Below are positions 1-64,000 of a DNA stretch of 64,000 nucleotides, one piece after another. The stretch is from positions 434,001 through 498,000 of the forward strand of contig PKUK01000001.1 in NCBI GenBank assembly GCA_002869535.1, given 5' to 3'. The position numbers were made by a program, and so were the translations under genes. The first letter of the stretch is position 1, and each line of letters begins with the position of its first letter. This stretch comes from Arcobacter sp. GTDB taxonomy: Bacteria > Campylobacterota > Campylobacteria > Campylobacterales > Arcobacteraceae. The notes under the pieces were generated by a model. That model made no database searches. It was given only the letters and a program-made list of their open reading frames with translations, and was not told the origin of the DNA.

Positions 1-541
1 TTTCACCTCTTCTTGCAATTAGAAGTTTTAAGAAGCCTTTTTCAAGTCTTGTAAAATCAATTGCAGCACCACCTGGTTTAAAGAATTGGTCTCTATATTC
101 ATCAAAATATATCCCACCTTGGAACTCTACTTTGTCCCCTCTTTTTGTCTGATTTAAGCACATTATAATTGCTAATTTTAAATCTTGTAATCTTAAAGGT
201 TTAGAAATAAAAGTATATGCATTACAGTTAACAGCAGTAACAATATCATCACTATCATCTTCTGCTGAAATAATGATCTTAGGCAGGGTTTGTGCCACTT
301 CTACTAACTCAAAACAAAAATCTTTAAATGACAAACCTTCACACAAAGTGTCAATAATTACTAGGTCATAATTGTTTTGATTAGCTAGGATTAATGCATC
401 TTTATTGTTAGATACAAAACTAACTTCCCTAAAATAATTATCTAAATCTTCTTCTAAAGATTTTTTAACCTCTAAATCACTACTTACTACTAGTAATTTG
501 GCATTATCCAATTTTCTGATATTTTTCAATGTCTTAATCAT
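1..541 (-). CDS. Partial OmpR-like response regulator (C-terminus outside window)
   Basis: Reading from an ATG at 541 the frame stays open to base 1, giving 180 residues; the gene continues past the window edge. Residues about 14-125 form a receiver domain with the phospho-acceptor at Asp64 and the conserved Lys114 in an SKP motif. From about residue 140 a winged-helix output domain begins. The acidic pair normally found near residue 20 is replaced by Ser-Ser-Asp, so Mg2+ binding and phosphorylation may be weak. It is transcribed in the same direction as polA, about 90 bp downstream of the polA stop. The cognate kinase and targets are not visible. Confidence 0.8.
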   Translation of the reverse strand, partial: MIKTLKNIRKLDNAKLLVVSSDLEVKKSLEEDLDNYFREVSFVSNNKDALILANQNNYDLVIIDTLCEGLSFKDFCFELVEVAQTLPKIIISAEDDSDDIVTAVNCNAYTFISKPLRLQDLKLAIIMCLNQTKRGDKVEFQGGIYFDEYRDQFFKPGGAAIDFTRLEKGFLKLLIARRGE

Positions 542-630
542 CAGCTACTCTTTATTTATTTTCTACGATTATACCTAAAATTATAACTCTTGTCAAAAAA
601 AATTATTTTTAAATAAAATTAATCTTTATT

Positions 631-3333
631 TTACTTCAAATCACCCCAGCTATTACCTATGGCAAGTGAAACTTTTAGGGGTATATCTAAGGTAAAAATA
701 TTTTCCATTATTTTTTTCAAATCATTCGTTATTTCATCTAGCTTTTCTTCTTTTACTTCAAAAATAAGTTCATCATGTATTTGCAAAATCATTTTTAAAT
801 CATCATTGTTTTTATATTTATTGAAGATTTTTATCATATAGAGTTTTATCAAATCAGCGGCACTTCCCTGAAACTTTGTATTTACGGCTTCTCTTAGGTA
901 AGCAATTCTTTGCATTGTATTAGCAGCATTAAAATCAAATACTCTTCTTCTTTTAATCAACGTTTCTACATATCCATTTTCCAAAGCATAATCTTCAATA
1001 GACTTCATATACTCTTTTACATTTGTAAAGGCCTCAAAGTATGATTCTATATAAACCTTTGCCTCTTTTGGAGTTATTTTAAGTGTATCTGCAAGTTTTT
1101 TACTACCCATTCCATAAAGTAATCCAAAATTTATTGTTTTAGCAATATTTCTTTTTTCACTTGCTTTTTCTTCACCAAATATTTTTATTGCTGTTTGGCT
1201 ATGAATATCCAAATCATTATTAAAGGCATCCACTAGAGCTTTATCTTTACTAAAATGAGACAATAGTCTTAATTCTATTTGTGAGTAATCAATACCAACT
1301 AACTTATATCCATCTCTTGCAATAAATGCTTTTCTTATCTCTCGCCCTGCACTACTTTTTACTGGGATATTTTGAAGGTTTGGATTTTTTGAACTAAGTC
1401 TTCCTGTTGCTGTTCCTGTTTGTAAAAATGATGTGTAAATTTTATTTTCATTATCATTTGAAGCTAACTCTAAAAGTGGCTCTATGTATGTTGATTGCAG
1501 TTTATAAGCTTCTCTATACTCTAAAAGTGCTGGAATAATTTCATGGGAATCTATTAGTTTATTTAACACAACTTCGTTTGTACTATAGCCAGTTTTACCC
1601 TTTTTTGAAGCTTGTAATCCTAATGTTTCAAAAAGTATTACTCCTAATTGTTTTGGAGAGTTTATATTAAATTTACTTCCTGCTAATTCATGAATTTTTT
1701 TAGTTAATTCTTGAATATGTTCTTGATTTTTAGTTTTAAGGTTTTCTAATATTTGAGTATCTATTTTTACTCCATTATTTTGCATATTAATTAAAACATC
1801 AATAAATTTAAACTCATATTCATCTGCTATTTCTAAAAGATGTTCACAGTTTTGTTTTTTAAACTCTTCTAGTAGTTTGAAATATATTTTGTAAGTCATT
1901 AAAGCATCTTCTGCTGCATAATTACAAGCATTAGCAATATCCACTGTAGAAAAATCATCACCTTTTTTAACTACATCTTTAAAAGCAATCATTGTATGGT
2001 CAAAATAGCTCTTTGATAAAGCATCAAGACCAACCCTTGAACTACTATCTAAAAGCCATGCTAAAATGATAGTGTCTGCGTATAGATTTAATTGGATATC
2101 AAAATTAAATTTTATAATGTCAAAGTCATACTTAAAATTTTGAACAATTAGTTTAAACTCATTTAGTCTTATTATTGCATCTTTTGCATCTTTCATTGAA
2201 ACTTGGTCCGATACACCTAAATAAGAGTGTCCTATTGGAACATAGTAGGCACTATTTTCATCAAAAGAGAATGAAAAACCAACTATCTTTGCTATTTTTG
2301 TATCTAAACTTGTAGTTTCTGTGTCAAAGGCAACTATAGAGTCTTTAGAAATAGAGTTTATAACTTTTTCTAACTTCTCTTTGGTATCTAATAAGACAAA
2401 ATCATAATTTACTTTCTCTTTTACTTTAGGAAGTTCAGTTTTATAATTAAGTCCATTTTGATGAACTCTTTCAACTATTTTATTTAAATCATATTTTAAT
2501 AAAGTTTCTTGAATTTTTAATATTGGATTCTCTTTTGGCAATACAAACTCATCTAAAAAATCTATACAATGACAATCGGTTTTTAAAGTTACTAACTCTT
2601 TTGAGATAAAAGCCATCTCTTTATTCTCTAAAAGAAGTGTTTTCCATCTAGGTTTTGGTACATTTTCTATATTTTCATATATATTTTCTAAAGTTCCAAA
2701 CTCTTTTATCAAGGCTTCTGCTGTTTTAGCCCCAACACCTTTTACTCCAGGTACATTATCAGCACTATCACCTAAAAGCGACTGATAATCTGTAAATTGT
2801 TTTGGATGAATTCCATATTTTTCATAACACTTTTCTTCATTAATTACTACTTTTTTAATTGGGTCAAATAAGTAAATAGTATCATCATCAATTAATTGAT
2901 ATAAATCTTTATCATGACTTACAATTCTAACTTCTAAGTTTTTTTGCCTTGCATCATGTGCAATTGAAGCAATAATATCATCAGCTTCAAAGCCACTTTT
3001 GATTGCTGTTTTAAAACCCATTTGTTCAATCCATGAAATTGCAACTGGAAGCTGTTTTAATAAATCCTCTGGAACATCTGGTCTATGAGATTTATATTCA
3101 GTGTAGATTTCATTTCTAAACGTATCACCCTTTGAATCAAGTGCAAATACTATATAGTCTGTTTGAAAATCTTTACCAACATTTGAAATAAAATTCATAA
3201 AGCCTGTAAGTAGTCCAGTAGGAAAACCCTCTTTTGATTTTAAAGGAGGAAGTGCGTAAAAACTTCTAAATAAAAATCCAAATGTATCTATTACAGTTAT
3301 GGTTTTTTTAGCACTTAAATCATCATTATCCAT
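631..3333 (-). CDS. polA: DNA polymerase I
   Basis: Encodes a 900-residue family A DNA polymerase for Okazaki fragment processing and repair synthesis. Residues 1-295 form the 5'-3' exonuclease, with the helix-hairpin-helix signature around SADNVPGVKGVG. A 3'-5' exonuclease domain follows and keeps its first catalytic motif (DTETTSLD), so proofreading is probably active. The polymerase domain fills the C-terminal 380 residues, with motif A DYSQIELRLL and motif C QIHDELIFEV. The length is normal for the family. The start is an ATG preceded by an AGGGA ribosome site. It diverges from a PAS kinase across a 72-bp gap with a shared palindromic -10 box. Confidence 0.98.
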   Translation of the reverse strand: MDNDDLSAKKTITVIDTFGFLFRSFYALPPLKSKEGFPTGLLTGFMNFISNVGKDFQTDYIVFALDSKGDTFRNEIYTEYKSHRPDVPEDLLKQLPVAISWIEQMGFKTAIKSGFEADDIIASIAHDARQKNLEVRIVSHDKDLYQLIDDDTIYLFDPIKKVVINEEKCYEKYGIHPKQFTDYQSLLGDSADNVPGVKGVGAKTAEALIKEFGTLENIYENIENVPKPRWKTLLLENKEMAFISKELVTLKTDCHCIDFLDEFVLPKENPILKIQETLLKYDLNKIVERVHQNGLNYKTELPKVKEKVNYDFVLLDTKEKLEKVINSISKDSIVAFDTETTSLDTKIAKIVGFSFSFDENSAYYVPIGHSYLGVSDQVSMKDAKDAIIRLNEFKLIVQNFKYDFDIIKFNFDIQLNLYADTIILAWLLDSSSRVGLDALSKSYFDHTMIAFKDVVKKGDDFSTVDIANACNYAAEDALMTYKIYFKLLEEFKKQNCEHLLEIADEYEFKFIDVLINMQNNGVKIDTQILENLKTKNQEHIQELTKKIHELAGSKFNINSPKQLGVILFETLGLQASKKGKTGYSTNEVVLNKLIDSHEIIPALLEYREAYKLQSTYIEPLLELASNDNENKIYTSFLQTGTATGRLSSKNPNLQNIPVKSSAGREIRKAFIARDGYKLVGIDYSQIELRLLSHFSKDKALVDAFNNDLDIHSQTAIKIFGEEKASEKRNIAKTINFGLLYGMGSKKLADTLKITPKEAKVYIESYFEAFTNVKEYMKSIEDYALENGYVETLIKRRRVFDFNAANTMQRIAYLREAVNTKFQGSAADLIKLYMIKIFNKYKNNDDLKMILQIHDELIFEVKEEKLDEITNDLKKIMENIFTLDIPLKVSLAIGNSWGDLK

Positions 3334-3362
3334 AAAATATTCCCTAGTTTTAAAGTTTTTAT

Positions 3363-3370
3363 ATTATAAT
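3363..3370. promoter_or_regulatory. Palindromic ATTATAAT box, candidate bidirectional -10
   Basis: ATTATAAT reads as TATAAT on both strands and sits in the 72-bp gap between divergent polA and the PAS kinase. On the minus strand it would start polA transcription near 3356, with a leader of roughly 23 nt containing AGGGA. On the plus strand it would start the kinase mRNA near 3377. In Campylobacterota the -10 element dominates housekeeping promoters and -35 boxes are poorly conserved, so the absence of a clear -35 is not an objection. Confidence 0.5.
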
Positions 3371-3405
3371 GAAAAGATATAAAAATAAGTTTATTTAGGT
3401 TTTTG

Positions 3406-4809
3406 ATGGGTTCAGATTTAGAAAAATTAAAAAGTACAAACCATGAGTTGAAAGAGATTATAAATAACTCTTGGGATGGTATTGGGATAATAGACTTCAA
3501 AAGTAAATTTTTGTATGTCAATGATGCATTAAGTCCAATATTGGGTTATTCAAATATTGAACTTTTATCAAGAAATTTTGTAGACTTTGTTAATTATGAA
3601 TACAAAATATCTTTTTTACAACTTCTACGCGACAATATGAGAAACTCATATGATACTGACATAAATGTTCTTTGTACAAGAAAAGATAAAAAACCAATTT
3701 ATTTAAAAGTAACTATTTCTCTTATGCTAAATAAAAAATTCTTTGTTTTAAATGCAAAAGATATTACAAAACAAATTTCAGATGACCAAATACTAAATAA
3801 TTATGTTATTTCAAGTCATACTGATAAATATGGATTTATTACAAAAGTTTCCGATGCCTTTTGTAAACTAACAGGTTATGCTAAGAGTGAACTACTAGGA
3901 AGATCCCATGCCGTAATTCAGCATGAAGATACCCCTTCTGAACTCTTCAAGGATATGTGGGATACAATTCTTAAAGGTAAAGACTGGACAGGAAAAATAA
4001 AAAATGTAAAGAAAAATAATGACATTTTTTGGGTAGATATAAAAATAAAACCTATGAACAACAAGTACGGAGATATTACTGGCTTTACAGCATTGATGTT
4101 TGATATAACTCATGAATTAGAACTTGATGAAAAGGTTATAGCACAAGACACTAAACTAAATATCATGAGTGAAACAATTAAAACAATTTCACATGAATGG
4201 CGACAACCCCTTAACACTATTTCAATTTTGGCACAAAAACTATCATTAGAAGTTGAAGAGAATGAAACCTTTACAGATGCTCTAAAGATAATAACTGAAA
4301 ATGTAAGAAATCTTTCAAATACAATTGAGGAGTTTAAGTCACTTATTGAAGTTGAAGCACAAAAAGAAGTTGTAGAACTAAAGAAGTTAATTGAAACTTT
4401 AATAAAACCATATAAAAGAATTACTGAGTTTGAAATTGAGTGTGATAATAAAATAATAATTGAGACTTACGAAAGTGTACTAGTAAGTGTATTTAATAAT
4501 ATTGTTAAAAACTCTATTGAAGCAATGCAGAGAAATATGATAGTAGACAATAAAAAAATTATAGTTCAAGTTAAGAGGAAAAAAGATTTTATAGAGCTTT
4601 TTATAAAAGATAATGCAGGTGGAATTGAACCAGAACATTTAACAAAAATTTTTGAGCCATACTTCTCCACCAAACAAGAAAAACACGGTGTAGGTTTAGG
4701 TTTATACATAGCAAAAAATGTGATAGAATTACACTTAAAAGGTAGTATTTCAATTACAAGTAGTGCTAATGCTACAATTACAAAAATTACTTTACCAGTA
4801 ATAAATTAA
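3406..4809 (+). CDS. Soluble PAS-PAS sensor histidine kinase
   Basis: A 467-residue kinase without membrane segments, so a cytoplasmic sensor. Two PAS domains occupy roughly residues 15-125 and 130-240; the second has the Aer-like pattern (HEDTP...DMW...W.G) typical of redox or aerotaxis PAS domains. The phospho-acceptor helix carries SHEWRQPLN, the HxWRQPL variety common in Arcobacter and Sulfurimonas. The ATPase domain shows the N box NSIEAM, DNAGGIEP and GVGLGLYIAK. I take ATG 3406 rather than the TTG one codon earlier. kdsB follows 12 bp downstream and may be cotranscribed. No partner regulator is adjacent, though a REC protein lies at 5572. Confidence 0.92.
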   Translation: MGSDLEKLKSTNHELKEIINNSWDGIGIIDFKSKFLYVNDALSPILGYSNIELLSRNFVDFVNYEYKISFLQLLRDNMRNSYDTDINVLCTRKDKKPIYLKVTISLMLNKKFFVLNAKDITKQISDDQILNNYVISSHTDKYGFITKVSDAFCKLTGYAKSELLGRSHAVIQHEDTPSELFKDMWDTILKGKDWTGKIKNVKKNNDIFWVDIKIKPMNNKYGDITGFTALMFDITHELELDEKVIAQDTKLNIMSETIKTISHEWRQPLNTISILAQKLSLEVEENETFTDALKIITENVRNLSNTIEEFKSLIEVEAQKEVVELKKLIETLIKPYKRITEFEIECDNKIIIETYESVLVSVFNNIVKNSIEAMQRNMIVDNKKIIVQVKRKKDFIELFIKDNAGGIEPEHLTKIFEPYFSTKQEKHGVGLGLYIAKNVIELHLKGSISITSSANATITKITLPVIN

Positions 4810-4821
4810 AGGAATTAATAA

Positions 4822-5547
4822 ATGATAATTATACCTGCAAGATTAAACTCTAGTAGATTTCAAAATAAAATTTTAGCTGATATACTAGGACTTCCTATGG
4901 TTATAAGAACTGCAAAACAAGTAAGTAGTTTAGATGAAGTAACTATTGCTACTGATTCACAAGATGTAATAAGCTTAGCAAAAGAACATGGAATAAATGC
5001 TATTATGACTTCATCAGCTCATCAAAGTGGAACAGATAGGATAAATGAAGCAGCTAAGAAGTTAAATTTAAAAGATGATGATATTGTAATTAATGTTCAA
5101 GCTGATGAACCATTTATTGAAACAGAGGTAATAGAAGCTGTAATAAATAGAGTTAAAAAAGTAAAAGAATACAATGAAGATATTATGATTGTATCGTGTC
5201 ATAAGAAAATATCTTCAGAATTAGCTGATGATCCAAATCATGTAAAAGTATTATTAAATGGTAAAGGAAATGCTACATACTTCTCAAGAAGTAAAATACC
5301 TTACCATAGAGACCATTACGAAGAGTCTACATATCATGGGCACCTAGGTATCTATGGGTTTACAGCAAAAAGCTTAGATGAATTTTGTAAACTACCTAGT
5401 GCTATGACTGAACATATAGAAAAATTGGAACAATTAAGAGCAATCTATCATGAAAAGAAGATTGCAATGGTAGAGGTAGAATCTAAATCTTTTGGAATTG
5501 ATACAGAAGAAGATTTAAGAAATGCATTGAAAATATTTACTAAGTAG
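4822..5547 (+). CDS. kdsB: CMP-KDO synthetase
   Basis: 3-deoxy-manno-octulosonate cytidylyltransferase of 241 residues, the standard length. It activates KDO with CTP in the cytoplasm before transfer to lipid A, so it is needed for LPS inner core synthesis. The N-terminus carries the nucleotide-binding PARLNSSRFQNK motif, followed by an INVQADEPF motif typical of the family and the FSRSKIPY substrate region. It lies between signalling genes, 12 bp after the PAS kinase and 24 bp before the REC protein; lptB, which drives LPS export, is nearby on the opposite strand. Confidence 0.97.
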   Translation: MIIIPARLNSSRFQNKILADILGLPMVIRTAKQVSSLDEVTIATDSQDVISLAKEHGINAIMTSSAHQSGTDRINEAAKKLNLKDDDIVINVQADEPFIETEVIEAVINRVKKVKEYNEDIMIVSCHKKISSELADDPNHVKVLLNGKGNATYFSRSKIPYHRDHYEESTYHGHLGIYGFTAKSLDEFCKLPSAMTEHIEKLEQLRAIYHEKKIAMVEVESKSFGIDTEEDLRNALKIFTK

Positions 5548-5571
5548 GTTACTTTAAAATTAGAGGTATTC

Positions 5572-6816
5572 ATGAACAAAAATTTTTTAACTCAACTAAC
5601 TATACTTTATGTTGAAGACCAAGATGAAATTAGAAATTTTACTTCTAATATTTTAAGTAGTTTTGTAAAAAAGCTAGTGATATGTAGTGATGGTCAAGAA
5701 GGACTTGATGCCTTTAAAAACAATCCTGAAATAGATTTAATAATCACTGATATTAATATGCCTAAAATGAATGGCTTAGAGATGGTTAAAAATATTAACC
5801 AAATCAATCCAAGTATTCCAACAATAACAACAACTGCCCATACTGATTCTAATTTTTACAAAAAGTCAATAGAACTAGGAATAACATCATATTGTTTAAA
5901 GCCTTTAGATTTATATGAATTGATGAAAAATATTACAAAGTCTTTGGAACATAAATTTTTAAATAAAGAGCTAAAAAAAGAGTCAACAGATTTAAGTAAG
6001 ACTGATGAGATAGTTGAAGTTTTAAACAATCAAGATAGTTTTGTAGCAATTTTGCATGAAGGAAAAGAAGTTTTTGCAAATGAATCTTTTTTGAAAAGCT
6101 TTAAAGAGTTTACCATTAATCTTGAAGACTCAATGATTGATAAAGAGCAGTACTCTTTCAGCAATGATATACCTTGGTATGAATTTATTAGTAATTTAGA
6201 CAAACAAAATGTATTAGTAAAATTAAAAATTGAAGATAGTGAAAAAATCTTTAAATTAAACGTATCAAAAATAGAAAAAGAGAAAAACTATTTTTTAGTA
6301 TCTTTATATGATATTACAAACCTAAATGAAAAATCAAACCTATTTGAATACAAATATAACCATGATTTAATAACTGGTTTATATAATCTAAATAAATTTC
6401 ATAAAATATTTTCACTTGAATCTAAAAGAGTTAGAAGATATAGAAAAAGTTTATCTCTAATAAAACTTGAGATTCAAAACATAGATGAAAATATTGTATC
6501 TTATGAAGATTTATTGATTAACATATCAGAACTAATTACTAAAAATGTTAGGGAACATGATATAAATTTTAAAGCTGAACAATCAGCATTTTTGATTCTA
6601 CTACCTGAAACAGATTTAGATGGAGCATTAAATGTTGCTTATAAATTAGAAGAGTTGTTAAATATTATGCTTGAAGAGAAAAACTTTTCTAAAAAGTCTT
6701 GTTTTGGGATAGTTGAACTAAATAATGATGATAATGAAGAACTTATTATGAAAAGAGTATCTTTAGCATTAAATAAATCTTTAGACAATCAAGAAGAGAG
6801 AGTTTCTTACTTCTAA
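5572..6816 (+). CDS. Response regulator with degenerate GGDEF domain
   Basis: A 414-residue protein. The receiver domain (residues 5-125) is intact, with ITDINMPKMNG around the phospho-acceptor and Lys in LKPLD. A PAS-like middle region follows, then a C-terminal domain starting with LITGLYNLNKF, which matches the opening of GGDEF domains. The active-site loop that should read GGDEF is replaced by a KAEQSAF-type sequence, so diguanylate cyclase activity is very unlikely. It probably acts as a phosphorylation-dependent binding or scaffold protein. The 3' end overlaps lptB on the other strand by 4 bp. Confidence 0.87.
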   Translation: MNKNFLTQLTILYVEDQDEIRNFTSNILSSFVKKLVICSDGQEGLDAFKNNPEIDLIITDINMPKMNGLEMVKNINQINPSIPTITTTAHTDSNFYKKSIELGITSYCLKPLDLYELMKNITKSLEHKFLNKELKKESTDLSKTDEIVEVLNNQDSFVAILHEGKEVFANESFLKSFKEFTINLEDSMIDKEQYSFSNDIPWYEFISNLDKQNVLVKLKIEDSEKIFKLNVSKIEKEKNYFLVSLYDITNLNEKSNLFEYKYNHDLITGLYNLNKFHKIFSLESKRVRRYRKSLSLIKLEIQNIDENIVSYEDLLINISELITKNVREHDINFKAEQSAFLILLPETDLDGALNVAYKLEELLNIMLEEKNFSKKSCFGIVELNNDDNEELIMKRVSLALNKSLDNQEERVSYF

Positions 6817-7535
6817 AAAGTAAAACTTTCTCCTAAATAGTGTTCTCTTACACTTCCATCATTTCTTATCTCATCACTATTTCCAGATGCTAATAATGCA
6901 CCACTTTTCATAACATATGCTCTATCACAAATTTCAAGAGTCTCTCTTACATTATGGTCAGTAATTAGTACACCAATTCCTCTAATTGTTAGCTGATGAA
7001 TAATCTCTTGAATATCTTTTACCGCTATGGGATCAACACCTGCAAATGGCTCATCAAGAAGTAAGAAGTCTGGTCTTGAAACAAGTGCTCTTGCTATTTC
7101 AGTTCTTCTTCTTTCACCCCCAGATAAAGATACACCTTTTCTTTGTCTAATTGGTTCAATATTAAAAACTTCAAGTAACTCTTCTACTCTTTTAAATTGT
7201 TCCTCTTTATCCTGTGTAACAATTTCAGCTGCAAGCATTAAATTATCTTCTACACTTAAATCTTTGAATATAGATGATTCTTGGGGTAAATACCCAATAC
7301 CTTTCAGTGCTCTTTTATGTAAAGGCAATCCTGTAATATTTTCATCATCTAAGAATATTTCACCTGATGTTGGTTTTATTAATCCGCAAACAGTATAAAA
7401 TGTAGTAGTTTTTCCTGCCCCATTTGGTCCTAATAAACCTACTATTTCACCAGATTTAACTTCCAGTGAGATTCCATGTAATATTTGAGTTTTTTTAATA
7501 CTTTTAGTTATGTTTTCTATTCTTAATTTATGCAT
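6813..7535 (-). CDS. lptB: LPS export ABC transporter ATPase
   Basis: A 240-residue ABC ATPase that powers LptFG to extract LPS from the inner membrane toward the outer membrane. It has Walker A GPNGAGKTT, the signature LSGGERRR, Walker B LLLDEPFAGVDP and the switch His in TDHNVRET, all matching LptB. It is the last gene of the minus-strand set S4-trpD-tsaE-lptB and overlaps the end of tsaE by 8 bp, indicating translational coupling. Branched-chain amino acid ABC ATPases are the nearest alternative, but the FAGVDP sequence favours LptB. Confidence 0.95.
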   Translation of the reverse strand: MHKLRIENITKSIKKTQILHGISLEVKSGEIVGLLGPNGAGKTTTFYTVCGLIKPTSGEIFLDDENITGLPLHKRALKGIGYLPQESSIFKDLSVEDNLMLAAEIVTQDKEEQFKRVEELLEVFNIEPIRQRKGVSLSGGERRRTEIARALVSRPDFLLLDEPFAGVDPIAVKDIQEIIHQLTIRGIGVLITDHNVRETLEICDRAYVMKSGALLASGNSDEIRNDGSVREHYLGESFTF

Positions 7536-7947
7536 TAATTATATATCGCCTTTTATTCTCTAATTTCTCAATATCAACTTTAATTGTGTGAAATCCATAT
7601 GAATTAAGTAATTCATCAAGTCTATCATCGCCCCACTCTACAAAATGAGTCCCCTCTTTTTCAAACTCTTCTAATAAACCCAAAGATATAAACTCTTCTA
7701 AACTTTTATTATAAACATCATAATGAAAAATATTCTCACCATAAATCGTTTGAATAGAGAATGTTGGAGATGTTACTAAATCATCTATTTTTAATGACTT
7801 AACATAATTCTTAACTAATGTGGTTTTACCACTTGCTAAATCACCACGTAACAATACAATAGATGTATCTTCATTAAGCAAATTCTCTAGTTTATCAATA
7901 ATTTTTGATAATTGGTTCTCTTCTAAAATTAATTCTATCTTTTCCAA
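7528..7947 (-). CDS. tsaE: tRNA threonylcarbamoyladenosine biosynthesis ATPase
   Basis: TsaE (YjeE), 139 residues, a P-loop ATPase required with TsaB and TsaD to make t6A at position 37 of ANN-decoding tRNAs. Walker A is GDLASGKTT near residue 36; downstream SPTF and HYDVY motifs and the WGD motif (VEWGDD) are family hallmarks. It lies in a minus-strand operon, 10 bp after trpD and overlapping lptB. The tsaE-lptB pairing is a common arrangement in this phylum as far as I recall. Confidence 0.95.
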   Translation of the reverse strand: MEKIELILEENQLSKIIDKLENLLNEDTSIVLLRGDLASGKTTLVKNYVKSLKIDDLVTSPTFSIQTIYGENIFHYDVYNKSLEEFISLGLLEEFEKEGTHFVEWGDDRLDELLNSYGFHTIKVDIEKLENKRRYIINA

Positions 7948-7957
7948 AATAATCCTA

Positions 7958-8941
7958 TTATATACTTTTTGAAAAACTAATTATTTGTTCTAATTTTTCT
8001 TTAGCTTTTCCTGAAATAATAGCTTCTCTTGCTATTTCAATTCCCTCTTTTATATCTTTTGCTCTATTATCAACAAAAAGGGCTGCACCTGCATTTATAA
8101 GAACAATATCAAGCTTTGCACCTACTACTTTTCCCTCTAGGATATCTCTTGTGATTTGAGCATTTTCTTTTGCATTACCACCAATAATTTCATCTTTTGG
8201 ATATAAACCTAAGCCATACTCTTTAGGATCTATTATAAAATCACTTGTTCTTTGGTCTATCAATGTAGTTGCATAAGTTACATCACTAATAGATATCTCA
8301 TCCATACCATCTTTTGAACTAACAACCATAGCTCTTTTTGCATCTAAAAGACTTAGTGCGGTAATCATTCTATGAATATATTCATCACTAAATACCCCAA
8401 TTAATTGCTTTGAAACAGTTGCTGGGTTACTTAGAGGTCCTAAAATATTAAAAATAGTTCTATGTGGAATTGATTTTCGAATAGGCATAATATTTTTCAT
8501 TGAAGGATGATGATTTTGAGCAAACATAAAAGTAAAACCTGTCACTTCAAGCATCTTAACTTGGTCTTCAATACTTAGATTTAAATTTATTCCAAGCTCT
8601 TCCAGCATATCAGCACTTCCTGACTTACTTGTAATACTTCTATTTCCATGTTTAGCAACTTTACTTCCACAAGCAACTAAAAGCAATGAAACTGTTGTAG
8701 AGATATTAAAACTGTTTGATTTATCTCCACCTGTCCCACAATTATCTATTAATTCATCTTTTAATGAGTAATGAATAGGAAGTGGAATAAGATGGTCCCT
8801 CATGGCATCAGCAGCTGCTGCTATTTGTTCTGCAGTTTCTCCATCTTCGTATAATTTGATTAAAAAATCTCTAACTTCTTCTTGGGGAAGCCTGTTTTCA
8901 AAAATATCATCAAATTTTAGTTTATCCATACTAAACATCAT
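7958..8941 (-). CDS. trpD: Anthranilate phosphoribosyltransferase
   Basis: A 327-residue TrpD that transfers phosphoribose from PRPP to anthranilate in tryptophan synthesis. The PRPP loop reads DNCGTGGDKSNSFNIST, followed by KHGNRSITSKSGSAD, which forms the anthranilate and Mg2+ site. Start codons are crowded (ATG at 8941, 8938 and 8929); AAGGA placement favours 8941, which overlaps the end of the S4 gene by 11 bp. It sits apart from other trp genes; a trpB-like gene lies about 17 kb away. An S4-trpD-tsaE-lptB operon mixes unrelated pathways. Confidence 0.95.
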   Translation of the reverse strand: MMFSMDKLKFDDIFENRLPQEEVRDFLIKLYEDGETAEQIAAAADAMRDHLIPLPIHYSLKDELIDNCGTGGDKSNSFNISTTVSLLLVACGSKVAKHGNRSITSKSGSADMLEELGINLNLSIEDQVKMLEVTGFTFMFAQNHHPSMKNIMPIRKSIPHRTIFNILGPLSNPATVSKQLIGVFSDEYIHRMITALSLLDAKRAMVVSSKDGMDEISISDVTYATTLIDQRTSDFIIDPKEYGLGLYPKDEIIGGNAKENAQITRDILEGKVVGAKLDIVLINAGAALFVDNRAKDIKEGIEIAREAIISGKAKEKLEQIISFSKSI

Positions 8942-9194
8942 CTTTTCCTTTTAGTTTTTCTATATATTCATCTTGTTTTGATTTTGGAGTTGATTTAGTT
9001 TGTGGGATTTGTAGTACTTTGTACTCTTCTGTGTACTCCAAATATCTTATTTGTATCATGTCCCCTACTTTAACTTCTTTTGCTTTTTTTACGGACATTC
9101 CATTTATATGTACAACTTTATGCTCAAGCATATCTTCAGCAACGGCTCTTCTTTTTGTAATATTAACTGCGTTTAAAAATTTATCTATTCTCAT
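8931..9194 (-). CDS. Small S4-domain RNA-binding protein
   Basis: An 87-residue protein made almost entirely of an S4 domain (RIDKFLNAVNITKRRAVAEDML... HINGMSVKKAKEV), related to the heat-shock protein 15 (HslR) family that binds stalled 50S ribosomes. I choose ATG 9194 over the TTG two codons earlier because a perfect TATAAT ends only 7 nt before it, which would make the mRNA leaderless. It is the first gene of the operon with trpD, tsaE and lptB. The specific RNA target cannot be read from sequence. Confidence 0.88.
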   Translation of the reverse strand: MRIDKFLNAVNITKRRAVAEDMLEHKVVHINGMSVKKAKEVKVGDMIQIRYLEYTEEYKVLQIPQTKSTPKSKQDEYIEKLKGKDDV

Positions 9195-9201
9195 AAACAA
9201 G

Positions 9202-9207
9202 ATTATA
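9202..9207 (-). promoter_or_regulatory. -10 box for S4-trpD-tsaE-lptB operon, leaderless geometry
   Basis: On the minus strand TATAAT is followed by 7 nt and then the ATG of the S4 gene. Sigma-70 transcripts normally begin 6-8 nt after the -10 hexamer, so the predicted first base is the A of the start codon. There is no room for a ribosome binding site. Confidence 0.5.
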
Positions 9208-9260
9208 GCTAAGATTAGATAAAATAACTCCTTAAAATTACTATGATGTAGGATATAAAA

Positions 9261-10499
9261 ATGAGTAAAAAAGAAGTAAAAAAAGTAGTATTAGCCTATA
9301 GTGGTGGACTTGATACATCTACAATATTAAAATGGCTTCAAGATGAATATAATGCAGAAGTTATAACATTTACAGCAGATTTAGGTCAAGGTGAAGAGGT
9401 TGAACCTGCAAGAACTAAAGCATTAGCTTGTGGAATTAAACCTGAAAATATTTTTATATTAGATATCAAAGAAGAGTTTGTAAAAGATTATGTTTTCCCT
9501 ATGTTTAGAGCAAATGCAATTTATGAGGGAGAGTATTTATTAGGTACTTCTATTGCAAGACCTCTTATTGCTAAAAAGCAAATTGAGATTGCTCATAAAA
9601 TGGGTGCAGATGCTGTATCTCATGGAGCAACAGGAAAAGGAAATGACCAAGTAAGATTTGAGTTAGGTTATTTAGGATTAGATTCTGAAATTACTGTTAT
9701 TGCTCCTTGGAGAGAGTGGGATTTAAATTCTAGAGAAAAACTTCTTGCATATGCAAAAGAGAATGGGATAGAAATCGATAAAAAGCACATCGATGCAGAT
9801 GGTAATCCATCTGTTAGTCCATACTCTATGGATGCAAACCTTTTACATATTTCATATGAAGGTTTACATTTAGAAAATCCAAATAATGAGCCTGAAGAGT
9901 CTATGTGGTTATGGTCAAACTCTCCTGAAAAAGCTCCTGATGTTGCAGAATATATCACAATTGGATATAAAAATGGTGACCCTATATCAATAAATGGTGA
10001 AGAGTTATCTCCTGCAACACTTCTTAAAAAACTAAATGATTATGGAAATAAACATGGTATTGGAAGAATTGATATAGTAGAAAATAGATATGTTGGGATG
10101 AAAGCTCGTGGATGTTATGAAACTCCAGGTGGAACTATTATGCTAAAAGCTCATAGAGCTATTGAATCTATTTGTTTAGATAGAGAAGCTACTCACTTAA
10201 AAGATGAACTTATGCCAAGATATGCAAAACTTATCTATCAAGGGTATTGGTTCTCACCTGAGCGAGAAATGCTTCAAGCATCAATCGATGCTACTCAAAA
10301 ATATGTAGAAGGAACTGTTAAACTAAAACTTTACAAAGGTAATGTTATGGTTGTAGGAAGAGAATCTGTAAACTCTTTATACTCAGAGGCTCACTCAACT
10401 TTTGAAGAAGATGAAGTTTATAATCAAAAAGATGCAGAAGGATTTATTAGACTTAATGCATTGAGATTTATTATTGCTGGGCAAAAACGTAATAAATAA
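9261..10499 (+). CDS. argG: Argininosuccinate synthase
   Basis: A 412-residue ArgG that condenses citrulline and aspartate with ATP, the penultimate step of arginine synthesis. The ATP pyrophosphatase loop AYSGGLDTS lies near residue 11; [13 protein letters not shown] and the citrulline-binding [11 protein letters not shown] segment follow. The length fits the family. It is monocistronic as far as can be seen: divergent from the S4 operon and followed by a hairpin at 10505-10534. Confidence 0.98.
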
Positions 10500-10504
10500 A
10501 TATA

Positions 10505-10534
10505 TTAAGGTTGGTTAGAAAATAACCACCTTAA
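10505..10534 (+). terminator. Probable terminator after argG
   Basis: An inverted repeat begins 6 bp after the argG stop: arms TTAAGGT(T)GGTTA and TAACCACCTTAA, with one bulged T and a short A-rich loop. The downstream T run is broken (TTATTC), so termination may be partial. Confidence 0.55.
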
Positions 10535-10582
10535 TTATTCTAAAATTGTTATTTTATGGTAATGTAGAGTAAGACAATTTAC

Positions 10583-10588
10583 TATAAT
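10583..10588 (+). promoter_or_regulatory. -10 box for M20/ATP-grasp/M14 operon
   Basis: TATAAT in an AT-rich stretch 66 bp before the M20 start codon and downstream of the argG hairpin, so the peptidase/ligase operon appears to have its own promoter. No convincing -35 or operator was seen. Confidence 0.45.
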
Positions 10589-10653
10589 TAATTTTGTAAC
10601 TTAAATGCTACTTTCTTATAGTAAACTATTCTACAAAATAAAAATGGAATAAC

Positions 10654-11748
10654 ATGAACTACCTAACTGACCTAATGGCCATTATGAGTATAAACTCATA
10701 TACAAAAAATAAAATCGGCGTTGATAATGTTGGCAAATTTATGTCAACATGGCTGGAAGATTTAAACTTTCAAAAGAAAATATACACTCGTGAATTAATC
10801 GGTGATCATTTACTTTTTTCATCAAAGAAAAAAGATGGAACTAAAATTCTACTTTTAGGTCACAATGATACCGTATTTCCTGCAAATAGCTTTGAAGATG
10901 TAAGCGAAGATGAAGAGTGGATTTATGGTCCAGGTGCTTGTGATATGAAAGGTGGAAATATTGTTGCCTTACAAGCTCTTAGAAATATATATACTAGCAA
11001 TAAAGAGATTTTTAATATAGATTTTTTACTCGTTTCGGATGAAGAATCAGGTAGTGATGACTCTAAATTAGTTACTTCTTCTATAGCAAAAAATTATGAT
11101 TTATGTTTTGTATTTGAAGCTGCTGGAGAGAATATGGAAGTTGTTACTCAAAGAAAAGGAGTAGGAACTTTTACTATACATATTGAAGGAAAAGCTTCAC
11201 ATGCAGGAAATCATTATGATAAAGGAATTGATGCAAACTTAGAAGCTAGTTTTAAACTACAAGATTTAGTAAAACTAACAAATCTAGATTTGCAAACAAC
11301 TGTAAATGTTGGTAAGATAAATGGAGGAATTGGTGCAAATACGATATCTCCAAAATGTGAATTAACCTTAGAGATTAGATACACGTCTAATGACGAGAAA
11401 CAAAGAGTTCTTAATGCTATTGATACAATAGTCAATAAATCATATGTCAAAGGAACTCTCTCTACGCTTACTGGGTCAATTCAAAGAGATGTTATGCAAG
11501 AAAATTCTAAACAATTAGAATTAATCAGTCAAATAGAGATGATTACAAATAGTAAGCTATTAACTGAAAAAAGAGGTGGTGTAAGTGATGCTAATATAGT
11601 TGCATCTTGTGGTGTTACAACTTTAGATGGTTTTGGCCCTTATGGGGATGGAGATCATACCATAAAAGAAAGAGCATTAAAAGATAGTTTTCCAAAAAGA
11701 ATTGATTTAATGACTAAAATTTTAGCTCATTTTCAAAATAACAACTAA
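10654..11748 (+). CDS. M20 metallopeptidase, carboxypeptidase G2-like
   Basis: A 364-residue zinc peptidase of the M20 family, closest in pattern to glutamate carboxypeptidases such as CPG2. Metal and catalytic positions are visible: LGHNDTV (His, Asp), GACDMKGG (bridging Asp), SDEESGS (catalytic Glu pair) and GDGDHT (C-terminal His). The dimerisation domain lies between. There is no signal peptide, so it acts in the cytoplasm, unlike secreted CPG2. It is the first of four tightly packed genes, 12 bp before the first ATP-grasp ligase. By association it probably trims or recycles a terminal amino acid, perhaps glutamate, from whatever the ligases build; this is inference. Confidence 0.88.
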   Translation: MNYLTDLMAIMSINSYTKNKIGVDNVGKFMSTWLEDLNFQKKIYTRELIGDHLLFSSKKKDGTKILLLGHNDTVFPANSFEDVSEDEEWIYGPGACDMKGGNIVALQALRNIYTSNKEIFNIDFLLVSDEESGSDDSKLVTSSIAKNYDLCFVFEAAGENMEVVTQRKGVGTFTIHIEGKASHAGNHYDKGIDANLEASFKLQDLVKLTNLDLQTTVNVGKINGGIGANTISPKCELTLEIRYTSNDEKQRVLNAIDTIVNKSYVKGTLSTLTGSIQRDVMQENSKQLELISQIEMITNSKLLTEKRGGVSDANIVASCGVTTLDGFGPYGDGDHTIKERALKDSFPKRIDLMTKILAHFQNNN

Positions 11749-11760
11749 GAAAGGAATAAC

Positions 11761-12675
11761 ATGGCAAAAAGAGAAATAGGTATGTGGCTTTACCAAAATA
11801 GTGGTGGAGAAGAGATACAAAAAAAGATTATAAGCAAGCTAAATGAAAGGGATATTGTTACTCATCCTAATTTAAATTTACGAAATGCAATTGCTAAAAA
11901 CTCTCATATAATGTACGATAAAATTAAGTTAGAAAAACTTGACTTATTTTTCTCATATAATGCAGGAGAGCAAACTCAGTATCAAATGTATTTATATAAA
12001 GCCCTAAATAGAGTTATTCCAATGATTAATAATTATGAAGCATTTGAACTTACCGAAGATAAATTCCACACATCATTTTTATTAAGAGCAAATGGTGTAA
12101 AAACTGCAGATTATAAGTTATGCCATAGGGATGATACACATCATCTTAATACAATAATGAAAAAGTGGTCTAAAATGGTGTATAAACCAACTGATGGTTG
12201 GGGTGGAGTTGGACTTACAAAAATAGAGAATGAAGAGACTCTAAATATGCTTATTCCTTTTTTAAATCAAATGGATTTAAGATTTTTTTACGTTGAAAAA
12301 TTTATCGATTATGATAATACTGACTATAGAGTTGATATTGTTGATGGTCAATTTGTAGGATGTTATGGAAGAAAAGCAAATGGTGCTGATTGGCGTACAA
12401 ATGTAACTAGTGGAGGAAGCGTGTTTTTAAGAGAGCCAAATGAAGATGTAATCAATTTGGCACTAAAAGCAACTAAAATCACTGGGCTTGATATTGCAGG
12501 TGTTGATATAATATATGATAGAAAGAAAGAGGAATATATTGTATTAGAAGTAAATGGTATACCTGCCTTTGCAACACCAGAACAAGAGAAAATGGGCTTA
12601 AACTTCAATGATAAAAAAATTGATTTGATTGTTGATTTAATAGATAGAAAAACAAAAAAAGAGGATAAAAAATGA
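11761..12675 (+). CDS. RimK-like ATP-grasp amino acid ligase
   Basis: A 304-residue ATP-grasp protein of the alpha-L-glutamate ligase (RimK/MptN) type. The ATP-binding Lys142 is followed by a glycine-rich loop (DGWGGVG). Metal ligands are intact: Asp249 in AGVDII and Glu263/Asn265 in LEVNG. Such enzymes activate a carboxylate as acyl phosphate and join it to an amine. It overlaps the next ATP-grasp gene by 4 bp (ATGA) and follows the M20 gene by 12 bp. The acceptor could be a small peptide, cofactor or protein tail; the sequence does not tell. Confidence 0.85.
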   Translation: MAKREIGMWLYQNSGGEEIQKKIISKLNERDIVTHPNLNLRNAIAKNSHIMYDKIKLEKLDLFFSYNAGEQTQYQMYLYKALNRVIPMINNYEAFELTEDKFHTSFLLRANGVKTADYKLCHRDDTHHLNTIMKKWSKMVYKPTDGWGGVGLTKIENEETLNMLIPFLNQMDLRFFYVEKFIDYDNTDYRVDIVDGQFVGCYGRKANGADWRTNVTSGGSVFLREPNEDVINLALKATKITGLDIAGVDIIYDRKKEEYIVLEVNGIPAFATPEQEKMGLNFNDKKIDLIVDLIDRKTKKEDKK

Positions 12676-14168
12676 AAAAACTGCCAAAGATAGGATTCTT
12701 ATATTTAGATTATGTAATGAGATTTTTTGATAAGTCAAACTTTAAAGGCTGGCCAGATAAAATAGAAACTGTTACATACCATTGGAAAAATGACAAAGCT
12801 AGGTTCATAAAAGAGATTAAAAGAAAAAAGATTGAAGTACTAATTGGGAATATTCCGGCAACTGCATATGAGACATTTGTTGAGATATCACAAGAGCTTC
12901 CAAATGTAAGATTTGTACCCTCAATTGAAACACAGTTTTCAAATAAATCAAAAGAGAATGTAACTCTATTTTGTAAGAAATTTAATATTTCAATTCCTAA
13001 AACAAAAATCTATTATGATAAAGATAAGGGGTATGATTATCTAAAAAATAAAGCTACTTACCCACAAATCATAAAAAGAAGTTACGGAGCATCTAATTAT
13101 GGTGGATATTTTGTTCATAAAGCTGATAGTTACAAAGAAGCAAAAAAACTTCTAGATGAAAAAAAATATAACCCTATTTACACTCAAAATGCGATTGATT
13201 TAAAAGATTCAGGGGACATTAGAGTAATGCTTATAGGACACAAACCTATTTGTGCTTTTTGGAGATATTCAGGTACTGGAGAATGGATAACAAATACATC
13301 ACAAGGTTGTTCGATGTCTTATGAAAATATTCCTATGAATGCTCTTGAACTAGCTGTAAAAGCAAGTAAAGCGGCAAAAGCTGAATATTGGGCTTGTGAT
13401 ATTGCTATTTGTGCTAAAACAGGAAAAGCATATATTTTAGAGTGTGCAACTGCCTTTGCTGCTTTCCCTTACATAAGAGACTGGATTTGTCAATACTTGA
13501 TGTGGGACTTTTCTATGGGAAGATTTAAAAAACCTCATGTTCCAATGTTCTCTTGGGAAGAGTTAGGGAAAATAGACTCTTCATTACTTAGAACAATGAG
13601 ACATATAGGGTTTAGTAAATATAAACCTAGTTTTGATGGAGAGTATTTTTTAAATTATACAAAAGGCTTTGATATGTCTTTAACAGAAATAAGTAATGAA
13701 AATGATGTTCCAGATTCTATTGCACCAAAAGATTTAGAAAAAACCTATGCAAAACAAGCAAGCACTGTTGTTGAGTTTGAAAAGAAAAAAATCAATTTAA
13801 ACGAAGCTACTTTGACAGATTTAATGTCTTTATACGGTATGGAAGAAGATTTAGCTTTTGAAATCAAAGAATATTTAGATGAAAACATAATAACAGATAG
13901 TTCTGATTTACTTGAAATAGAATCAATAGATAAACAAATGCTAAAATCATGGGACCAAACAATTGGTGATATGAGAGTTGACATAAATAGTGCATCAAAA
14001 GAGATTTTAAAGAAAATAAAAGGGATAGGACCAAAGCTTGCAAAAGTTATCCTTGATTACAAAGAAAAGGTAACTTCAATTAAAGATATTGAAGAGTTAA
14101 AAGAGATAGATGGTATAGGAAAAAATAAGTTTAATCAGCTAAAATCCAGATTAAAAGTAGGAGAATAA
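12672..14168 (+). CDS. ATP-grasp protein fused to two helix-hairpin-helix repeats
   Basis: A 498-residue two-part protein. Residues 1-300 resemble a RimK-like ATP-grasp ligase: Lys135 with a GASNYGG loop and Asp243. The metal motif that reads Glu-x-Asn in the upstream ligase reads Glu257-Cys-Ala259 here, so the conserved Asn is gone and catalysis is doubtful or altered. Residues about 374-425 and 434-496 are two ComEA-like helix-hairpin-helix modules (INLNEAT..., VDINSAS...IKGIGPKLA), usually binding DNA or serving as protein-protein platforms. It is coupled to the active ligase by a 4-bp overlap, suggesting a heteromeric enzyme. Confidence 0.82.
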   Translation: MKKLPKIGFLYLDYVMRFFDKSNFKGWPDKIETVTYHWKNDKARFIKEIKRKKIEVLIGNIPATAYETFVEISQELPNVRFVPSIETQFSNKSKENVTLFCKKFNISIPKTKIYYDKDKGYDYLKNKATYPQIIKRSYGASNYGGYFVHKADSYKEAKKLLDEKKYNPIYTQNAIDLKDSGDIRVMLIGHKPICAFWRYSGTGEWITNTSQGCSMSYENIPMNALELAVKASKAAKAEYWACDIAICAKTGKAYILECATAFAAFPYIRDWICQYLMWDFSMGRFKKPHVPMFSWEELGKIDSSLLRTMRHIGFSKYKPSFDGEYFLNYTKGFDMSLTEISNENDVPDSIAPKDLEKTYAKQASTVVEFEKKKINLNEATLTDLMSLYGMEEDLAFEIKEYLDENIITDSSDLLEIESIDKQMLKSWDQTIGDMRVDINSASKEILKKIKGIGPKLAKVILDYKEKVTSIKDIEELKEIDGIGKNKFNQLKSRLKVGE

Positions 14169-14172
14169 ATTT

Positions 14173-16758
14173 TTGAAAATACTATACAGATCATACGATG
14201 CTTCAACAACAATTTTTAAAGAACTAGAAGCAGAATATCCAAAATATTTTAAAATAGAATCGATTGGTCAAACTTGGGAAAAAAGAGATATAAATTTAAT
14301 CACAATTTCAAAAAATATAAAAACTGCAAATAGTAAACCAGCACTATTTTATACTGGAACTATTCATGCAAGAGAATGGATAGGACATGAATTAGCAATT
14401 GAATTTGCTTCTTATGTTCTAAGAAACTTAGAAACCGACCCAACACTACAAACTTACTTAAGCGAAAGTACTATATACATGGTACCTTGTGCAAATCCAG
14501 ATGGATATGAATATTCAAGAAACCATTTCTCTTTTTGGAGAAAAAATAGAAGACAAAATATGGATGGGACTTATGGAGTAGATTTAAATAGAAACTTTCC
14601 CATAGGATTTGTAAAATCTACAAATACCTCTTCAAATGTATATGGAGGACCTGAACCTTTTTCTGAACCAGAAACTCAAAGTCTAAGGGATTTTGTTTTA
14701 GCTCATCCAAATATTACAATTGCATTAGATTATCATAGTCAAGGAAATGTTTTCTTTCCTGCTCATGATTTTAGACATGAAGATACTATTGATACAATTG
14801 ATATGAATACATTATGTGCAAATATGGCAGAAGAGATTAGAAAAATATCAGGACGAGAGTATGGTATACACCAAGGTAAACCACCAGCAAAACTAATCTC
14901 TGGAAGTGGAAGAGAGTTTTACTATTCACAAGGTATATTATCATCTGTGGTAGAAGTTGGAACTAGGAATATTAGTGATTATATGGAAGATATGAATGAA
15001 AATATTAGAGAACATATTCCAGCTTTAATTTATGCCTTAAAAGAAGTTGATAACTATAGTAAAAACTCTCCTATGTCGAGAGTAAACTCTTTTGATGTAA
15101 CTGAAATTGGTTCTAATCATGTAAATTTAAAATGGGATTTTACAATAGACAAAGATGTATATTTCGAAATATTTAGAAGTCGTAGCGATAAACACTTTTG
15201 TAACGCATCTAATTTGATTACAAAAACACAAAGCTTAGAGTTTAGTGATATTAATTTAGCATCAAATAAAGATTACTTTTATAATATCAGAGCTGTAAAT
15301 AAAAAAACAAATCAAAAATAACCTTTTTATCCACAAATTAGAGTTAGAACATCAGTAGAGTATGATGAATATAGTAGAACTTATTACGCAAATGCAAAAG
15401 GTACAGGTTACGTTGCTGAAAATTTAAATAATAATCCTAAACATTTTGGTATAAATTCTTTATTTGTTGGAGTTGATGAAAATAAAGGTATTTCTTATGC
15501 TGTTATATCTATAAATATGAAATCTCTTCCTCAAAATGCCCTTATAAAAGTAGCTTCTTTTAATCTATATCCTATTAACAGAGTTTCGACAACAATTGAA
15601 AAATATGGTGAATGGAATGTTGGACTTGTTAATCAAGAAACTATGGGTGATATTACAAATTTTGAAGATGTAGATAATATGGAAATAATCAGATACATTG
15701 GCCGACCAACTGAATCACATCAGCTTACACAAGGGATTTGGAGAACTTGGAGTTTATCAGGCTCAGAGTGTGTGGATTTAAAAAAATCAATTCTCAATGA
15801 TACTATCGTATTAAGAGTTGAAGGGCCCAAAGAGTTAAGAGTTGGACGAACTAAACAGATGATGCAATGGGATATTGGATATGGGAAGTATGGTTTTGGT
15901 TTATCATATAGACCACGACTTGAATTAACATATACTATTGAACCTACAGTTGCAACTTTATATCCAAAATCTATTCATACAGTAAGTAAAACAGAAGTAA
16001 CAGATGATGTAATAACTGCTGGTTTTGATGAAAAAGGAAATAAGATATATTCTACTTTCAAGTTTAACTTATCGTCTCTTCCTCCTTATAATGACACAAT
16101 GATTACTAAAGCTTATTTTGAATTAAACTCTACAAAAATCTATATAAAAGATGATATTAGATTCCATTTAGAGTTTGTAGATGAAAATATTGATAAAAGT
16201 TATAGAGATATTACAAATAGAGAAGTAATTCAAAATGTTGGTTATGACGTTAGTGCAAATGAACTAAAAAACAATCAAACCCAATACTTTATGTTTGATT
16301 CCTTTTCTGAAATTATTTTAAATGAAAAGCTAAAAAATAAATCAGATATTGCCTTTGTATTAAAGCCTACATCGGCTACTAAAATAATAAAAGATAAAAC
16401 TGTTTCTTGGGAAGCAAATAATACTGCCCTTTGCCCAAAATTAATTATTGAACATATTCCTAAAAGAAGACTTCCTGTTGAACAAGTTACAAATGCCCAG
16501 TTAGTTATGGAAAATGGTAAAATAAAAGTCACTTGGAATAACCCAAAAGATCCAGATTTTACAGGTGCAAAAATAATTAAAAATGCTTATAGAAAACCTC
16601 TATCTGCACAAGATGGTCAAAAACTTTATGCAGGTGTAGATGAATATACACTAGATGACTTTGGAGCTACTGATATAGATAAGTATTATGCAATATTTAC
16701 TTATGATGATGTTCCAAACTATTCTGAACCTATTATTTTAGAATATAAAGCTAAATAA
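14173..16758 (+). pseudogene. M14 zinc carboxypeptidase with FN3 and DNRLRE-like modules, interrupted by in-frame TAA
   Basis: One frame runs 14173-16758 (862 codons) with a single TAA at 15319-15321 (codon 383). Upstream is a complete M14 domain: zinc ligands His65, Glu68 and His188, Asn139-Arg140 and catalytic Glu261. An FN3-like module ends at the stop. Downstream the frame is open for 478 codons with two related beta-sandwich units (each with a FNL..LP pattern, DNRLRE-like) and a final FN3-like segment. A perfect terminator hairpin overlaps the last codons at 16758, so the natural gene end is there. Start is TTG after TAGGAG, 4 bp behind the ATP-grasp-HhH gene; there is no signal peptide. 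The peptidase domain alone could still be made. Confidence 0.8.
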
Positions 16759-16773
16759 TTTTTATTTAGCTTT
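16747..16773 (+). terminator. Rho-independent terminator of the M20/ATP-grasp/M14 operon
   Basis: A perfect 12-bp stem (AAAGCTAAATAA with TTATTTAGCTTT), 3-nt loop and T run. The left arm contains the final sense codons and stop of the M14 frame. Its position shows that the transcription unit extends to the end of the frame beyond the internal TAA. Confidence 0.8.
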
Positions 16774-16819
16774 TAATTAGAGTAGCTATAATATTCTAAA
16801 ATAATTTTAGGATATTAAA

Positions 16820-17320
16820 ATGATATTGAAATTTAAAGAATTTTACCCACAAATAGACCCAAGTGCTTGGATAGCTCCAAGCGCTGATTTAATTGGAAAC
16901 ATAACTATAGTCGAAGATTCATCTGTTTGGTTTGGCTGTGTTATTCGTTCTGATGTTAATGAAGTAAAAATAGGCAAAAATAGTAATATCCAAGACTTAT
17001 CATGTATTCACACTGATACAAATACAAAAACAATAATCGGAGATAATGTAACAATAGGCCATAAAGTTATGCTTCATGGCTGTACTATTGAAGATAATTG
17101 TCTAATTGGCATGAGTGCAACAATTTTGGATGATGCAGTAATTGGAGAAGGAAGTATAGTTGGAGCAAATTCACTTGTAACTTCAGGAAAAGTGTTTCCA
17201 CCAAGAAGTTTAATCATGGGAAGCCCTGCTAAAGTAGTGAAAGAGTTAAATCAAGAAGATGTTGATAAATTAATTAAACACGCTGCCCACTATGTTGAAT
17301 ACAAAAATGACTATAGATAA
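16820..17320 (+). CDS. Gamma-carbonic-anhydrase-like protein
   Basis: A 166-residue left-handed beta-helix protein of the gamma-CA/YrdA group, built of hexapeptide repeats. Zinc-binding histidines are present in IHTD and GHKVMLHGC. Family members form trimers; some hydrate CO2, others have no proven activity. It has its own TATAAT at 16787-16792, just after the upstream operon terminator, and a TTAGGAT ribosome site. The family is certain; the activity is not. Confidence 0.9.
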   Translation: MILKFKEFYPQIDPSAWIAPSADLIGNITIVEDSSVWFGCVIRSDVNEVKIGKNSNIQDLSCIHTDTNTKTIIGDNVTIGHKVMLHGCTIEDNCLIGMSATILDDAVIGEGSIVGANSLVTSGKVFPPRSLIMGSPAKVVKELNQEDVDKLIKHAAHYVEYKNDYR

Positions 17321-17346
17321 GTAAATGGTATAAATAGGGATACATA

Positions 17347-18618
17347 TTGGAAAATATTAATGAATTTATAAAAAAGTTAAAAGTTTTATATGTAGAAAAT
17401 GATGATGAATAGAGAAAAGTTTTTGAAGACTTTTTAAATAAAAAATTTGAAACTACTACTTCGTGCAGTAATGCATTTGATGGCTATGATGCTTACAAAA
17501 AAGCCATAGAAGAAAACTTACCTTATGATTTAATCATAAGTAATATCAATATGCCAAAAATGAGTGGAATCGAACTTCTTGAAAAAATTAGAGAAGAAAA
17601 TAAAGATGTGCCATATATTTTCACAACAGGTATATTAGAGTCTGAACAAATGATAAAAGCAATAAACCTAAATGTTAATTCATATTTTCTAAAACCTCTA
17701 GATTTTACAATACTTGATAAAAATCTTGAAACTGTATGTGAAGATATATATTATAAGAAAAACTATATCCTACAAAAAAAAGAGACTGAGTCATATTTAT
17801 CTTTGTTAAATAAAGAAGCAATAGTTTCTAAAACTGATTTTGAAGGAAATATAACTTTTGTAAATGATGCATTTTTAGAAGTTTCAGGGTACAAAGAAGA
17901 TGAAGTAATAGGGAAAAATCACAATATTGTAAGACACCCAGATACTCCTAAAAGCCTATTTAAAGAGTTATGGGAGACAATTAAAAGTGGAAAAACCTGG
18001 GAAGGAACTCTTAGAAATCTATCTAAAAATAATGAAACATATTACATAAATACAAAAATTATTCCTGTATTTGATGATTTGGGTAAAGATATTGTTGAGT
18101 TTATTAGTATTAGATTTTTAGTTACTGATGAAGAGAATCAAAGAAGAGCACAAAACAAAAGATATTTAGAACAAGTTACTACTTATAAAAAAGAGATATC
18201 TAATCTAAAAAAAGAAAAAGAGATAATTTTATCAAAAATAAGTGGCTTCAATGATAATAGTGAGCTTCTAAGAAATAAAGTTATTACATATGAAAATAGA
18301 ATAAAAAGCCTACTTTCACAACTTGAAATATATGAAAAACAAAATATTGAATACTCAAAGCTTGATTTAATGATGAAGCAAGATAAAAAGAAACAATTTG
18401 ATTTAATAGCTAAACAACTACTTCAAATAAAAACTCAAAATAAATCCCTAGTAATAGAGTTAGAAGATCTAAAAAAAGCTATTTTCAATAAAGATAAACA
18501 AATAGATACTTTAGAAAAAAAACAAGAAGAGCACGAAAAAAGAATATCAAATCTACTTGATTTAGTTAATAATCTTCAAAAAGAGATGAAAGAATTAAAA
18601 GGTGAAAAAAGTGAGTAA
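17347..18618 (+). pseudogene. REC-PAS-coiled-coil protein, interrupted by in-frame TAG
   Basis: From TTG 17347, 6 nt after an AGGGA site, the frame encodes a receiver domain but meets TAG at 17410-17412 (codon 22), then stays open for 402 codons. The stop falls just after the acidic pocket (VENDDE), and the phospho-acceptor position is Asn66 instead of Asp (ISNINMPKMSG), so the receiver would be inactive even without the stop. An Aer-like PAS domain (VRHPDTP...LWETI...W.GTL) and a long coiled coil of about 150 residues are well preserved. The architecture matches the intact gene at 35115-36341. Internal initiation at ATG 17551 could give a PAS-coiled-coil protein. It overlaps the Crp-like gene by 17 bp. 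Confidence 0.78.
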
Positions 18619-19219
18619 ATATCAAATGAATATAGAAAAACAATTTGATATTTTATACCCTATTTTAAATGATATCTCCCCTATTTCTAAGGAAAATTGG
18701 AATATGGTAAAACCTTTTTTTAATACTAAAACATTAAATAAAGGCGAGCATCTTTTTTCTATTGATGATAAAGTTGAAGATTTTTATTTTTTAATTTCTG
18801 GCTTAGCTAGATACTACTATCTAACAGTTGAGGGGAAAGAGTTTAATAAATCTTTTGCAGAAAAACAAGGACATTTATTAAGCAGTATCTCTTCTGTATC
18901 CCATGGAACACCCTGCCCTTTTAGTGTAGAAGTGCTTAGTGACTTTACTTGTTTACATATATCTTATAAAAAGCTTTTAGAACTTGGCAGTGAGCATAAA
19001 CAGTGGAATGACTTACTTTTACGAGTTTATGAAAATCTTATAATCAAAAAAGAAAAAAGAGAAGCTGATTTTCTACTTTTAAATGCAAGAGAGCGTTATG
19101 AAAAGTTTTTAGATGATTATTCTATGATTGAAGATGCTGTAACAAACTATCATATTGCTTCATATTTAGGTATTACTGATGTTGCACTATCTAGAATTAG
19201 AAAAGAGATGAAAAATTAA
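18602..19219 (+). CDS. Crp/Fnr-family transcription regulator
   Basis: A 205-residue regulator. Residues about 30-130 form a cyclic-nucleotide-binding-like beta barrel; the C-terminus has a helix-turn-helix (NYHIASYLGITDVALSRIRKEM) typical of Crp/Fnr proteins. There is no N-terminal cysteine cluster for an Fe-S centre, so it is not a classical Fnr. GTG 18602, GTG 18611 or ATG 18626 could be the start; all overlap or touch the end of the REC-PAS frame. The gene may be cotranscribed with REC-PAS. A GNAT gene follows in the same direction. The ligand is unknown. Confidence 0.85.
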   Translation: MKKVSKYQMNIEKQFDILYPILNDISPISKENWNMVKPFFNTKTLNKGEHLFSIDDKVEDFYFLISGLARYYYLTVEGKEFNKSFAEKQGHLLSSISSVSHGTPCPFSVEVLSDFTCLHISYKKLLELGSEHKQWNDLLLRVYENLIIKKEKREADFLLLNARERYEKFLDDYSMIEDAVTNYHIASYLGITDVALSRIRKEMKN

Positions 19220-19284
19220 CATAGGTTAATGACAATATTTTTTTTTGATTGTATACTTACATCATCAATTTTATGGAGACAAAA

Positions 19285-19851
19285 ATGCAATTAAAAATCG
19301 CAGAAATAAAAGATATAGAGAATATATTAAAACTACATGCTAAATACCAACTAGCAACTATTGCTGAAGTTGATAAAAAAGATGGGTTTGTAACAACAGG
19401 CTTTTCAAAAGAAGAACTAACAGCCCTTATTGAACAAGAACAAGGCTTATTTATAGCAGTTGAAGATGATGTTGTATTAGGATATGTTATGTCAGCTTCG
19501 TGGCAGTTTTGGTCAAAATGGCCTATGTTTGTGCATATGATAAAAGATTTACCAAAACTAAGATATTTGGGACAAACATTAACAGTAGATAACTCTTATC
19601 AATATGGACCAGTTTGTATAGATAAAAGTGTAAGAGGAAGTGGACTGTTAGAAAAACTTTTTGATTTTGCCTTAGAGTCTATGTCTAAACGATACCCTAT
19701 TTTAGTAACTTTTGTAAATAAAATCAATGAGCGTTCTTATTCTGCACATAAAAGAAAACTTGGGCTTGATGTTATTCAAGAGTTTGAATTTAATAATAAT
19801 ACTTACTACGAAATGGTTTTTGATACCACTAAAAGAGTTTTAGAAAAATAA
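19285..19851 (+). CDS. GNAT-family N-acetyltransferase
   Basis: A 188-residue acetyltransferase with the acetyl-CoA binding pattern VRGSGLLEKLFDFAL in the middle of the chain and a GYVM strand before it. I place the start at ATG 19285, 6 nt after GGAG, rather than at an upstream TTG (19249). It may belong to the transcript of the Crp-like regulator 65 bp upstream. The gene is convergent with azlD, whose stop lies 1 bp away. The substrate is unknown. Confidence 0.85.
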   Translation: MQLKIAEIKDIENILKLHAKYQLATIAEVDKKDGFVTTGFSKEELTALIEQEQGLFIAVEDDVVLGYVMSASWQFWSKWPMFVHMIKDLPKLRYLGQTLTVDNSYQYGPVCIDKSVRGSGLLEKLFDFALESMSKRYPILVTFVNKINERSYSAHKRKLGLDVIQEFEFNNNTYYEMVFDTTKRVLEK

Positions 19852-19852
19852 G

Positions 19853-20173
19853 TTATAAAAACTGTACAAGTCCCATATAAAAAAGAGTTCCCACAATTAT
19901 AGAGACTAAATAGTTGTTAAATCTTATGTGTAAAAAAGCTGTTACTAATATAGACAAGAGCTCTTTTGCACCATAAGGAACAATTTTAAAATCGATACTT
20001 GTTAAAGTATAAAATATTAAAATAGTCATTATAATTGGTGGAAAATTTTTTTCGATGAAAACAACCCAAGCTGGTGGCTCATATTTTACAAAAAATAAAA
20101 ATGGAAAAACTCTAGTAATAAAGTTTGCTATAGCCATCACTAAAACAGCTAAATATATTTCATTACTTAGCAT
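19853..20173 (-). CDS. azlD: AzlD-type small membrane subunit of branched-chain amino acid exporter
   Basis: A 106-residue, very hydrophobic protein with three or four membrane helices and the conserved ITRVFPFLFF segment near residue 20. AzlD acts with AzlC to export branched-chain amino acids or related metabolites across the inner membrane. It overlaps azlC by 11 bp and is the last gene of the long minus-strand operon that begins with recR. Confidence 0.88.
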   Translation of the reverse strand: MLSNEIYLAVLVMAIANFITRVFPFLFFVKYEPPAWVVFIEKNFPPIIMTILIFYTLTSIDFKIVPYGAKELLSILVTAFLHIRFNNYLVSIIVGTLFYMGLVQFL

Positions 20174-20852
20174 TTTCTAAACTACTTTTAAAAATAAACA
20201 TCCCAATCAAAGAACAAACAATAGCAAAAATAAGCATACTATCTATAGGAACTAACAAAATTGCTATTATTGAAGTTATTGCACCAATAAAAAATGGTAC
20301 AAAATTTTTATTAGCTTTATATTGTTCAATTGCTAGTATTACAAACAGAGCGGTTAAAGAGAACTCTAATCCATTTGTATTGAAAGATATATTTGTACCA
20401 AATATTGCACCTATAAGGCTTCCAGTAACCCAATAAAATTGGTTGAGAGCACTTAGATAAAAATAGTAATACTTCTTATTTAATTGTTCATCCTCTTTTA
20501 TACTTGTTAAAAGTGCATAAGTTTCATCTGTAAGTGCAAATATCAAATAGGGTTTGAGTTTTCCAGATTTTTTAAACTTTTTTAACATAGATAAGCCATA
20601 AAAGGATTGTCTAATATTCACAAAAATAGATGCAATAAAAATATCCAGAAGTCCAAGTTTTGAACTAAAAAATCCAATAGCCAAAAACTGCAGTGCTCCT
20701 GCATAAATAAATACAGACATAATAAAAGCTAAATACCAAGGATAATTTAAACTGGTAATCAATAATCCAAAAGCAAAACCAAGTACACAATAACCCATCA
20801 TAACAGGAATTGAGACTTTTAGTGCGCTTTTAAATTCTCTTGATTTTATCAT
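20163..20852 (-). CDS. azlC: AzlC-type branched-chain amino acid exporter
   Basis: A 229-residue inner-membrane protein with about six hydrophobic segments. Family hallmarks are GYCVLGFAFGLL near the N-terminus, AGALQFLAIG, and the NIRQSFYGLSMLKK and LTDETYAL motifs. With AzlD it forms a two-gene export system. It lies 33 bp downstream of dut in the recR-azlD minus-strand operon. The actual substrate (leucine, isoleucine, valine or analogues) cannot be read from the sequence. Confidence 0.92.
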   Translation of the reverse strand: MIKSREFKSALKVSIPVMMGYCVLGFAFGLLITSLNYPWYLAFIMSVFIYAGALQFLAIGFFSSKLGLLDIFIASIFVNIRQSFYGLSMLKKFKKSGKLKPYLIFALTDETYALLTSIKEDEQLNKKYYYFYLSALNQFYWVTGSLIGAIFGTNISFNTNGLEFSLTALFVILAIEQYKANKNFVPFFIGAITSIIAILLVPIDSMLIFAIVCSLIGMFIFKSSLENAK

Positions 20853-20885
20853 TTGAGGGAGGTTTTGTAAAGAGAAAAAATCTCT

Positions 20886-21806
20886 TTACAGTTTTGAATA
20901 AGCTTCAGTGAGTTTTGTATATAAAAGGTTAAAATCAATACTTTCATACTCTTCTAGTATTGAGACCATAACTACATTATCTTCATCTCCATTCCAAACT
21001 TTTGTATAAGTTCCTTCTTTATATCCATTGTCTTGTCTAAACTTATTTAAACAGTTTTTACCAATATATAGCTTTTGAAGCCAAGGAAAAGATAATCCTG
21101 AGATTTTACAACATCTAAAGTATTGGTCAATAAATCTCTCTATTCCTGAAAATGATGGCATGTTTCCAGTTTGGATAGCTAATGAGATATAAGAAAGTTT
21201 TTCAGACTCTTTTACCATAAGATTCACATCTACTTCACTATTTGCTTCATAAATACAATGTGTATTTACTAAAGATACAGCTTTTGGAATATTTGTCTCT
21301 TGTAAAATATATGACATCAAAAAGTGCCAAATATCTACTAACTCAACATGAATATTATTCATATCAGGTTCTGAATTGATATTCTTCCAATGTTTCCAAG
21401 GAGTTGATTCAATAAGTTCAGAAACTTCCATATGAATACATCTTAACCAATTTATTTCTTTGCCATACTTATTAGTTCCCAATTCCCAGTTTTTACCATT
21501 TGTAGAGTCATTTAACTCTTTTTGTAATAAAAACATCTCTTCTAATTTATGAGGAAAGCTAGAAGCCTCTTCTAATAAAGTTGCAAGTGGTAAACACTCT
21601 TCAACTAAACTCTCTAAAGTTGAACTTTCAGGTAAGTTCTCTTCACCTCTTAGTAAATGTACAATTAAAGAGACAGTATAAGGAACACTATCTTTTTGTT
21701 CCCATTTCAAAATTTCAGATGGTGTTACACCAATATATTTTGCAAAATCTTCTATAGTAAAAAAACCTAAAGATTTTGTAGCAATTTTCAAATCCTCATA
21801 TAACAA
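20886..21806 (-). CDS. dut: Dimeric all-alpha dUTPase with N-terminal HTH-like extension
   Basis: A 306-residue protein whose residues from about 85 to the end match the dimeric all-alpha dUTPase known from Campylobacter: the metal-binding pair (MEVSELIES, VELVDIWHF), PWKHWK, and the C-terminal YIGKN..NKFRQDNGY and VWNGDEDN motifs. It hydrolyses dUTP (and dUDP in this family) to dUMP, keeping uracil out of DNA. The first 80 residues are extra: TIEDFAKYIGVTPSEILKWEQ looks like a Cro-type helix-turn-helix, hinting at DNA binding or autoregulation. It sits 9 bp after the PAS kinase and 33 bp before azlC. Confidence 0.88.
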   Translation of the reverse strand: MLYEDLKIATKSLGFFTIEDFAKYIGVTPSEILKWEQKDSVPYTVSLIVHLLRGEENLPESSTLESLVEECLPLATLLEEASSFPHKLEEMFLLQKELNDSTNGKNWELGTNKYGKEINWLRCIHMEVSELIESTPWKHWKNINSEPDMNNIHVELVDIWHFLMSYILQETNIPKAVSLVNTHCIYEANSEVDVNLMVKESEKLSYISLAIQTGNMPSFSGIERFIDQYFRCCKISGLSFPWLQKLYIGKNCLNKFRQDNGYKEGTYTKVWNGDEDNVVMVSILEEYESIDFNLLYTKLTEAYSKL

Positions 21807-21815
21807 TATTAACTC

Positions 21816-23255
21816 CTATTCTACTGGTAATTCTATTTTAAATAATGCACCATTTGAACTATTTTCTATACTTAGTTTACCTAAGCTATGTTCTTCAATG
21901 ATAGTTTTGCTCATATACAAGCCAAGACCGGTGCCCTTGTCCTTGTGTTTAGTTGTAAAGTACGAATCAAAAACTTTATTTAAATTTTCTGCAGGTATTC
22001 CACCCGCGTTATCTTCGATTTCTATTATTACATAATTTTCGTTAAAATCACATCTAATAATTATCAATTTTGATTCTATTTGTCTTTCTAAAAGAACATC
22101 TATTGCATTTTTTATGATATTTATCATAACTTGTATAAGATTATTTTCAATAATACTAATTTCTCTATCATTGATAATCTCTAGTTTAAAGTCAATATTA
22201 TTTATAGTTAAAATATAATGCAAAAACTTAATAGCTTTATCTATTATTTTACTTGGTTTTGTAATTGTTTTTTGACTTTCAGGTTTAAAAAAATTTCTAA
22301 AGTCATCTATTGTTTTTGACATATAATCTAACTGTAAATCAATATCTGTAACAGATTTTTGTAGGATATCATTATCAACATAACCATCTAGTTTTTTTCT
22401 CAATACAAGCTTTTGTGCCAATATTGAAACTGTTTGAAGTGGCTGTCTCCATTGATGTGCAATCATAGATATTAGCTCTCCCATTGCTGCCATTTTGGAT
22501 TGTTCTAGAAATACTTTTTTCTGATTTTCTAAACTCTTTCTATAGCTAATATCTTTGAAAATTATAATAATATCTTTTTCTCTTTTTTCAACATTTATTT
22601 CAACCCAAAATGCTGATTTGTCACACTTTATTACCTCTAAGGAATCAATATTAAAATTATCTTCATTATTTATCTTTTCTATAAAAGTTGTAGCTTCACT
22701 TTTATGTACTATTAAATCTTCAATCTTTTTAAATTTGATTTTTTTATTATTTGCTAAAAATAGTTTTCTAAAAAAAGCACTTGAATTTTCAATTTTTCCA
22801 TCTAAATCTAGATATAAAATAGCTAAATTCTCATCTAAAGTATTAAGTAGATGATTAATTTCATCTTCATCTTTTACTATTTTAATAGTTTGACTTTTTT
22901 TAAATAAGTATAGATAAAAGATATCAAAAACTTCATCAACTCTTCTTGTAAAATCATAATCACTTAATTTACTACTATTTTTAGCATCTAAAAATATAGA
23001 GTTCTTAAATGTTCTAAGAATTAAGAATAGCTCATCTTTTTGTAAAGTATTTTTCAATAAAAACTTTAATTTAATATCTTTCTCATTTTGTAAAAACTTT
23101 ATAAATGTATTAAATAGTGGTACGAGAATTGTTTCTAAAAACTCTTTATAACTAATCTGCTTATCTTCAAGTAAAGAACTTATTTGTTCATTATTTATCA
23201 TATGTGTGAAGATTTTAATTTGATCCTTTTGAATTTTTAGTATATTCTCTTGCAA
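21816..23255 (-). CDS. Soluble PAS histidine kinase
   Basis: A 479-residue cytoplasmic kinase. Residues 1-140 are a mostly helical region I do not recognise. A PAS domain spans about 145-240, followed by a HisKA helix with AHQWRQPLQ and an ATPase domain with NAIDVL, DNAGGIPA and GTGLGLYMSK. The start is TTG at 23255 with AGGA upstream. It follows the 58-residue Cys protein by 11 bp and precedes dut by 9 bp, so an environmental kinase is embedded in an operon for repair and nucleotide hygiene. No regulator gene is adjacent. Confidence 0.9.
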   Translation of the reverse strand: MQENILKIQKDQIKIFTHMINNEQISSLLEDKQISYKEFLETILVPLFNTFIKFLQNEKDIKLKFLLKNTLQKDELFLILRTFKNSIFLDAKNSSKLSDYDFTRRVDEVFDIFYLYLFKKSQTIKIVKDEDEINHLLNTLDENLAILYLDLDGKIENSSAFFRKLFLANNKKIKFKKIEDLIVHKSEATTFIEKINNEDNFNIDSLEVIKCDKSAFWVEINVEKREKDIIIIFKDISYRKSLENQKKVFLEQSKMAAMGELISMIAHQWRQPLQTVSILAQKLVLRKKLDGYVDNDILQKSVTDIDLQLDYMSKTIDDFRNFFKPESQKTITKPSKIIDKAIKFLHYILTINNIDFKLEIINDREISIIENNLIQVMINIIKNAIDVLLERQIESKLIIIRCDFNENYVIIEIEDNAGGIPAENLNKVFDSYFTTKHKDKGTGLGLYMSKTIIEEHSLGKLSIENSSNGALFKIELPVE

Positions 23256-23266
23256 ATAGATAAGTC

Positions 23267-23443
23267 CTATTTTGTATTTGGTTTTTTATAATAAAGTTTA
23301 CAATCCATTTTACTTGAACTTTTTACAACAACACTTGGTATTGTTGGCGATTTAAAGCCATATGCTTTACATCCATGTGATCTACCATTTTGCCAAGTTA
23401 CATAATAATGAATGCACTTTTGACATATAATTCTTTCTTCCAT
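23267..23443 (-). CDS. Small Cys-rich protein (58 aa)
   Basis: ATG 23443 to TAG 23267 encodes 58 residues with four cysteines in the pattern CQKC...GCKAYGFKS...MDC, probably a small metal-binding fold. Similar short proteins next to recR or DNA repair genes are often labelled uracil-DNA glycosylase in databases, an annotation I would not trust at this size. It begins 1 bp after the recR stop and ends 11 bp before the kinase start, so it is a real operon member. Confidence 0.75.
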   Translation of the reverse strand: MEERIICQKCIHYYVTWQNGRSHGCKAYGFKSPTIPSVVVKSSSKMDCKLYYKKPNTK

Positions 23444-23444
23444 T

Positions 23445-24017
23445 TTAAATTATCACTTTACTTTGTATTGCTTTTGCTAATGACAATATGTCAACATTTT
23501 CTAAACTAACTCCTGTAGGAACACCTTGTGCTATTTTCGTAAAGTTTATATTAAACTCTTTTAATCTATCTTCAATAAACAAAATAAAAGCATCATTTGA
23601 TAAAGATGGAGATATTGCAAAAAGCACATCTTTTACTCTGTTTGTTTTAACAAATAAAATTAATTTATCTAAAACCATCTCATCCAATTGAGATATAACA
23701 AAATATTTACCATTAAACTGTTTTGATTCTTCTATTGTGAAAATATCTTTTGCAGACTGAACTACGCATACAAAGCTAGATTCTCTATCATCATCTAAAC
23801 AAATCTCACAAATCTCATGTTCACTCATACATCCACATTGTGAACATTTTCTTATTGATTTTAATGCACTTTCAATACTATGAGCAATTTTGATACCACA
23901 ATAGTTATCACTCATTACTATATGATAAGCAAGTCTTTGTGCTGATTTTTTTCCAATAGTGGGAAGAGATTCAAAGGCCTCTACTAAGTCATAAAATTTA
24001 TTTAATCCAAGTTTCAT
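23445..24017 (-). CDS. recR: Recombination mediator RecR
   Basis: A 190-residue RecR that acts with RecO to load RecA at gaps. It has an N-terminal helix-hairpin-helix (LPTIGKKSAQRLAYH), a four-Cys zinc finger (CSQCGCM...CEIC) and a Toprim-like domain starting with VCVVQSAKDIF. It is the first gene of a minus-strand operon with the small Cys protein, a kinase, dut and azlCD. The ATG has no ribosome site and follows TATAAT by 6 nt, suggesting a leaderless mRNA. It diverges from dnaJ. Confidence 0.95.
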   Translation of the reverse strand: MKLGLNKFYDLVEAFESLPTIGKKSAQRLAYHIVMSDNYCGIKIAHSIESALKSIRKCSQCGCMSEHEICEICLDDDRESSFVCVVQSAKDIFTIEESKQFNGKYFVISQLDEMVLDKLILFVKTNRVKDVLFAISPSLSNDAFILFIEDRLKEFNINFTKIAQGVPTGVSLENVDILSLAKAIQSKVII

Positions 24018-24023
24018 GTGGCG

Positions 24024-24029
24024 ATTATA
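24024..24029 (-). promoter_or_regulatory. -10 box for recR operon, leaderless geometry
   Basis: TATAAT on the minus strand followed by 6 nt and the recR ATG. The expected start of transcription coincides with the first base of the start codon. Confidence 0.5.
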
Positions 24030-24093
24030 TCAAAGATTTATCATAAATTAGATAAAATCGCGAAGTTTTTTAAATAATAAAAGGAGCAATACT

Positions 24094-25227
24094 TTGTTAG
24101 ACATAGATTATTATGAATTATTAGAAGTTACAAAAAGTGCTGATAAAAGTACATTAAAAAAAGCTTACCGACAAATGGCAATGAAATATCATCCTGATAA
24201 AAACCCAGATGATAATGAAGCAGAAGAAAAATTTAAAGCAATTAATGAAGCTTATCAAGTTTTAAGTGATGATGAAAAAAGAGCTTTATATGATAGATAT
24301 GGAAAAGCAGGATTAGAAGGACATGGACAAGGTAGAGGTGGATTTAGCTCTGGTGGATTTGAGGATTTAAGTTCAATTTTTGAAGAGATGTTTGGACAAT
24401 CTGGATTTGGTGGATTTGGTGGACAACAAAGACGACAGAAAAAAACATATAGTTATAATTTAGATATTGGAGTTGAATTAAAAGTAGAGTTCAATGAAGC
24501 TGTATTTGGTGCAAACAAGGATGTTATTTATAAATATAAAACTGCTTGTAAACCTTGTAAAGGTACTGGTGCAAAAGATGGTAAACTATCTACTTGTAAA
24601 ACTTGTGCGGGACAAGGTCAAGTTCATGCAAGACAAGGTTTTATGACATTTGCACAAACTTGTCCTACATGTAATGGTAGCGGTGAATCTGTAGCTAATC
24701 AATGTAAAAAATGTTCAGGTACTGGATATGAAGAAAAAGAAGAAAAATTTAATGTAGATATTCCAGAAGGTGTAAATGATGGAAATAGAATTAGAGTATC
24801 AAATAAAGGGAATATTGCCCAAGATGGCTCAAGAGGTGATTTATATCTACAAATCAATGTAAATGAAGATCCTCACTATATAAGACATGATGATGATATC
24901 TATATAGAGGTTCCGCTATTCTTTACTCAAGTAGCTCTTGGTGATACAATCACTATACCAGGTCTTAGAGGGGAATTATCATTAGAAATTCCTATGGGAA
25001 CTAAAGACAAAGAGCAATTTAAGTTTAAAAATGAAGGTGTTAAATCTGTACAAGGACATGGAAAAGGTAGTTTAATTGTTCAAATAAAAATAAAATATCC
25101 TAAAAATATAAATGATGAACAAAAAGAGTTATTAGAAAAACTACAAAAAAGCTTTGGAATAGAGAGCAAACCACATGAAAAAAACTTTGAAAATATGTTT
25201 GACAAAGTAAAAAGCTGGTTTAAATAA
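24094..25227 (+). CDS. dnaJ: Chaperone DnaJ
   Basis: A 377-residue type I J-protein, co-chaperone of DnaK. The J domain (residues 1-70) has the HPD motif; a Gly/Phe-rich linker (GFGGFGG) follows. Four zinc-binding CxxCxGxG-type repeats lie near residues 150-215 ([32 protein letters not shown]), and the substrate-binding C-terminal domains are complete. The start is TTG, 7 nt after AAGGAG. It is followed by a hairpin at 25245-25275. No dnaK or grpE is nearby. Confidence 0.97.
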
Positions 25228-25244
25228 ACTATATTTAACTAAAA

Positions 25245-25275
25245 TTTATCACAGTATTTTTATTACTGTGATAAA
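25245..25275. terminator. Hairpin between dnaJ and trpB
   Basis: A perfect 12-bp stem, TTTATCACAGTA with TACTGTGATAAA, around a 7-nt loop, starting 17 bp after the dnaJ stop. A good T tail is missing on the plus strand (AAAACC follows). Termination of dnaJ is the simplest reading; a protein-binding palindrome is possible. Confidence 0.6.
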
Positions 25276-25359
25276 ACCAAAAATAACTACTTATTTCATA
25301 ATCAATTAAAAACTTATTCTATATAATATTTTTAAATATACTATTTAAGGATTTATATA

Positions 25360-26568
25360 ATGACACATCTAGAATCATACCCTGATGAAAAAGGTTATTT
25401 TGGAAAATTTGGAGGTTCATTTATACCTCCTCAACTTGAACTTCCTTTTCAAGAGATTACTAAAGCATACAATGAAATAAAAAATTCAAAAGCATTTTTA
25501 GATGAACTTCAATATGTAAGAAAACACTATCAAGGAAGACCTACTCCAATTTCATATGCAAAAAGCTTAACACAGTTTTGTGGTGGCGCGAAAATATATT
25601 TAAAAAGAGAAGACTTAAATCATACAGGAGCACATAAACTAAATCACTGTATGGCTGAAGTTATTTTAGCTAAGCATTTAGGTAAGAAAAAAGTAATTGC
25701 AGAAACAGGTGCAGGACAACACGGGGTTGCACTAGCAACAGCAGCTGCATATTTTGGATTAGAGTGTGAAATACATATGGGAGAAGTTGATATAAAAAAA
25801 GAGTACCCAAATGTAGTTAGAATGAAAATTCTAGGTGCTAAAATAGTACCAGCAACTCATGGACTCAAAACTTTAAAAGAGGCTGTTGACTCTGCATTTG
25901 AAGCATATTTAGGTGATACTGATAACTCTATTTATTGTATTGGTTCAGTAGTAGGCCCTCATCCTTTTCCTATGATGGTAAGAGACTTTCAAAGTGTAAT
26001 TGGATTAGAGTCTAAAGAGCAATTTTTAGAGCATGAAAATAGACTTCCTGATAACGTTGTAGCTTGTGTTGGTGGAGGTTCAAATGCTATGGGTATATTT
26101 TCTGGATTTATTGATGATAAAGAAGTAGATTTATATGGAGTTGAACCTTTGGGTAAAGGGGAAAGTTTAGGTGAACATGCAGCAAGCTTAACTTATGGAA
26201 GTGAGGGAGTTATGCATGGTTTTAATTCAATCATGCTAAAAGACGAGAAAGGTGATCCTGCGCCTGTATATTCAATAGGTAGTGGCATTGATTATCCATC
26301 AGTTGGTCCAGAACATGCTTTTTTAATGGATAAAGGTAGAACAAAAGTTGGTCTATGCAATGATGAAGAAGCTGTAGATGCATTTTATAAATTATCACAA
26401 CTAGAAGGGATAATTCCAGCTCTTGAATCAGCTCATGCAGTTGCATATGCTATGAAATTAGCAGCAACTCTATCTAAAGATAAAACTATATTAGTAAATT
26501 TAAGTGGTCGAGGGGATAAAGATATTGATTTTGTTATTGAGAACTACCCTATTGCTAATTTAAAATAA
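25360..26568 (+). CDS. trpB: Tryptophan synthase beta chain, divergent lineage
   Basis: A 402-residue PLP enzyme of the TrpB family. The PLP lysine lies in HTGAHKLNH (canonical TrpB usually has HKINN), the catalytic Glu in AETGAGQHG, the phosphate loop in GGGSNAMG, and the C-terminus has NLSGRGDKD. The overall sequence differs from the common TrpB form, and no trpA lies next to it. It may be the sole TrpB or a second paralog that makes tryptophan from indole. It has an upstream gap of 132 bp with the dnaJ hairpin. The SDR gene begins 73 bp downstream. Confidence 0.88.
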
Positions 26569-26612
26569 ATCTATTAACTTACAAATAAAGAGTACCAAAA
26601 TATATCAAACAT

Positions 26613-26641
26613 AGTTAAAATCTCATATAAAGGTTTTAACT
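26613..26641 (+). repeat. Inverted repeat around the SDR ribosome site
   Basis: AGTTAAAA and TTTTAACT, 8-bp perfect arms separated by 13 nt, with the AAAGG ribosome site inside the loop and the right arm ending directly before the SDR ATG (26642). As RNA it would present or hide the start region; as DNA it could be an operator for the lipid cluster. Confidence 0.45.
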
Positions 26642-27394
26642 ATGAAAAATATTTGGATAATAGGTTCTAGTAGCGGTATTGGATTAGATCTTTTAAAAAT
26701 ATATTTAAAATTAAACTATAAAATAATAGCATCTTCAAGAACCATAGAATCATCAGAAGAGATACTTACTTTACAAAAAAAGTACCCCCAAAAGCTTACA
26801 CTACTTAATATAGATGTTTCAAACACAACAAGTGTAGAAAAATCAGTACAAAAACTCTTTAGCATATTTGATAAAATTGATATTACAATCTTTAATGCAG
26901 CTGTTTATGAAGTAATGAGAGTGGAAAAGTGGGATATAAAGCACTTTGAAGAGATGACAAATATTAATTACCTTGGTGCGCTTAGAGTTACAACGTCACT
27001 TATACCTTTTTATGAAAAACAAGGCTTTGGACGATTAGTTTTTAATGCTAGTTTATCAAGTTATTTTGGGCTACCTTATGGTGGTGGATATAGTGCTAGT
27101 AAAGCTGCCCTTGTAAATTTTGCACAATCAATTCAAGCAGAACTTATCGTAAAAAATATTGAAATTCAAATTATAAATCATGGCTTCGTACAAACAAGAC
27201 TTACTCAAAAAAATAATTTTGAGATGCCAGACTTAATTACAAGTGAAGAGGCAGCTAAAAACATATATGAAGGTGTAAATAGAAAGTACTCATTTGAAAT
27301 AAGGTTTCCTTTTAAAATATCTCTGTTTTTAAGACTTATGGCAATACTACCTTATAAAATATCTCTTATAATTAATAAAAAGTTACTAAAATGA
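26642..27394 (+). CDS. Short-chain dehydrogenase/reductase
   Basis: A 250-residue SDR. The nucleotide-binding loop is GSSSGIG at residues 8-14, NAAV follows near residue 91, and the catalytic Ser and YxxxK (YSASK) are present. The Asp after beta-3 (NIDVS) is normal. It is the first gene of a run of eight genes (26642-33378) whose other members suggest membrane lipid modification. It overlaps the NTF2-like gene by 4 bp. The substrate is unknown. Confidence 0.88.
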   Translation: MKNIWIIGSSSGIGLDLLKIYLKLNYKIIASSRTIESSEEILTLQKKYPQKLTLLNIDVSNTTSVEKSVQKLFSIFDKIDITIFNAAVYEVMRVEKWDIKHFEEMTNINYLGALRVTTSLIPFYEKQGFGRLVFNASLSSYFGLPYGGGYSASKAALVNFAQSIQAELIVKNIEIQIINHGFVQTRLTQKNNFEMPDLITSEEAAKNIYEGVNRKYSFEIRFPFKISLFLRLMAILPYKISLIINKKLLK

Positions 27395-27825
27395 ATTATG
27401 AACAATATGCTCAAAACTATGCTTTGTTTTTTGAGAACTTAAATATTAATGTAACTTTAGAAGAGTACAAAGAAATATTTATAGAAGATGTCTATTTTGA
27501 AGACCCCTTTCAAAAGACTAATGATATAGATTCATTGATAAATATCTTTTCTCATATGTATAAAACCTTGGAAGAGCCAAGTTTTAAAATCACAGAAGCC
27601 ATAACAAAAGGAAACATTTCTTATCTTAGATGGACTTTTAGATACAAAACTTCAAAAAACAGCAAAGATTTTCAATCTTTTATTGGAGTATCTAGAGTTG
27701 AATTTACATCAAAGGGGAAAGTTTCTTCCCATATTGATTATTGGGATAGTGGAGTAAATATTTATGAAAAAATTCCACTATTAAAACATATAATAAAACT
27801 CATAAAAAATAAGATAAAAGCATGA
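27391..27825 (+). CDS. NTF2-like (SnoaL-type) protein
   Basis: A 144-residue alpha+beta barrel protein of the nuclear transport factor 2 superfamily (VYFEDPF near residue 31, then a strand-rich C-terminal half with WTFRYKT and SHIDYWDSG). Such proteins are small enzymes or ligand carriers. It overlaps the SDR and MFS genes by 4 bp on each side, so the three are translationally coupled. In other proteobacteria this protein accompanies SDR, COG2907, DUF1365 and CFA-like genes. Exact role unknown. Confidence 0.82.
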   Translation: MNYEQYAQNYALFFENLNINVTLEEYKEIFIEDVYFEDPFQKTNDIDSLINIFSHMYKTLEEPSFKITEAITKGNISYLRWTFRYKTSKNSKDFQSFIGVSRVEFTSKGKVSSHIDYWDSGVNIYEKIPLLKHIIKLIKNKIKA

Positions 27826-29060
27826 ATAAAAATATAGCAAAAATTGCTTATGGAACTCTTGCCATACCAATAGCTTTTTTAGGTCTTCCTATATACATTT
27901 ATTTACCAAATTTTTATGTAAATGAGATAGGACTTAATGTTGCACTCGTTGGTATTGCTCTTTTTTTATCAAGATTACTTGATATGATAAGTGACCCTTT
28001 TATTGGGCTTATTAGTGATAAATATATAAAAAAGAGTTATCTAATTGTCTTGGGTAGCATAACTTTGCTTTTCAGTTTTTATTTTCTAATTCATCCTTCA
28101 AGTTCAAATTCATTTTTATGGTTATTTATTTTCTCTGCTTTAACTTATATATCCTGGAGCTTTATAAATATACCTTACCTTGCTTTAAATGCTGAACTTG
28201 GTAAAAATTACCAAGATAATACAAACCTCTCTTTTTCAAGGGAGGTTTTTACAATCATAGGTGTGGTAATAGCACTTCTCTTACCATATATTTATAACAT
28301 ATCTCAAAATCCAAAAGAGAGTTTAAATTTACTTTTAAAAACTTCACTTATAGTTTTTCCTATAGTGATTTTTATTTTCGTTTTTTTTATAAAAGAAAAT
28401 AAGAGTTCAATGGAAACTTTGCCTTTTTTTGACTCCTTAAAAAGGTTTAAAAAAGATTTTGCAAAAGCTAATAATATTTTTATCGCTTTTATACTTAACA
28501 ATCTTGCAAATGCCATACCAGCAACACTATTTTTGTTTTATGTTCAATTAGTTCTTAAAACACCAGAATATACAGGTGCCCTACTTTTAGTATATTTTAT
28601 ATCTGCTGTCATTGCTTTGCCTTTTTGGATATATTTATCTAAGAAAATAGATAAGCAAAAAGTTTGGATAAGCTCAATAGCTCTAGCTGTAGTCTCTTTT
28701 TCATTTGTACCATTTTTAGGTGAAGAGGATTATATTTTATTTGGTCTTATATCTTTTTGTACAGGAGTAAGTTTAAGTGCAGATATGGCAATACCAGCAT
28801 CAATACAGTCAGATATTGCCCAAAAATCAAAAACTCTAGGAAATCAAATTTCTGGTGTATTGTTTGGTTTTTGGAATATGCTTACAAAACTATCTTTGGC
28901 TTTGGCAGTATTTATCACTTTTATAATATTAGAAATAGTTGGTTTTGACGTAAATAATCTTTCCAATCTAGCTTTAAATACGCTTATTATACTCTACTCA
29001 ATTTTACCTATTCTACTTAAACTCGTAGCAGTTTTCTTTATAAATAGATATCAGTTTTAA
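27822..29060 (+). CDS. MFS transporter, GPH/MelB-like
   Basis: A 412-residue inner-membrane protein with about 12 hydrophobic helices. The segment RLLDMISDPFIGLISDKY near residue 48 is the loop motif of the glycoside-pentoside-hexuronide cation symporter branch of the MFS. It is coupled to the NTF2-like gene and ends 79 bp before the lipocalin gene, which has its own -10 box. In this context it may move a lipid-derived compound or be a lipid flippase-like protein; that is inference. Confidence 0.87.
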   Translation: MNKNIAKIAYGTLAIPIAFLGLPIYIYLPNFYVNEIGLNVALVGIALFLSRLLDMISDPFIGLISDKYIKKSYLIVLGSITLLFSFYFLIHPSSSNSFLWLFIFSALTYISWSFINIPYLALNAELGKNYQDNTNLSFSREVFTIIGVVIALLLPYIYNISQNPKESLNLLLKTSLIVFPIVIFIFVFFIKENKSSMETLPFFDSLKRFKKDFAKANNIFIAFILNNLANAIPATLFLFYVQLVLKTPEYTGALLLVYFISAVIALPFWIYLSKKIDKQKVWISSIALAVVSFSFVPFLGEEDYILFGLISFCTGVSLSADMAIPASIQSDIAQKSKTLGNQISGVLFGFWNMLTKLSLALAVFITFIILEIVGFDVNNLSNLALNTLIILYSILPILLKLVAVFFINRYQF

Positions 29061-29106
29061 TTTATGAATTGACAAAAACTAACTATTAAATCATTTCACC
29101 TGCCTA

Positions 29107-29112
29107 TATAAT
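29107..29112 (+). promoter_or_regulatory. -10 box before the lipocalin gene
   Basis: TATAAT 28 bp before the lipocalin start and followed by an AGGAG ribosome site. It would give the second half of the lipid cluster (lipocalin to DUF3833) its own transcript. Confidence 0.45.
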
Positions 29113-29139
29113 TGTAATAATAAAACTTTAGGAGTAAAT

Positions 29140-29637
29140 ATGCGTATGCTAATTGTGTTGCTGATTTTTTTCTTATCATTAAATGCAAAGATGCCACAAA
29201 GTATTAACTTTGTAGATCCTAAACTTTTTAGTGGTACTTGGTTTGAAATAGCACGTACCTATAATTATTTTGAAAGAGATTGTCTATCACCTAGTGTTGA
29301 ATACAAACTTGTTGATATTGATAAATTTGAAGTATTTAACAGATGTTATGACAAGAACGACACTCAACGCATTATTGCGTATGAAGGAAAAGCAGTTTCT
29401 AAAGAAAAGAACTCTATGGCAAGTATAGATATGACATATTTTTATATTTTTACTAGTGAGTACAGAATCATATATTTAAATGATTATAAAACTGCTGTTA
29501 TGGCAAGTACAGACTTGAAAAATATTTGGATTATGAGTAAATCTAAAGATATAGAAAAAGATGAGTTAAATAAGATATTAAATTTTTTAGATGACTATAT
29601 AGACATATCTAAGCTTATTTACTCAAGTCATTCATAA
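29140..29637 (+). CDS. Bacterial lipocalin (Blc-like), periplasmic
   Basis: A 165-residue protein with a signal peptide (hydrophobic residues 3-16, cleavage near LNAKM) and the lipocalin signature FSGTWFEIAR near residue 29. Unlike E. coli Blc there is no lipobox cysteine, so it is probably soluble in the periplasm. Lipocalins bind fatty acids or lysophospholipids and are linked to membrane maintenance. It lies 9 bp before the FAD oxidoreductase gene, consistent with a role in handling modified lipids. Confidence 0.88.
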   Translation: MRMLIVLLIFFLSLNAKMPQSINFVDPKLFSGTWFEIARTYNYFERDCLSPSVEYKLVDIDKFEVFNRCYDKNDTQRIIAYEGKAVSKEKNSMASIDMTYFYIFTSEYRIIYLNDYKTAVMASTDLKNIWIMSKSKDIEKDELNKILNFLDDYIDISKLIYSSHS

Positions 29638-29646
29638 GGATTAAAG

Positions 29647-30882
29647 ATGAAAATAGCAGTATTGGGTGCAGGGATTAGTGGACTGGGCAGTGCTTACTTA
29701 TTAAGTGCTAAACATGAAGTTGATTTATATGAAATAAGCGATAGGTTTGGTGGACATGCGAGGACAACTCAAGTTCGTGAAGGTGAAAATGAGTTTGGAG
29801 TTGATACTGGCTTTTTAGTATTTAATCATGAAACTTACCCTCTTCTTACAAAACTATTTAAAGAACTTGACGTAAAAATAGAGAATTCAGATATGAGTTT
29901 TGGTTTTTGGGATACAAAGTCAAATCTTGCATATAATGGTGAGTCATTAGCTGGAATGTTTTTTCAAAAAAAGAATCTTTTTTCTCCAACACATTATAAA
30001 ATGATTATTGATATATTAAATTTTAATAAAAAAGCAAATAATGATTTAGAGATAAATTCTCCTGATTTAAATAAAACATTAGGTGAATATATCTCCACTT
30101 ATAGTAAAGCTTTTAAAGAAAGATACCTTATACCAATGGGTTCATCAATTTGGTCAACACCAAGTAATAAAATGCATGAATTTCCTGCTCGCACTTTTAT
30201 AAACTTCTTTAAAAACCATGGACTACTTGGAGTTGACACTCATCATCAATGGTTAACAGTATCAAATGGAAGTATTAACTATGTAAATAAGATTATTAAA
30301 AAGATATCTGGAAAAACAATTTTAAACTCAGATGTTATTTCAGTAAGAAGAGAAGAAAAAAGAGTAATACTAATGCATAAAAATGGCAATGAATCAATTT
30401 ATGATAAAGTAATATTTGCTATGCATGCTCCTGATGCACTTGGTTTACTTGAAAATGCTAGCCAAAAAGAGACAGAGATACTAGAAGCTTTTGAATACAA
30501 AAAAAATAATGCCCTACTCCATACTGACAATAAAGCTTTATATCCAGACAAAAAGATTTATGCTGCATGGAATTATAAAAGCAGTGAAAACAGTGAAAAT
30601 GCAATACTTTCTTATTGGATTAACACTCTTCAAAACCTAAAAACTAAAAAATACTATTTTGTTACTTTAAATGAAAGTGATAATGTAGATGATATTATTG
30701 AAAGAATTGAGTATGAACACCCTCAATTTGATACAAAAGCAATAAATATGCAAAAAAGAAGAGAAGAGATAAATGGAGTAAATAATACCTATTTTGCAGG
30801 TGCATACTGGAGATATGGTTTTCATGAAGATGGACTATGGAGTGCTAATACAATAGCACAAGAGCTAGGATGTGGATTATGA
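29647..30882 (+). CDS. FAD/NAD-binding amine-oxidase-like oxidoreductase (COG2907)
   Basis: A 411-residue flavoprotein with the N-terminal dinucleotide motif GAGISGLGSAYLL, the YEISDRFGGHART loop and the C-terminal segment YFAGAYWRYGFHEDGLWSA typical of COG2907. This family is always found near DUF1365 and CFA-like genes. A relative (UfaD) acts in furan fatty acid synthesis in Rhodobacter, where it introduces unsaturation into a methylated acyl chain. It is coupled by ATGA to the DUF1365 gene. Confidence 0.9.
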   Translation: MKIAVLGAGISGLGSAYLLSAKHEVDLYEISDRFGGHARTTQVREGENEFGVDTGFLVFNHETYPLLTKLFKELDVKIENSDMSFGFWDTKSNLAYNGESLAGMFFQKKNLFSPTHYKMIIDILNFNKKANNDLEINSPDLNKTLGEYISTYSKAFKERYLIPMGSSIWSTPSNKMHEFPARTFINFFKNHGLLGVDTHHQWLTVSNGSINYVNKIIKKISGKTILNSDVISVRREEKRVILMHKNGNESIYDKVIFAMHAPDALGLLENASQKETEILEAFEYKKNNALLHTDNKALYPDKKIYAAWNYKSSENSENAILSYWINTLQNLKTKKYYFVTLNESDNVDDIIERIEYEHPQFDTKAINMQKRREEINGVNNTYFAGAYWRYGFHEDGLWSANTIAQELGCGL

Positions 30883-31463
30883 GCCATAAATTTTTTGATG
30901 GAATAATATATCATAAAAGGTTTTTACCAGTTGAGCATAGCTTTAAATACAAATTCTTTATGCTTGATATTGATTTAGATAATATAAAGACCTTAAAAAA
31001 TGGCCTATTTTCAATCAATAGATTCAACTTATTCTCTTTCTTATCAAAAGATCATTTTGGTAAAAAAGAGACTTTTCTTGAGAATGTAGAATATCTATTA
31101 AAAGCTCACAATATAGATAAGTCATCAAAGATTCACTTTATAACACTTCCTCGAATCATGAATTTCGTTTTTAATCCAATTAGCCTTTTAATAATAAAAA
31201 ACAAAGATAATAGACCAACTAAACTTCTTGCAGAAGTGCATAATTACAATGGTGGAAGAGTTATTTATGATGTAGATTTAGAAGAGATAAAAGCTAATAA
31301 ATATAAAGGAAAAATAAAAAAAGATATGTATGTATCTCCTTTTTTTAATAGAGTTGGCGATTATGAGTTTACTTTTAAATATACAAAAGACGCAATGCTA
31401 ATAAAAATTGATTTATTTGAAAATAAAAATAGAATGTTAAGCGCATATTTTAATGGAAACTAA
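30879..31463 (+). CDS. DUF1365 protein
   Basis: A 194-residue protein of the DUF1365 (COG3496) family: HKFFDGIIYHKRF at the N-terminus, then FNPISLLI and EVHNYNGGR motifs and YVSPFF. I use ATG 30879, which overlaps the preceding stop as ATGA, rather than an in-frame ATG nine bases earlier. The biochemical function is unknown; the gene is a constant neighbour of COG2907 and CFA-like enzymes. No membrane segments or signal peptide. Confidence 0.88.
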   Translation: MSHKFFDGIIYHKRFLPVEHSFKYKFFMLDIDLDNIKTLKNGLFSINRFNLFSFLSKDHFGKKETFLENVEYLLKAHNIDKSSKIHFITLPRIMNFVFNPISLLIIKNKDNRPTKLLAEVHNYNGGRVIYDVDLEEIKANKYKGKIKKDMYVSPFFNRVGDYEFTFKYTKDAMLIKIDLFENKNRMLSAYFNGN

Positions 31464-31622
31464 ATGGAGTTTTCATCAAAAAATGTTTTAAAACTATTTT
31501 TTAAACATACATTTTTAACATTTTTTGTAGTTACAAGAACAATATGGCAATCAATAAAATTAAAAAACTTGGGACTATCTTGGGTAAAAGTTACAAAAGA
31601 AGATCAAGTAAGGAGATACTAA
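31464..31622 (+). CDS. Small ORF before CFA-like gene (52 aa, unrecognised)
   Basis: ATG 31464 directly follows the DUF1365 stop and the frame ends in TAA at 31620-31622, sharing its last A with the ATG of the CFA-like gene (TAATG). The product has a hydrophobic stretch (LTFFVVTRTIW, residues about 18-28) and a basic tail. The tight stop-start coupling supports translation, but there is no ribosome site except the overlap with the DUF1365 end. It could be a small membrane peptide or only a leader for coupling. Confidence 0.5.
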   Translation: MEFSSKNVLKLFFKHTFLTFFVVTRTIWQSIKLKNLGLSWVKVTKEDQVRRY

Positions 31623-32848
31623 TGAAAAAATTATGGCATAAATTTGGAGAAAATTTACTATCAAAAATACAAATAGGAAATTTAAAAGTAAGCTATCCAA
31701 ATAATCAAACAAAAACTTATGGGAATATTTTAGATGAAGAAATATCTTTAAAAATCCATAACTATGACTTCTTTAAAAATCTTCTATATTATGGAGATAT
31801 AGGTTTTGCTGAAAGTTATATGAATAAAGAATTTTCTACAAATAACTTAACAGGACTTATAAAACTAGCACTTTTAAATTCAAAACATATAGGAATCAAA
31901 AGTGAAGATAATGGAAAGAACTTTTTAATAAACTTATTACCTCACTTCAATAAGATAAAACATTTACTAAGAAAAAATTCAAAAACGAATTCAAGAAAAA
32001 ACATTTCAGAGCATTATGATTTATCAAATGATTTTTATAAACTTTTTTTAGATGAAACTATGATGTATTCAGCAGCTATTTTTAAAAGCAAAGATGAAGA
32101 TTTGTATACAGCTCAAAAAAGAAAAATAGAACACTTAGCAAATAAACTAAAACTAAAAAAAGGTGATAATGTACTAGAAATCGGCTCAGGCTGGGGTTCC
32201 ATGGCTTTACATCTAGCAAAAGAAAAAGAGTGTAAAGTGACAACTGTAACACTAAGTACTGAACAAAAAAGACTTTGCGAAGAGAAGTTTAAAGAGCATA
32301 AGGTTGAAGAGAGTATTGATATTTTCTTAAAAGACTATAGGGACTTAGAGGGTAAATTTGATGCAATTATAGCCGTAGAGATGTTTGAAGCTGTTGGAAA
32401 AGAGTATTTTGATATATTCTTTAAAAAATGTGAAGCTTTATTAAAGCCTAGTGGAGTTATTGTTTTACAAATAATTACAATGCCAGATCAAAGATACAAA
32501 CACTATAGTAATAGTACAGACTTTATTCAAAAGTATATATTCCCAGGTGGTCATTTACCTAGTGTTTCAAAGATATTAGAAACAACTACAAAACATACAA
32601 ATCTAAACCTACAACATATGGAAGAATTTACAGAAGATTATGCAAAAACTTTAAACATCTGGCACAAAAACTTTTTAGATAAAAAAGAAGAGATAAAAAA
32701 CCTAGGATTTGATGAATACTTTTTAAGAATGTGGGAAATGTACTTTAACTATTGTGAAGCTGCCTTTTTAACTAGAAATGTAAACTTAGTACAAGTTACA
32801 TTAACAAGGGATCAAAATATAAATTTAAACAAAGGATTAGTAGCATGA
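31622..32848 (+). CDS. CFA-synthase-like SAM methyltransferase
   Basis: A 408-residue member of the cyclopropane fatty acid synthase family acting on unsaturated acyl chains in phospholipids. The SAM site reads LEIGSGWGS (residues 185-193). Two residues that hold the bicarbonate ion in true cyclopropane synthases are changed: the Cys of the SCAYF-type motif is Ala151 and the His of the HTI motif is Gln283, while Glu256 is kept. This fits the UfaM-like branch, which methylates rather than cyclopropanates. ATG 31622, 5 nt after AAGGAGA, is preferred over an upstream ATG at 31544 that would overlap the small ORF. Confidence 0.9.
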   Translation: MKKLWHKFGENLLSKIQIGNLKVSYPNNQTKTYGNILDEEISLKIHNYDFFKNLLYYGDIGFAESYMNKEFSTNNLTGLIKLALLNSKHIGIKSEDNGKNFLINLLPHFNKIKHLLRKNSKTNSRKNISEHYDLSNDFYKLFLDETMMYSAAIFKSKDEDLYTAQKRKIEHLANKLKLKKGDNVLEIGSGWGSMALHLAKEKECKVTTVTLSTEQKRLCEEKFKEHKVEESIDIFLKDYRDLEGKFDAIIAVEMFEAVGKEYFDIFFKKCEALLKPSGVIVLQIITMPDQRYKHYSNSTDFIQKYIFPGGHLPSVSKILETTTKHTNLNLQHMEEFTEDYAKTLNIWHKNFLDKKEEIKNLGFDEYFLRMWEMYFNYCEAAFLTRNVNLVQVTLTRDQNINLNKGLVA

Positions 32849-33378
32849 AACTTATAAAATATTCTTTACTTATCGTTTTAACAATTTTAATTACAGGATG
32901 TACTTCTATGAAAATGAGTGACTTTAAAGATACAAAACCAGTGTTTATTCCAAAAGATTATTTTAATGGAGATTTAATAGCTTATGGAATAGTAAAAGAT
33001 ATGGGTGGAAAAATCATAAAAAGCTTCAAAGCTGATATGCATGGCTCTTGGGATAATCATGGAGTTGGAACTTTAGATGAAAAGTTTGTTTATAGTGATG
33101 GTACTAAGCAAACAAGAGTTTGGACTTTAACTCCTCAAAAAGATGGTACTTACATTGGAACTGCTTCTGATATAGTTGGTGATGCTGTTTTAAGAAGTGA
33201 AGGGAATACTGTAATGATGAATTACACTATGAGAGTTCCTTATGGAAAGAGTACAATAGATATTAATGTAAAAGATTGGCTACATTTACAAGAAGATGGT
33301 ATAATTATAAATCATTCAAAAATGAAAAAGTTTGGCTTTACAGTTGGAGAATTAGTTATTACTATTATAAAATTATAA
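32845..33378 (+). CDS. DUF3833 lipoprotein
   Basis: A 177-residue protein with a lipoprotein signal: hydrophobic LLIVLTILI then the lipobox ITGC, so Cys19 is the likely lipidated residue. The mature part matches DUF3833 (a beta-rich fold with FNGDLIAYGIVKD and MRVPYGKSTIDINVKDWLHL). It overlaps the CFA-like gene by 4 bp and ends the lipid cluster. Location is probably the periplasmic face of a membrane; function unknown, but it consistently travels with CFA-like and DUF1365 genes. Confidence 0.87.
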   Translation: MKLIKYSLLIVLTILITGCTSMKMSDFKDTKPVFIPKDYFNGDLIAYGIVKDMGGKIIKSFKADMHGSWDNHGVGTLDEKFVYSDGTKQTRVWTLTPQKDGTYIGTASDIVGDAVLRSEGNTVMMNYTMRVPYGKSTIDINVKDWLHLQEDGIIINHSKMKKFGFTVGELVITIIKL

Positions 33379-33387
33379 AGAAATATT

Positions 33388-34029
33388 ATGAAAGACTTAT
33401 CTAGGTTAAGACAAGAGTACACAACAAAGGGTTTAAGAAGAGAAGACTTGTTAGACTCTCCAATTAAACAGTTTGAATTATGGTTTGAACAAGCTTTATA
33501 TGCTCAAGTTTTAGAGCCCAATGCCATGAGTTTAGCAACTGTTGGCAAAGATATGAAACCATCAATTAGAACTGTTTTACTAAAATCTTATGATGAAAAA
33601 GGATTTGTATTTTTTTCAAACTATAAGAGTAAAAAAGCTTGGCAAATAGAAGAAAATCCAAATGCTGCAATACAATTTGCTTGGCTACAGCTAGAAAGAC
33701 AAGTTAAAATAGAAGGAATAATTGAAAAGATAAGTACAACAGACTCTTTAAAGTACTTTCTTTCACGTCCAAAAGGTAGTCAAATAGGAGCATGGGTTTC
33801 ACACCAAAGTGAAGTTATTACTTCTAGAAGTCTACTTGAAGCAAAATTTGATGAAATAAAAAATAAATTTGTAAAAGGTGAAATACCTTTTCCATCTTTT
33901 TGGGGTGGATATATTATAAAACCAAAAGTTATTGAGTTTTGGCAAGGTGGCAAAGATAGACTTCATGATAGATTTGAGTATAATCTAAATGAAAAAAACA
34001 ATTGGGAAATAAATAGATTAGCACCATAA
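33388..34029 (+). CDS. pdxH: Pyridoxamine 5'-phosphate oxidase
   Basis: A 213-residue FMN enzyme that oxidises PNP and PMP to PLP. Motifs: RTVLLKSYDEKGFVFFSNY (FMN binding), SRPKGSQIGAWVSHQS (substrate loop) and the C-terminal FWQGGKDRLHDRF followed by NRLAP. The length is standard. It starts 9 bp after the DUF3833 gene and may be cotranscribed with it; an EAL-domain gene follows 10 bp downstream. Confidence 0.97.
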   Translation: MKDLSRLRQEYTTKGLRREDLLDSPIKQFELWFEQALYAQVLEPNAMSLATVGKDMKPSIRTVLLKSYDEKGFVFFSNYKSKKAWQIEENPNAAIQFAWLQLERQVKIEGIIEKISTTDSLKYFLSRPKGSQIGAWVSHQSEVITSRSLLEAKFDEIKNKFVKGEIPFPSFWGGYIIKPKVIEFWQGGKDRLHDRFEYNLNEKNNWEINRLAP

Positions 34030-34039
34030 AGGAATAGAT

Positions 34040-35113
34040 ATGATTGAATGTTCATGTAAAGAAGAGTTTAATATTTGCGGAAGTGAATCTACAATTCATT
34101 TTATTACAAATATTCCAGAAATGATACAAAAAGTTTCAAAACTACTTAAGAACTTGCATCTAAAATCAAAAATTTATGAAAATATTTGTTCTGTAGTTTT
34201 GTTAAATCCAAATAGGTTTTTTCATGAAAATATCAATTTCTTATCTGAAAGTTTTTCAGAGTTTGAACAAAAAGAAATACGCGTATTTATAGAAAACCAT
34301 AAACATCCACTTACAATAAATAATATTCTTAAAGCTAAATCACTATTTTTGTATTTAAATTTCATCAATGATATTTCATTTTTTGAGATTTTATATAGTA
34401 AAAGCTTTACCTCTCACTTTCAACCAATTATTGATATGGAAAACAACTCTATCTTTGGACATGAAGCACTAATAAGAGGTGTTTATCCAGATGGTACACT
34501 TATGTATCCAGATGAAATTTTTAAAAAATCAGGAAGAAATAATACAAACTTTAAACTTGATCAAATATGTAGAGAAACAGCTTTAAAAACAGCTGCAACA
34601 AAAAGAATAAATAAAAAGATATTTATTAACTTTTTACCAACTTCAATATATGACCCTGAATTCTGCCTTCAATCAACAGTTAAATGGGCAAAACAGTTAG
34701 AATATGATCCAAAAAACATAGTTTTTGAAGTTGTTGAAACTGAAAAGGTAAAAGATAAAGAGCATCTAAAAACTATTCTCAATTTTTATAGAGAAAAAGG
34801 GTTTCTAATTGCCCTAGATGATGTGGGAGAAGGTTATTCATCTTTAAACATGATTATTGATATAAAGCCAGACATTATTAAGATAGATAGAAATATTATA
34901 GATAATATTCAAAAAGATACAATGAAACAATCAATATACAAAGCTTTAAAACAAATATCAGATGATAACAATATAAAACTTTTAGCTTAAGGAGTAGAGA
35001 CTGTAGAAGAGCTAAATAAAGTAAGAGAACTAGGTGTAGATTATGTGCAGGGTTATTACTATTCAAAACCCTTAGCCGAACCAATTAGGAAACTCAAAAC
35101 AAAATTAATCTAA
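34040..35113 (+). pseudogene. EAL-domain c-di-GMP phosphodiesterase, interrupted by in-frame TAA
   Basis: The frame 34040-35113 is open except for TAA at 34988-34990 (codon 317). Residues 1-125 are an unrecognised Cys-containing N-terminal region. The EAL domain follows: HEALIRG, INFLPTS, FEVVETEK, LDDVGEGYSSL and KIDRNII. The stop sits where the conserved Glu of the AEGVET motif should be (LLA-stop-GVETVEEL), and the remaining 41 codons read as a normal EAL end (GVDYVQGYYYSKPL). GAA or GAG to TAA/TAG at this site removes the catalytic Glu and the last strand, so the product should be inactive. The frame end lies 1 bp from the convergent REC-PAS gene. Confidence 0.82.
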
Positions 35114-35114
35114 A

Positions 35115-36341
35115 TCAGAAAAAACCTTTTTTTGATTTAGGATCACTTTTATTTACAAGCATTTCATTTAAATCATTTATTCTACGGTTTTTATTTCTAA
35201 CATCTTCTTCTAAGTTTTTATTTCTTTCTTTAAAATGTTCTACTAACTCTAAGAGTTCATCGTATTTAAATGCCAGCTTATCATTTTTTTGTTTTTCTGT
35301 ATTTAAACTTTTGATATAAGAGTCTATCTCCTCTTTTTTAGTGTTCATAAACTTTTCATATTTTTGAGATAGATTATCTCCTTGAAGTTCATAATGTTTT
35401 AGTTGTCTTACATTTGAAGCATTCTTTTCTTTTAAAGATTTTATTGTCATTTCAGACTCTTCATATAAATCTCTTAATGTACCTATTTTTTCTTGTAATA
35501 TACTGTTTTTCTTTTTTAATTCAAACTCTTTTTTGTTTGATTCTTGGAACTTCATTATTACTTTTCTTTGAAAATCTCTTTTTTCTAAATTCTCTTTTGT
35601 AGTTAAAAAGGCTATTGTTATATAATCATTATTATTTGTTTTAAAAATAGTATTATTTAAATAGAAGGTTTCCCCTTCTTTTGTTATAAACTTAGTATTT
35701 CCTTTCCATAATTTTCCATTATTTAAATCTTCCCATGTATTATCAATGTATTTTTTGGGTATTTCAGGATGAATAACATCATTAAAGTTTAAATTAGTTA
35801 CATCTTCTTTGTCATATCCAGAAATATCAAGCATAGCTGTATTCATATATGAAATATCACCTTTTTCATCCATTCTAAAAATTAGAGCCGCAACATCAAC
35901 AGCTTCAATTAAGTACTCTATCTCTCTTCTTTTATTCTCAAGTCGTGTTTCAAGATATTTATTTTCACAAAGATAATCTATTTTTTGTAATAATGTTCTA
36001 ATATCAACTGGCTTTGTAATATATAAATTAACATTGAGGTTTATGGCTTCAATCATAGTTTCTGCTTCTATTTTTCCAGTAGTAACTATAAAAGGTATAT
36101 TCATATCGGAACTTCTAACAAGTTTTAAAAAATTTATTCCTGAAACTTTTGGCATATTTAAATCTGAGATTATGATATCAATGTTTTTATCATTTTTATA
36201 AATTTCATATGCCTCTTCACCATCAGAAGCTTCTAAAACTGTAGGGAAATACTTTTTTAATACATCAACTAATATCTTTCTATCTGTATTTGAATCTTCT
36301 ACAACTAATATTGTTATCTTATTTAAAAAACTATTATCCAC
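35115..36341 (-). CDS. REC-PAS-coiled-coil response regulator
   Basis: A 408-residue protein with an intact receiver (VVEDSNTD acidic pocket, ISDLNMPKVSG phospho-acceptor, ITKPVD Lys), a PAS domain around residues 145-255 and a long coiled coil to the C-terminus. There is no DNA-binding or enzymatic output, so it probably acts through protein contacts or as a phosphate sink. It has the same architecture as the interrupted gene at 17347-18618. It is convergent with the EAL gene and divergent from the REC-kinase at 36527. Confidence 0.88.
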   Translation of the reverse strand: MDNSFLNKITILVVEDSNTDRKILVDVLKKYFPTVLEASDGEEAYEIYKNDKNIDIIISDLNMPKVSGINFLKLVRSSDMNIPFIVTTGKIEAETMIEAINLNVNLYITKPVDIRTLLQKIDYLCENKYLETRLENKRREIEYLIEAVDVAALIFRMDEKGDISYMNTAMLDISGYDKEDVTNLNFNDVIHPEIPKKYIDNTWEDLNNGKLWKGNTKFITKEGETFYLNNTIFKTNNNDYITIAFLTTKENLEKRDFQRKVIMKFQESNKKEFELKKKNSILQEKIGTLRDLYEESEMTIKSLKEKNASNVRQLKHYELQGDNLSQKYEKFMNTKKEEIDSYIKSLNTEKQKNDKLAFKYDELLELVEHFKERNKNLEEDVRNKNRRINDLNEMLVNKSDPKSKKGFF

Positions 36342-36526
36342 TTAAATTCCTTTTATTCTGTATATAATATCTCATAAAAAATTAAACTGTACTAAGCTTA
36401 ATTCAGGATATTATTATTTTATAATAAAAAAGTAATTATTCCATACTAATAATCTTTCTTTATAATTTAAACTTAAGATATAATTACATATAGTTTAAAT
36501 ATTATATTAAAAATAGGATACATTAA

Positions 36527-37663
36527 ATGCTTGAGTTAAAGTTAGTTGTGGTTGAAGATGATGAAGTATTATTAAAAAGAATTACTAGAATATTAAAAAG
36601 AGAAATTGCCGAGGTTTACTCCTTCAGTAACCCAGATGAAGCATTAGCAAAAATACTTGAAATCAAACCTGATATTATTGTATCTGATATTCACATGCCA
36701 GGTATGAGTGGCTTAGAAATGTATAAAAAAATCAAAGATAAAAACTTAGATGTTCCTATTATCATGGCATCTGCATTTAGTGAACCAAAGTATTTTATAG
36801 AAGCTATTAAATTAAAAGTTAAAAACTTTATAGTCAAGCCAATTGATGTTGATAATTTATTAAATGAAATAAGACAGTTCAATAAAGAAATAGAAGAGAA
36901 AAAAGAACTAAGTAAAAAAGAAAAAGTATTAAGAATACAATCAAAAATGGCTTCAATGGGCGAGATGCTAGGAAATATTGCTCATCAATGGAGACAACCT
37001 TTAAATACAATTTCACTTAGTGCAAGTACAATTCAAGTGGGCAAAGAGATGAAAACTATTGATTATGAAGAAGACTTGGATGAATACTTAGATAATATTA
37101 TGAACTCTGTAGAATACATGAATACGACAATGAATTATTTTCAAAACTATTTAAAACCAAATAAACTTGAAAGTTGTTTCTATTTAGAGGATACGATAAA
37201 AAAAGTAGAAAACCTAATCATTGCACAATGTAAAGCTTATGACATACAACTTATAAAAAATATTAAAAATACGCATTTATGTAATTATCAAAATGAACTT
37301 CTACAAGTTATTTTAAATATTATAAAAAATGCAAATGATGAGTTAATAAAAATTGATACAGAAAGATATATTTTTATTGATATAACAGAAGAGAATAATG
37401 AAACAGTAATTAAAATAAAAGATAATGCTGGTGGAATACAACAAGAGAATATAGATTCAATATTTGAAGCTTATATAACTGGAAAAGATGAGACAGAAGG
37501 TACTGGTATTGGACTTTATATGTCTAAACAGATAGTAGAAAATAGTTTAGAGGGTAAAATCAGTGCCCAAAATACTACTTTTACTTATGATGAAAAAGAG
37601 TATAAAGGAGCTGAATTTACTATTAGGCTAAGCTCTTTAATAAATAAGTTAACTGATACTTGA
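36527..37663 (+). CDS. REC-histidine kinase (soluble hybrid)
   Basis: A 378-residue protein with the receiver first (residues 1-120: VVEDDEV, VSDIHMPGMSG, VKPIDV) and then a kinase core with AHQWRQPLN, NANDEL, DNAGGI and GTGIGLYMSK. There are no membrane segments. The receiver-first order suggests a phosphorelay intermediate whose kinase activity is set by an upstream kinase. Two TATAAT boxes lie upstream (36461-36466 and 36479-36484). Its 3' end overlaps the large convergent kinase by 15 bp. Confidence 0.9.
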   Translation: MLELKLVVVEDDEVLLKRITRILKREIAEVYSFSNPDEALAKILEIKPDIIVSDIHMPGMSGLEMYKKIKDKNLDVPIIMASAFSEPKYFIEAIKLKVKNFIVKPIDVDNLLNEIRQFNKEIEEKKELSKKEKVLRIQSKMASMGEMLGNIAHQWRQPLNTISLSASTIQVGKEMKTIDYEEDLDEYLDNIMNSVEYMNTTMNYFQNYLKPNKLESCFYLEDTIKKVENLIIAQCKAYDIQLIKNIKNTHLCNYQNELLQVILNIIKNANDELIKIDTERYIFIDITEENNETVIKIKDNAGGIQQENIDSIFEAYITGKDETEGTGIGLYMSKQIVENSLEGKISAQNTTFTYDEKEYKGAEFTIRLSSLINKLTDT

Positions 37664-40537
37664 CAAGTTGATAATAAATGAACTTCCTTTGTATTTTTTA
37701 CCTTCAATAATAAGTTCTGAATCATTATAAGATATAGTTCCTTTTAGTGATTTTTCCATCACCATCTTTGAAATATAAAGACCTAATCCTGTACCCATCT
37801 CTTTTGTTGTAAAATATGGTTCAAAAATTCTATCCTTAGATTCAGGGTCTATTCCTCCTGCATAATCAGTAATTATAATATCAAAGGTACTATCATCTTT
37901 TTTAAGTACTGAAATATCTATTTTATGATTTATATTATCCGAATCTTCCAAAGCAATAATTGCATCCTTTGCATTATTTATACAATTAATTATCAATTGC
38001 TTAAGCTCTGAAACTCTACTATTGAGATTATAATCATTAAAATCTGAATCTTCCAATTCTTTAATATTAACTTTTTTATTATCTTTATAAATATATATAT
38101 CCATATAAATAGCATTTTCTTTTAATTGAGCCCATGAAAACGATATTATTTCATTAAGTGAGTCTATTATATTAAACTCAACAATTTTATTTGATTTTGT
38201 AAAAAAGTTTCTAAACTCATCTATAGTTTTTGACATATACCTTAATTGTTCCATAATCTCATCACGGGACTCAGTAAGATACTCCTCATCTATTTCATTG
38301 TGTTTATATGCAGGTATTAGGTCTTGAATTGCTAATCCAATAGAGTTTAAAGGCTGTCTCCATTGATGTGCAATTGCAGCAACCATCTCTCCCATTGAGA
38401 CTAGTTTTGATTGTTGCATTAAAAGATGTTCTTGATTTTTTTCTTTTTCTTGTAGTTCTTTTATGATTGTGATATCTTGACATGTACCAAATATATTGAT
38501 TGCTTCGTCATTTAAATATGTTGTACTACCTTTTAGATGAACAGTTTTTACTTTATTTCCAACAATTATTTTATATTCCATATTTAAAGGTATTTTATTG
38601 TCAATTGCATATTGAATACCATTTTTAACACTCTTCTTATCTTCTGGATGAACAAAATTCATAAAAGAATCATAACTAGGAACAAAATCAGAATCTTCAA
38701 TTTCAAAAATCTTTAAAATCATATCTGACCAAGAAAAACTATTATCTTTTATATTCCAATCCCAGTGTCCCAATAGAGATATCTTTTCGGCTTCTAATAG
38801 TTTTTCAGTAACTGCTTTTTTCTCAGTGATATTTTCAATTATAGATATAAAGTATTCTATTTTTTCTTTTTTCTCATCTAAAAAAACAGGTGTCACTGAT
38901 AAGTTTACCCATACAACAGTTCCATTTTTATGAATATATCTCTTTTCCATAGAATACTTATCAATTTCTTTTCTTAAAAGCTGTTTTACATGAGAAATAT
39001 CCTTTTCTAAATCATCTTCATGGGTTATATCTTTAAAGGTAAGTTTTACTGCTTCTTTATTTGTATAACCTATAATTGAAGCAAATTTACTGTTTAGCCT
39101 CCAAAAAGTTCCATCTAGTAAAACTAAAGCGATACCTAAGGGCGATTCATTAAAAACATTTTCAAATAACTTTTTATTTTCTCTCTCTTTTTCTATATCT
39201 CTAATTGAACCAATAAAAAAAGTTTTAGCATCAATATTTACTTTTGTTATAGATAAACTAATTGGAATCAATTTTTTATTTTTAGTTATACCAAATAGTT
39301 CTCTTTGTGTTGTTAGAACTTTTGTCATCATAGTTCTATCATGGCTAGCTAAATATTCATCATGTCTTGAATGATGTGGTTCAGGTATTAAAATATTTAC
39401 ATTTTTTCCTATCAATTCATTTTCTGTATAACCAAAAGTTAATAAAGTAGTATTATTTACTGTTTGTATTATTCCTCTTTCATTTATCATTACAATAGAG
39501 TCTAAAGAGTTGTCTAAAATCTTTTTTGTCTTAAACTCACTCTCTTTTAATCTATTTAAATACTCATAAACTATTTTAAAAAAAGGTAAGATTAAAATTA
39601 AAATAGCAAAAATAATTGATATGCCTATTATTTTTGATTGATTTATAAATAGGTTTGTATCATTTAAATCTTTAAAACTATAAACTATATAAAAAAGTTC
39701 ATTGTTCCAAAGCCTTAAGTCTTTAACTATAAAATCATCATCATACGTATTTGTATATATTGAGGAGTCTAACTCTGAGATACTTACATTAAATTTATCT
39801 TTGATAGTAAATTTATTATCTTGATATTTTGACCAATTATTTTTATTATCTGAATTTATAATAAAATATCCATCTTTGTCTACTAAGTTTACATTTAAAA
39901 ATGTTGAAGTGATATGTTCTCTTAACCAATCATTCATTTGATAATTTATTATTACGATACCATCTTTATCTTCTCCTTTGAAAACAGGCATTGCAATTCT
40001 TAGCGTTGCACGAAAAGGTATATCTACTTTACCATTTTCTATATTTAAGTCTAAAGGAGAAATACCCATTTCATTTTTTTCTAATTTAATAAAATGCTTA
40101 AAATAATCTCTTTGAGATTTATTTTGTAATTCATTTTTAGACATAACCTTAATATCACCATCTTTATTATCTAATTTAATTAACTCATCCCCATCTAAAG
40201 AGAGTATTCTTATTTGCATAATTAAATCAAGCTTTTTCATTTGATCTTTAAAAAGACCTATAACTTCTTTTTCATTATTTGTATTTAACTCTCTTAAGTA
40301 CTCAACAAGCATTATATGGTTTGCTAAAATAGATAGATATGCTTTTCTATCATTTTGAAATAATCTTATACTATTTACTAAATATTTGTATTCAGTTTCA
40401 ATTTTATCTTTACTTGAATTTTTGATTAAATCTGTGCTATATTTAAAGGTAAAAATAAATATAGAAAAAGATATTATTATACATACTGCTAAAATAAGCC
40501 AATGTGTTGAGGTTTTAATTTTTTTCATCTTATTCAC
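37649..40537 (-). CDS. Membrane sensor histidine kinase with periplasmic Cache and three PAS domains
   Basis: A 962-residue kinase. A membrane helix at about residues 12-32 and another near 305-325 bracket a periplasmic double-Cache region. Three PAS domains follow; the first has a FixL-like NILIPEPHHSRHDEYL segment, which in FixL relatives lies in a haem PAS, so oxygen or redox input is possible. The core has AHQWRQPLN, NAKDAI, DYAGGID and GTGLGLYISK. It is transcribed alone. The convergent REC-kinase next to it could be a partner. Confidence 0.9.
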   Translation of the reverse strand: MNKMKKIKTSTHWLILAVCIIISFSIFIFTFKYSTDLIKNSSKDKIETEYKYLVNSIRLFQNDRKAYLSILANHIMLVEYLRELNTNNEKEVIGLFKDQMKKLDLIMQIRILSLDGDELIKLDNKDGDIKVMSKNELQNKSQRDYFKHFIKLEKNEMGISPLDLNIENGKVDIPFRATLRIAMPVFKGEDKDGIVIINYQMNDWLREHITSTFLNVNLVDKDGYFIINSDNKNNWSKYQDNKFTIKDKFNVSISELDSSIYTNTYDDDFIVKDLRLWNNELFYIVYSFKDLNDTNLFINQSKIIGISIIFAILILILPFFKIVYEYLNRLKESEFKTKKILDNSLDSIVMINERGIIQTVNNTTLLTFGYTENELIGKNVNILIPEPHHSRHDEYLASHDRTMMTKVLTTQRELFGITKNKKLIPISLSITKVNIDAKTFFIGSIRDIEKERENKKLFENVFNESPLGIALVLLDGTFWRLNSKFASIIGYTNKEAVKLTFKDITHEDDLEKDISHVKQLLRKEIDKYSMEKRYIHKNGTVVWVNLSVTPVFLDEKKEKIEYFISIIENITEKKAVTEKLLEAEKISLLGHWDWNIKDNSFSWSDMILKIFEIEDSDFVPSYDSFMNFVHPEDKKSVKNGIQYAIDNKIPLNMEYKIIVGNKVKTVHLKGSTTYLNDEAINIFGTCQDITIIKELQEKEKNQEHLLMQQSKLVSMGEMVAAIAHQWRQPLNSIGLAIQDLIPAYKHNEIDEEYLTESRDEIMEQLRYMSKTIDEFRNFFTKSNKIVEFNIIDSLNEIISFSWAQLKENAIYMDIYIYKDNKKVNIKELEDSDFNDYNLNSRVSELKQLIINCINNAKDAIIALEDSDNINHKIDISVLKKDDSTFDIIITDYAGGIDPESKDRIFEPYFTTKEMGTGLGLYISKMVMEKSLKGTISYNDSELIIEGKKYKGSSFIINLSSIS

Positions 40538-40603
40538 TTTTATTTTGAAGTTTTATTAAAATAAATAGTAGCATAAGTAGTATAAATGTTATTAAATTTA
40601 TAT

Positions 40604-41425
40604 CTAAAAACATTCCTGTTTATTTGATAGTCTTTTTAATTCTTCACAAGAAAATCCAGCTTTTTTTCTTGCTTCAAAATTCATATCTGTTTTTTTGCCT
40701 TGTGTACTACCAGGATAGTACTTTTCAAGAAGTTCTAAGTATTTATTCTCCACATTTAGATTCTCTTTTTCACATGCATATCTAAACCATCTATCACCTT
40801 TGTAAACATGGTCAACTTCTTCTTCTAAAATAATATTAAGAGCTTTTAGTATTTCACTATTTATTGGATCTGGATTTGATTCAAGTTTTTTCATTATCTT
40901 TGGATTTTGGTCAAGTCCATTAGCTTCGAGATATCTTGGAACTATTGCCATTCTATCCACTAAGTGGGTTGTTTTTTTCATAGCTTCAAAAAGGTTTGTA
41001 TGCACTTCAAAATCACCATACTTATAGCCTATCTTTTCCATAATCTTTTCAATCATTAAAAAGTGTCTTATTTCATCACTGGCAACTTCTAACCAATCTT
41101 TATAATAATCACTTGGCATATTTTTAAATCTAAGTGCAGCATCAAGGGCTAAATCAATAGCACTATACTCTATATGTGCAATTGTGTGAAGTAAGCTTCC
41201 TTTACCCTCATTTGTATCAAAATACTTTCTAATTTTTACATTTCTAGGCAAAACTATTTTCATGAAACTTTTGTATGATGGTTCATTTTGTGGTTTTGGC
41301 TCAAAACTTAAGTCATAATTTACTTTATTAGCTAAGAAATTTTCATAAAAGCTCTCAAATTTTTCAAATTTTTCTTTTGGACTACTTGTTAATAAAATAT
41401 CTTCTAAGTTTTCAAAATAATTCAC
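40604..41425 (-). CDS. DUF455 ferritin-like protein
   Basis: A 273-residue helical protein of the DUF455 family (COG2833). Di-iron ligand patterns are visible: HIEYSAIDLALD, SDEIRHFLMIE and EEEVDHVYKGDRW. Some relatives are linked to tRNA hydroxylation, but the activity here is unproven. The start is GTG at 41425 with AGGTAA upstream. It is divergent from the MBL hydrolase, with a 59-bp gap. Confidence 0.87.
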   Translation of the reverse strand: MNYFENLEDILLTSSPKEKFEKFESFYENFLANKVNYDLSFEPKPQNEPSYKSFMKIVLPRNVKIRKYFDTNEGKGSLLHTIAHIEYSAIDLALDAALRFKNMPSDYYKDWLEVASDEIRHFLMIEKIMEKIGYKYGDFEVHTNLFEAMKKTTHLVDRMAIVPRYLEANGLDQNPKIMKKLESNPDPINSEILKALNIILEEEVDHVYKGDRWFRYACEKENLNVENKYLELLEKYYPGSTQGKKTDMNFEARKKAGFSCEELKRLSNKQECF

Positions 41426-41484
41426 TTATTACCTCTAAATTGATATAATCTAATAAAAATAGATTCTATCTAATAAGGTTTGAA

Positions 41485-42078
41485 ATGGATATAAAAATAA
41501 AGCCAATGGGCGAATATCAAACAAATTGTTATATTGTAAGTGTTAATGATAAAGATTTTATAATAGACCCAGGTGTTGGTGCAATGCCATGGATAAAAGA
41601 AAACGCAAAAAACCCTGTTGTGATTTTAAACACACATGGACATTTTGACCATGTATGGTCAAACAATGAAGTAAGCCGTGAATTTGGTCTAAAAATATAT
41701 TGTCCTAAAGATGATGCTTTTATGCTAGAAAAATACCCATATGGCTTTGGAATGACTCCAAGTGTTGCAGATGTATTAGTTGAAGGAGACCAAGAGTTTA
41801 AAATAGAAGGTATAACTGTAAAGTATCATTTTTTTCCAGGTCATACACCCGGATGTTCTGCTATTGAGATAGATGGCAATCTTTTTACAGGTGATTTTAT
41901 ATTTAAAGGTACAATTGGTAGAGTTGATTTTCCTTTTTCAAGTCCCCAAAATATGAAAAAAAGCATAAAAAAAGTTTTATCGTGGGAAAAAGATATTGAT
42001 ATCTTTCCTGGGCATGGAGAGAGTACAACACTAAAAAGTGAAGTAGCAGCACTAAATAGTTGGTTGAATTACCTATAA
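41485..42078 (+). CDS. Metallo-beta-lactamase-fold hydrolase (glyoxalase II-like)
   Basis: A 197-residue MBL-fold protein with the zinc motif NTHGHFDHVW, the third His in PGHTPG, the bridging Asp in FTGDFIF and the last His in FPGHGEST. The size and motifs fit the short glyoxalase II-like group (YcbL type), which hydrolyses thioesters such as S-lactoylglutathione or related compounds. TATAAT lies at 41444-41449. The substrate is unknown. Confidence 0.9.
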   Translation: MDIKIKPMGEYQTNCYIVSVNDKDFIIDPGVGAMPWIKENAKNPVVILNTHGHFDHVWSNNEVSREFGLKIYCPKDDAFMLEKYPYGFGMTPSVADVLVEGDQEFKIEGITVKYHFFPGHTPGCSAIEIDGNLFTGDFIFKGTIGRVDFPFSSPQNMKKSIKKVLSWEKDIDIFPGHGESTTLKSEVAALNSWLNYL

Positions 42079-42160
42079 AAACTATTTAACATATAGGTTT
42101 TATGCTAGTTTTAAATAAAAAGAATTATAATTAAGTAAATTTACATAAAGAAGAGAGAGT

Positions 42161-43129
42161 ATGTTAAAAAACTCAATATTAAGCTTGATAAAATCATCAA
42201 GTCACAATGAAAAAGATTTTAAGTCATTAGAAAAGATTTATGAATTATATGAACAACTTCAATACTCATCAAATATAAAACAAGTGGCTGAAGATATTTA
42301 TGAGTGGCTTAATAGAAACTATAACGTAGATAATGTAACCTTCTCTTTATTTGATATGAAAAATAATAAAAAAGAAAATATATATGTAAAAGGACAAGAG
42401 TTTTATTTAGATGATGATAAGTCTTTTTTCTTTATTATAAATACACATACCTCTCAAAATGCAATTGTATCTTTTTCTGCAACTTCAAAAACACACTATA
42501 CTGTCTTAGAAGCTGAGTACAACGCTATTGAATCAGCATTTTTTCAGATATCTCCTATCATTCAAAGTGGTATTTTAAAGAAAAACTATATTCAAGCTAA
42601 TTCTATTGATTCGGTTACAAACGTTTATAATAGACAATACTTAACAGAACATGTAAATAAACTAATAAATTTATCACATAAAGATAAAAATGAAGTTTTC
42701 TTTTTAATGGTTGGAATTGACAGGTTTAAAGCTGTAATTGATGAATTTGATTATGATATTGGAGATAAGGTTTTAATTGAACTTGCAAGGGTTATTCACT
42801 CAAATATCTCTGAGTTTGATTTAGTAGCAAGACTTTCAGGAGATGAGTTCTTAGTCTCTATTTTAAGTACAGCACAAGAAGATGAAGTAAAAGCTATTTG
42901 TGAAAAACTAATTCAAGACTTTGCCCAAGTAGAAATACAAATAAATGAGGAAGCAACTCTTAAAAAAACTATTTGTATAGGTTATGATAAATTTGAAGCA
43001 TCAACAAATACTATGGATCAAATTATCAAAAACTCAGATACAGCCCTTTATGAAGCTAAAAACAAAGGAAGAAGTTCATTTTTAGCTTTTAAAGACATAA
43101 AAGAAGAAGATAATATAGATTTATTTTAG
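42161..43129 (+). CDS. Diguanylate cyclase with N-terminal GAF-like region
   Basis: A 322-residue soluble protein. Residues about 20-145 look like a GAF-type sensor. The GGDEF domain (from about 160) has SVTNVYNRQYL and the active-site loop ARLSGDEFLVSI; SGDEF is a functional variant. There is no clear RxxD inhibitory site four residues upstream, so product inhibition may be absent. TATAAT lies at 42126-42131. The 3' end overlaps cmoB by 4 bp on the opposite strand. It is the only convincing c-di-GMP synthase in the window. Confidence 0.9.
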   Translation: MLKNSILSLIKSSSHNEKDFKSLEKIYELYEQLQYSSNIKQVAEDIYEWLNRNYNVDNVTFSLFDMKNNKKENIYVKGQEFYLDDDKSFFFIINTHTSQNAIVSFSATSKTHYTVLEAEYNAIESAFFQISPIIQSGILKKNYIQANSIDSVTNVYNRQYLTEHVNKLINLSHKDKNEVFFLMVGIDRFKAVIDEFDYDIGDKVLIELARVIHSNISEFDLVARLSGDEFLVSILSTAQEDEVKAICEKLIQDFAQVEIQINEEATLKKTICIGYDKFEASTNTMDQIIKNSDTALYEAKNKGRSSFLAFKDIKEEDNIDLF

Positions 43130-44046
43130 TTCTTCTTTTTTGCTTTAATATAGACTCTTTTGGGTGCAGGATACCCTTCTACAGTTTTAGTTTTATCATT
43201 TGGGTCCAAAAAGTCTTCTAAACTTTGGTCAAAAGACCATTGAGTTTTTCTTTGTTCTTCACTTGAAGTGGTAGTAACAGCAAGAACTTCAATATAACAA
43301 AACCCTGCTCTAATTAGCCAGTTTTTAAGTGCTGGTATTGTTGGTATAAAATAGATATTGGGAATCTTAGAATACCTTACATTTGGAGTAAGAGCAACTT
43401 CTTCTTCACCATCTATCATAAAAGTATCAATTAAGACTTCACCATCTTTGCTTAAAGAGTTTCTTAACAGTTTTAATGTTCCAACTGGATCTGGTCTATG
43501 ATATAAAACACCTAACATAAAAATAAAATCAAAACTATGATTATATATCTCCAAGTGCTCAACTCCAAGTTTTTCATAAACTATATCGCTTTTAACAAAG
43601 TGATTTATAAACTCAAACTGAAGCATAGTTAGAGGACTTGGATCAAAACCAATAAGTTTTTTAGGTTTATCCTCAAGCATTCTAAACATGTAATAGCCAT
43701 TGTTACAGCCAATATCAGCTACTACTTTATCTTTTAGATTAAAATAAGGTCGTATTAGATTATACTTTATATTACTTTGCCATTCACTATCTATTTCTAA
43801 ACCAAAAAGATTAAAAGGACCTTTTCTCCAAGGAATTAGAGTTTTAGCAGTTTGTAAAACAGTTTCTCTTTCATCTTGGGTTAAATCCTCTTCTTTACCA
43901 ACAGTAAGCCAATCCTCAAGTTTAATTTCACATGATTCTTTTACTATTTTTTGTGCTTTTAATAGTTGTTCATGCCAAGGTTTAATGTTTTTCCAGGAGA
44001 GACATTCTACTCTCTTTTTTTGTAGTTCTTTTAATTGTTCATTCAT
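43126..44046 (-). CDS. cmoB: tRNA carboxymethyluridine synthase CmoB
   Basis: A 306-residue CmoB that transfers a carboxymethyl group from carboxy-SAM to 5-hydroxyuridine 34 in tRNAs. Motifs: WRKGPFNLFG near residue 75, SAM site DIGCNNGYYMFRM, GFDPSP and GVLYHRPDP. I start it at ATG 44046; the upstream extension to 44115 is not CmoB-like and crosses the promoter. TATAAT lies 6 nt before this ATG, so the mRNA looks leaderless. It is divergent from ccsBA. Confidence 0.95.
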   Translation of the reverse strand: MNEQLKELQKKRVECLSWKNIKPWHEQLLKAQKIVKESCEIKLEDWLTVGKEEDLTQDERETVLQTAKTLIPWRKGPFNLFGLEIDSEWQSNIKYNLIRPYFNLKDKVVADIGCNNGYYMFRMLEDKPKKLIGFDPSPLTMLQFEFINHFVKSDIVYEKLGVEHLEIYNHSFDFIFMLGVLYHRPDPVGTLKLLRNSLSKDGEVLIDTFMIDGEEEVALTPNVRYSKIPNIYFIPTIPALKNWLIRAGFCYIEVLAVTTTSSEEQRKTQWSFDQSLEDFLDPNDKTKTVEGYPAPKRVYIKAKKKN

Positions 44047-44052
44047 AGTGCA

Positions 44053-44058
44053 ATTATA
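44053..44058 (-). promoter_or_regulatory. -10 box for cmoB, leaderless geometry
   Basis: TATAAT on the minus strand, 6 nt before the cmoB ATG. It also argues against the longer reading frame that starts at 44115, because the box would then lie inside the gene. Confidence 0.5.
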
Positions 44059-44183
44059 ATCATTATTTCTTAAATATCTTTTGATATAATTGCAAAACTT
44101 TAATATAGTTAACATAGTTAATATTTTATTAATAAAGCCTGATTATAATAAAACAAAAAAAAAGATACAAAAGGACTTATATT

Positions 44184-46949
44184 TTGACTAAAATATTGGA
44201 TATATTATTCTCATTTAAAACTACTCTGATTTTATTGGCAATACTCGCAATTGGAGCAGGAGTAGCTACATTTATGGAAAATGACTACGGAACATCCACA
44301 GCAAGAGTACTTGTATATAACCACTGGTGGTATGAATCTATCTTGGTTCTTACAACTGTAAATTTAATGGGTATAATTTATAGAAGAAAGATGTGGAAAC
44401 AAAAAGCAAAATTTTTGTTTCACTCTTCATTTGTATTGATTTTAATAGGAGCTGCGGTTACAAGATATGCAGGTTATGAAGGAATTATGCAAATAAGAGA
44501 GGGGCAAACTCAAAACCTAATGTACTCTTTAGAGCCTTTTTTACAAGTTAACATCAAAGAAAAAGATGGAAGCTCATATTATGCTGAATATCCAATAGAA
44601 CTATCTGCTTTAGGTGGCAACTACTTCAGCCATGATATTAATTTCAATGGCAAAACTCTAAATGTAAAGTTCAACAAACATATGTATGCAAAAAAAGGTA
44701 AAAATGATATGAGTATTCTTACTATTGATGCTACATTAAATGGACAAACAAAAGCTATAAAACTTCCAGGGAAAAGAGGTATTAAAGGAGTTGCAAAAAT
44801 AGAAGACTTTGGCGATACAATTTTAAGTGTTGAATATGGGTCAAAACTACTAAAACTACCTTTTTCAATAAAATTAAACGACTTCCAACTTGATAGGTAC
44901 CCAGGAAGTATGTCTCCATCTTCATATGCTTCTGAAGTAACTGTACTACAAGAAAATGGAGAATCTTATGATTATAGAATATTTATGAATAGAACACTTC
45001 ATCAAGGAAACTTCTTGTTTTTTCAAAGTTCTTATGACCAAGATGAAAAAGGAACAGTTTTGTCTGTAAATAATGACCCAGGTAAATGGCCAACATATTT
45101 AGGATACTTTTTCCTTACCTTAGGTCTTGTATTAAACCTATTTAGTAAACAATCAAGATTTTGGATACTTGCAAATAAAATGAAAAATAAAAATATTCTT
45201 TCACTGGTACTTGCCCTTGGATTAGCATTTACTGCTTCAAATCTACAAGCAGCAGAACAACAAACTCAAACGCAACAAACCCAAGCTACACAACAGGTAC
45301 AACAACCTACTGTAAAAGAGTATGATACAGTTGAAGAGTATATTGAAATGCTTAAAAAGGACTCTTTAGACTTAGCTACTAAATTTGGTACGCTTACTGT
45401 TCAAAGTCCTATGGGAAGAATGAAACCAGTTGACTCTTTAAATCAAGAAATTCTTTTAAAACTAACAGGTAAAAAATCTATGTTTGGTCTAAATGCTGAT
45501 CAAATTATACTTGGTATGATTTCTCGTCCAGAGATTTGGAGAAGTGTGAAAATGATAAAAATCACAACTCCAAGATTAAAAAACTATTTAGGGATTGATA
45601 AAGATAGAAAGTATATTGCTTTTGCAGAGGTTTTTAAAGATGGAAAATATATTTTAGCTGATGAGATAAATAAAGCAGCAGCTACAAAACCTGCACAAAG
45701 AGGAACATACGAAAAAGATATTATAAGAGTAGATGAAAGATTAAATGTTGCATTTATGACGTTTAATGCCAACTTATTTAATATCTTCCCTACTCCACAT
45801 GATTTTGACTCAACAAAATGGTTTAATCCAGTTGATGCAATGCAAAACTTCCAAGGTCAAGCACAAAAAGCTTTAGAGACAATGATTAGAGGATTTGTAA
45901 ATACAATTATTCTTGAAGATTGGGAAAATGCTAGTAAATACTTAGACTTTATTTATGCTTATCAAAGAAAAGTTGGGGAGAAAATAATACCAAGTGAACA
46001 AGAGATTTCAAATGAAATTATGTTTAATAAACTTGATATTTTCCCAAAACTTACTTTAGCTTACTTACTTGTTGGTTTTATTATGTTGATTACTGCATTT
46101 GTTGTAGTATTTAATCCAAAAATCAAACCTAAGAAAACTACTTTAGTAGCCTTTACTGTTTTATCAATACTTTTTGCAGCACATACCTTTGGTATGGGAT
46201 TCAGATGGGTAGTTGCAGGACATGCTCCTTGGTCAAATACTTATGAATCTCTACTTTATATTTCATGGTCTGGTGTTTTCGCAGGTGTATTTTTCTTTAG
46301 AAAATCACTATTTGCCCTTAGTGCTGCTGTAATTGTTGCTGCAATATTTATGTTTACAGCACATCTAACAAGTATTGATCCACAAATAACAAACCTAGTT
46401 CCTGTTCTTAAATCATATTGGCTTACAATTCATGTTTCAATTTTAACAGCTTCTTATGGTTTCTTTGGACTAAGTGCTATTATTGGATTTATGACACTTA
46501 TTTTATTTATCTTTAGAAAAAATAGACCTCACTTAGATGACACTATTAAACAAATAACATATATAAATGAGATGTCTTTAATCATTGGACTAAGTGCTAT
46601 TACAATAGGAAACTTCCTTGGTGGTGTTTGGGCAAATGAATCATGGGGAAGATATTGGGGATGGGATCCAAAAGAGACTTGGGCATATGTTTCAATTGTA
46701 GCTTATGCAATAGTTCTTCACTTAAGATTTGTTAAATCACTAAATAATCCATTTGTACTAACAACTGCTTCTGTTTTGACATTTAGTACAATACTTATGA
46801 CATATTTTGGTGTAAACTTCTACTTATCAGGAATGCACTCATATGCAACAGGAGACCCTGTACCTGTACCAACTTGGGTTTATGTTGTAACAACCCTTGT
46901 ATTCTTTACAATTGTAGCCGCATTTAAAAATAGAGATCTAAAAGCCTAA
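44184..46949 (+). CDS. ccsBA: Fused cytochrome c maturation protein CcsBA (System II)
   Basis: A 921-residue inner-membrane protein joining ResB/CcsB and CcsA, as in Helicobacter and other Campylobacterota. It exports haem and attaches it to CxxCH sites of apocytochromes. The N-terminal part has ResB helices and a large periplasmic domain; the C-terminal third has multiple membrane helices with the WWD-type motif WGRYWGWDPKETWA. The start is TTG after AAAGGAC, with TATAAT at 44144-44149. It would mature the two diheme peroxidases encoded near 55-58.6 kb. A terminator lies at the stop. Confidence 0.97.
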   Translation: MTKILDILFSFKTTLILLAILAIGAGVATFMENDYGTSTARVLVYNHWWYESILVLTTVNLMGIIYRRKMWKQKAKFLFHSSFVLILIGAAVTRYAGYEGIMQIREGQTQNLMYSLEPFLQVNIKEKDGSSYYAEYPIELSALGGNYFSHDINFNGKTLNVKFNKHMYAKKGKNDMSILTIDATLNGQTKAIKLPGKRGIKGVAKIEDFGDTILSVEYGSKLLKLPFSIKLNDFQLDRYPGSMSPSSYASEVTVLQENGESYDYRIFMNRTLHQGNFLFFQSSYDQDEKGTVLSVNNDPGKWPTYLGYFFLTLGLVLNLFSKQSRFWILANKMKNKNILSLVLALGLAFTASNLQAAEQQTQTQQTQATQQVQQPTVKEYDTVEEYIEMLKKDSLDLATKFGTLTVQSPMGRMKPVDSLNQEILLKLTGKKSMFGLNADQIILGMISRPEIWRSVKMIKITTPRLKNYLGIDKDRKYIAFAEVFKDGKYILADEINKAAATKPAQRGTYEKDIIRVDERLNVAFMTFNANLFNIFPTPHDFDSTKWFNPVDAMQNFQGQAQKALETMIRGFVNTIILEDWENASKYLDFIYAYQRKVGEKIIPSEQEISNEIMFNKLDIFPKLTLAYLLVGFIMLITAFVVVFNPKIKPKKTTLVAFTVLSILFAAHTFGMGFRWVVAGHAPWSNTYESLLYISWSGVFAGVFFFRKSLFALSAAVIVAAIFMFTAHLTSIDPQITNLVPVLKSYWLTIHVSILTASYGFFGLSAIIGFMTLILFIFRKNRPHLDDTIKQITYINEMSLIIGLSAITIGNFLGGVWANESWGRYWGWDPKETWAYVSIVAYAIVLHLRFVKSLNNPFVLTTASVLTFSTILMTYFGVNFYLSGMHSYATGDPVPVPTWVYVVTTLVFFTIVAAFKNRDLKA

Positions 46950-46967
46950 GTTAAATACTTAGGCTTT
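46941..46967. terminator. Bidirectional terminator between ccsBA and HD-GYP gene
   Basis: An 11-bp perfect stem (AAAGCCTAAGT with ACTTAGGCTTT) and 5-nt loop, overlapping the ccsBA stop, followed by TTTAATTTAATTTT. It also ends 2 bp before the stop codon of the convergent HD-GYP gene. Confidence 0.85.
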
Positions 46968-46968
46968 T

Positions 46969-48753
46969 TTAATTTAATTTTGAGATACTAACTAGCTCTT
47001 CAAAACACTCTTCAAAAGCATCAACAATTTTAGGCTCAAAAAATGTTCCTTTTCCCTCTATAATAATTTCTTTAGATTTCTTTTCATCAAAAGCATCTTT
47101 ATAACATCTCTTAGACATCAAGGCATCAAAAACATCTACAATAGAGACAATTCTAGCAAATAGTGGTATCTGCTCACCTATTAAACCTTTTGGATAACCT
47201 GTGCCATCCCACTTTTCATGATGATATAAAGATATATCTCTTCCAGCTAACATAATTTCAGAGGTTGGATTATCTAATATCGCCGCACCAATTGCTGGAT
47301 GAGTTTCTATTATTATTCTCTCTTCTTTATCTAGTTTTCCAGGTTTTAATAATATTTTATCTGGAATACCAAGTTTTCCAATATCATGCATTGCACTAGC
47401 ATATTTTAATATATAAATATCTTCTTCACATAAAGGAAGTTTTTTTGCAATAGCTTCTGAATACAAACCTATTCTATTAATATGTTCAGCGGTATCATTA
47501 TCTTTATATTCTGCTGCAACTGCTAGTCTAAATAGTGTATCCAAATAAGATTCTTTCAGATTTATTTTCATTTTATTAAAAGAAGTAATAAGTTCATTTA
47601 TCTCTTTGATAGGGTTTGGATTGACACTAGAGTGGTCTAAATTTAATAACTCTATTTTCTCAGTCATATCTCTTAGTTTTGATATAGGACTAGAGATATA
47701 TCTTGACATTTTAATACTAATAACTAAAGATATTAAACCCACAAATATAATTAAAAAGATATTTAATCTATTATTCTTTTTTAATAAACCTAAAAAATCA
47801 TCTTCTAAAACATACATACCAACTGTCCACTCTAAATCACCTATTTTAAAAGGTAAAAACATAGCTTGATAATTTTTTTCATCTTTTGAAAAAGTTAGAA
47901 GAATCTTTTCTTTTATTGTTTGTTTATTATTTACTTTAATAAGCTCATTATATGCACTTTTTATTATGTTATCATCATTTAATGTATCTATACTTTTTAA
48001 AACATTTTTATGACTAGGTAAAGAGATTACTTTTAAAGATTTGTTTATTAGGAAAACTTTTCCATTATCGCCTAATTTTAAGTTATTTATAAATGAGGCA
48101 AGTCTATCTATTTCTATATCTATTCCAATTACACCTCTTAATTTATTATTCTTGTCATATATTGGTGTTGATACTGTTATTCCAGGCTTTTTTGATGTAT
48201 AAAAAATATATGGTTCAGTCCAAGTAAATTTATTATTTTTAATTGCATTTAAATACCAAGGTCTAATCTTTGGGTTATAGATATCATTTTTTAAAATTCT
48301 TTCATTTATTTTATTCATGAATTTATCATTTTGAAAAACTTTTACTGTTTTTTTACCTTCATTATCATATATAATACTTTTTTGTAAAAAGCCAATACTA
48401 TTCTTTAGAAGCATGGTAAAAGAACCATCAACCGATGCATAATAAAGCCCTGAAAAATACTGATTTATATTCATTTGCTCATAAAAATAGTTAATAAGTT
48501 CATTTTGATTTTCAGTACTTATGACATCTCTTCTTTGTAAATTTCTTGTAAAATTTGATGCATCAGTTGCAACATTCATATAGGTTTTTGATTTATCAAC
48601 TGCAAACTCAGATATATTTTCCATTATTTTATATGATTGTTCAGATAGTGAATTTTTTGTTGTGTAATAAGTTGTAAATAGTATAATACTCATAGAAATA
48701 ACAATAACTAGAGAAAAAGAGAGTATAAGTAAGCTTTTTAGTGAGAGTTTCAT
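46969..48753 (-). CDS. Cache-HAMP-HD-GYP c-di-GMP phosphodiesterase
   Basis: A 594-residue membrane protein. Helices at about residues 8-30 and near 335-352 flank a periplasmic double-Cache domain with RPWYLNAI and TEPYIF, patterns seen in amine, amino acid or carboxylate sensors. HAMP follows, then HD-GYP with HDIGKLGIPD, the HHEKWDGTGYP signature and DVFDALMS, all metal ligands intact. I choose ATG 48753, well spaced from AGGTGG, rather than GTG 48762, which lies inside the ribosome site. It should degrade c-di-GMP in response to an external ligand. Confidence 0.93.
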   Translation of the reverse strand: MKLSLKSLLILSFSLVIVISMSIILFTTYYTTKNSLSEQSYKIMENISEFAVDKSKTYMNVATDASNFTRNLQRRDVISTENQNELINYFYEQMNINQYFSGLYYASVDGSFTMLLKNSIGFLQKSIIYDNEGKKTVKVFQNDKFMNKINERILKNDIYNPKIRPWYLNAIKNNKFTWTEPYIFYTSKKPGITVSTPIYDKNNKLRGVIGIDIEIDRLASFINNLKLGDNGKVFLINKSLKVISLPSHKNVLKSIDTLNDDNIIKSAYNELIKVNNKQTIKEKILLTFSKDEKNYQAMFLPFKIGDLEWTVGMYVLEDDFLGLLKKNNRLNIFLIIFVGLISLVISIKMSRYISSPISKLRDMTEKIELLNLDHSSVNPNPIKEINELITSFNKMKINLKESYLDTLFRLAVAAEYKDNDTAEHINRIGLYSEAIAKKLPLCEEDIYILKYASAMHDIGKLGIPDKILLKPGKLDKEERIIIETHPAIGAAILDNPTSEIMLAGRDISLYHHEKWDGTGYPKGLIGEQIPLFARIVSIVDVFDALMSKRCYKDAFDEKKSKEIIIEGKGTFFEPKIVDAFEECFEELVSISKLN

Positions 48754-48887
48754 AATTTCCACCTAAAAATTCATTTTTAATTATTTATTATATCTTAAAT
48801 ATAAAAAAGTCACAATTTTATATTTTAATAGTTGTTTTAAATACAAACTCTTTTTGATATAATCACATAAAAATTTAAAGGTTTAAC

Positions 48888-50168
48888 TTGAGTTTAGTTT
48901 TAGAAATATTTAAAGAGATAACATCAATACCAAGATGTAGTGGTACTCACAATGAGTTTATAGATTATGTAAAAAATTATGCATCAAAATATGATTATGA
49001 ATGTTTAGTTGATGATGTAAATAATATATTATGTAAAAAGAAAAATTCAAACTCAAAAATATGTTTACAATCACACTATGATATTGTCTGTCTAATTGAT
49101 AACACTATTCCTAAAATAGTTGAAAAAGATGGTTATTTTATGGCAGAAAACTCAACACTTGGTGCGGACAATGGAATTGGTTGTTCTTATATGTTAGCAC
49201 TAATGGCTCAAAACAAAGACTTAGAATACCTTTTTACAGCAGATGAAGAGATAGGATTAATAGGAGCCAATGATATAAACTTAGAAATAAAGTCTCATTT
49301 TATGTTAAATTTAGACTCCGAAGAAGAAGGAGAAATATGTATAGGTTGTGCGGGTGGTGTTGATATACTTGCAAAACATACAAGTCATAAACTAGTTGCA
49401 AATACACAAAACCTAAAACTATATGAAATAACAATTGCAAAACTAAGAGGTGGGCACAGTGGTGTAAATATCCATGAAAATATACCAAATGCCCTTAAAC
49501 TAATTGCTAAATCAATTAAAGAGTGTGATGGGAAACTATTGGATTTAAATGGTGGAGAGAGAATAAACTCAATTCCAGCAAATGCAAAAGCAATCATAGC
49601 TTCAAAAAAAGCTCCTATTAGTACACATGAAAATATGAGTATCAAAGAAGTAGCAGAGATTCCTCAGCATTTTAATTTATATAGTGATGAAATTATAGAT
49701 TTTTTATATGATTTTGAAAATGGGGTAATAGAGTTCAATAATGAATTAGATGTAGTAGAAACCTCAATTAACTTAGCAATTGTAAAAACAAATATCAATG
49801 AAATAGAGATAAAACTAAGTGCAAGATCTATGGATAATGACAAACTAAACAGTATCAAAGAATCCACTTGCAATCAGCTAAAAAAACAGAACTTTGAAGT
49901 CCAAACAAAAGGTAAATATCCAGCTTGGAAACCAGATAAAAATGAGTTTACTCAAAGAGTTTTTGAAATATATAAAAAACATAACCCAAATGCAGAACTT
50001 AGAGCTATACATGCAGGACTAGAGTGCGCAATTTTTAAAGAGAAATTCCCTCACCTCAAAGTAGCCTCTATTGGACCAAATATTTATAATCCCCACTCTT
50101 ATAATGAAAGAGTTAGTATAAAATCTGTTGAAAATTTATTTGAAATTGTAAAAGAGATAATCTCATAA
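48888..50168 (+). CDS. pepD: M20 aminoacyl-histidine (Xaa-His) dipeptidase
   Basis: A 426-residue cytosolic nonspecific dipeptidase of the PepD family. Motifs: QSHYDIVC (zinc), LGADNGIGCSYMLAL, FTADEEIGLIGA (catalytic Glu pair), HAGLECAIF and the terminal NPHSYNERVSI. It cleaves dipeptides including carnosine-like Xaa-His. The start is TTG 7 nt after AAAGG, with TATAAT at 48858-48863. It is unrelated in sequence to the M20 gene at 10654 beyond the fold. It ends in a bidirectional terminator. Confidence 0.94.
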   Translation: MSLVLEIFKEITSIPRCSGTHNEFIDYVKNYASKYDYECLVDDVNNILCKKKNSNSKICLQSHYDIVCLIDNTIPKIVEKDGYFMAENSTLGADNGIGCSYMLALMAQNKDLEYLFTADEEIGLIGANDINLEIKSHFMLNLDSEEEGEICIGCAGGVDILAKHTSHKLVANTQNLKLYEITIAKLRGGHSGVNIHENIPNALKLIAKSIKECDGKLLDLNGGERINSIPANAKAIIASKKAPISTHENMSIKEVAEIPQHFNLYSDEIIDFLYDFENGVIEFNNELDVVETSINLAIVKTNINEIEIKLSARSMDNDKLNSIKESTCNQLKKQNFEVQTKGKYPAWKPDKNEFTQRVFEIYKKHNPNAELRAIHAGLECAIFKEKFPHLKVASIGPNIYNPHSYNERVSIKSVENLFEIVKEIIS

Positions 50169-50192
50169 AAGAGGCTAAATAGACTCTTTTAT
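50165..50192. terminator. Bidirectional terminator between pepD and DUF302 gene
   Basis: A 9-bp stem (ATAAAAGAG with CTCTTTTAT) around a 10-nt loop, followed by AATTTTT. It overlaps the pepD stop and the 3' end of the convergent DUF302 gene. Confidence 0.75.
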
Positions 50193-50552
50193 AATTTTTA
50201 AAATAGTTTCTTGTGCACTTTGTGCTATATCTATCATATCAGGATTTATATCATCTACAAGTTGTACCAATGAATTTGTAGCAACTGTAGTCTCTTTGCC
50301 TTCTTTATAAACAGAAATTTTACAAGGCATTATTGAACTTAGACTCATATCCTCACTTAAAAACACTTCTGCAACCTTTGGATTACAAATATCTAATATC
50401 TGACACTCATTTTTAAAGTCAATCCCTTTTGAGTTTAATGTCTCTTTTACATTATGAATATGTAAAACACCAAACTTAAAATCTGAAATAATCTCTTGTA
50501 TTTTATCTACTACTTCTTGCACACTTTTTTTACTTTTTTCAATATAAACCAT
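50175..50552 (-). CDS. DUF302 protein
   Basis: A 125-residue protein of the DUF302 family (FGVLHIHNVKETLNSKGIDF, CQILDICNPKVAEVFL, MPCKISVYKEG). The fold binds small ligands and occurs alone or in redox and sulfur contexts; the Cys in LDICNP and MPC is conserved in the family. No signal peptide. It lies 60 bp downstream of the 50613 response regulator on the same strand, so it may be the last gene of the acyl-signal locus. Function unknown. Confidence 0.85.
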   Translation of the reverse strand: MVYIEKSKKSVQEVVDKIQEIISDFKFGVLHIHNVKETLNSKGIDFKNECQILDICNPKVAEVFLSEDMSLSSIMPCKISVYKEGKETTVATNSLVQLVDDINPDMIDIAQSAQETILKIIKESI

Positions 50553-50612
50553 TTTCTATCCTAATTTTATAATCTTGAATTAAAGTATAACTAAAAGCTA
50601 TAAAAATTACTT

Positions 50613-51302
50613 TTAATTATTCACAATTATTCTGCATCCCAGAGTTGGTATTGATTCTATTACTTTATACTCTAATTTACTTCTTAATCTATAGATTAAT
50701 GTTCTCAATGTACTATCAGAAATTGCATTGTTTTTCCAAATCCTTGATTCTAATTCTTCAAAAGATACAAACTCCCCTTTATATTCAATTAGAATTTTTA
50801 TAAGAGAGACCTCTTTACTTCCAAGTTTTACAGCTAAATCATTATAAAATAACTTTTCATTTTTATTATCAAAGTAATAATTATTACCTAAGCTTTGATA
50901 CTCGTTGTTTATATTACTTTTATCTATTGCTTTATTTTTATACAGACCTAACATTATGTTAGATTTTAACTCTTCTCTTTTAAAAGGTTTTAATAAATAA
51001 CTTACAGGATTTGTTTTAATAGCCCTATTAATTGTATTTTCATCTGAAAAAGCTGTTATATATATGATAGGAATATTCTCAAAAGTTTGAATTTCCTCAA
51101 CAACTTCAATACCATCTTTGCTTTTCCCAAGATTAATATCCATTAAAATTATATCTGGTCTATCAAATTTAACACTACTTATAGCATCATCATAATTTGT
51201 TACACAATTACTAACATTATAATTAAATTTTTGTAAAGTCTTTTTCATATCAAGTGCAACAATACTCTCATCTTCTACGATTAATATTTTAGTTTTATTC
51301 AT
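50613..51302 (-). CDS. OmpR-like response regulator, paralog 1 of the acyl-signal locus
   Basis: A 229-residue regulator. The receiver has Glu10-Asp11, phospho-acceptor Asp55 (LMDINLGKSKDG) and Lys105 (LLKPFKRE); the spacing resembles receivers paired with HisKA_2 kinases. Residues about 140-229 are a winged helix with LGSKEVSLIKILIEYKGE and STLRTLIYRLRSKLEY. It is about half identical by eye to the regulator at 52210-52896. It follows the acyl-signal synthase and has a GTCACA direct repeat 53-70 bp upstream of its ATG, suggesting auto- or cross-regulation. Confidence 0.92.
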   Translation of the reverse strand: MNKTKILIVEDESIVALDMKKTLQKFNYNVSNCVTNYDDAISSVKFDRPDIILMDINLGKSKDGIEVVEEIQTFENIPIIYITAFSDENTINRAIKTNPVSYLLKPFKREELKSNIMLGLYKNKAIDKSNINNEYQSLGNNYYFDNKNEKLFYNDLAVKLGSKEVSLIKILIEYKGEFVSFEELESRIWKNNAISDSTLRTLIYRLRSKLEYKVIESIPTLGCRIIVNN

Positions 51303-51352
51303 TTTTTATTCTCTTTAGTTATTTTTAATTACATTAAAATGATAACATTTTA

Positions 51353-51372
51353 TTGTCACATATTTTGTCACA
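51353..51372 (-). promoter_or_regulatory. Direct-repeat operator TTGTCACA x2, 12-bp period
   Basis: Two TTGTCACA copies start at 51353 and 51365 in the 85-bp gap before the regulator at 50613-51302. The spacing (GTCACA-N6-GTCACA) is identical to the pair at 52185-52204. OmpR-family dimers bind direct repeats about one helical turn apart, so a site for one or both local regulators is plausible. A weaker copy (TTGTTACA, 51385) overlaps the synthase stop. Confidence 0.55.
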
Positions 51373-51387
51373 AAATCATTAAATTTG

Positions 51388-52149
51388 TTACAATCCTAGA
51401 AAAACTTTTTTAAAAAACTTTGAAGCTAAATTTGGGTTATAAGAAATTATAAGACATGGTGTATCAAAACTTCCATAAGTACTTAACTCTTCATAAATCT
51501 CAACACCTCCAAGTTTCTCAAATAATTTATAATGCTCTTTTTTTATGCCCGACAATGCAATATCAATATTATTATTAATAAAAATATTATAAATGCCACA
51601 CATCAAATATTTAAACTCCTGATTTAATCCACTGCCTCTAGTTTTTACAATATTCCTTGAAATTTCACCAATACATGCATACTTTTCTCTCATATTATCA
51701 AATGAACATTTTTCTTCAGATGGTAACTTATTGCTAGAATCAAAAATTAATCTTATGGTTGCCGTCACTTCTTTATTGTTTTTATAATATATTATTGCTG
51801 ATGTCTTATCATATATATCAAAATTTAAACCTTCTATTGTATCTGGAAACTCATTTTGATAATTTATCTCTCTAAATACATCACTTCTTAATTTAAACAC
51901 TTGAACTAACTCCTCTGCTGTACTTATTAGACTAAGATTTTTATTCTCTACATTCCAAGATAATTTTTTATTAAATGTTATGCTTTCATCAATGATACTT
52001 TCTAAAAATATTCTTTTTTGAAAAGTTTCTAATGCATATTTTTGTTCTTTATAAAAACCTTTAGGTAAATAATCCACTCTTTCTTGGATATTTTGTTTAA
52101 CAAATTCTTGAAGTAAATTTAGGGAGATATTTTTGTTTAGGTTAATCAT
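51388..52149 (-). CDS. LuxI/FeeM-type acyl-signal synthase (autoinducer synthase superfamily)
   Basis: A 253-residue GNAT-fold protein. After an unusual 80-residue N-terminal extension, the LuxI pattern appears: Arg88 and Phe92 (LRSDVFREI), Asp111 and Asp114 (FDIYD), Arg133 (TIRLI), and Glu162, Ser164, Arg165 (GEISRN). The Glu two residues before Asp111 in LuxI is Asn here. FeeM makes N-acyl amino acids and LuxI acyl-homoserine lactones, both from acyl-ACP; which product is made here is open. It lies between two paralogous regulators and next to a 7TMR-DISM kinase, with a direct-repeat operator 38-55 bp upstream. No LuxR-type receptor is present. Confidence 0.78.
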   Translation of the reverse strand: MINLNKNISLNLLQEFVKQNIQERVDYLPKGFYKEQKYALETFQKRIFLESIIDESITFNKKLSWNVENKNLSLISTAEELVQVFKLRSDVFREINYQNEFPDTIEGLNFDIYDKTSAIIYYKNNKEVTATIRLIFDSSNKLPSEEKCSFDNMREKYACIGEISRNIVKTRGSGLNQEFKYLMCGIYNIFINNNIDIALSGIKKEHYKLFEKLGGVEIYEELSTYGSFDTPCLIISYNPNLASKFFKKVFLGL

Positions 52150-52184
52150 AGCTTGTCCTTTTTAGGACAAACTTTAATCAGTAT

Positions 52185-52204
52185 GCGTCACATTTAGCGT
52201 CACA
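52185..52204 (-). promoter_or_regulatory. Direct-repeat operator GCGTCACA x2, 12-bp period
   Basis: Two GCGTCACA copies start at 52185 and 52197 in the 60-bp gap before the acyl-signal synthase, ending 5 bp before the stop of the upstream regulator. The core GTCACA-N6-GTCACA equals that at 51355-51372. It lies 38-55 bp before the synthase ATG, near the expected -35 region. Confidence 0.55.
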
Positions 52205-52209
52205 AACTA

Positions 52210-52896
52210 TTAAGTAGAAGTTACTTTACAACCAATTGAGGAAATTGTTTCAATAATTTTATACTCTAATTTAGACCGTAATCTATAAATTAAAGTTCTT
52301 AATGTACTATTAGATACAGGTGCATCTGGCCAAAGTAAATATTCAATTTCACTAAAAGATACAATATTACAATTTGCTTCAACTAAAAGTGTTAATAATT
52401 TTTTCTCTTTTAGTCCTAATTTTATTGGCAATTGATTATAAAAAAGTATTTCATTTTTTAAGTCATAATAAAAGTTAAAGCCCAAACTTTTATTAATATT
52501 TACACTTTTTTTAATATCTGAGTTGTTAATTTTATATATACAAAGCATGATTGTAGATTTTAACTCTTCCCTTTTAAACGGCTTAATTAAATACCCAATA
52601 GGATTAGTTTGAATTGCTTTAAATATAGTATCTTCATCTGAATATGCAGTAAGATATATGATTGGTATATTTTCTATTTTTTGAATATCAATTACAGTAT
52701 CGATTCCATTTTTACTATTTTTTAAATTGATATCCATTAATATTATTGAAGGTTTATAAATTTGTACGCTACTAATAGCAGAATCATAATTTGATACACA
52801 TTCTACATTCTTATATCCAAAACTATTTAATGTGCGTTTTATATCAAGAGAAACTATACTTTCATCTTCTACTATTAGTATTTTTATATTATTCAT
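52210..52896 (-). CDS. OmpR-like response regulator, paralog 2 of the acyl-signal locus
   Basis: A 228-residue regulator with receiver residues Glu10-Asp11, Asp55 and Lys105 (LIKPFKRE), all intact, and a C-terminal winged helix (LGLKEKKLLTLLVE, SNSTLRTLIYRLRSKLEY). It overlaps the 3' end of the 7TMR-DISM kinase by 8 bp, making that kinase its likely partner. The synthase gene begins 60 bp downstream behind its own operator. The recognition-helix sequence is almost the same as in the 50613 paralog, so both may bind the same GTCACA repeats. Confidence 0.93.
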   Translation of the reverse strand: MNNIKILIVEDESIVSLDIKRTLNSFGYKNVECVSNYDSAISSVQIYKPSIILMDINLKNSKNGIDTVIDIQKIENIPIIYLTAYSDEDTIFKAIQTNPIGYLIKPFKREELKSTIMLCIYKINNSDIKKSVNINKSLGFNFYYDLKNEILFYNQLPIKLGLKEKKLLTLLVEANCNIVSFSEIEYLLWPDAPVSNSTLRTLIYRLRSKLEYKIIETISSIGCKVTST

Positions 52897-54733
52897 TATC
52901 TTCCCAAATAATAGTGATAGTTACACCATCATTTGATTGTATTTTTATATTTGCTCCCAATTGATTTTCACATAAAGTATTTACTAAAGTTAAACCTAAA
53001 GATTGTTTTTTATTTTTTTCATCAAATCCTATTCCATCATCTTTTATTATTAGTTGTACATTTTGTTCAATCTTTTTCAAACTAATTGTTATATTCCCTT
53101 CTTTTGCTGGGAAAGCGTATTTTAAAGAGTTTGTAACCAATTCATTAATGATAAGTCCACAATATATAGCTTGTTCTATTTTTAATCTAGTTTGAATATC
53201 AAAATTTATTTCAATATCACTTTCATAGCTATCTTTTATCTCTTCTATAAGTAAATCAAAATATTCATAGGCATTGATATCTGTTATATCATTTTGATTA
53301 TATAAAAGCTCATGTAGATGACCCATTGCATTAATTCTATTTTGGATAGTTATTAGTATATCTTGCAACTTCTTATCTTCTATTTCATCATTTTGAAGTC
53401 TTATTAAAGAGACTATAGTTTGCATATTATTTTTTACTCTATGATTTAATTCTTTTAAAAGCAGCTCTTTTTCATCTAGTGCATATTTTAAGTCTTTTGT
53501 TTTCTCTTCAACACTTTTTTCAAGTCTTTTTGTTTCATTTTGTTGTTGAATTATTAATTTCTGATTTACTTCATTTTTCTCTTTTTGCAAACTATTAATT
53601 CTATTTGCTAATGCTACAGAGAAAATCACTGCTTCTAGTAGAAAAGAAATCTCTATTAAATACTTTGAATAGCCATAAATATCAAATATTCCAGCACTTG
53701 ATAAAAACATTAATATTCCAGAAGATAAAAATATAAACCAACCAAAAAGTATAAAATACGCTTGTTTGTTTCTTTTTATTGTGGCATAAATTGTTATATA
53801 CATCAAAAATATCAAGAATATCATTGTAATACTATTTCTATATTTATCATACCCTTGTGTTAATAGAAAAACTCCAATAGAAATAGGTATCAAAATTAAA
53901 AATAGATTTAATATCTTATTATGAATAGGGTATTGACTTGTTTGTAAAAAACTTTTAGTAAAAAGTCCTAGCCCATATACAGGAAGAGCTACAAAAAAAG
54001 ATGCCATAGAAATAATAATTGTCATATTTTCACTAGTTAGAAAATAGGCATTTGCTATACCAACGTATAATAGATGATGGATAATAAGTCCAATCATATA
54101 TACAACATAATATAAATAACTAATATCCCTAGTAAAAAAGAAAATAAATAGATTATATAAGGCAAGTATTAACATCGCTCCAAAAAATAGTGCAAGAATA
54201 AGTTGGTGTTTTATCTCTTTATTATAGAAGCTATCACTATTCCATAAATTAAGCTTTACAATTAATGTAGTAATAAAAGATGATGCTTTTACATAGTATG
54301 TTGAACTTTCTTTGGGTTTTAGTTCTATTATAAAAATAGGATTGATAATTGTTTCATGTAAATTTTTTAAAGAGAGTCCATCTTCTTCTTTTTTATAATT
54401 TTTATTTGGATTATAAAACTCTATATTTGTAGTAAGTGGATTATCATATTCCAAAATTTTAGAAATGACTTTATCTGTGTTGTTTTTTAAAGTAAATTTA
54501 ATCCAAACGTCAAAATCTGGTGAATACCCAAACCCTAAAAGCTTTTTATCATTTTTTTTAAATAGTTGACTAGAATTATCTATCTCGTCTATAGTCATAT
54601 TTCTACTTCTATCTAAAAAAATTTCACTATGAGGTAATAAGTTAATAAATTTTGTTTGATTATCCACAGTAACTGGATTTGCGTAAATAAAAGTTGTAAT
54701 AAATAAGAAAAATATTATTTTTAAATGTTTCAT
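52889..54733 (-). CDS. 7TMR-DISM histidine kinase (HisKA_2 type)
   Basis: A 614-residue membrane kinase. Signal peptide 1-18; residues about 25-160 are a periplasmic 7TMR-DISM extracellular domain (beta-rich, carbohydrate-binding-like); about 175-375 hold seven membrane helices; a coiled coil spans 380-425; the HisKA_2 helix has His431 in LNHRVKNNMQ; the ATPase domain with NELVTNSLKYAF and DDGIGFD ends the protein. The extracellular domain and the membrane bundle are both candidates for sensing a ligand, possibly a hydrophobic acyl signal. It is the first gene of the kinase-regulator-synthase-regulator set. Confidence 0.93.
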   Translation of the reverse strand: MKHLKIIFFLFITTFIYANPVTVDNQTKFINLLPHSEIFLDRSRNMTIDEIDNSSQLFKKNDKKLLGFGYSPDFDVWIKFTLKNNTDKVISKILEYDNPLTTNIEFYNPNKNYKKEEDGLSLKNLHETIINPIFIIELKPKESSTYYVKASSFITTLIVKLNLWNSDSFYNKEIKHQLILALFFGAMLILALYNLFIFFFTRDISYLYYVVYMIGLIIHHLLYVGIANAYFLTSENMTIIISMASFFVALPVYGLGLFTKSFLQTSQYPIHNKILNLFLILIPISIGVFLLTQGYDKYRNSITMIFLIFLMYITIYATIKRNKQAYFILFGWFIFLSSGILMFLSSAGIFDIYGYSKYLIEISFLLEAVIFSVALANRINSLQKEKNEVNQKLIIQQQNETKRLEKSVEEKTKDLKYALDEKELLLKELNHRVKNNMQTIVSLIRLQNDEIEDKKLQDILITIQNRINAMGHLHELLYNQNDITDINAYEYFDLLIEEIKDSYESDIEINFDIQTRLKIEQAIYCGLIINELVTNSLKYAFPAKEGNITISLKKIEQNVQLIIKDDGIGFDEKNKKQSLGLTLVNTLCENQLGANIKIQSNDGVTITIIWEDNE

Positions 54734-54759
54734 ATGTATAAGCCTAATTTTAATGCTTT

Positions 54760-54765
54760 ATTATA
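54760..54765 (-). promoter_or_regulatory. -10 box for the 7TMR-DISM kinase
   Basis: TATAAT on the minus strand, 27 bp before the kinase ATG. No GTCACA pair was seen here, so the kinase-regulator pair appears to be transcribed separately from the two operator-bearing units. Confidence 0.45.
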
Positions 54766-55023
54766 CATGATAAAAATTATTATTCATATAAATACCGATT
54801 AAACTTTATCGCACTTTTACTATTAAGTCATAAACTTCAAGTTTTTTTGGACAATCTTTCCACTAGTAAAAACTTCTCTAAAAGAAAGATAATAGTCAGA
54901 ACTTTGTGTCCTACTTCTTGTTGGCAGGATATATGCCTCTCAAATTTTAAAAATAGTTTTAATGCTTTTTGTTAAATTTTGATTATATTAAAAAAATAAG
55001 CTTTAATTCTTTTAGATAATAAT
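54766..55023. other. Gap of 319 bp (54734-55052) without a recognised gene
   Basis: Apart from the kinase -10 box at one end and the peroxidase hairpin at the other, no start codon with a ribosome site was found. On the minus strand one frame is open for about 38 codons from 54936 back to about 54823 (it contains ILPTRSRTQSSDYYLSF) but it has no start and follows a stop. It may be a gene remnant, a small RNA region or chance. No tRNA-like fold was seen. Confidence 0.4.
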
Positions 55024-55050
55024 GACTCCAGGGAACAAATCCCTAGAATC
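55024..55050 (-). terminator. Probable terminator after the diheme peroxidase gene
   Basis: An imperfect inverted repeat (GACTCCAGGGA with TCCCTAGAATC, two mismatches, 5-nt loop) begins 2 bp after the stop of the 342-residue peroxidase. The T-rich tail on the minus strand is short. Confidence 0.6.
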
Positions 55051-55052
55051 AT

Positions 55053-56081
55053 TTAATTCATATCTGGTTTTGGAGTTTTTTCAGTAATTACGGGAAGTTG
55101 TGGATATGAAATATCTGGTTTATCACCTGTTAAAGCATTTAAAAAAGTTACAATCTTATCAGTATCTTTATCAGAGATTTTCATATCAAGTTGAATATCA
55201 CCCATTAATTTTACTGCTTGTTTTAAAGACCATACATTTCCATTGTGAAAATATGGAGCAGTTTCTTCAATATTTCTTAGTGTTGGAGTTTTAACCATGC
55301 CATCTTTTGTACCAGTAAATCCACCTACATTTAGATTATATTTTTTAGCATCAAAGGGCATCATAGTTCCACCAAGACCAATATCATTGTGACAAGAAGC
55401 ACATCCTTTGTCAATAAATACAGTCATACCTTCTTTTTCACTTGGAGTTAAAGCATTCATGTTCCCATTTAAAAATGCATCATATCTTGAAGGAGTAATT
55501 AATTTTCTTTCAAATACTGCAATTGTGTCAGTAATTAGTGCAAAATCAATTTTTATATTATCTCCATAAGCTTTTTTGAACTCTTGTACATATGCAGGCA
55601 TAGAAAGAACTCTTTTTTCAACTAAACCTTTTGGCGCAGCCATTTCTGGACCTGCTTGAATAGGTCCTTGTGCTTGAGCTTCTAAGTGAGGATCTCTTCC
55701 GTCCCAAAATTGTACTTTATTTAATACTGAGTTATAAACTGTTGGTGAGTTTAAGTGTGCTGGATTTGGAGTCCATTTATGACCTACTGCTGCACCTACA
55801 CCATCAACTCCACCCATTCCTAAGTTATGACATGTATTACATGAAATAATTCCACTTTTTGAAAGTATTGGATCAAAATAAAGCTTTTTACCGAGCTCAA
55901 CTTTTGCATCTGTAATTGGATTTTTTGGATTATCCACAAGTTTTAATATTTCTAATTGACTAGTTGGGATTGCTTTAAGACCAGCATCACCAGCTTTTTT
56001 TAAAAGTTCTGAATCCGACATTGCAAAAGCACTTACTCCTGCAAATAAAACTGTTACTAAAACCATAGCTTTTTTTTTCAT
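55053..56081 (-). CDS. Periplasmic diheme cytochrome c peroxidase
   Basis: A 342-residue CcpA/MauG-family protein. A signal peptide (residues 1-20, ending AFA) sends it to the periplasm. Haem sites are Cys81-His85 (CNTCH) and Cys227-His231 (CASCH). The segment VQFWDGRDPHLEAQAQGPIQAGPEM and the C-terminal TLRNIEETAPYFHNG are typical of bacterial H2O2-reducing peroxidases. The gene lies 89 bp after the histidine kinase at 56171 with its own ribosome site (GGAG), and its product is probably a target of the adjacent two-component system. Haem attachment would need CcsBA. Confidence 0.95.
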   Translation of the reverse strand: MKKKAMVLVTVLFAGVSAFAMSDSELLKKAGDAGLKAIPTSQLEILKLVDNPKNPITDAKVELGKKLYFDPILSKSGIISCNTCHNLGMGGVDGVGAAVGHKWTPNPAHLNSPTVYNSVLNKVQFWDGRDPHLEAQAQGPIQAGPEMAAPKGLVEKRVLSMPAYVQEFKKAYGDNIKIDFALITDTIAVFERKLITPSRYDAFLNGNMNALTPSEKEGMTVFIDKGCASCHNDIGLGGTMMPFDAKKYNLNVGGFTGTKDGMVKTPTLRNIEETAPYFHNGNVWSLKQAVKLMGDIQLDMKISDKDTDKIVTFLNALTGDKPDISYPQLPVITEKTPKPDMN

Positions 56082-56170
56082 TTTTCTCTCCTTAAAATGT
56101 TTTATTAAGAAGTATAAGAAAAAAAAATGTGGAAATTATGAGAAAATAAAATTTTTCTAAGAATTAAAAT

Positions 56171-57664
56171 TTACTTTTTAAATGTAATAATAAATGAAGC
56201 CCCAGCTTTAATATTTTGAACTTCTAACCTAGCATCACTCTTTTCAACAATAATCTTTGACATATAAAGCCCAATACCTAATCCTTTATCTTTTGTAGTA
56301 AAATATGGTTCAAATATCTTTTCAAGTAGTTCATTTTTTATGCCACCAGCATTGTCGCTTATTTCTATTTTTATGGTGTCTTTTTTTGTATAAGTTTTTA
56401 TTATTAGTTTTGCATTTATTAATTCTTTTTTTATAAATTCATCTTTTGCATTATTAAGAATATTAAAAAGCACTTGTAAAAATTCACCTCTATACGCTTT
56501 TATAGAGATATTATCATCTAAATTATACTCAATATTTATATTATGAGATTTAAAACTATCTTTTAAAAGATTTGTCACCTCTTTTATAGAAACACTTAAA
56601 TTAAAAGATTCTTTTTGATTTGTATTTTTGAAAAAGTCTCTAAAATCATCAATTGTATCTGAGAGATATTTTATTTGAGAGTTTGCTAGTTTTGATTTTT
56701 TTTCAAAGTACTCCGGTGTTAACTTATCTTTTTCATATGCTGTTTTTATATTCATTAATATATATGAAATATGTGTTAGTGGTTGTCTCCATTGGTGTGC
56801 AATATTACCTATCATTTCTCCCATTGATGCAAGTTTACTTTGATATGTAAGGTTTTGTAATTGTTTTTGTGATAGCTGTAGTTTTCTATAAAATAGTGTA
56901 AAAAGTATTAAGAATATTGTTACCAGTACATATAATATATTTAAACTTATATAGACACTATGTTGTGCTTTTTTTCTTTGTTCAAATAGCAAGTTCTTAG
57001 TTTCTTTTAGGAGTTTATCTATACTATGGTTTATAGCAATATCTTGATATTTTAATTGAAAGTTAATGCTTTTTTGCAGTGTTTTAACCTTATTTAAAAA
57101 ATTTATTAAAAAACTATTGTCTAATTCTAGATCATAATGCTTAACAACATCAATATTGTAAAAACTATTTTGTTCAATTTTTTCTAATATATCTATTCTT
57201 ATATTATTGAGTTTATTTTTTGTCTGAATATCAAAGTTTAAAAGCTCATTATGTGATCTATCTAAAATAATGGAGATTGTTTGTTTATTTGTTGCTCTTC
57301 TGGCTTTGAATCTTTCTAACCAGATGATTTTTTTATTAAATTTAGTATATAAATCATCTAATGCTTTTATATAAGAGTTTTGAAATTTATTTAGTATTGC
57401 ATCATTTTTTAATTTTTCAATAGATTCTAAACTTCTATCTATATCTTTATTTAAGAGATCAAAATTATTGACAGCACTATTACCTAAAATATAACTATTA
57501 AGTTTATTGTTTAGAGCTATAATTGTATTTATTTGATCATTGTGTTCAAAAAAGAGTTGCGTATATTTTTTATGTACAACAATTGTATAAATCATTAGGA
57601 AAAAAAGTATAAGTAAAGTTATCAAAACTATATAGATATTGTTTTTTATTAAATATTCTTTCAT
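56171..57664 (-). CDS. Membrane histidine kinase with helical periplasmic domain
   Basis: A 497-residue kinase. Membrane helices at about residues 10-30 and 245-265 flank a periplasmic region of about 210 residues predicted to be all helical and resembling DAHL-type sensor domains. The core has AHQWRQPLTH, NAKDEF, DNAGGI and KGLGIGLYMSK. Its start overlaps the diheme peroxidase gene by 4 bp (ATGA). Being translated directly after a periplasmic haem peroxidase suggests that the two interact in the periplasm. Confidence 0.92.
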   Translation of the reverse strand: MKEYLIKNNIYIVLITLLILFFLMIYTIVVHKKYTQLFFEHNDQINTIIALNNKLNSYILGNSAVNNFDLLNKDIDRSLESIEKLKNDAILNKFQNSYIKALDDLYTKFNKKIIWLERFKARRATNKQTISIILDRSHNELLNFDIQTKNKLNNIRIDILEKIEQNSFYNIDVVKHYDLELDNSFLINFLNKVKTLQKSINFQLKYQDIAINHSIDKLLKETKNLLFEQRKKAQHSVYISLNILYVLVTIFLILFTLFYRKLQLSQKQLQNLTYQSKLASMGEMIGNIAHQWRQPLTHISYILMNIKTAYEKDKLTPEYFEKKSKLANSQIKYLSDTIDDFRDFFKNTNQKESFNLSVSIKEVTNLLKDSFKSHNINIEYNLDDNISIKAYRGEFLQVLFNILNNAKDEFIKKELINAKLIIKTYTKKDTIKIEISDNAGGIKNELLEKIFEPYFTTKDKGLGIGLYMSKIIVEKSDARLEVQNIKAGASFIITFKK

Positions 57665-58623
57665 TCTATTATTGTTACTTTGCCACTTAAAGATTTTAAA
57701 AACTCTTCAATTAAAAAAGTTTCTTCTTTTGTTAGATCTAGACCCAATTGAGCTTTTGCAATTGAACTTATAGCTTCATTTAAAGTTTTTATCCGACCAT
57801 TGTGTAAATATGGATATGTTAGAGCTACATTTCTTAATGTTGGTACTTTAAAATAGAATTTATCAAAATCGTTTTTTGTTATATTATAAAGACCTAAGTC
57901 TGGATTATATCCATTCTTAAAGGAATTATTATCTGTATTTTCATTTATCAAATTTTTTGCAATAGCTTCATTTGTTAAACCAAATTGGGCATACAGACCA
58001 CCGCCTATATTTATACCATTATGGCAAGAAACACACCCTTTTTTATTAAAAAGTTCAAATCCTTTTTTCTGATTTTCAGTAATAGCATTTTTATTGCCTC
58101 TTAGATAATCATCAAATGCACTTGGAGTTATAAGTGTTTTTTGAAACTCTTCTAACGCATCACCAATATTTTCTTTTGTAATTCCATTTGAATAAAGAGC
58201 ATTAAATGTCTTATTATAATAAGATTTTTTTCTCAATATTTTAATAAGGTTTTCAAAACTATTCCCCATTTCTATTGGATTGGTTATAGGAAATTGTACT
58301 TGATGGGTTAATGTTTTTGTTCTTCCATCCCACATTTGTCTAAAGTTGAATATTGAATTTAACACAGTAGGAGTATTTATGATTCCTTTTTGCCCTTTTA
58401 TTCCATAAGAGAATTGAAGATTATCTACTCCAGCTAGGTCAAGGTTATGACAGCTTGCACAGGATATTGTATTATCCCTTGATAAAAGTGGGTCAAAATA
58501 GAGTTTTTTACCAAGAAGTGCTTTTTCTCTATCATATTTGATTGTTTCGGGCAGTGGTTGTATAGGTTCATTTGAATAAAGTGTTAAAAAAAACATTAAT
58601 AACATCAATAAATATCTATACAT
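57661..58623 (-). CDS. Diheme cytochrome c peroxidase-like protein within a two-component operon
   Basis: A 320-residue periplasmic protein with signal peptide (1-17) and haem sites Cys55-His59 (CASCH) and Cys197-His201 (CVSCH). FPITNPIEMG and TLRNVALTYPYLHNG match the MauG/CcpA family. It is related to, but clearly different from, the 342-residue peroxidase at 55053. It is embedded between a response regulator (3-bp gap) and a histidine kinase (4-bp overlap), so it is more likely a sensor or signalling subunit than a bulk detoxifier. Whether it has peroxidase activity is unknown. Confidence 0.92.
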   Translation of the reverse strand: MYRYLLMLLMFFLTLYSNEPIQPLPETIKYDREKALLGKKLYFDPLLSRDNTISCASCHNLDLAGVDNLQFSYGIKGQKGIINTPTVLNSIFNFRQMWDGRTKTLTHQVQFPITNPIEMGNSFENLIKILRKKSYYNKTFNALYSNGITKENIGDALEEFQKTLITPSAFDDYLRGNKNAITENQKKGFELFNKKGCVSCHNGINIGGGLYAQFGLTNEAIAKNLINENTDNNSFKNGYNPDLGLYNITKNDFDKFYFKVPTLRNVALTYPYLHNGRIKTLNEAISSIAKAQLGLDLTKEETFLIEEFLKSLSGKVTIIE

Positions 58624-58626
58624 TTT

Positions 58627-59301
58627 TTAGCCTATTAAATTAATTTGGTATCCAATACCAGATATATTTTTTATACTCTGTTTTGAAATTTTTTTTCTAA
58701 GTTCTCGCACAATAGCACGTAAAGAATCTTCAGTCATATAGCCATCCCAAACGTAGTTACTAAACTCATCATATTTTACTGCACGTTTAGAGTTTTTTAT
58801 TAATAGTTCTAAAAAGTGTAATTCTTTCTTTGTAAGTGCTATTTGTTCTTTATTTAAAAAAAGTGTTTGGTTTAATATGTCAAATTTATATCCACCATAA
58901 ATATTAAATATAGAAGACTTTTGGATAATATCATCTGTACAACTTTCAAGTACAGGTAATAAAGCATCTTCCATTATAGGTTTTACAAGATATTTTATAA
59001 GTCCAAGTTCTATTGCTTCAAGTAAATAAGAAGTTTCTAAAAATGCGGTAGCAATGACAATTTTAGTATTTTTATCACTTTTTCGTATCTCTTTTATCAT
59101 CTCAATACCATTTAATTTTGGCATTTTTATATCTGTTATAATAATATCAGGCTTTAGCTCTTTATACTTCTCCAATCCATCTAATCCGTCATTTGCCTCA
59201 TATACATTATCACAGTAAAAACTAAGATATTCAACAGCATCTTCTCTAATAAATTGTTCATCATCTATATATAATATTTTTATGTTTTTTAAATTTTTCA
59301 T
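58627..59301 (-). CDS. OmpR-like response regulator
   Basis: A 224-residue regulator with an intact receiver (YIDDEQ, ITDIKMPKLNG, VKPIME) and a winged-helix output (LTKKELHFLELLIKN, DSLRAIVRELRKKIS). It is the first gene of the operon regulator-peroxidase-kinase and is the obvious partner of the kinase at 56171. Likely targets are its own operon and the downstream peroxidase gene. The 186 bp upstream contains no repeat I could match to the region before 56081. Confidence 0.93.
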   Translation of the reverse strand: MKNLKNIKILYIDDEQFIREDAVEYLSFYCDNVYEANDGLDGLEKYKELKPDIIITDIKMPKLNGIEMIKEIRKSDKNTKIVIATAFLETSYLLEAIELGLIKYLVKPIMEDALLPVLESCTDDIIQKSSIFNIYGGYKFDILNQTLFLNKEQIALTKKELHFLELLIKNSKRAVKYDEFSNYVWDGYMTEDSLRAIVRELRKKISKQSIKNISGIGYQINLIG

Positions 59302-59487
59302 ATAAATGCCCTTTTGAATAAAAGTAAAAATATAGTTCTATAATAATGGAATAAAGATTCTAAATCTTATTATATCTTATAGAATACAGAAAATGCTTAT
59401 TCAATTATATATTCTTAATTTATTAGACTTAAAGTAAATTGATTATAGATAAAGCACATATTTAAGAGTACTTAATAGTAATTTAGA

Positions 59488-59562
<75 letters not shown>

Positions 59563-59595
59563 ATAGATTTTAATAATTGAGATATTAACTAAATA

Positions 59596-59937
59596 TTATT
59601 TTGATTTAGCTTTTTGTATGTCATATGAATATTTATAAACCATAAAGTCATACATTGTAGTATTTTTATTTTTTGTAAAAAAAAGAAACATTTCTAAAAG
59701 TCTTAGTGTCATTCTAAAAAATGCAGTAAAGGGAACTAAATAAGAGATTATAATCTCTATTTTTCTATTAGGATAGTATTTATCAAACTCAAATTTTAAC
59801 TCTTCTAAAAATCTAGTTTGCTCTTCTATCTCATCAACATTATTTGCTCTTATCACCCTAACAGCAAGCAGTAAGTTTGTAACAAACATTAAAGCATTTA
59901 AGTTCCAACCTAATATACAAATATCTAAATAACTCAT
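59596..59937 (-). CDS. Small membrane protein (113 aa, unrecognised)
   Basis: A 113-residue protein with two hydrophobic segments (about residues 6-27 and 62-88) separated by an acidic, helical stretch (DEIEEQTRFLEELKFEF). I do not recognise the family. The start is an ATG with a TTTGGAGAAA ribosome site. It lies between the tRNA and a divergent methyltransferase gene. Function unknown. Confidence 0.7.
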   Translation of the reverse strand: MSYLDICILGWNLNALMFVTNLLLAVRVIRANNVDEIEEQTRFLEELKFEFDKYYPNRKIEIIISYLVPFTAFFRMTLRLLEMFLFFTKNKNTTMYDFMVYKYSYDIQKAKSK

Positions 59938-59988
59938 TTTTTCTCCAAAGTCTATTATTATATCAAAAAAAATATTAGTTTAAAATGA

Positions 59989-59994
59989 TATAAT
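59989..59994 (+). promoter_or_regulatory. -10 box for methyltransferase-ligA, leaderless geometry
   Basis: TATAAT ends 5 nt before the methyltransferase ATG at 60000. Transcription would start at or just inside the start codon, so the mRNA would be leaderless. Confidence 0.5.
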
Positions 59995-59999
59995 TTTGC

Positions 60000-62661
<2,662 letters not shown>

Positions 62662-62771
62662 GTGTTACTTTTTAATAAAATTTTAATTTTACATCATCTC
62701 AAAATAAGTTTTTATTATATATTTATATATTTTTAGTCTATAATTAAGAGATATTTTACAAAAGGTTTTAT

Positions 62772-63251
62772 ATGAGTAATACAGTAAAAGGTGAGAAATC
62801 TCTTACAATGACAATGTTAATGACTCCTGATAAAGCGAACTTTAGTGGGCAAAATGTACATGGTGGAGAAATTCTAAAAATGCTAGACCATGTTGCATAT
62901 GCATGTTCTGCTAGATATTCAGGTGGATATGCTGTTACCCTATCAGTTGATATGGTTTTATTTAAAGATCCAATAAAAATTGGTTCTCTTGTTACTTTTC
63001 ATGCATCAGTTAACTATGTGGGAAGAACATCAATGGAGATTGGGATTAAAGTAATTTCTGAAGATATCAAAGACCACACAATCAAAAATACAAATGTTTG
63101 TTATTTTACTATGGTTGCAGTTGATGAAGATTGGAAACCAATATCTGTTCCAAAGTTAGAGCCAAAAACAGAAGATGAAAAAAGAAGATATAACGATGCA
63201 ATCAAAAGAAGAGAGCAAAGAATGTCTTCAAAACACGCTACAAAAATATAA
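62772..63251 (+). CDS. Hotdog acyl-CoA thioesterase (YciA-like)
   Basis: A 159-residue single hotdog-fold protein. NVHGGEILKMLDHVAYACSA carries the catalytic Asp on the hotdog helix, and VDMVLFKDPIKIGSLVTF follows, matching the acyl-CoA thioesterase BFIT/YciA group. It hydrolyses acyl-CoA to free acid and CoA in the cytoplasm; chain-length preference is unknown. A TATAAT lies near 62742. It ends before a hairpin shared with the convergent ABC-F gene. Confidence 0.9.
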   Translation: MSNTVKGEKSLTMTMLMTPDKANFSGQNVHGGEILKMLDHVAYACSARYSGGYAVTLSVDMVLFKDPIKIGSLVTFHASVNYVGRTSMEIGIKVISEDIKDHTIKNTNVCYFTMVAVDEDWKPISVPKLEPKTEDEKRRYNDAIKRREQRMSSKHATKI

Positions 63252-63263
63252 TAAATACTCTTA

Positions 63264-63287
63264 CAAAAGAAGCTTATGCTTCTTTTG
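63264..63287. terminator. Bidirectional terminator between thioesterase and ABC-F genes
   Basis: A perfect 10-bp stem (CAAAAGAAGC with GCTTCTTTTG) and TTAT loop. It contains the ABC-F stop and last codons and lies 12 bp after the thioesterase stop. The T tails are weak. Confidence 0.65.
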
Positions 63288-64000
63288 AATCGATATACTC
63301 TTCGTAAGTACCTTTAAAGTCAACTATAGAACCATCATTTTGAATCGCAATAATTCTATTTGCATAAGCATCAAGTAATTCCCTATCGTGTGATACACAA
63401 ATTACAGAACCTGGGTACTCTAAAAGTCCTTCACCCAATGCAATAATTGCTTCTAAATCCAAGTGGTTTGTTGGCTCATCTAGTATCATAAAGTTTGGTT
63501 GTTCTAACATAATCTTAGAAAGCCACATTCTATGTTTTTCCCCACCACTACAAGCACTTACTTTTTTCTCTTGTTCTTGACCATTAAATAGCATTCTTCC
63601 AAGACAGTTTCTTATCTCCGAAATATCTGCATCTCTATCGAAATCTCTTAGCCAATCATATAGTGTCATTTCACCTTTGATTATATCAGTTGCATTTTGA
63701 GGAAAATAACCATTTTGAATAGTTGCACCCTAAAAAACTTCACCACTATCAGGTTTTATATTTTCCATCATTATTTCACATAAAGTTGTTTTACCAATAC
63801 CATTTGGTCCTATAAGTGCAATCTTATCACCCTTTTCAACTGTAAGTGAGATATCATTTAAAACTTGCTCTCCATCATATGACTTAGAGATATTTCTAAC
63901 AGTAAGTAACTCTTTACCTACTTCTCTTTTTTGTCTAAAGATAATTGAAGGGTCTCTTCTACTTGAAACTTGAATAGCTCCAACATCTAACTTATCAAGT
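63274..64000 (-). pseudogene. ABC-F ATPase (YbiT-like), C-terminal part, with in-frame TAG
   Basis: The C-terminal 242 codons of an ABC-F protein; the N-terminal half lies beyond the window. Read from 63999, the inter-domain linker leads into Walker A GPNGIGKTT. A TAG at 63732-63730 then falls within PDSGEVF-stop-GATIQNGYF, where ABC-F relatives have Trp (TGG to TAG is one change). Beyond it the frame is intact through CSGGEKHRMWLSK, LDEPTNHLDLEA and SHDREL. ABC-F proteins act on ribosomes; loss of the second ATPase half would inactivate it. An ATG at 63669 after the stop is unlikely to be functional. Confidence 0.85.

Follow-up and report, generated by a model that had tools for sequence, protein, structure and literature searches.

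A conserved four-gene module of two ATP-grasp ligases and two zinc peptidases in Arcobacter, tentatively read as an acidic-residue add-and-remove system

Introduction

To our knowledge few pairs of enzymes that write and erase glutamate tails are known in bacteria, the example being RimK with RimB. In the Pseudomonas RimABK system the glutamates put on by RimK are taken off by RimB (PMC11957791). The Arcobacter locus analyzed here resembles RimABK in pairing a RimK-fold ligase with a protease that would undo the addition made by the ligase. It differs in that its proteases are zinc enzymes of the M14 and M20 families, whereas that of RimABK is the aspartic retropepsin RimB, and in having a second ligase, which carries an HhH tail. 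With the TTLL and CCP enzymes of eukaryotes the locus shares the principle of an ATP-grasp-fold writer combined with an M14 eraser, but TTLL and CCP are directed at tubulin while the M14 of the operon is of the CPA type by predicted fold and by sequence, and the comparison is one of principle only. Like the LysX/ArgX-LysW-LysK systems, the operon has a LysX/ArgX-like ligase and an M20 hydrolase; unlike them, it lies in a genome without the LysW carrier and adds an M14 peptidase.

Two single enzymes are also close points of reference. Carboxypeptidase G2 (CPG2) is the nearest solved relative of the M20 and matches it at the active-site residues, and carboxypeptidase O (CPO) shares with the M14 an Arg at position 255, a residue that in CPO has been tied to a preference for acidic C-termini (PMC9925722). 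In contrast to both, the operon M14 bears FN3 and DNRLRE-like modules, has no signal peptide and is encoded next to ligase genes. The sequence-only reading did not recognize the four-gene combination as a described system, and we likewise found no description of it in open-licence PubMed Central papers. The locus is a real, conserved and apparently undescribed four-gene module.

Results

Organization of the operon

The host genome (2.68 Mb in 12 contigs) has its closest relatives among the Arcobacteraceae. The window, i.e. the whole stretch of 64,000 nucleotides that was analyzed, carries on the forward strand the genes for the M20 peptidase, ligase 1, ligase 2 and the M14 peptidase, in this order and with gaps of 12, -4 and 4 bp. 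This is the four-gene operon proposed from the letters alone; the coordinates bear it out, and Pfam confirms the M20, the two RimK-like ATP-grasp ligases and the M14. The features are as follows.

10654..11748, + strand: M20 metallopeptidase (Pfam M20 and M20_dimer; active-site residues intact)
11761..12675, + strand: ligase 1, RimK/MptN/LysX-type ATP-grasp amino acid ligase (RimK domain; complete motifs)
12672..14168, + strand: ligase 2, LysX/ArgX-like ATP-grasp domain (about residues 1-325) with HhH tail (Pfam, motif and fold comparison)
13848..14159, + strand: HhH tail of ligase 2, ComEA-like HHH_3 units, limits approximate (two HHH_3 stretches)
14173..15321, + strand: M14 carboxypeptidase as encoded, catalytic domain and first FN3 (Pfam M14, E 1e-60; ends at TAA)
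14911..14913, + strand: M14 Arg codon equivalent to CPA residue 255 (alignment to CPA4)
15319..15321, + strand: in-frame TAA in the M14 gene, TCA (Ser) in the nearest relatives (frame and homologue alignment)
15322..16758, + strand: remainder of the M14 gene, with beta-sandwich, DNRLRE-like domain (about 16006-16449) and C-terminal FN3-like domain (DNRLRE_dom match, homologue model, dN/dS)
16747..16773, + strand: A+T-rich hairpin followed by T's, probable terminator (hairpin z -3.4)

The hairpin, a 12-bp stem with trailing T's, overlaps the end of the M14 frame and is plausible as the terminator of the operon. The -10 box that had been assigned to the operon along with the terminator is no better than chance, as promoter-like sites are not above it (30 observed, 39 expected). 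Inspection showed no signal peptides, as had been claimed, and the M14 begins at its catalytic domain. A search for RNA families gave no match. Directly downstream of the operon (16820-17320 in the window) lies a gamma carbonic anhydrase-like gene, which adjoins the operon in many other Arcobacteraceae and is probably a mere neighbour.

The four genes form a conserved module

We surveyed 298 near-complete Campylobacterota genomes. The M14 is present in 32 of them, close M20 orthologues also in 32, and ligase 1 and close orthologues of ligase 2 in 31 each; the complete set occurs in 30/298. Partial sets were seen in G256 (M14 only), G218 (M14 and ligase 2), G061 (M20 only) and G105 (M20 and ligase 1, on a 4-kb contig). 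In the recovered Campylobacterota loci the order M20-ligase 1-ligase 2-M14 was found 33 times, M20-ligase 1-M14 15 times and a divergent M20 6 times, the gaps between genes of the set being mostly short or replaced by overlaps. Ligase 2 is present yet unlinked in G009 and G129, where it adjoins a gene read as efp (EF-P). Because the genes co-occur even where ligase 2 is unlinked, we conclude that the four of them form a genuine conserved module. In Arcobacteraceae the operon keeps its chromosomal place adjoining argG. Two side observations concern other arrangements: in two Sulfurimonas-like genomes (L102:6336-12094 and L103:6020-11674) the unlinked ligase 2 lies between genes read as efp and dnaE, and in G256 (L104:7079-9676) an intact M14 gene adjoins argG, without ligases or M20.

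Outside the Campylobacterota, protein-by-protein searches covered plasmid, phage and viral collections, and one scan of genome contigs found 121 relatives, of which the best 80 were kept. Photobacterium sp. DA100 (Gammaproteobacteria) has all four genes as a divergent copy (54-65% identity) in which no gene is inserted and whose GC content resembles that of its surroundings. The linkage of the genes, which had been named as a point on which the sequence-only reading could fail, is therefore kept both in Campylobacterota and in Photobacterium. Many carriers of the operon are marine by name. The distance correlation of the four proteins does not tell joint inheritance apart from host phylogeny.

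No scanned protein matched a PADLOC defence model, and no true relative turned up when viral contigs were scanned with the M14 and both ligases. One viral match of ligase 1 covers 55 residues only, at the edge of a contig, and looks chimeric: the IMG/VR contig (L114:1-297) joins the ligase-1 fragment to phage-like sequence and is likely a chimeric assembly. A second match is weak (42% over 49 residues). Phage tblastn returned distant ATP-grasps only, all below 60% identity.

The M14 gene contains an in-frame stop codon

The M14 gene had been taken as intact. Its open frame is in fact broken by the TAA at 15319-15321, which ends the product at 382 amino acids, and the frame continues to 16758. 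All 63 aligned full-length M14 homologues have Ser at this position, encoded by TCA in the three nearest relatives. Compared with a genome of the same genus, dN/dS is about 0.06 before the stop and still about 0.12 after it, which argues that the part beyond the TAA has not decayed. Since the homologues all have Ser and the downstream part is still constrained, the TAA is either a sequencing error or a nonsense mutation (C to A) of recent origin. Programmed readthrough was rejected because the homologues carry a sense codon there. If the TAA is real, the M14 of this strain consists of the catalytic domain and the first FN3 only.

The FN3 and DNRLRE-like modules described from the letters were recovered: 9 of 17 M14 homologues match Pfam fn3, and a DNRLRE_dom match was obtained at E 2e-6, below the curated cut-off of the family. 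In the structure model of an M14 homologue the region after the stop is predicted to be all-beta. The FN3 part also shows tail-fibre-like similarity.

Active sites and predicted specificity of the peptidases

Across 63 homologues the M14 equivalents of H69, E72, R127, N144, R145, H196 and E270 do not vary; the equivalent of CPA Tyr248 is not conserved among them. The residue equivalent to CPA 255 is Arg in 62/63 and Lys in 1/63; the solitary M14 of G256 has Lys there. The operon M14 thus has the zinc ligands, the catalytic Glu and the basic residue 255 expected of a CPO-like enzyme, and the basic residue predicts specificity for acidic C-termini. The predicted fold of an intact M14 homologue is CPA-like (Z about 31), at an identity of about 20-26% to M14 chains in the PDB. 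Because the specificity loop with residue 255 is modelled poorly in that homologue, the assignment of residue 255 relies on sequence alignment.

For the M20, CPG2 is the best PDB match by sequence (E 3e-22). Residues H70, D97, E130, E131, E155 and H335, aligned to CPG2, are invariant in 77 homologues, so that the zinc ligands and the catalytic Glu of CPG2 are present. On the NCBIfam glutamate carboxypeptidase model the M20 scores 166.4, below the cut-off of 349.

The two ATP-grasp ligases

Ligase 1 has ExN, TNxxxGG and KPxDG motifs that are conserved in 82 homologues. Its nearest families are MptN (141.7 bits) and rimK_fam (131.7 bits), both below cut-off, and its best PDB match is RimK. By sequence comparison its closest relatives are glutamate ligases. 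It does not qualify as RimK itself (55.9 bits, equivalog cut-off 331, NF007764). An assignment to the F420 or tetrahydromethanopterin pathways, which was to be checked as a possible refutation, did not materialize: ligase 1 is below the cut-offs of MptN (350) and CofF (62.8 bits, cut-off 300), and CofE was not found in the genome.

That ligase 2 is an ATP-grasp protein had been seen from the letters; its HhH tail and the loss of the ExN Asn had been missed. The metal-binding motif reads ECA instead of ExN in 58/58 homologues, and ligase 2 may consequently be non-ligating. It carries a TNTxxGG motif of the LysX type and aligns best with Thermus LysX; its modelled fold, of low confidence (mean pLDDT 65), appears nearest to ArgX, RimK and LysX. 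As a RimK it was rejected (23.1 bits, cut-off 331, NF007764). Pfam detects two HHH_3 stretches in ligase 2, the better one at residues 435-494, and most ligase-2 homologues match HhH families, though the sequence of the tail differs. In one locus (L010:14207-15573) a ligase-1 paralogue and a stand-alone 145-aa HhH protein directly follow the M14 gene. As the tail varies and stands alone in this locus, it looks like a separable targeting module, and it hints at a nucleic-acid-associated target.

The host genome has a separate RimB-RimK locus

Elsewhere in the host genome, contig C5 (L002:731-3089, about 412-414 kb) encodes, head to tail, a RimB-like retropepsin recognized by Pfam, a RimK (359.1 bits, above the 331 cut-off) and an AstE/AspA-type (PF24827) hydrolase. 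With this RimB-RimK pair the host has a further locus for glutamylation, indicating that the operon in the window is distinct from the RimK system. A RimB-type retropepsin is absent from the operon, whose peptidases are the M20 and the M14. The classic RimK target is ribosomal protein S6. In the host S6 ends in -KKSA, and operon-positive Arcobacteraceae look much like operon-negative ones in the S6 sequences extracted, which cover about half of the operon-positive genomes. Operon-positive Arcobacteraceae show no acidic S6 tail, a test that is solid mainly for this family, and S6 is not indicated as the substrate of the operon.

Discussion

Our preferred reading, to which we give a probability of roughly 0.4, is that the operon encodes a cytoplasmic, ATP-driven cycle that adds an acidic residue, most likely L-glutamate, and removes it again. 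An acidic residue is proposed because three features point there: the family of the ligase, the nearest relative of the M20, and position 255 of the M14. With ATP as the energy source, the amino acid would be attached at the carboxyl end of a substrate dedicated to the system and later taken off. Ligase 1 would be the enzyme that adds the residue, and ligase 2, either a second LysX/ArgX-like ligase or a non-canonical partner, would use its HhH tail to guide the reaction to the target. The M14 would trim acidic C-terminal residues, its FN3 and DNRLRE modules acting as binding arms, and the CPG2-like M20 would cleave glutamyl bonds, either at a branch or in small products after their release. 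The sequence-only reading had already suggested a cytoplasmic system for adding and trimming a tag; conservation, co-occurrence and the active sites agree with it, and the tag, previously any amino acid or peptide, is here narrowed to an acidic residue. Several observations count against this cycle: Tyr248 is not conserved, ligase 2 has lost its Asn, S6 lacks an acidic tail in operon-positive Arcobacteraceae and G256 keeps the M14 alone. Moreover FN3 and DNRLRE modules are usually extracellular.

It is possible, if doubtful, that the ligases instead make a small peptide-like metabolite (an osmolyte, a storage compound or a signal) that both peptidases recycle. In the NAGGN and carnosine pathways ATP-grasp ligases likewise work alongside peptidases, small molecules are substrates of M20 enzymes such as CPG2, the operon has no carrier or precursor gene, and the marine names of many of the bacteria that carry it, Photobacterium included, would suit such a product. 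However, an M14 armed with beta-sandwiches and an HhH-tailed ligase better suit a macromolecular target, and the set has neither an acyltransferase nor an amidotransferase. Reversible glutamyl tagging in the style of tubulin, in which the HhH-bearing ATP-grasp partner would single out a nucleic-acid-associated protein for tagging and the dedicated, modular M14 would erase the tag, we consider unlikely.

A carrier system of the LysW/LysX/LysK kind, in which the M20 would free the product from an amino-group carrier charged by the ligases, is improbable. LysK is indeed an M20 enzyme, and ligase 2 is closest to Thermus LysX by alignment and to ArgX by predicted fold, but LysW (TIGR01206) was not found in the genome and no carrier gene lies between the operon genes. 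Slightly less probable again is a peptide of the graspetide type made from a small unrecognized precursor gene: graspetides are made by ATP-grasp ligases (PMC8939145), but a precursor would not fit into the short gaps, the loci examined showed no conserved small frame, and exopeptidases would be odd maturation enzymes. Least probable is an anti-phage or other conflict system, which the patchy distribution and the tail-fibre-like similarity of the M14 FN3 part might suggest but which fits poorly with the lack of PADLOC matches and of true relatives on viral contigs and with the stable site beside argG in Arcobacteraceae.

If the cycle of adding and removing an acidic residue is real, the operon would represent a second writer and eraser pairing, one that uses unrelated zinc peptidases and travels as four genes. 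Its retention in free-living Campylobacterota and in Photobacterium would then point to an unknown modified protein or metabolite in these bacteria.
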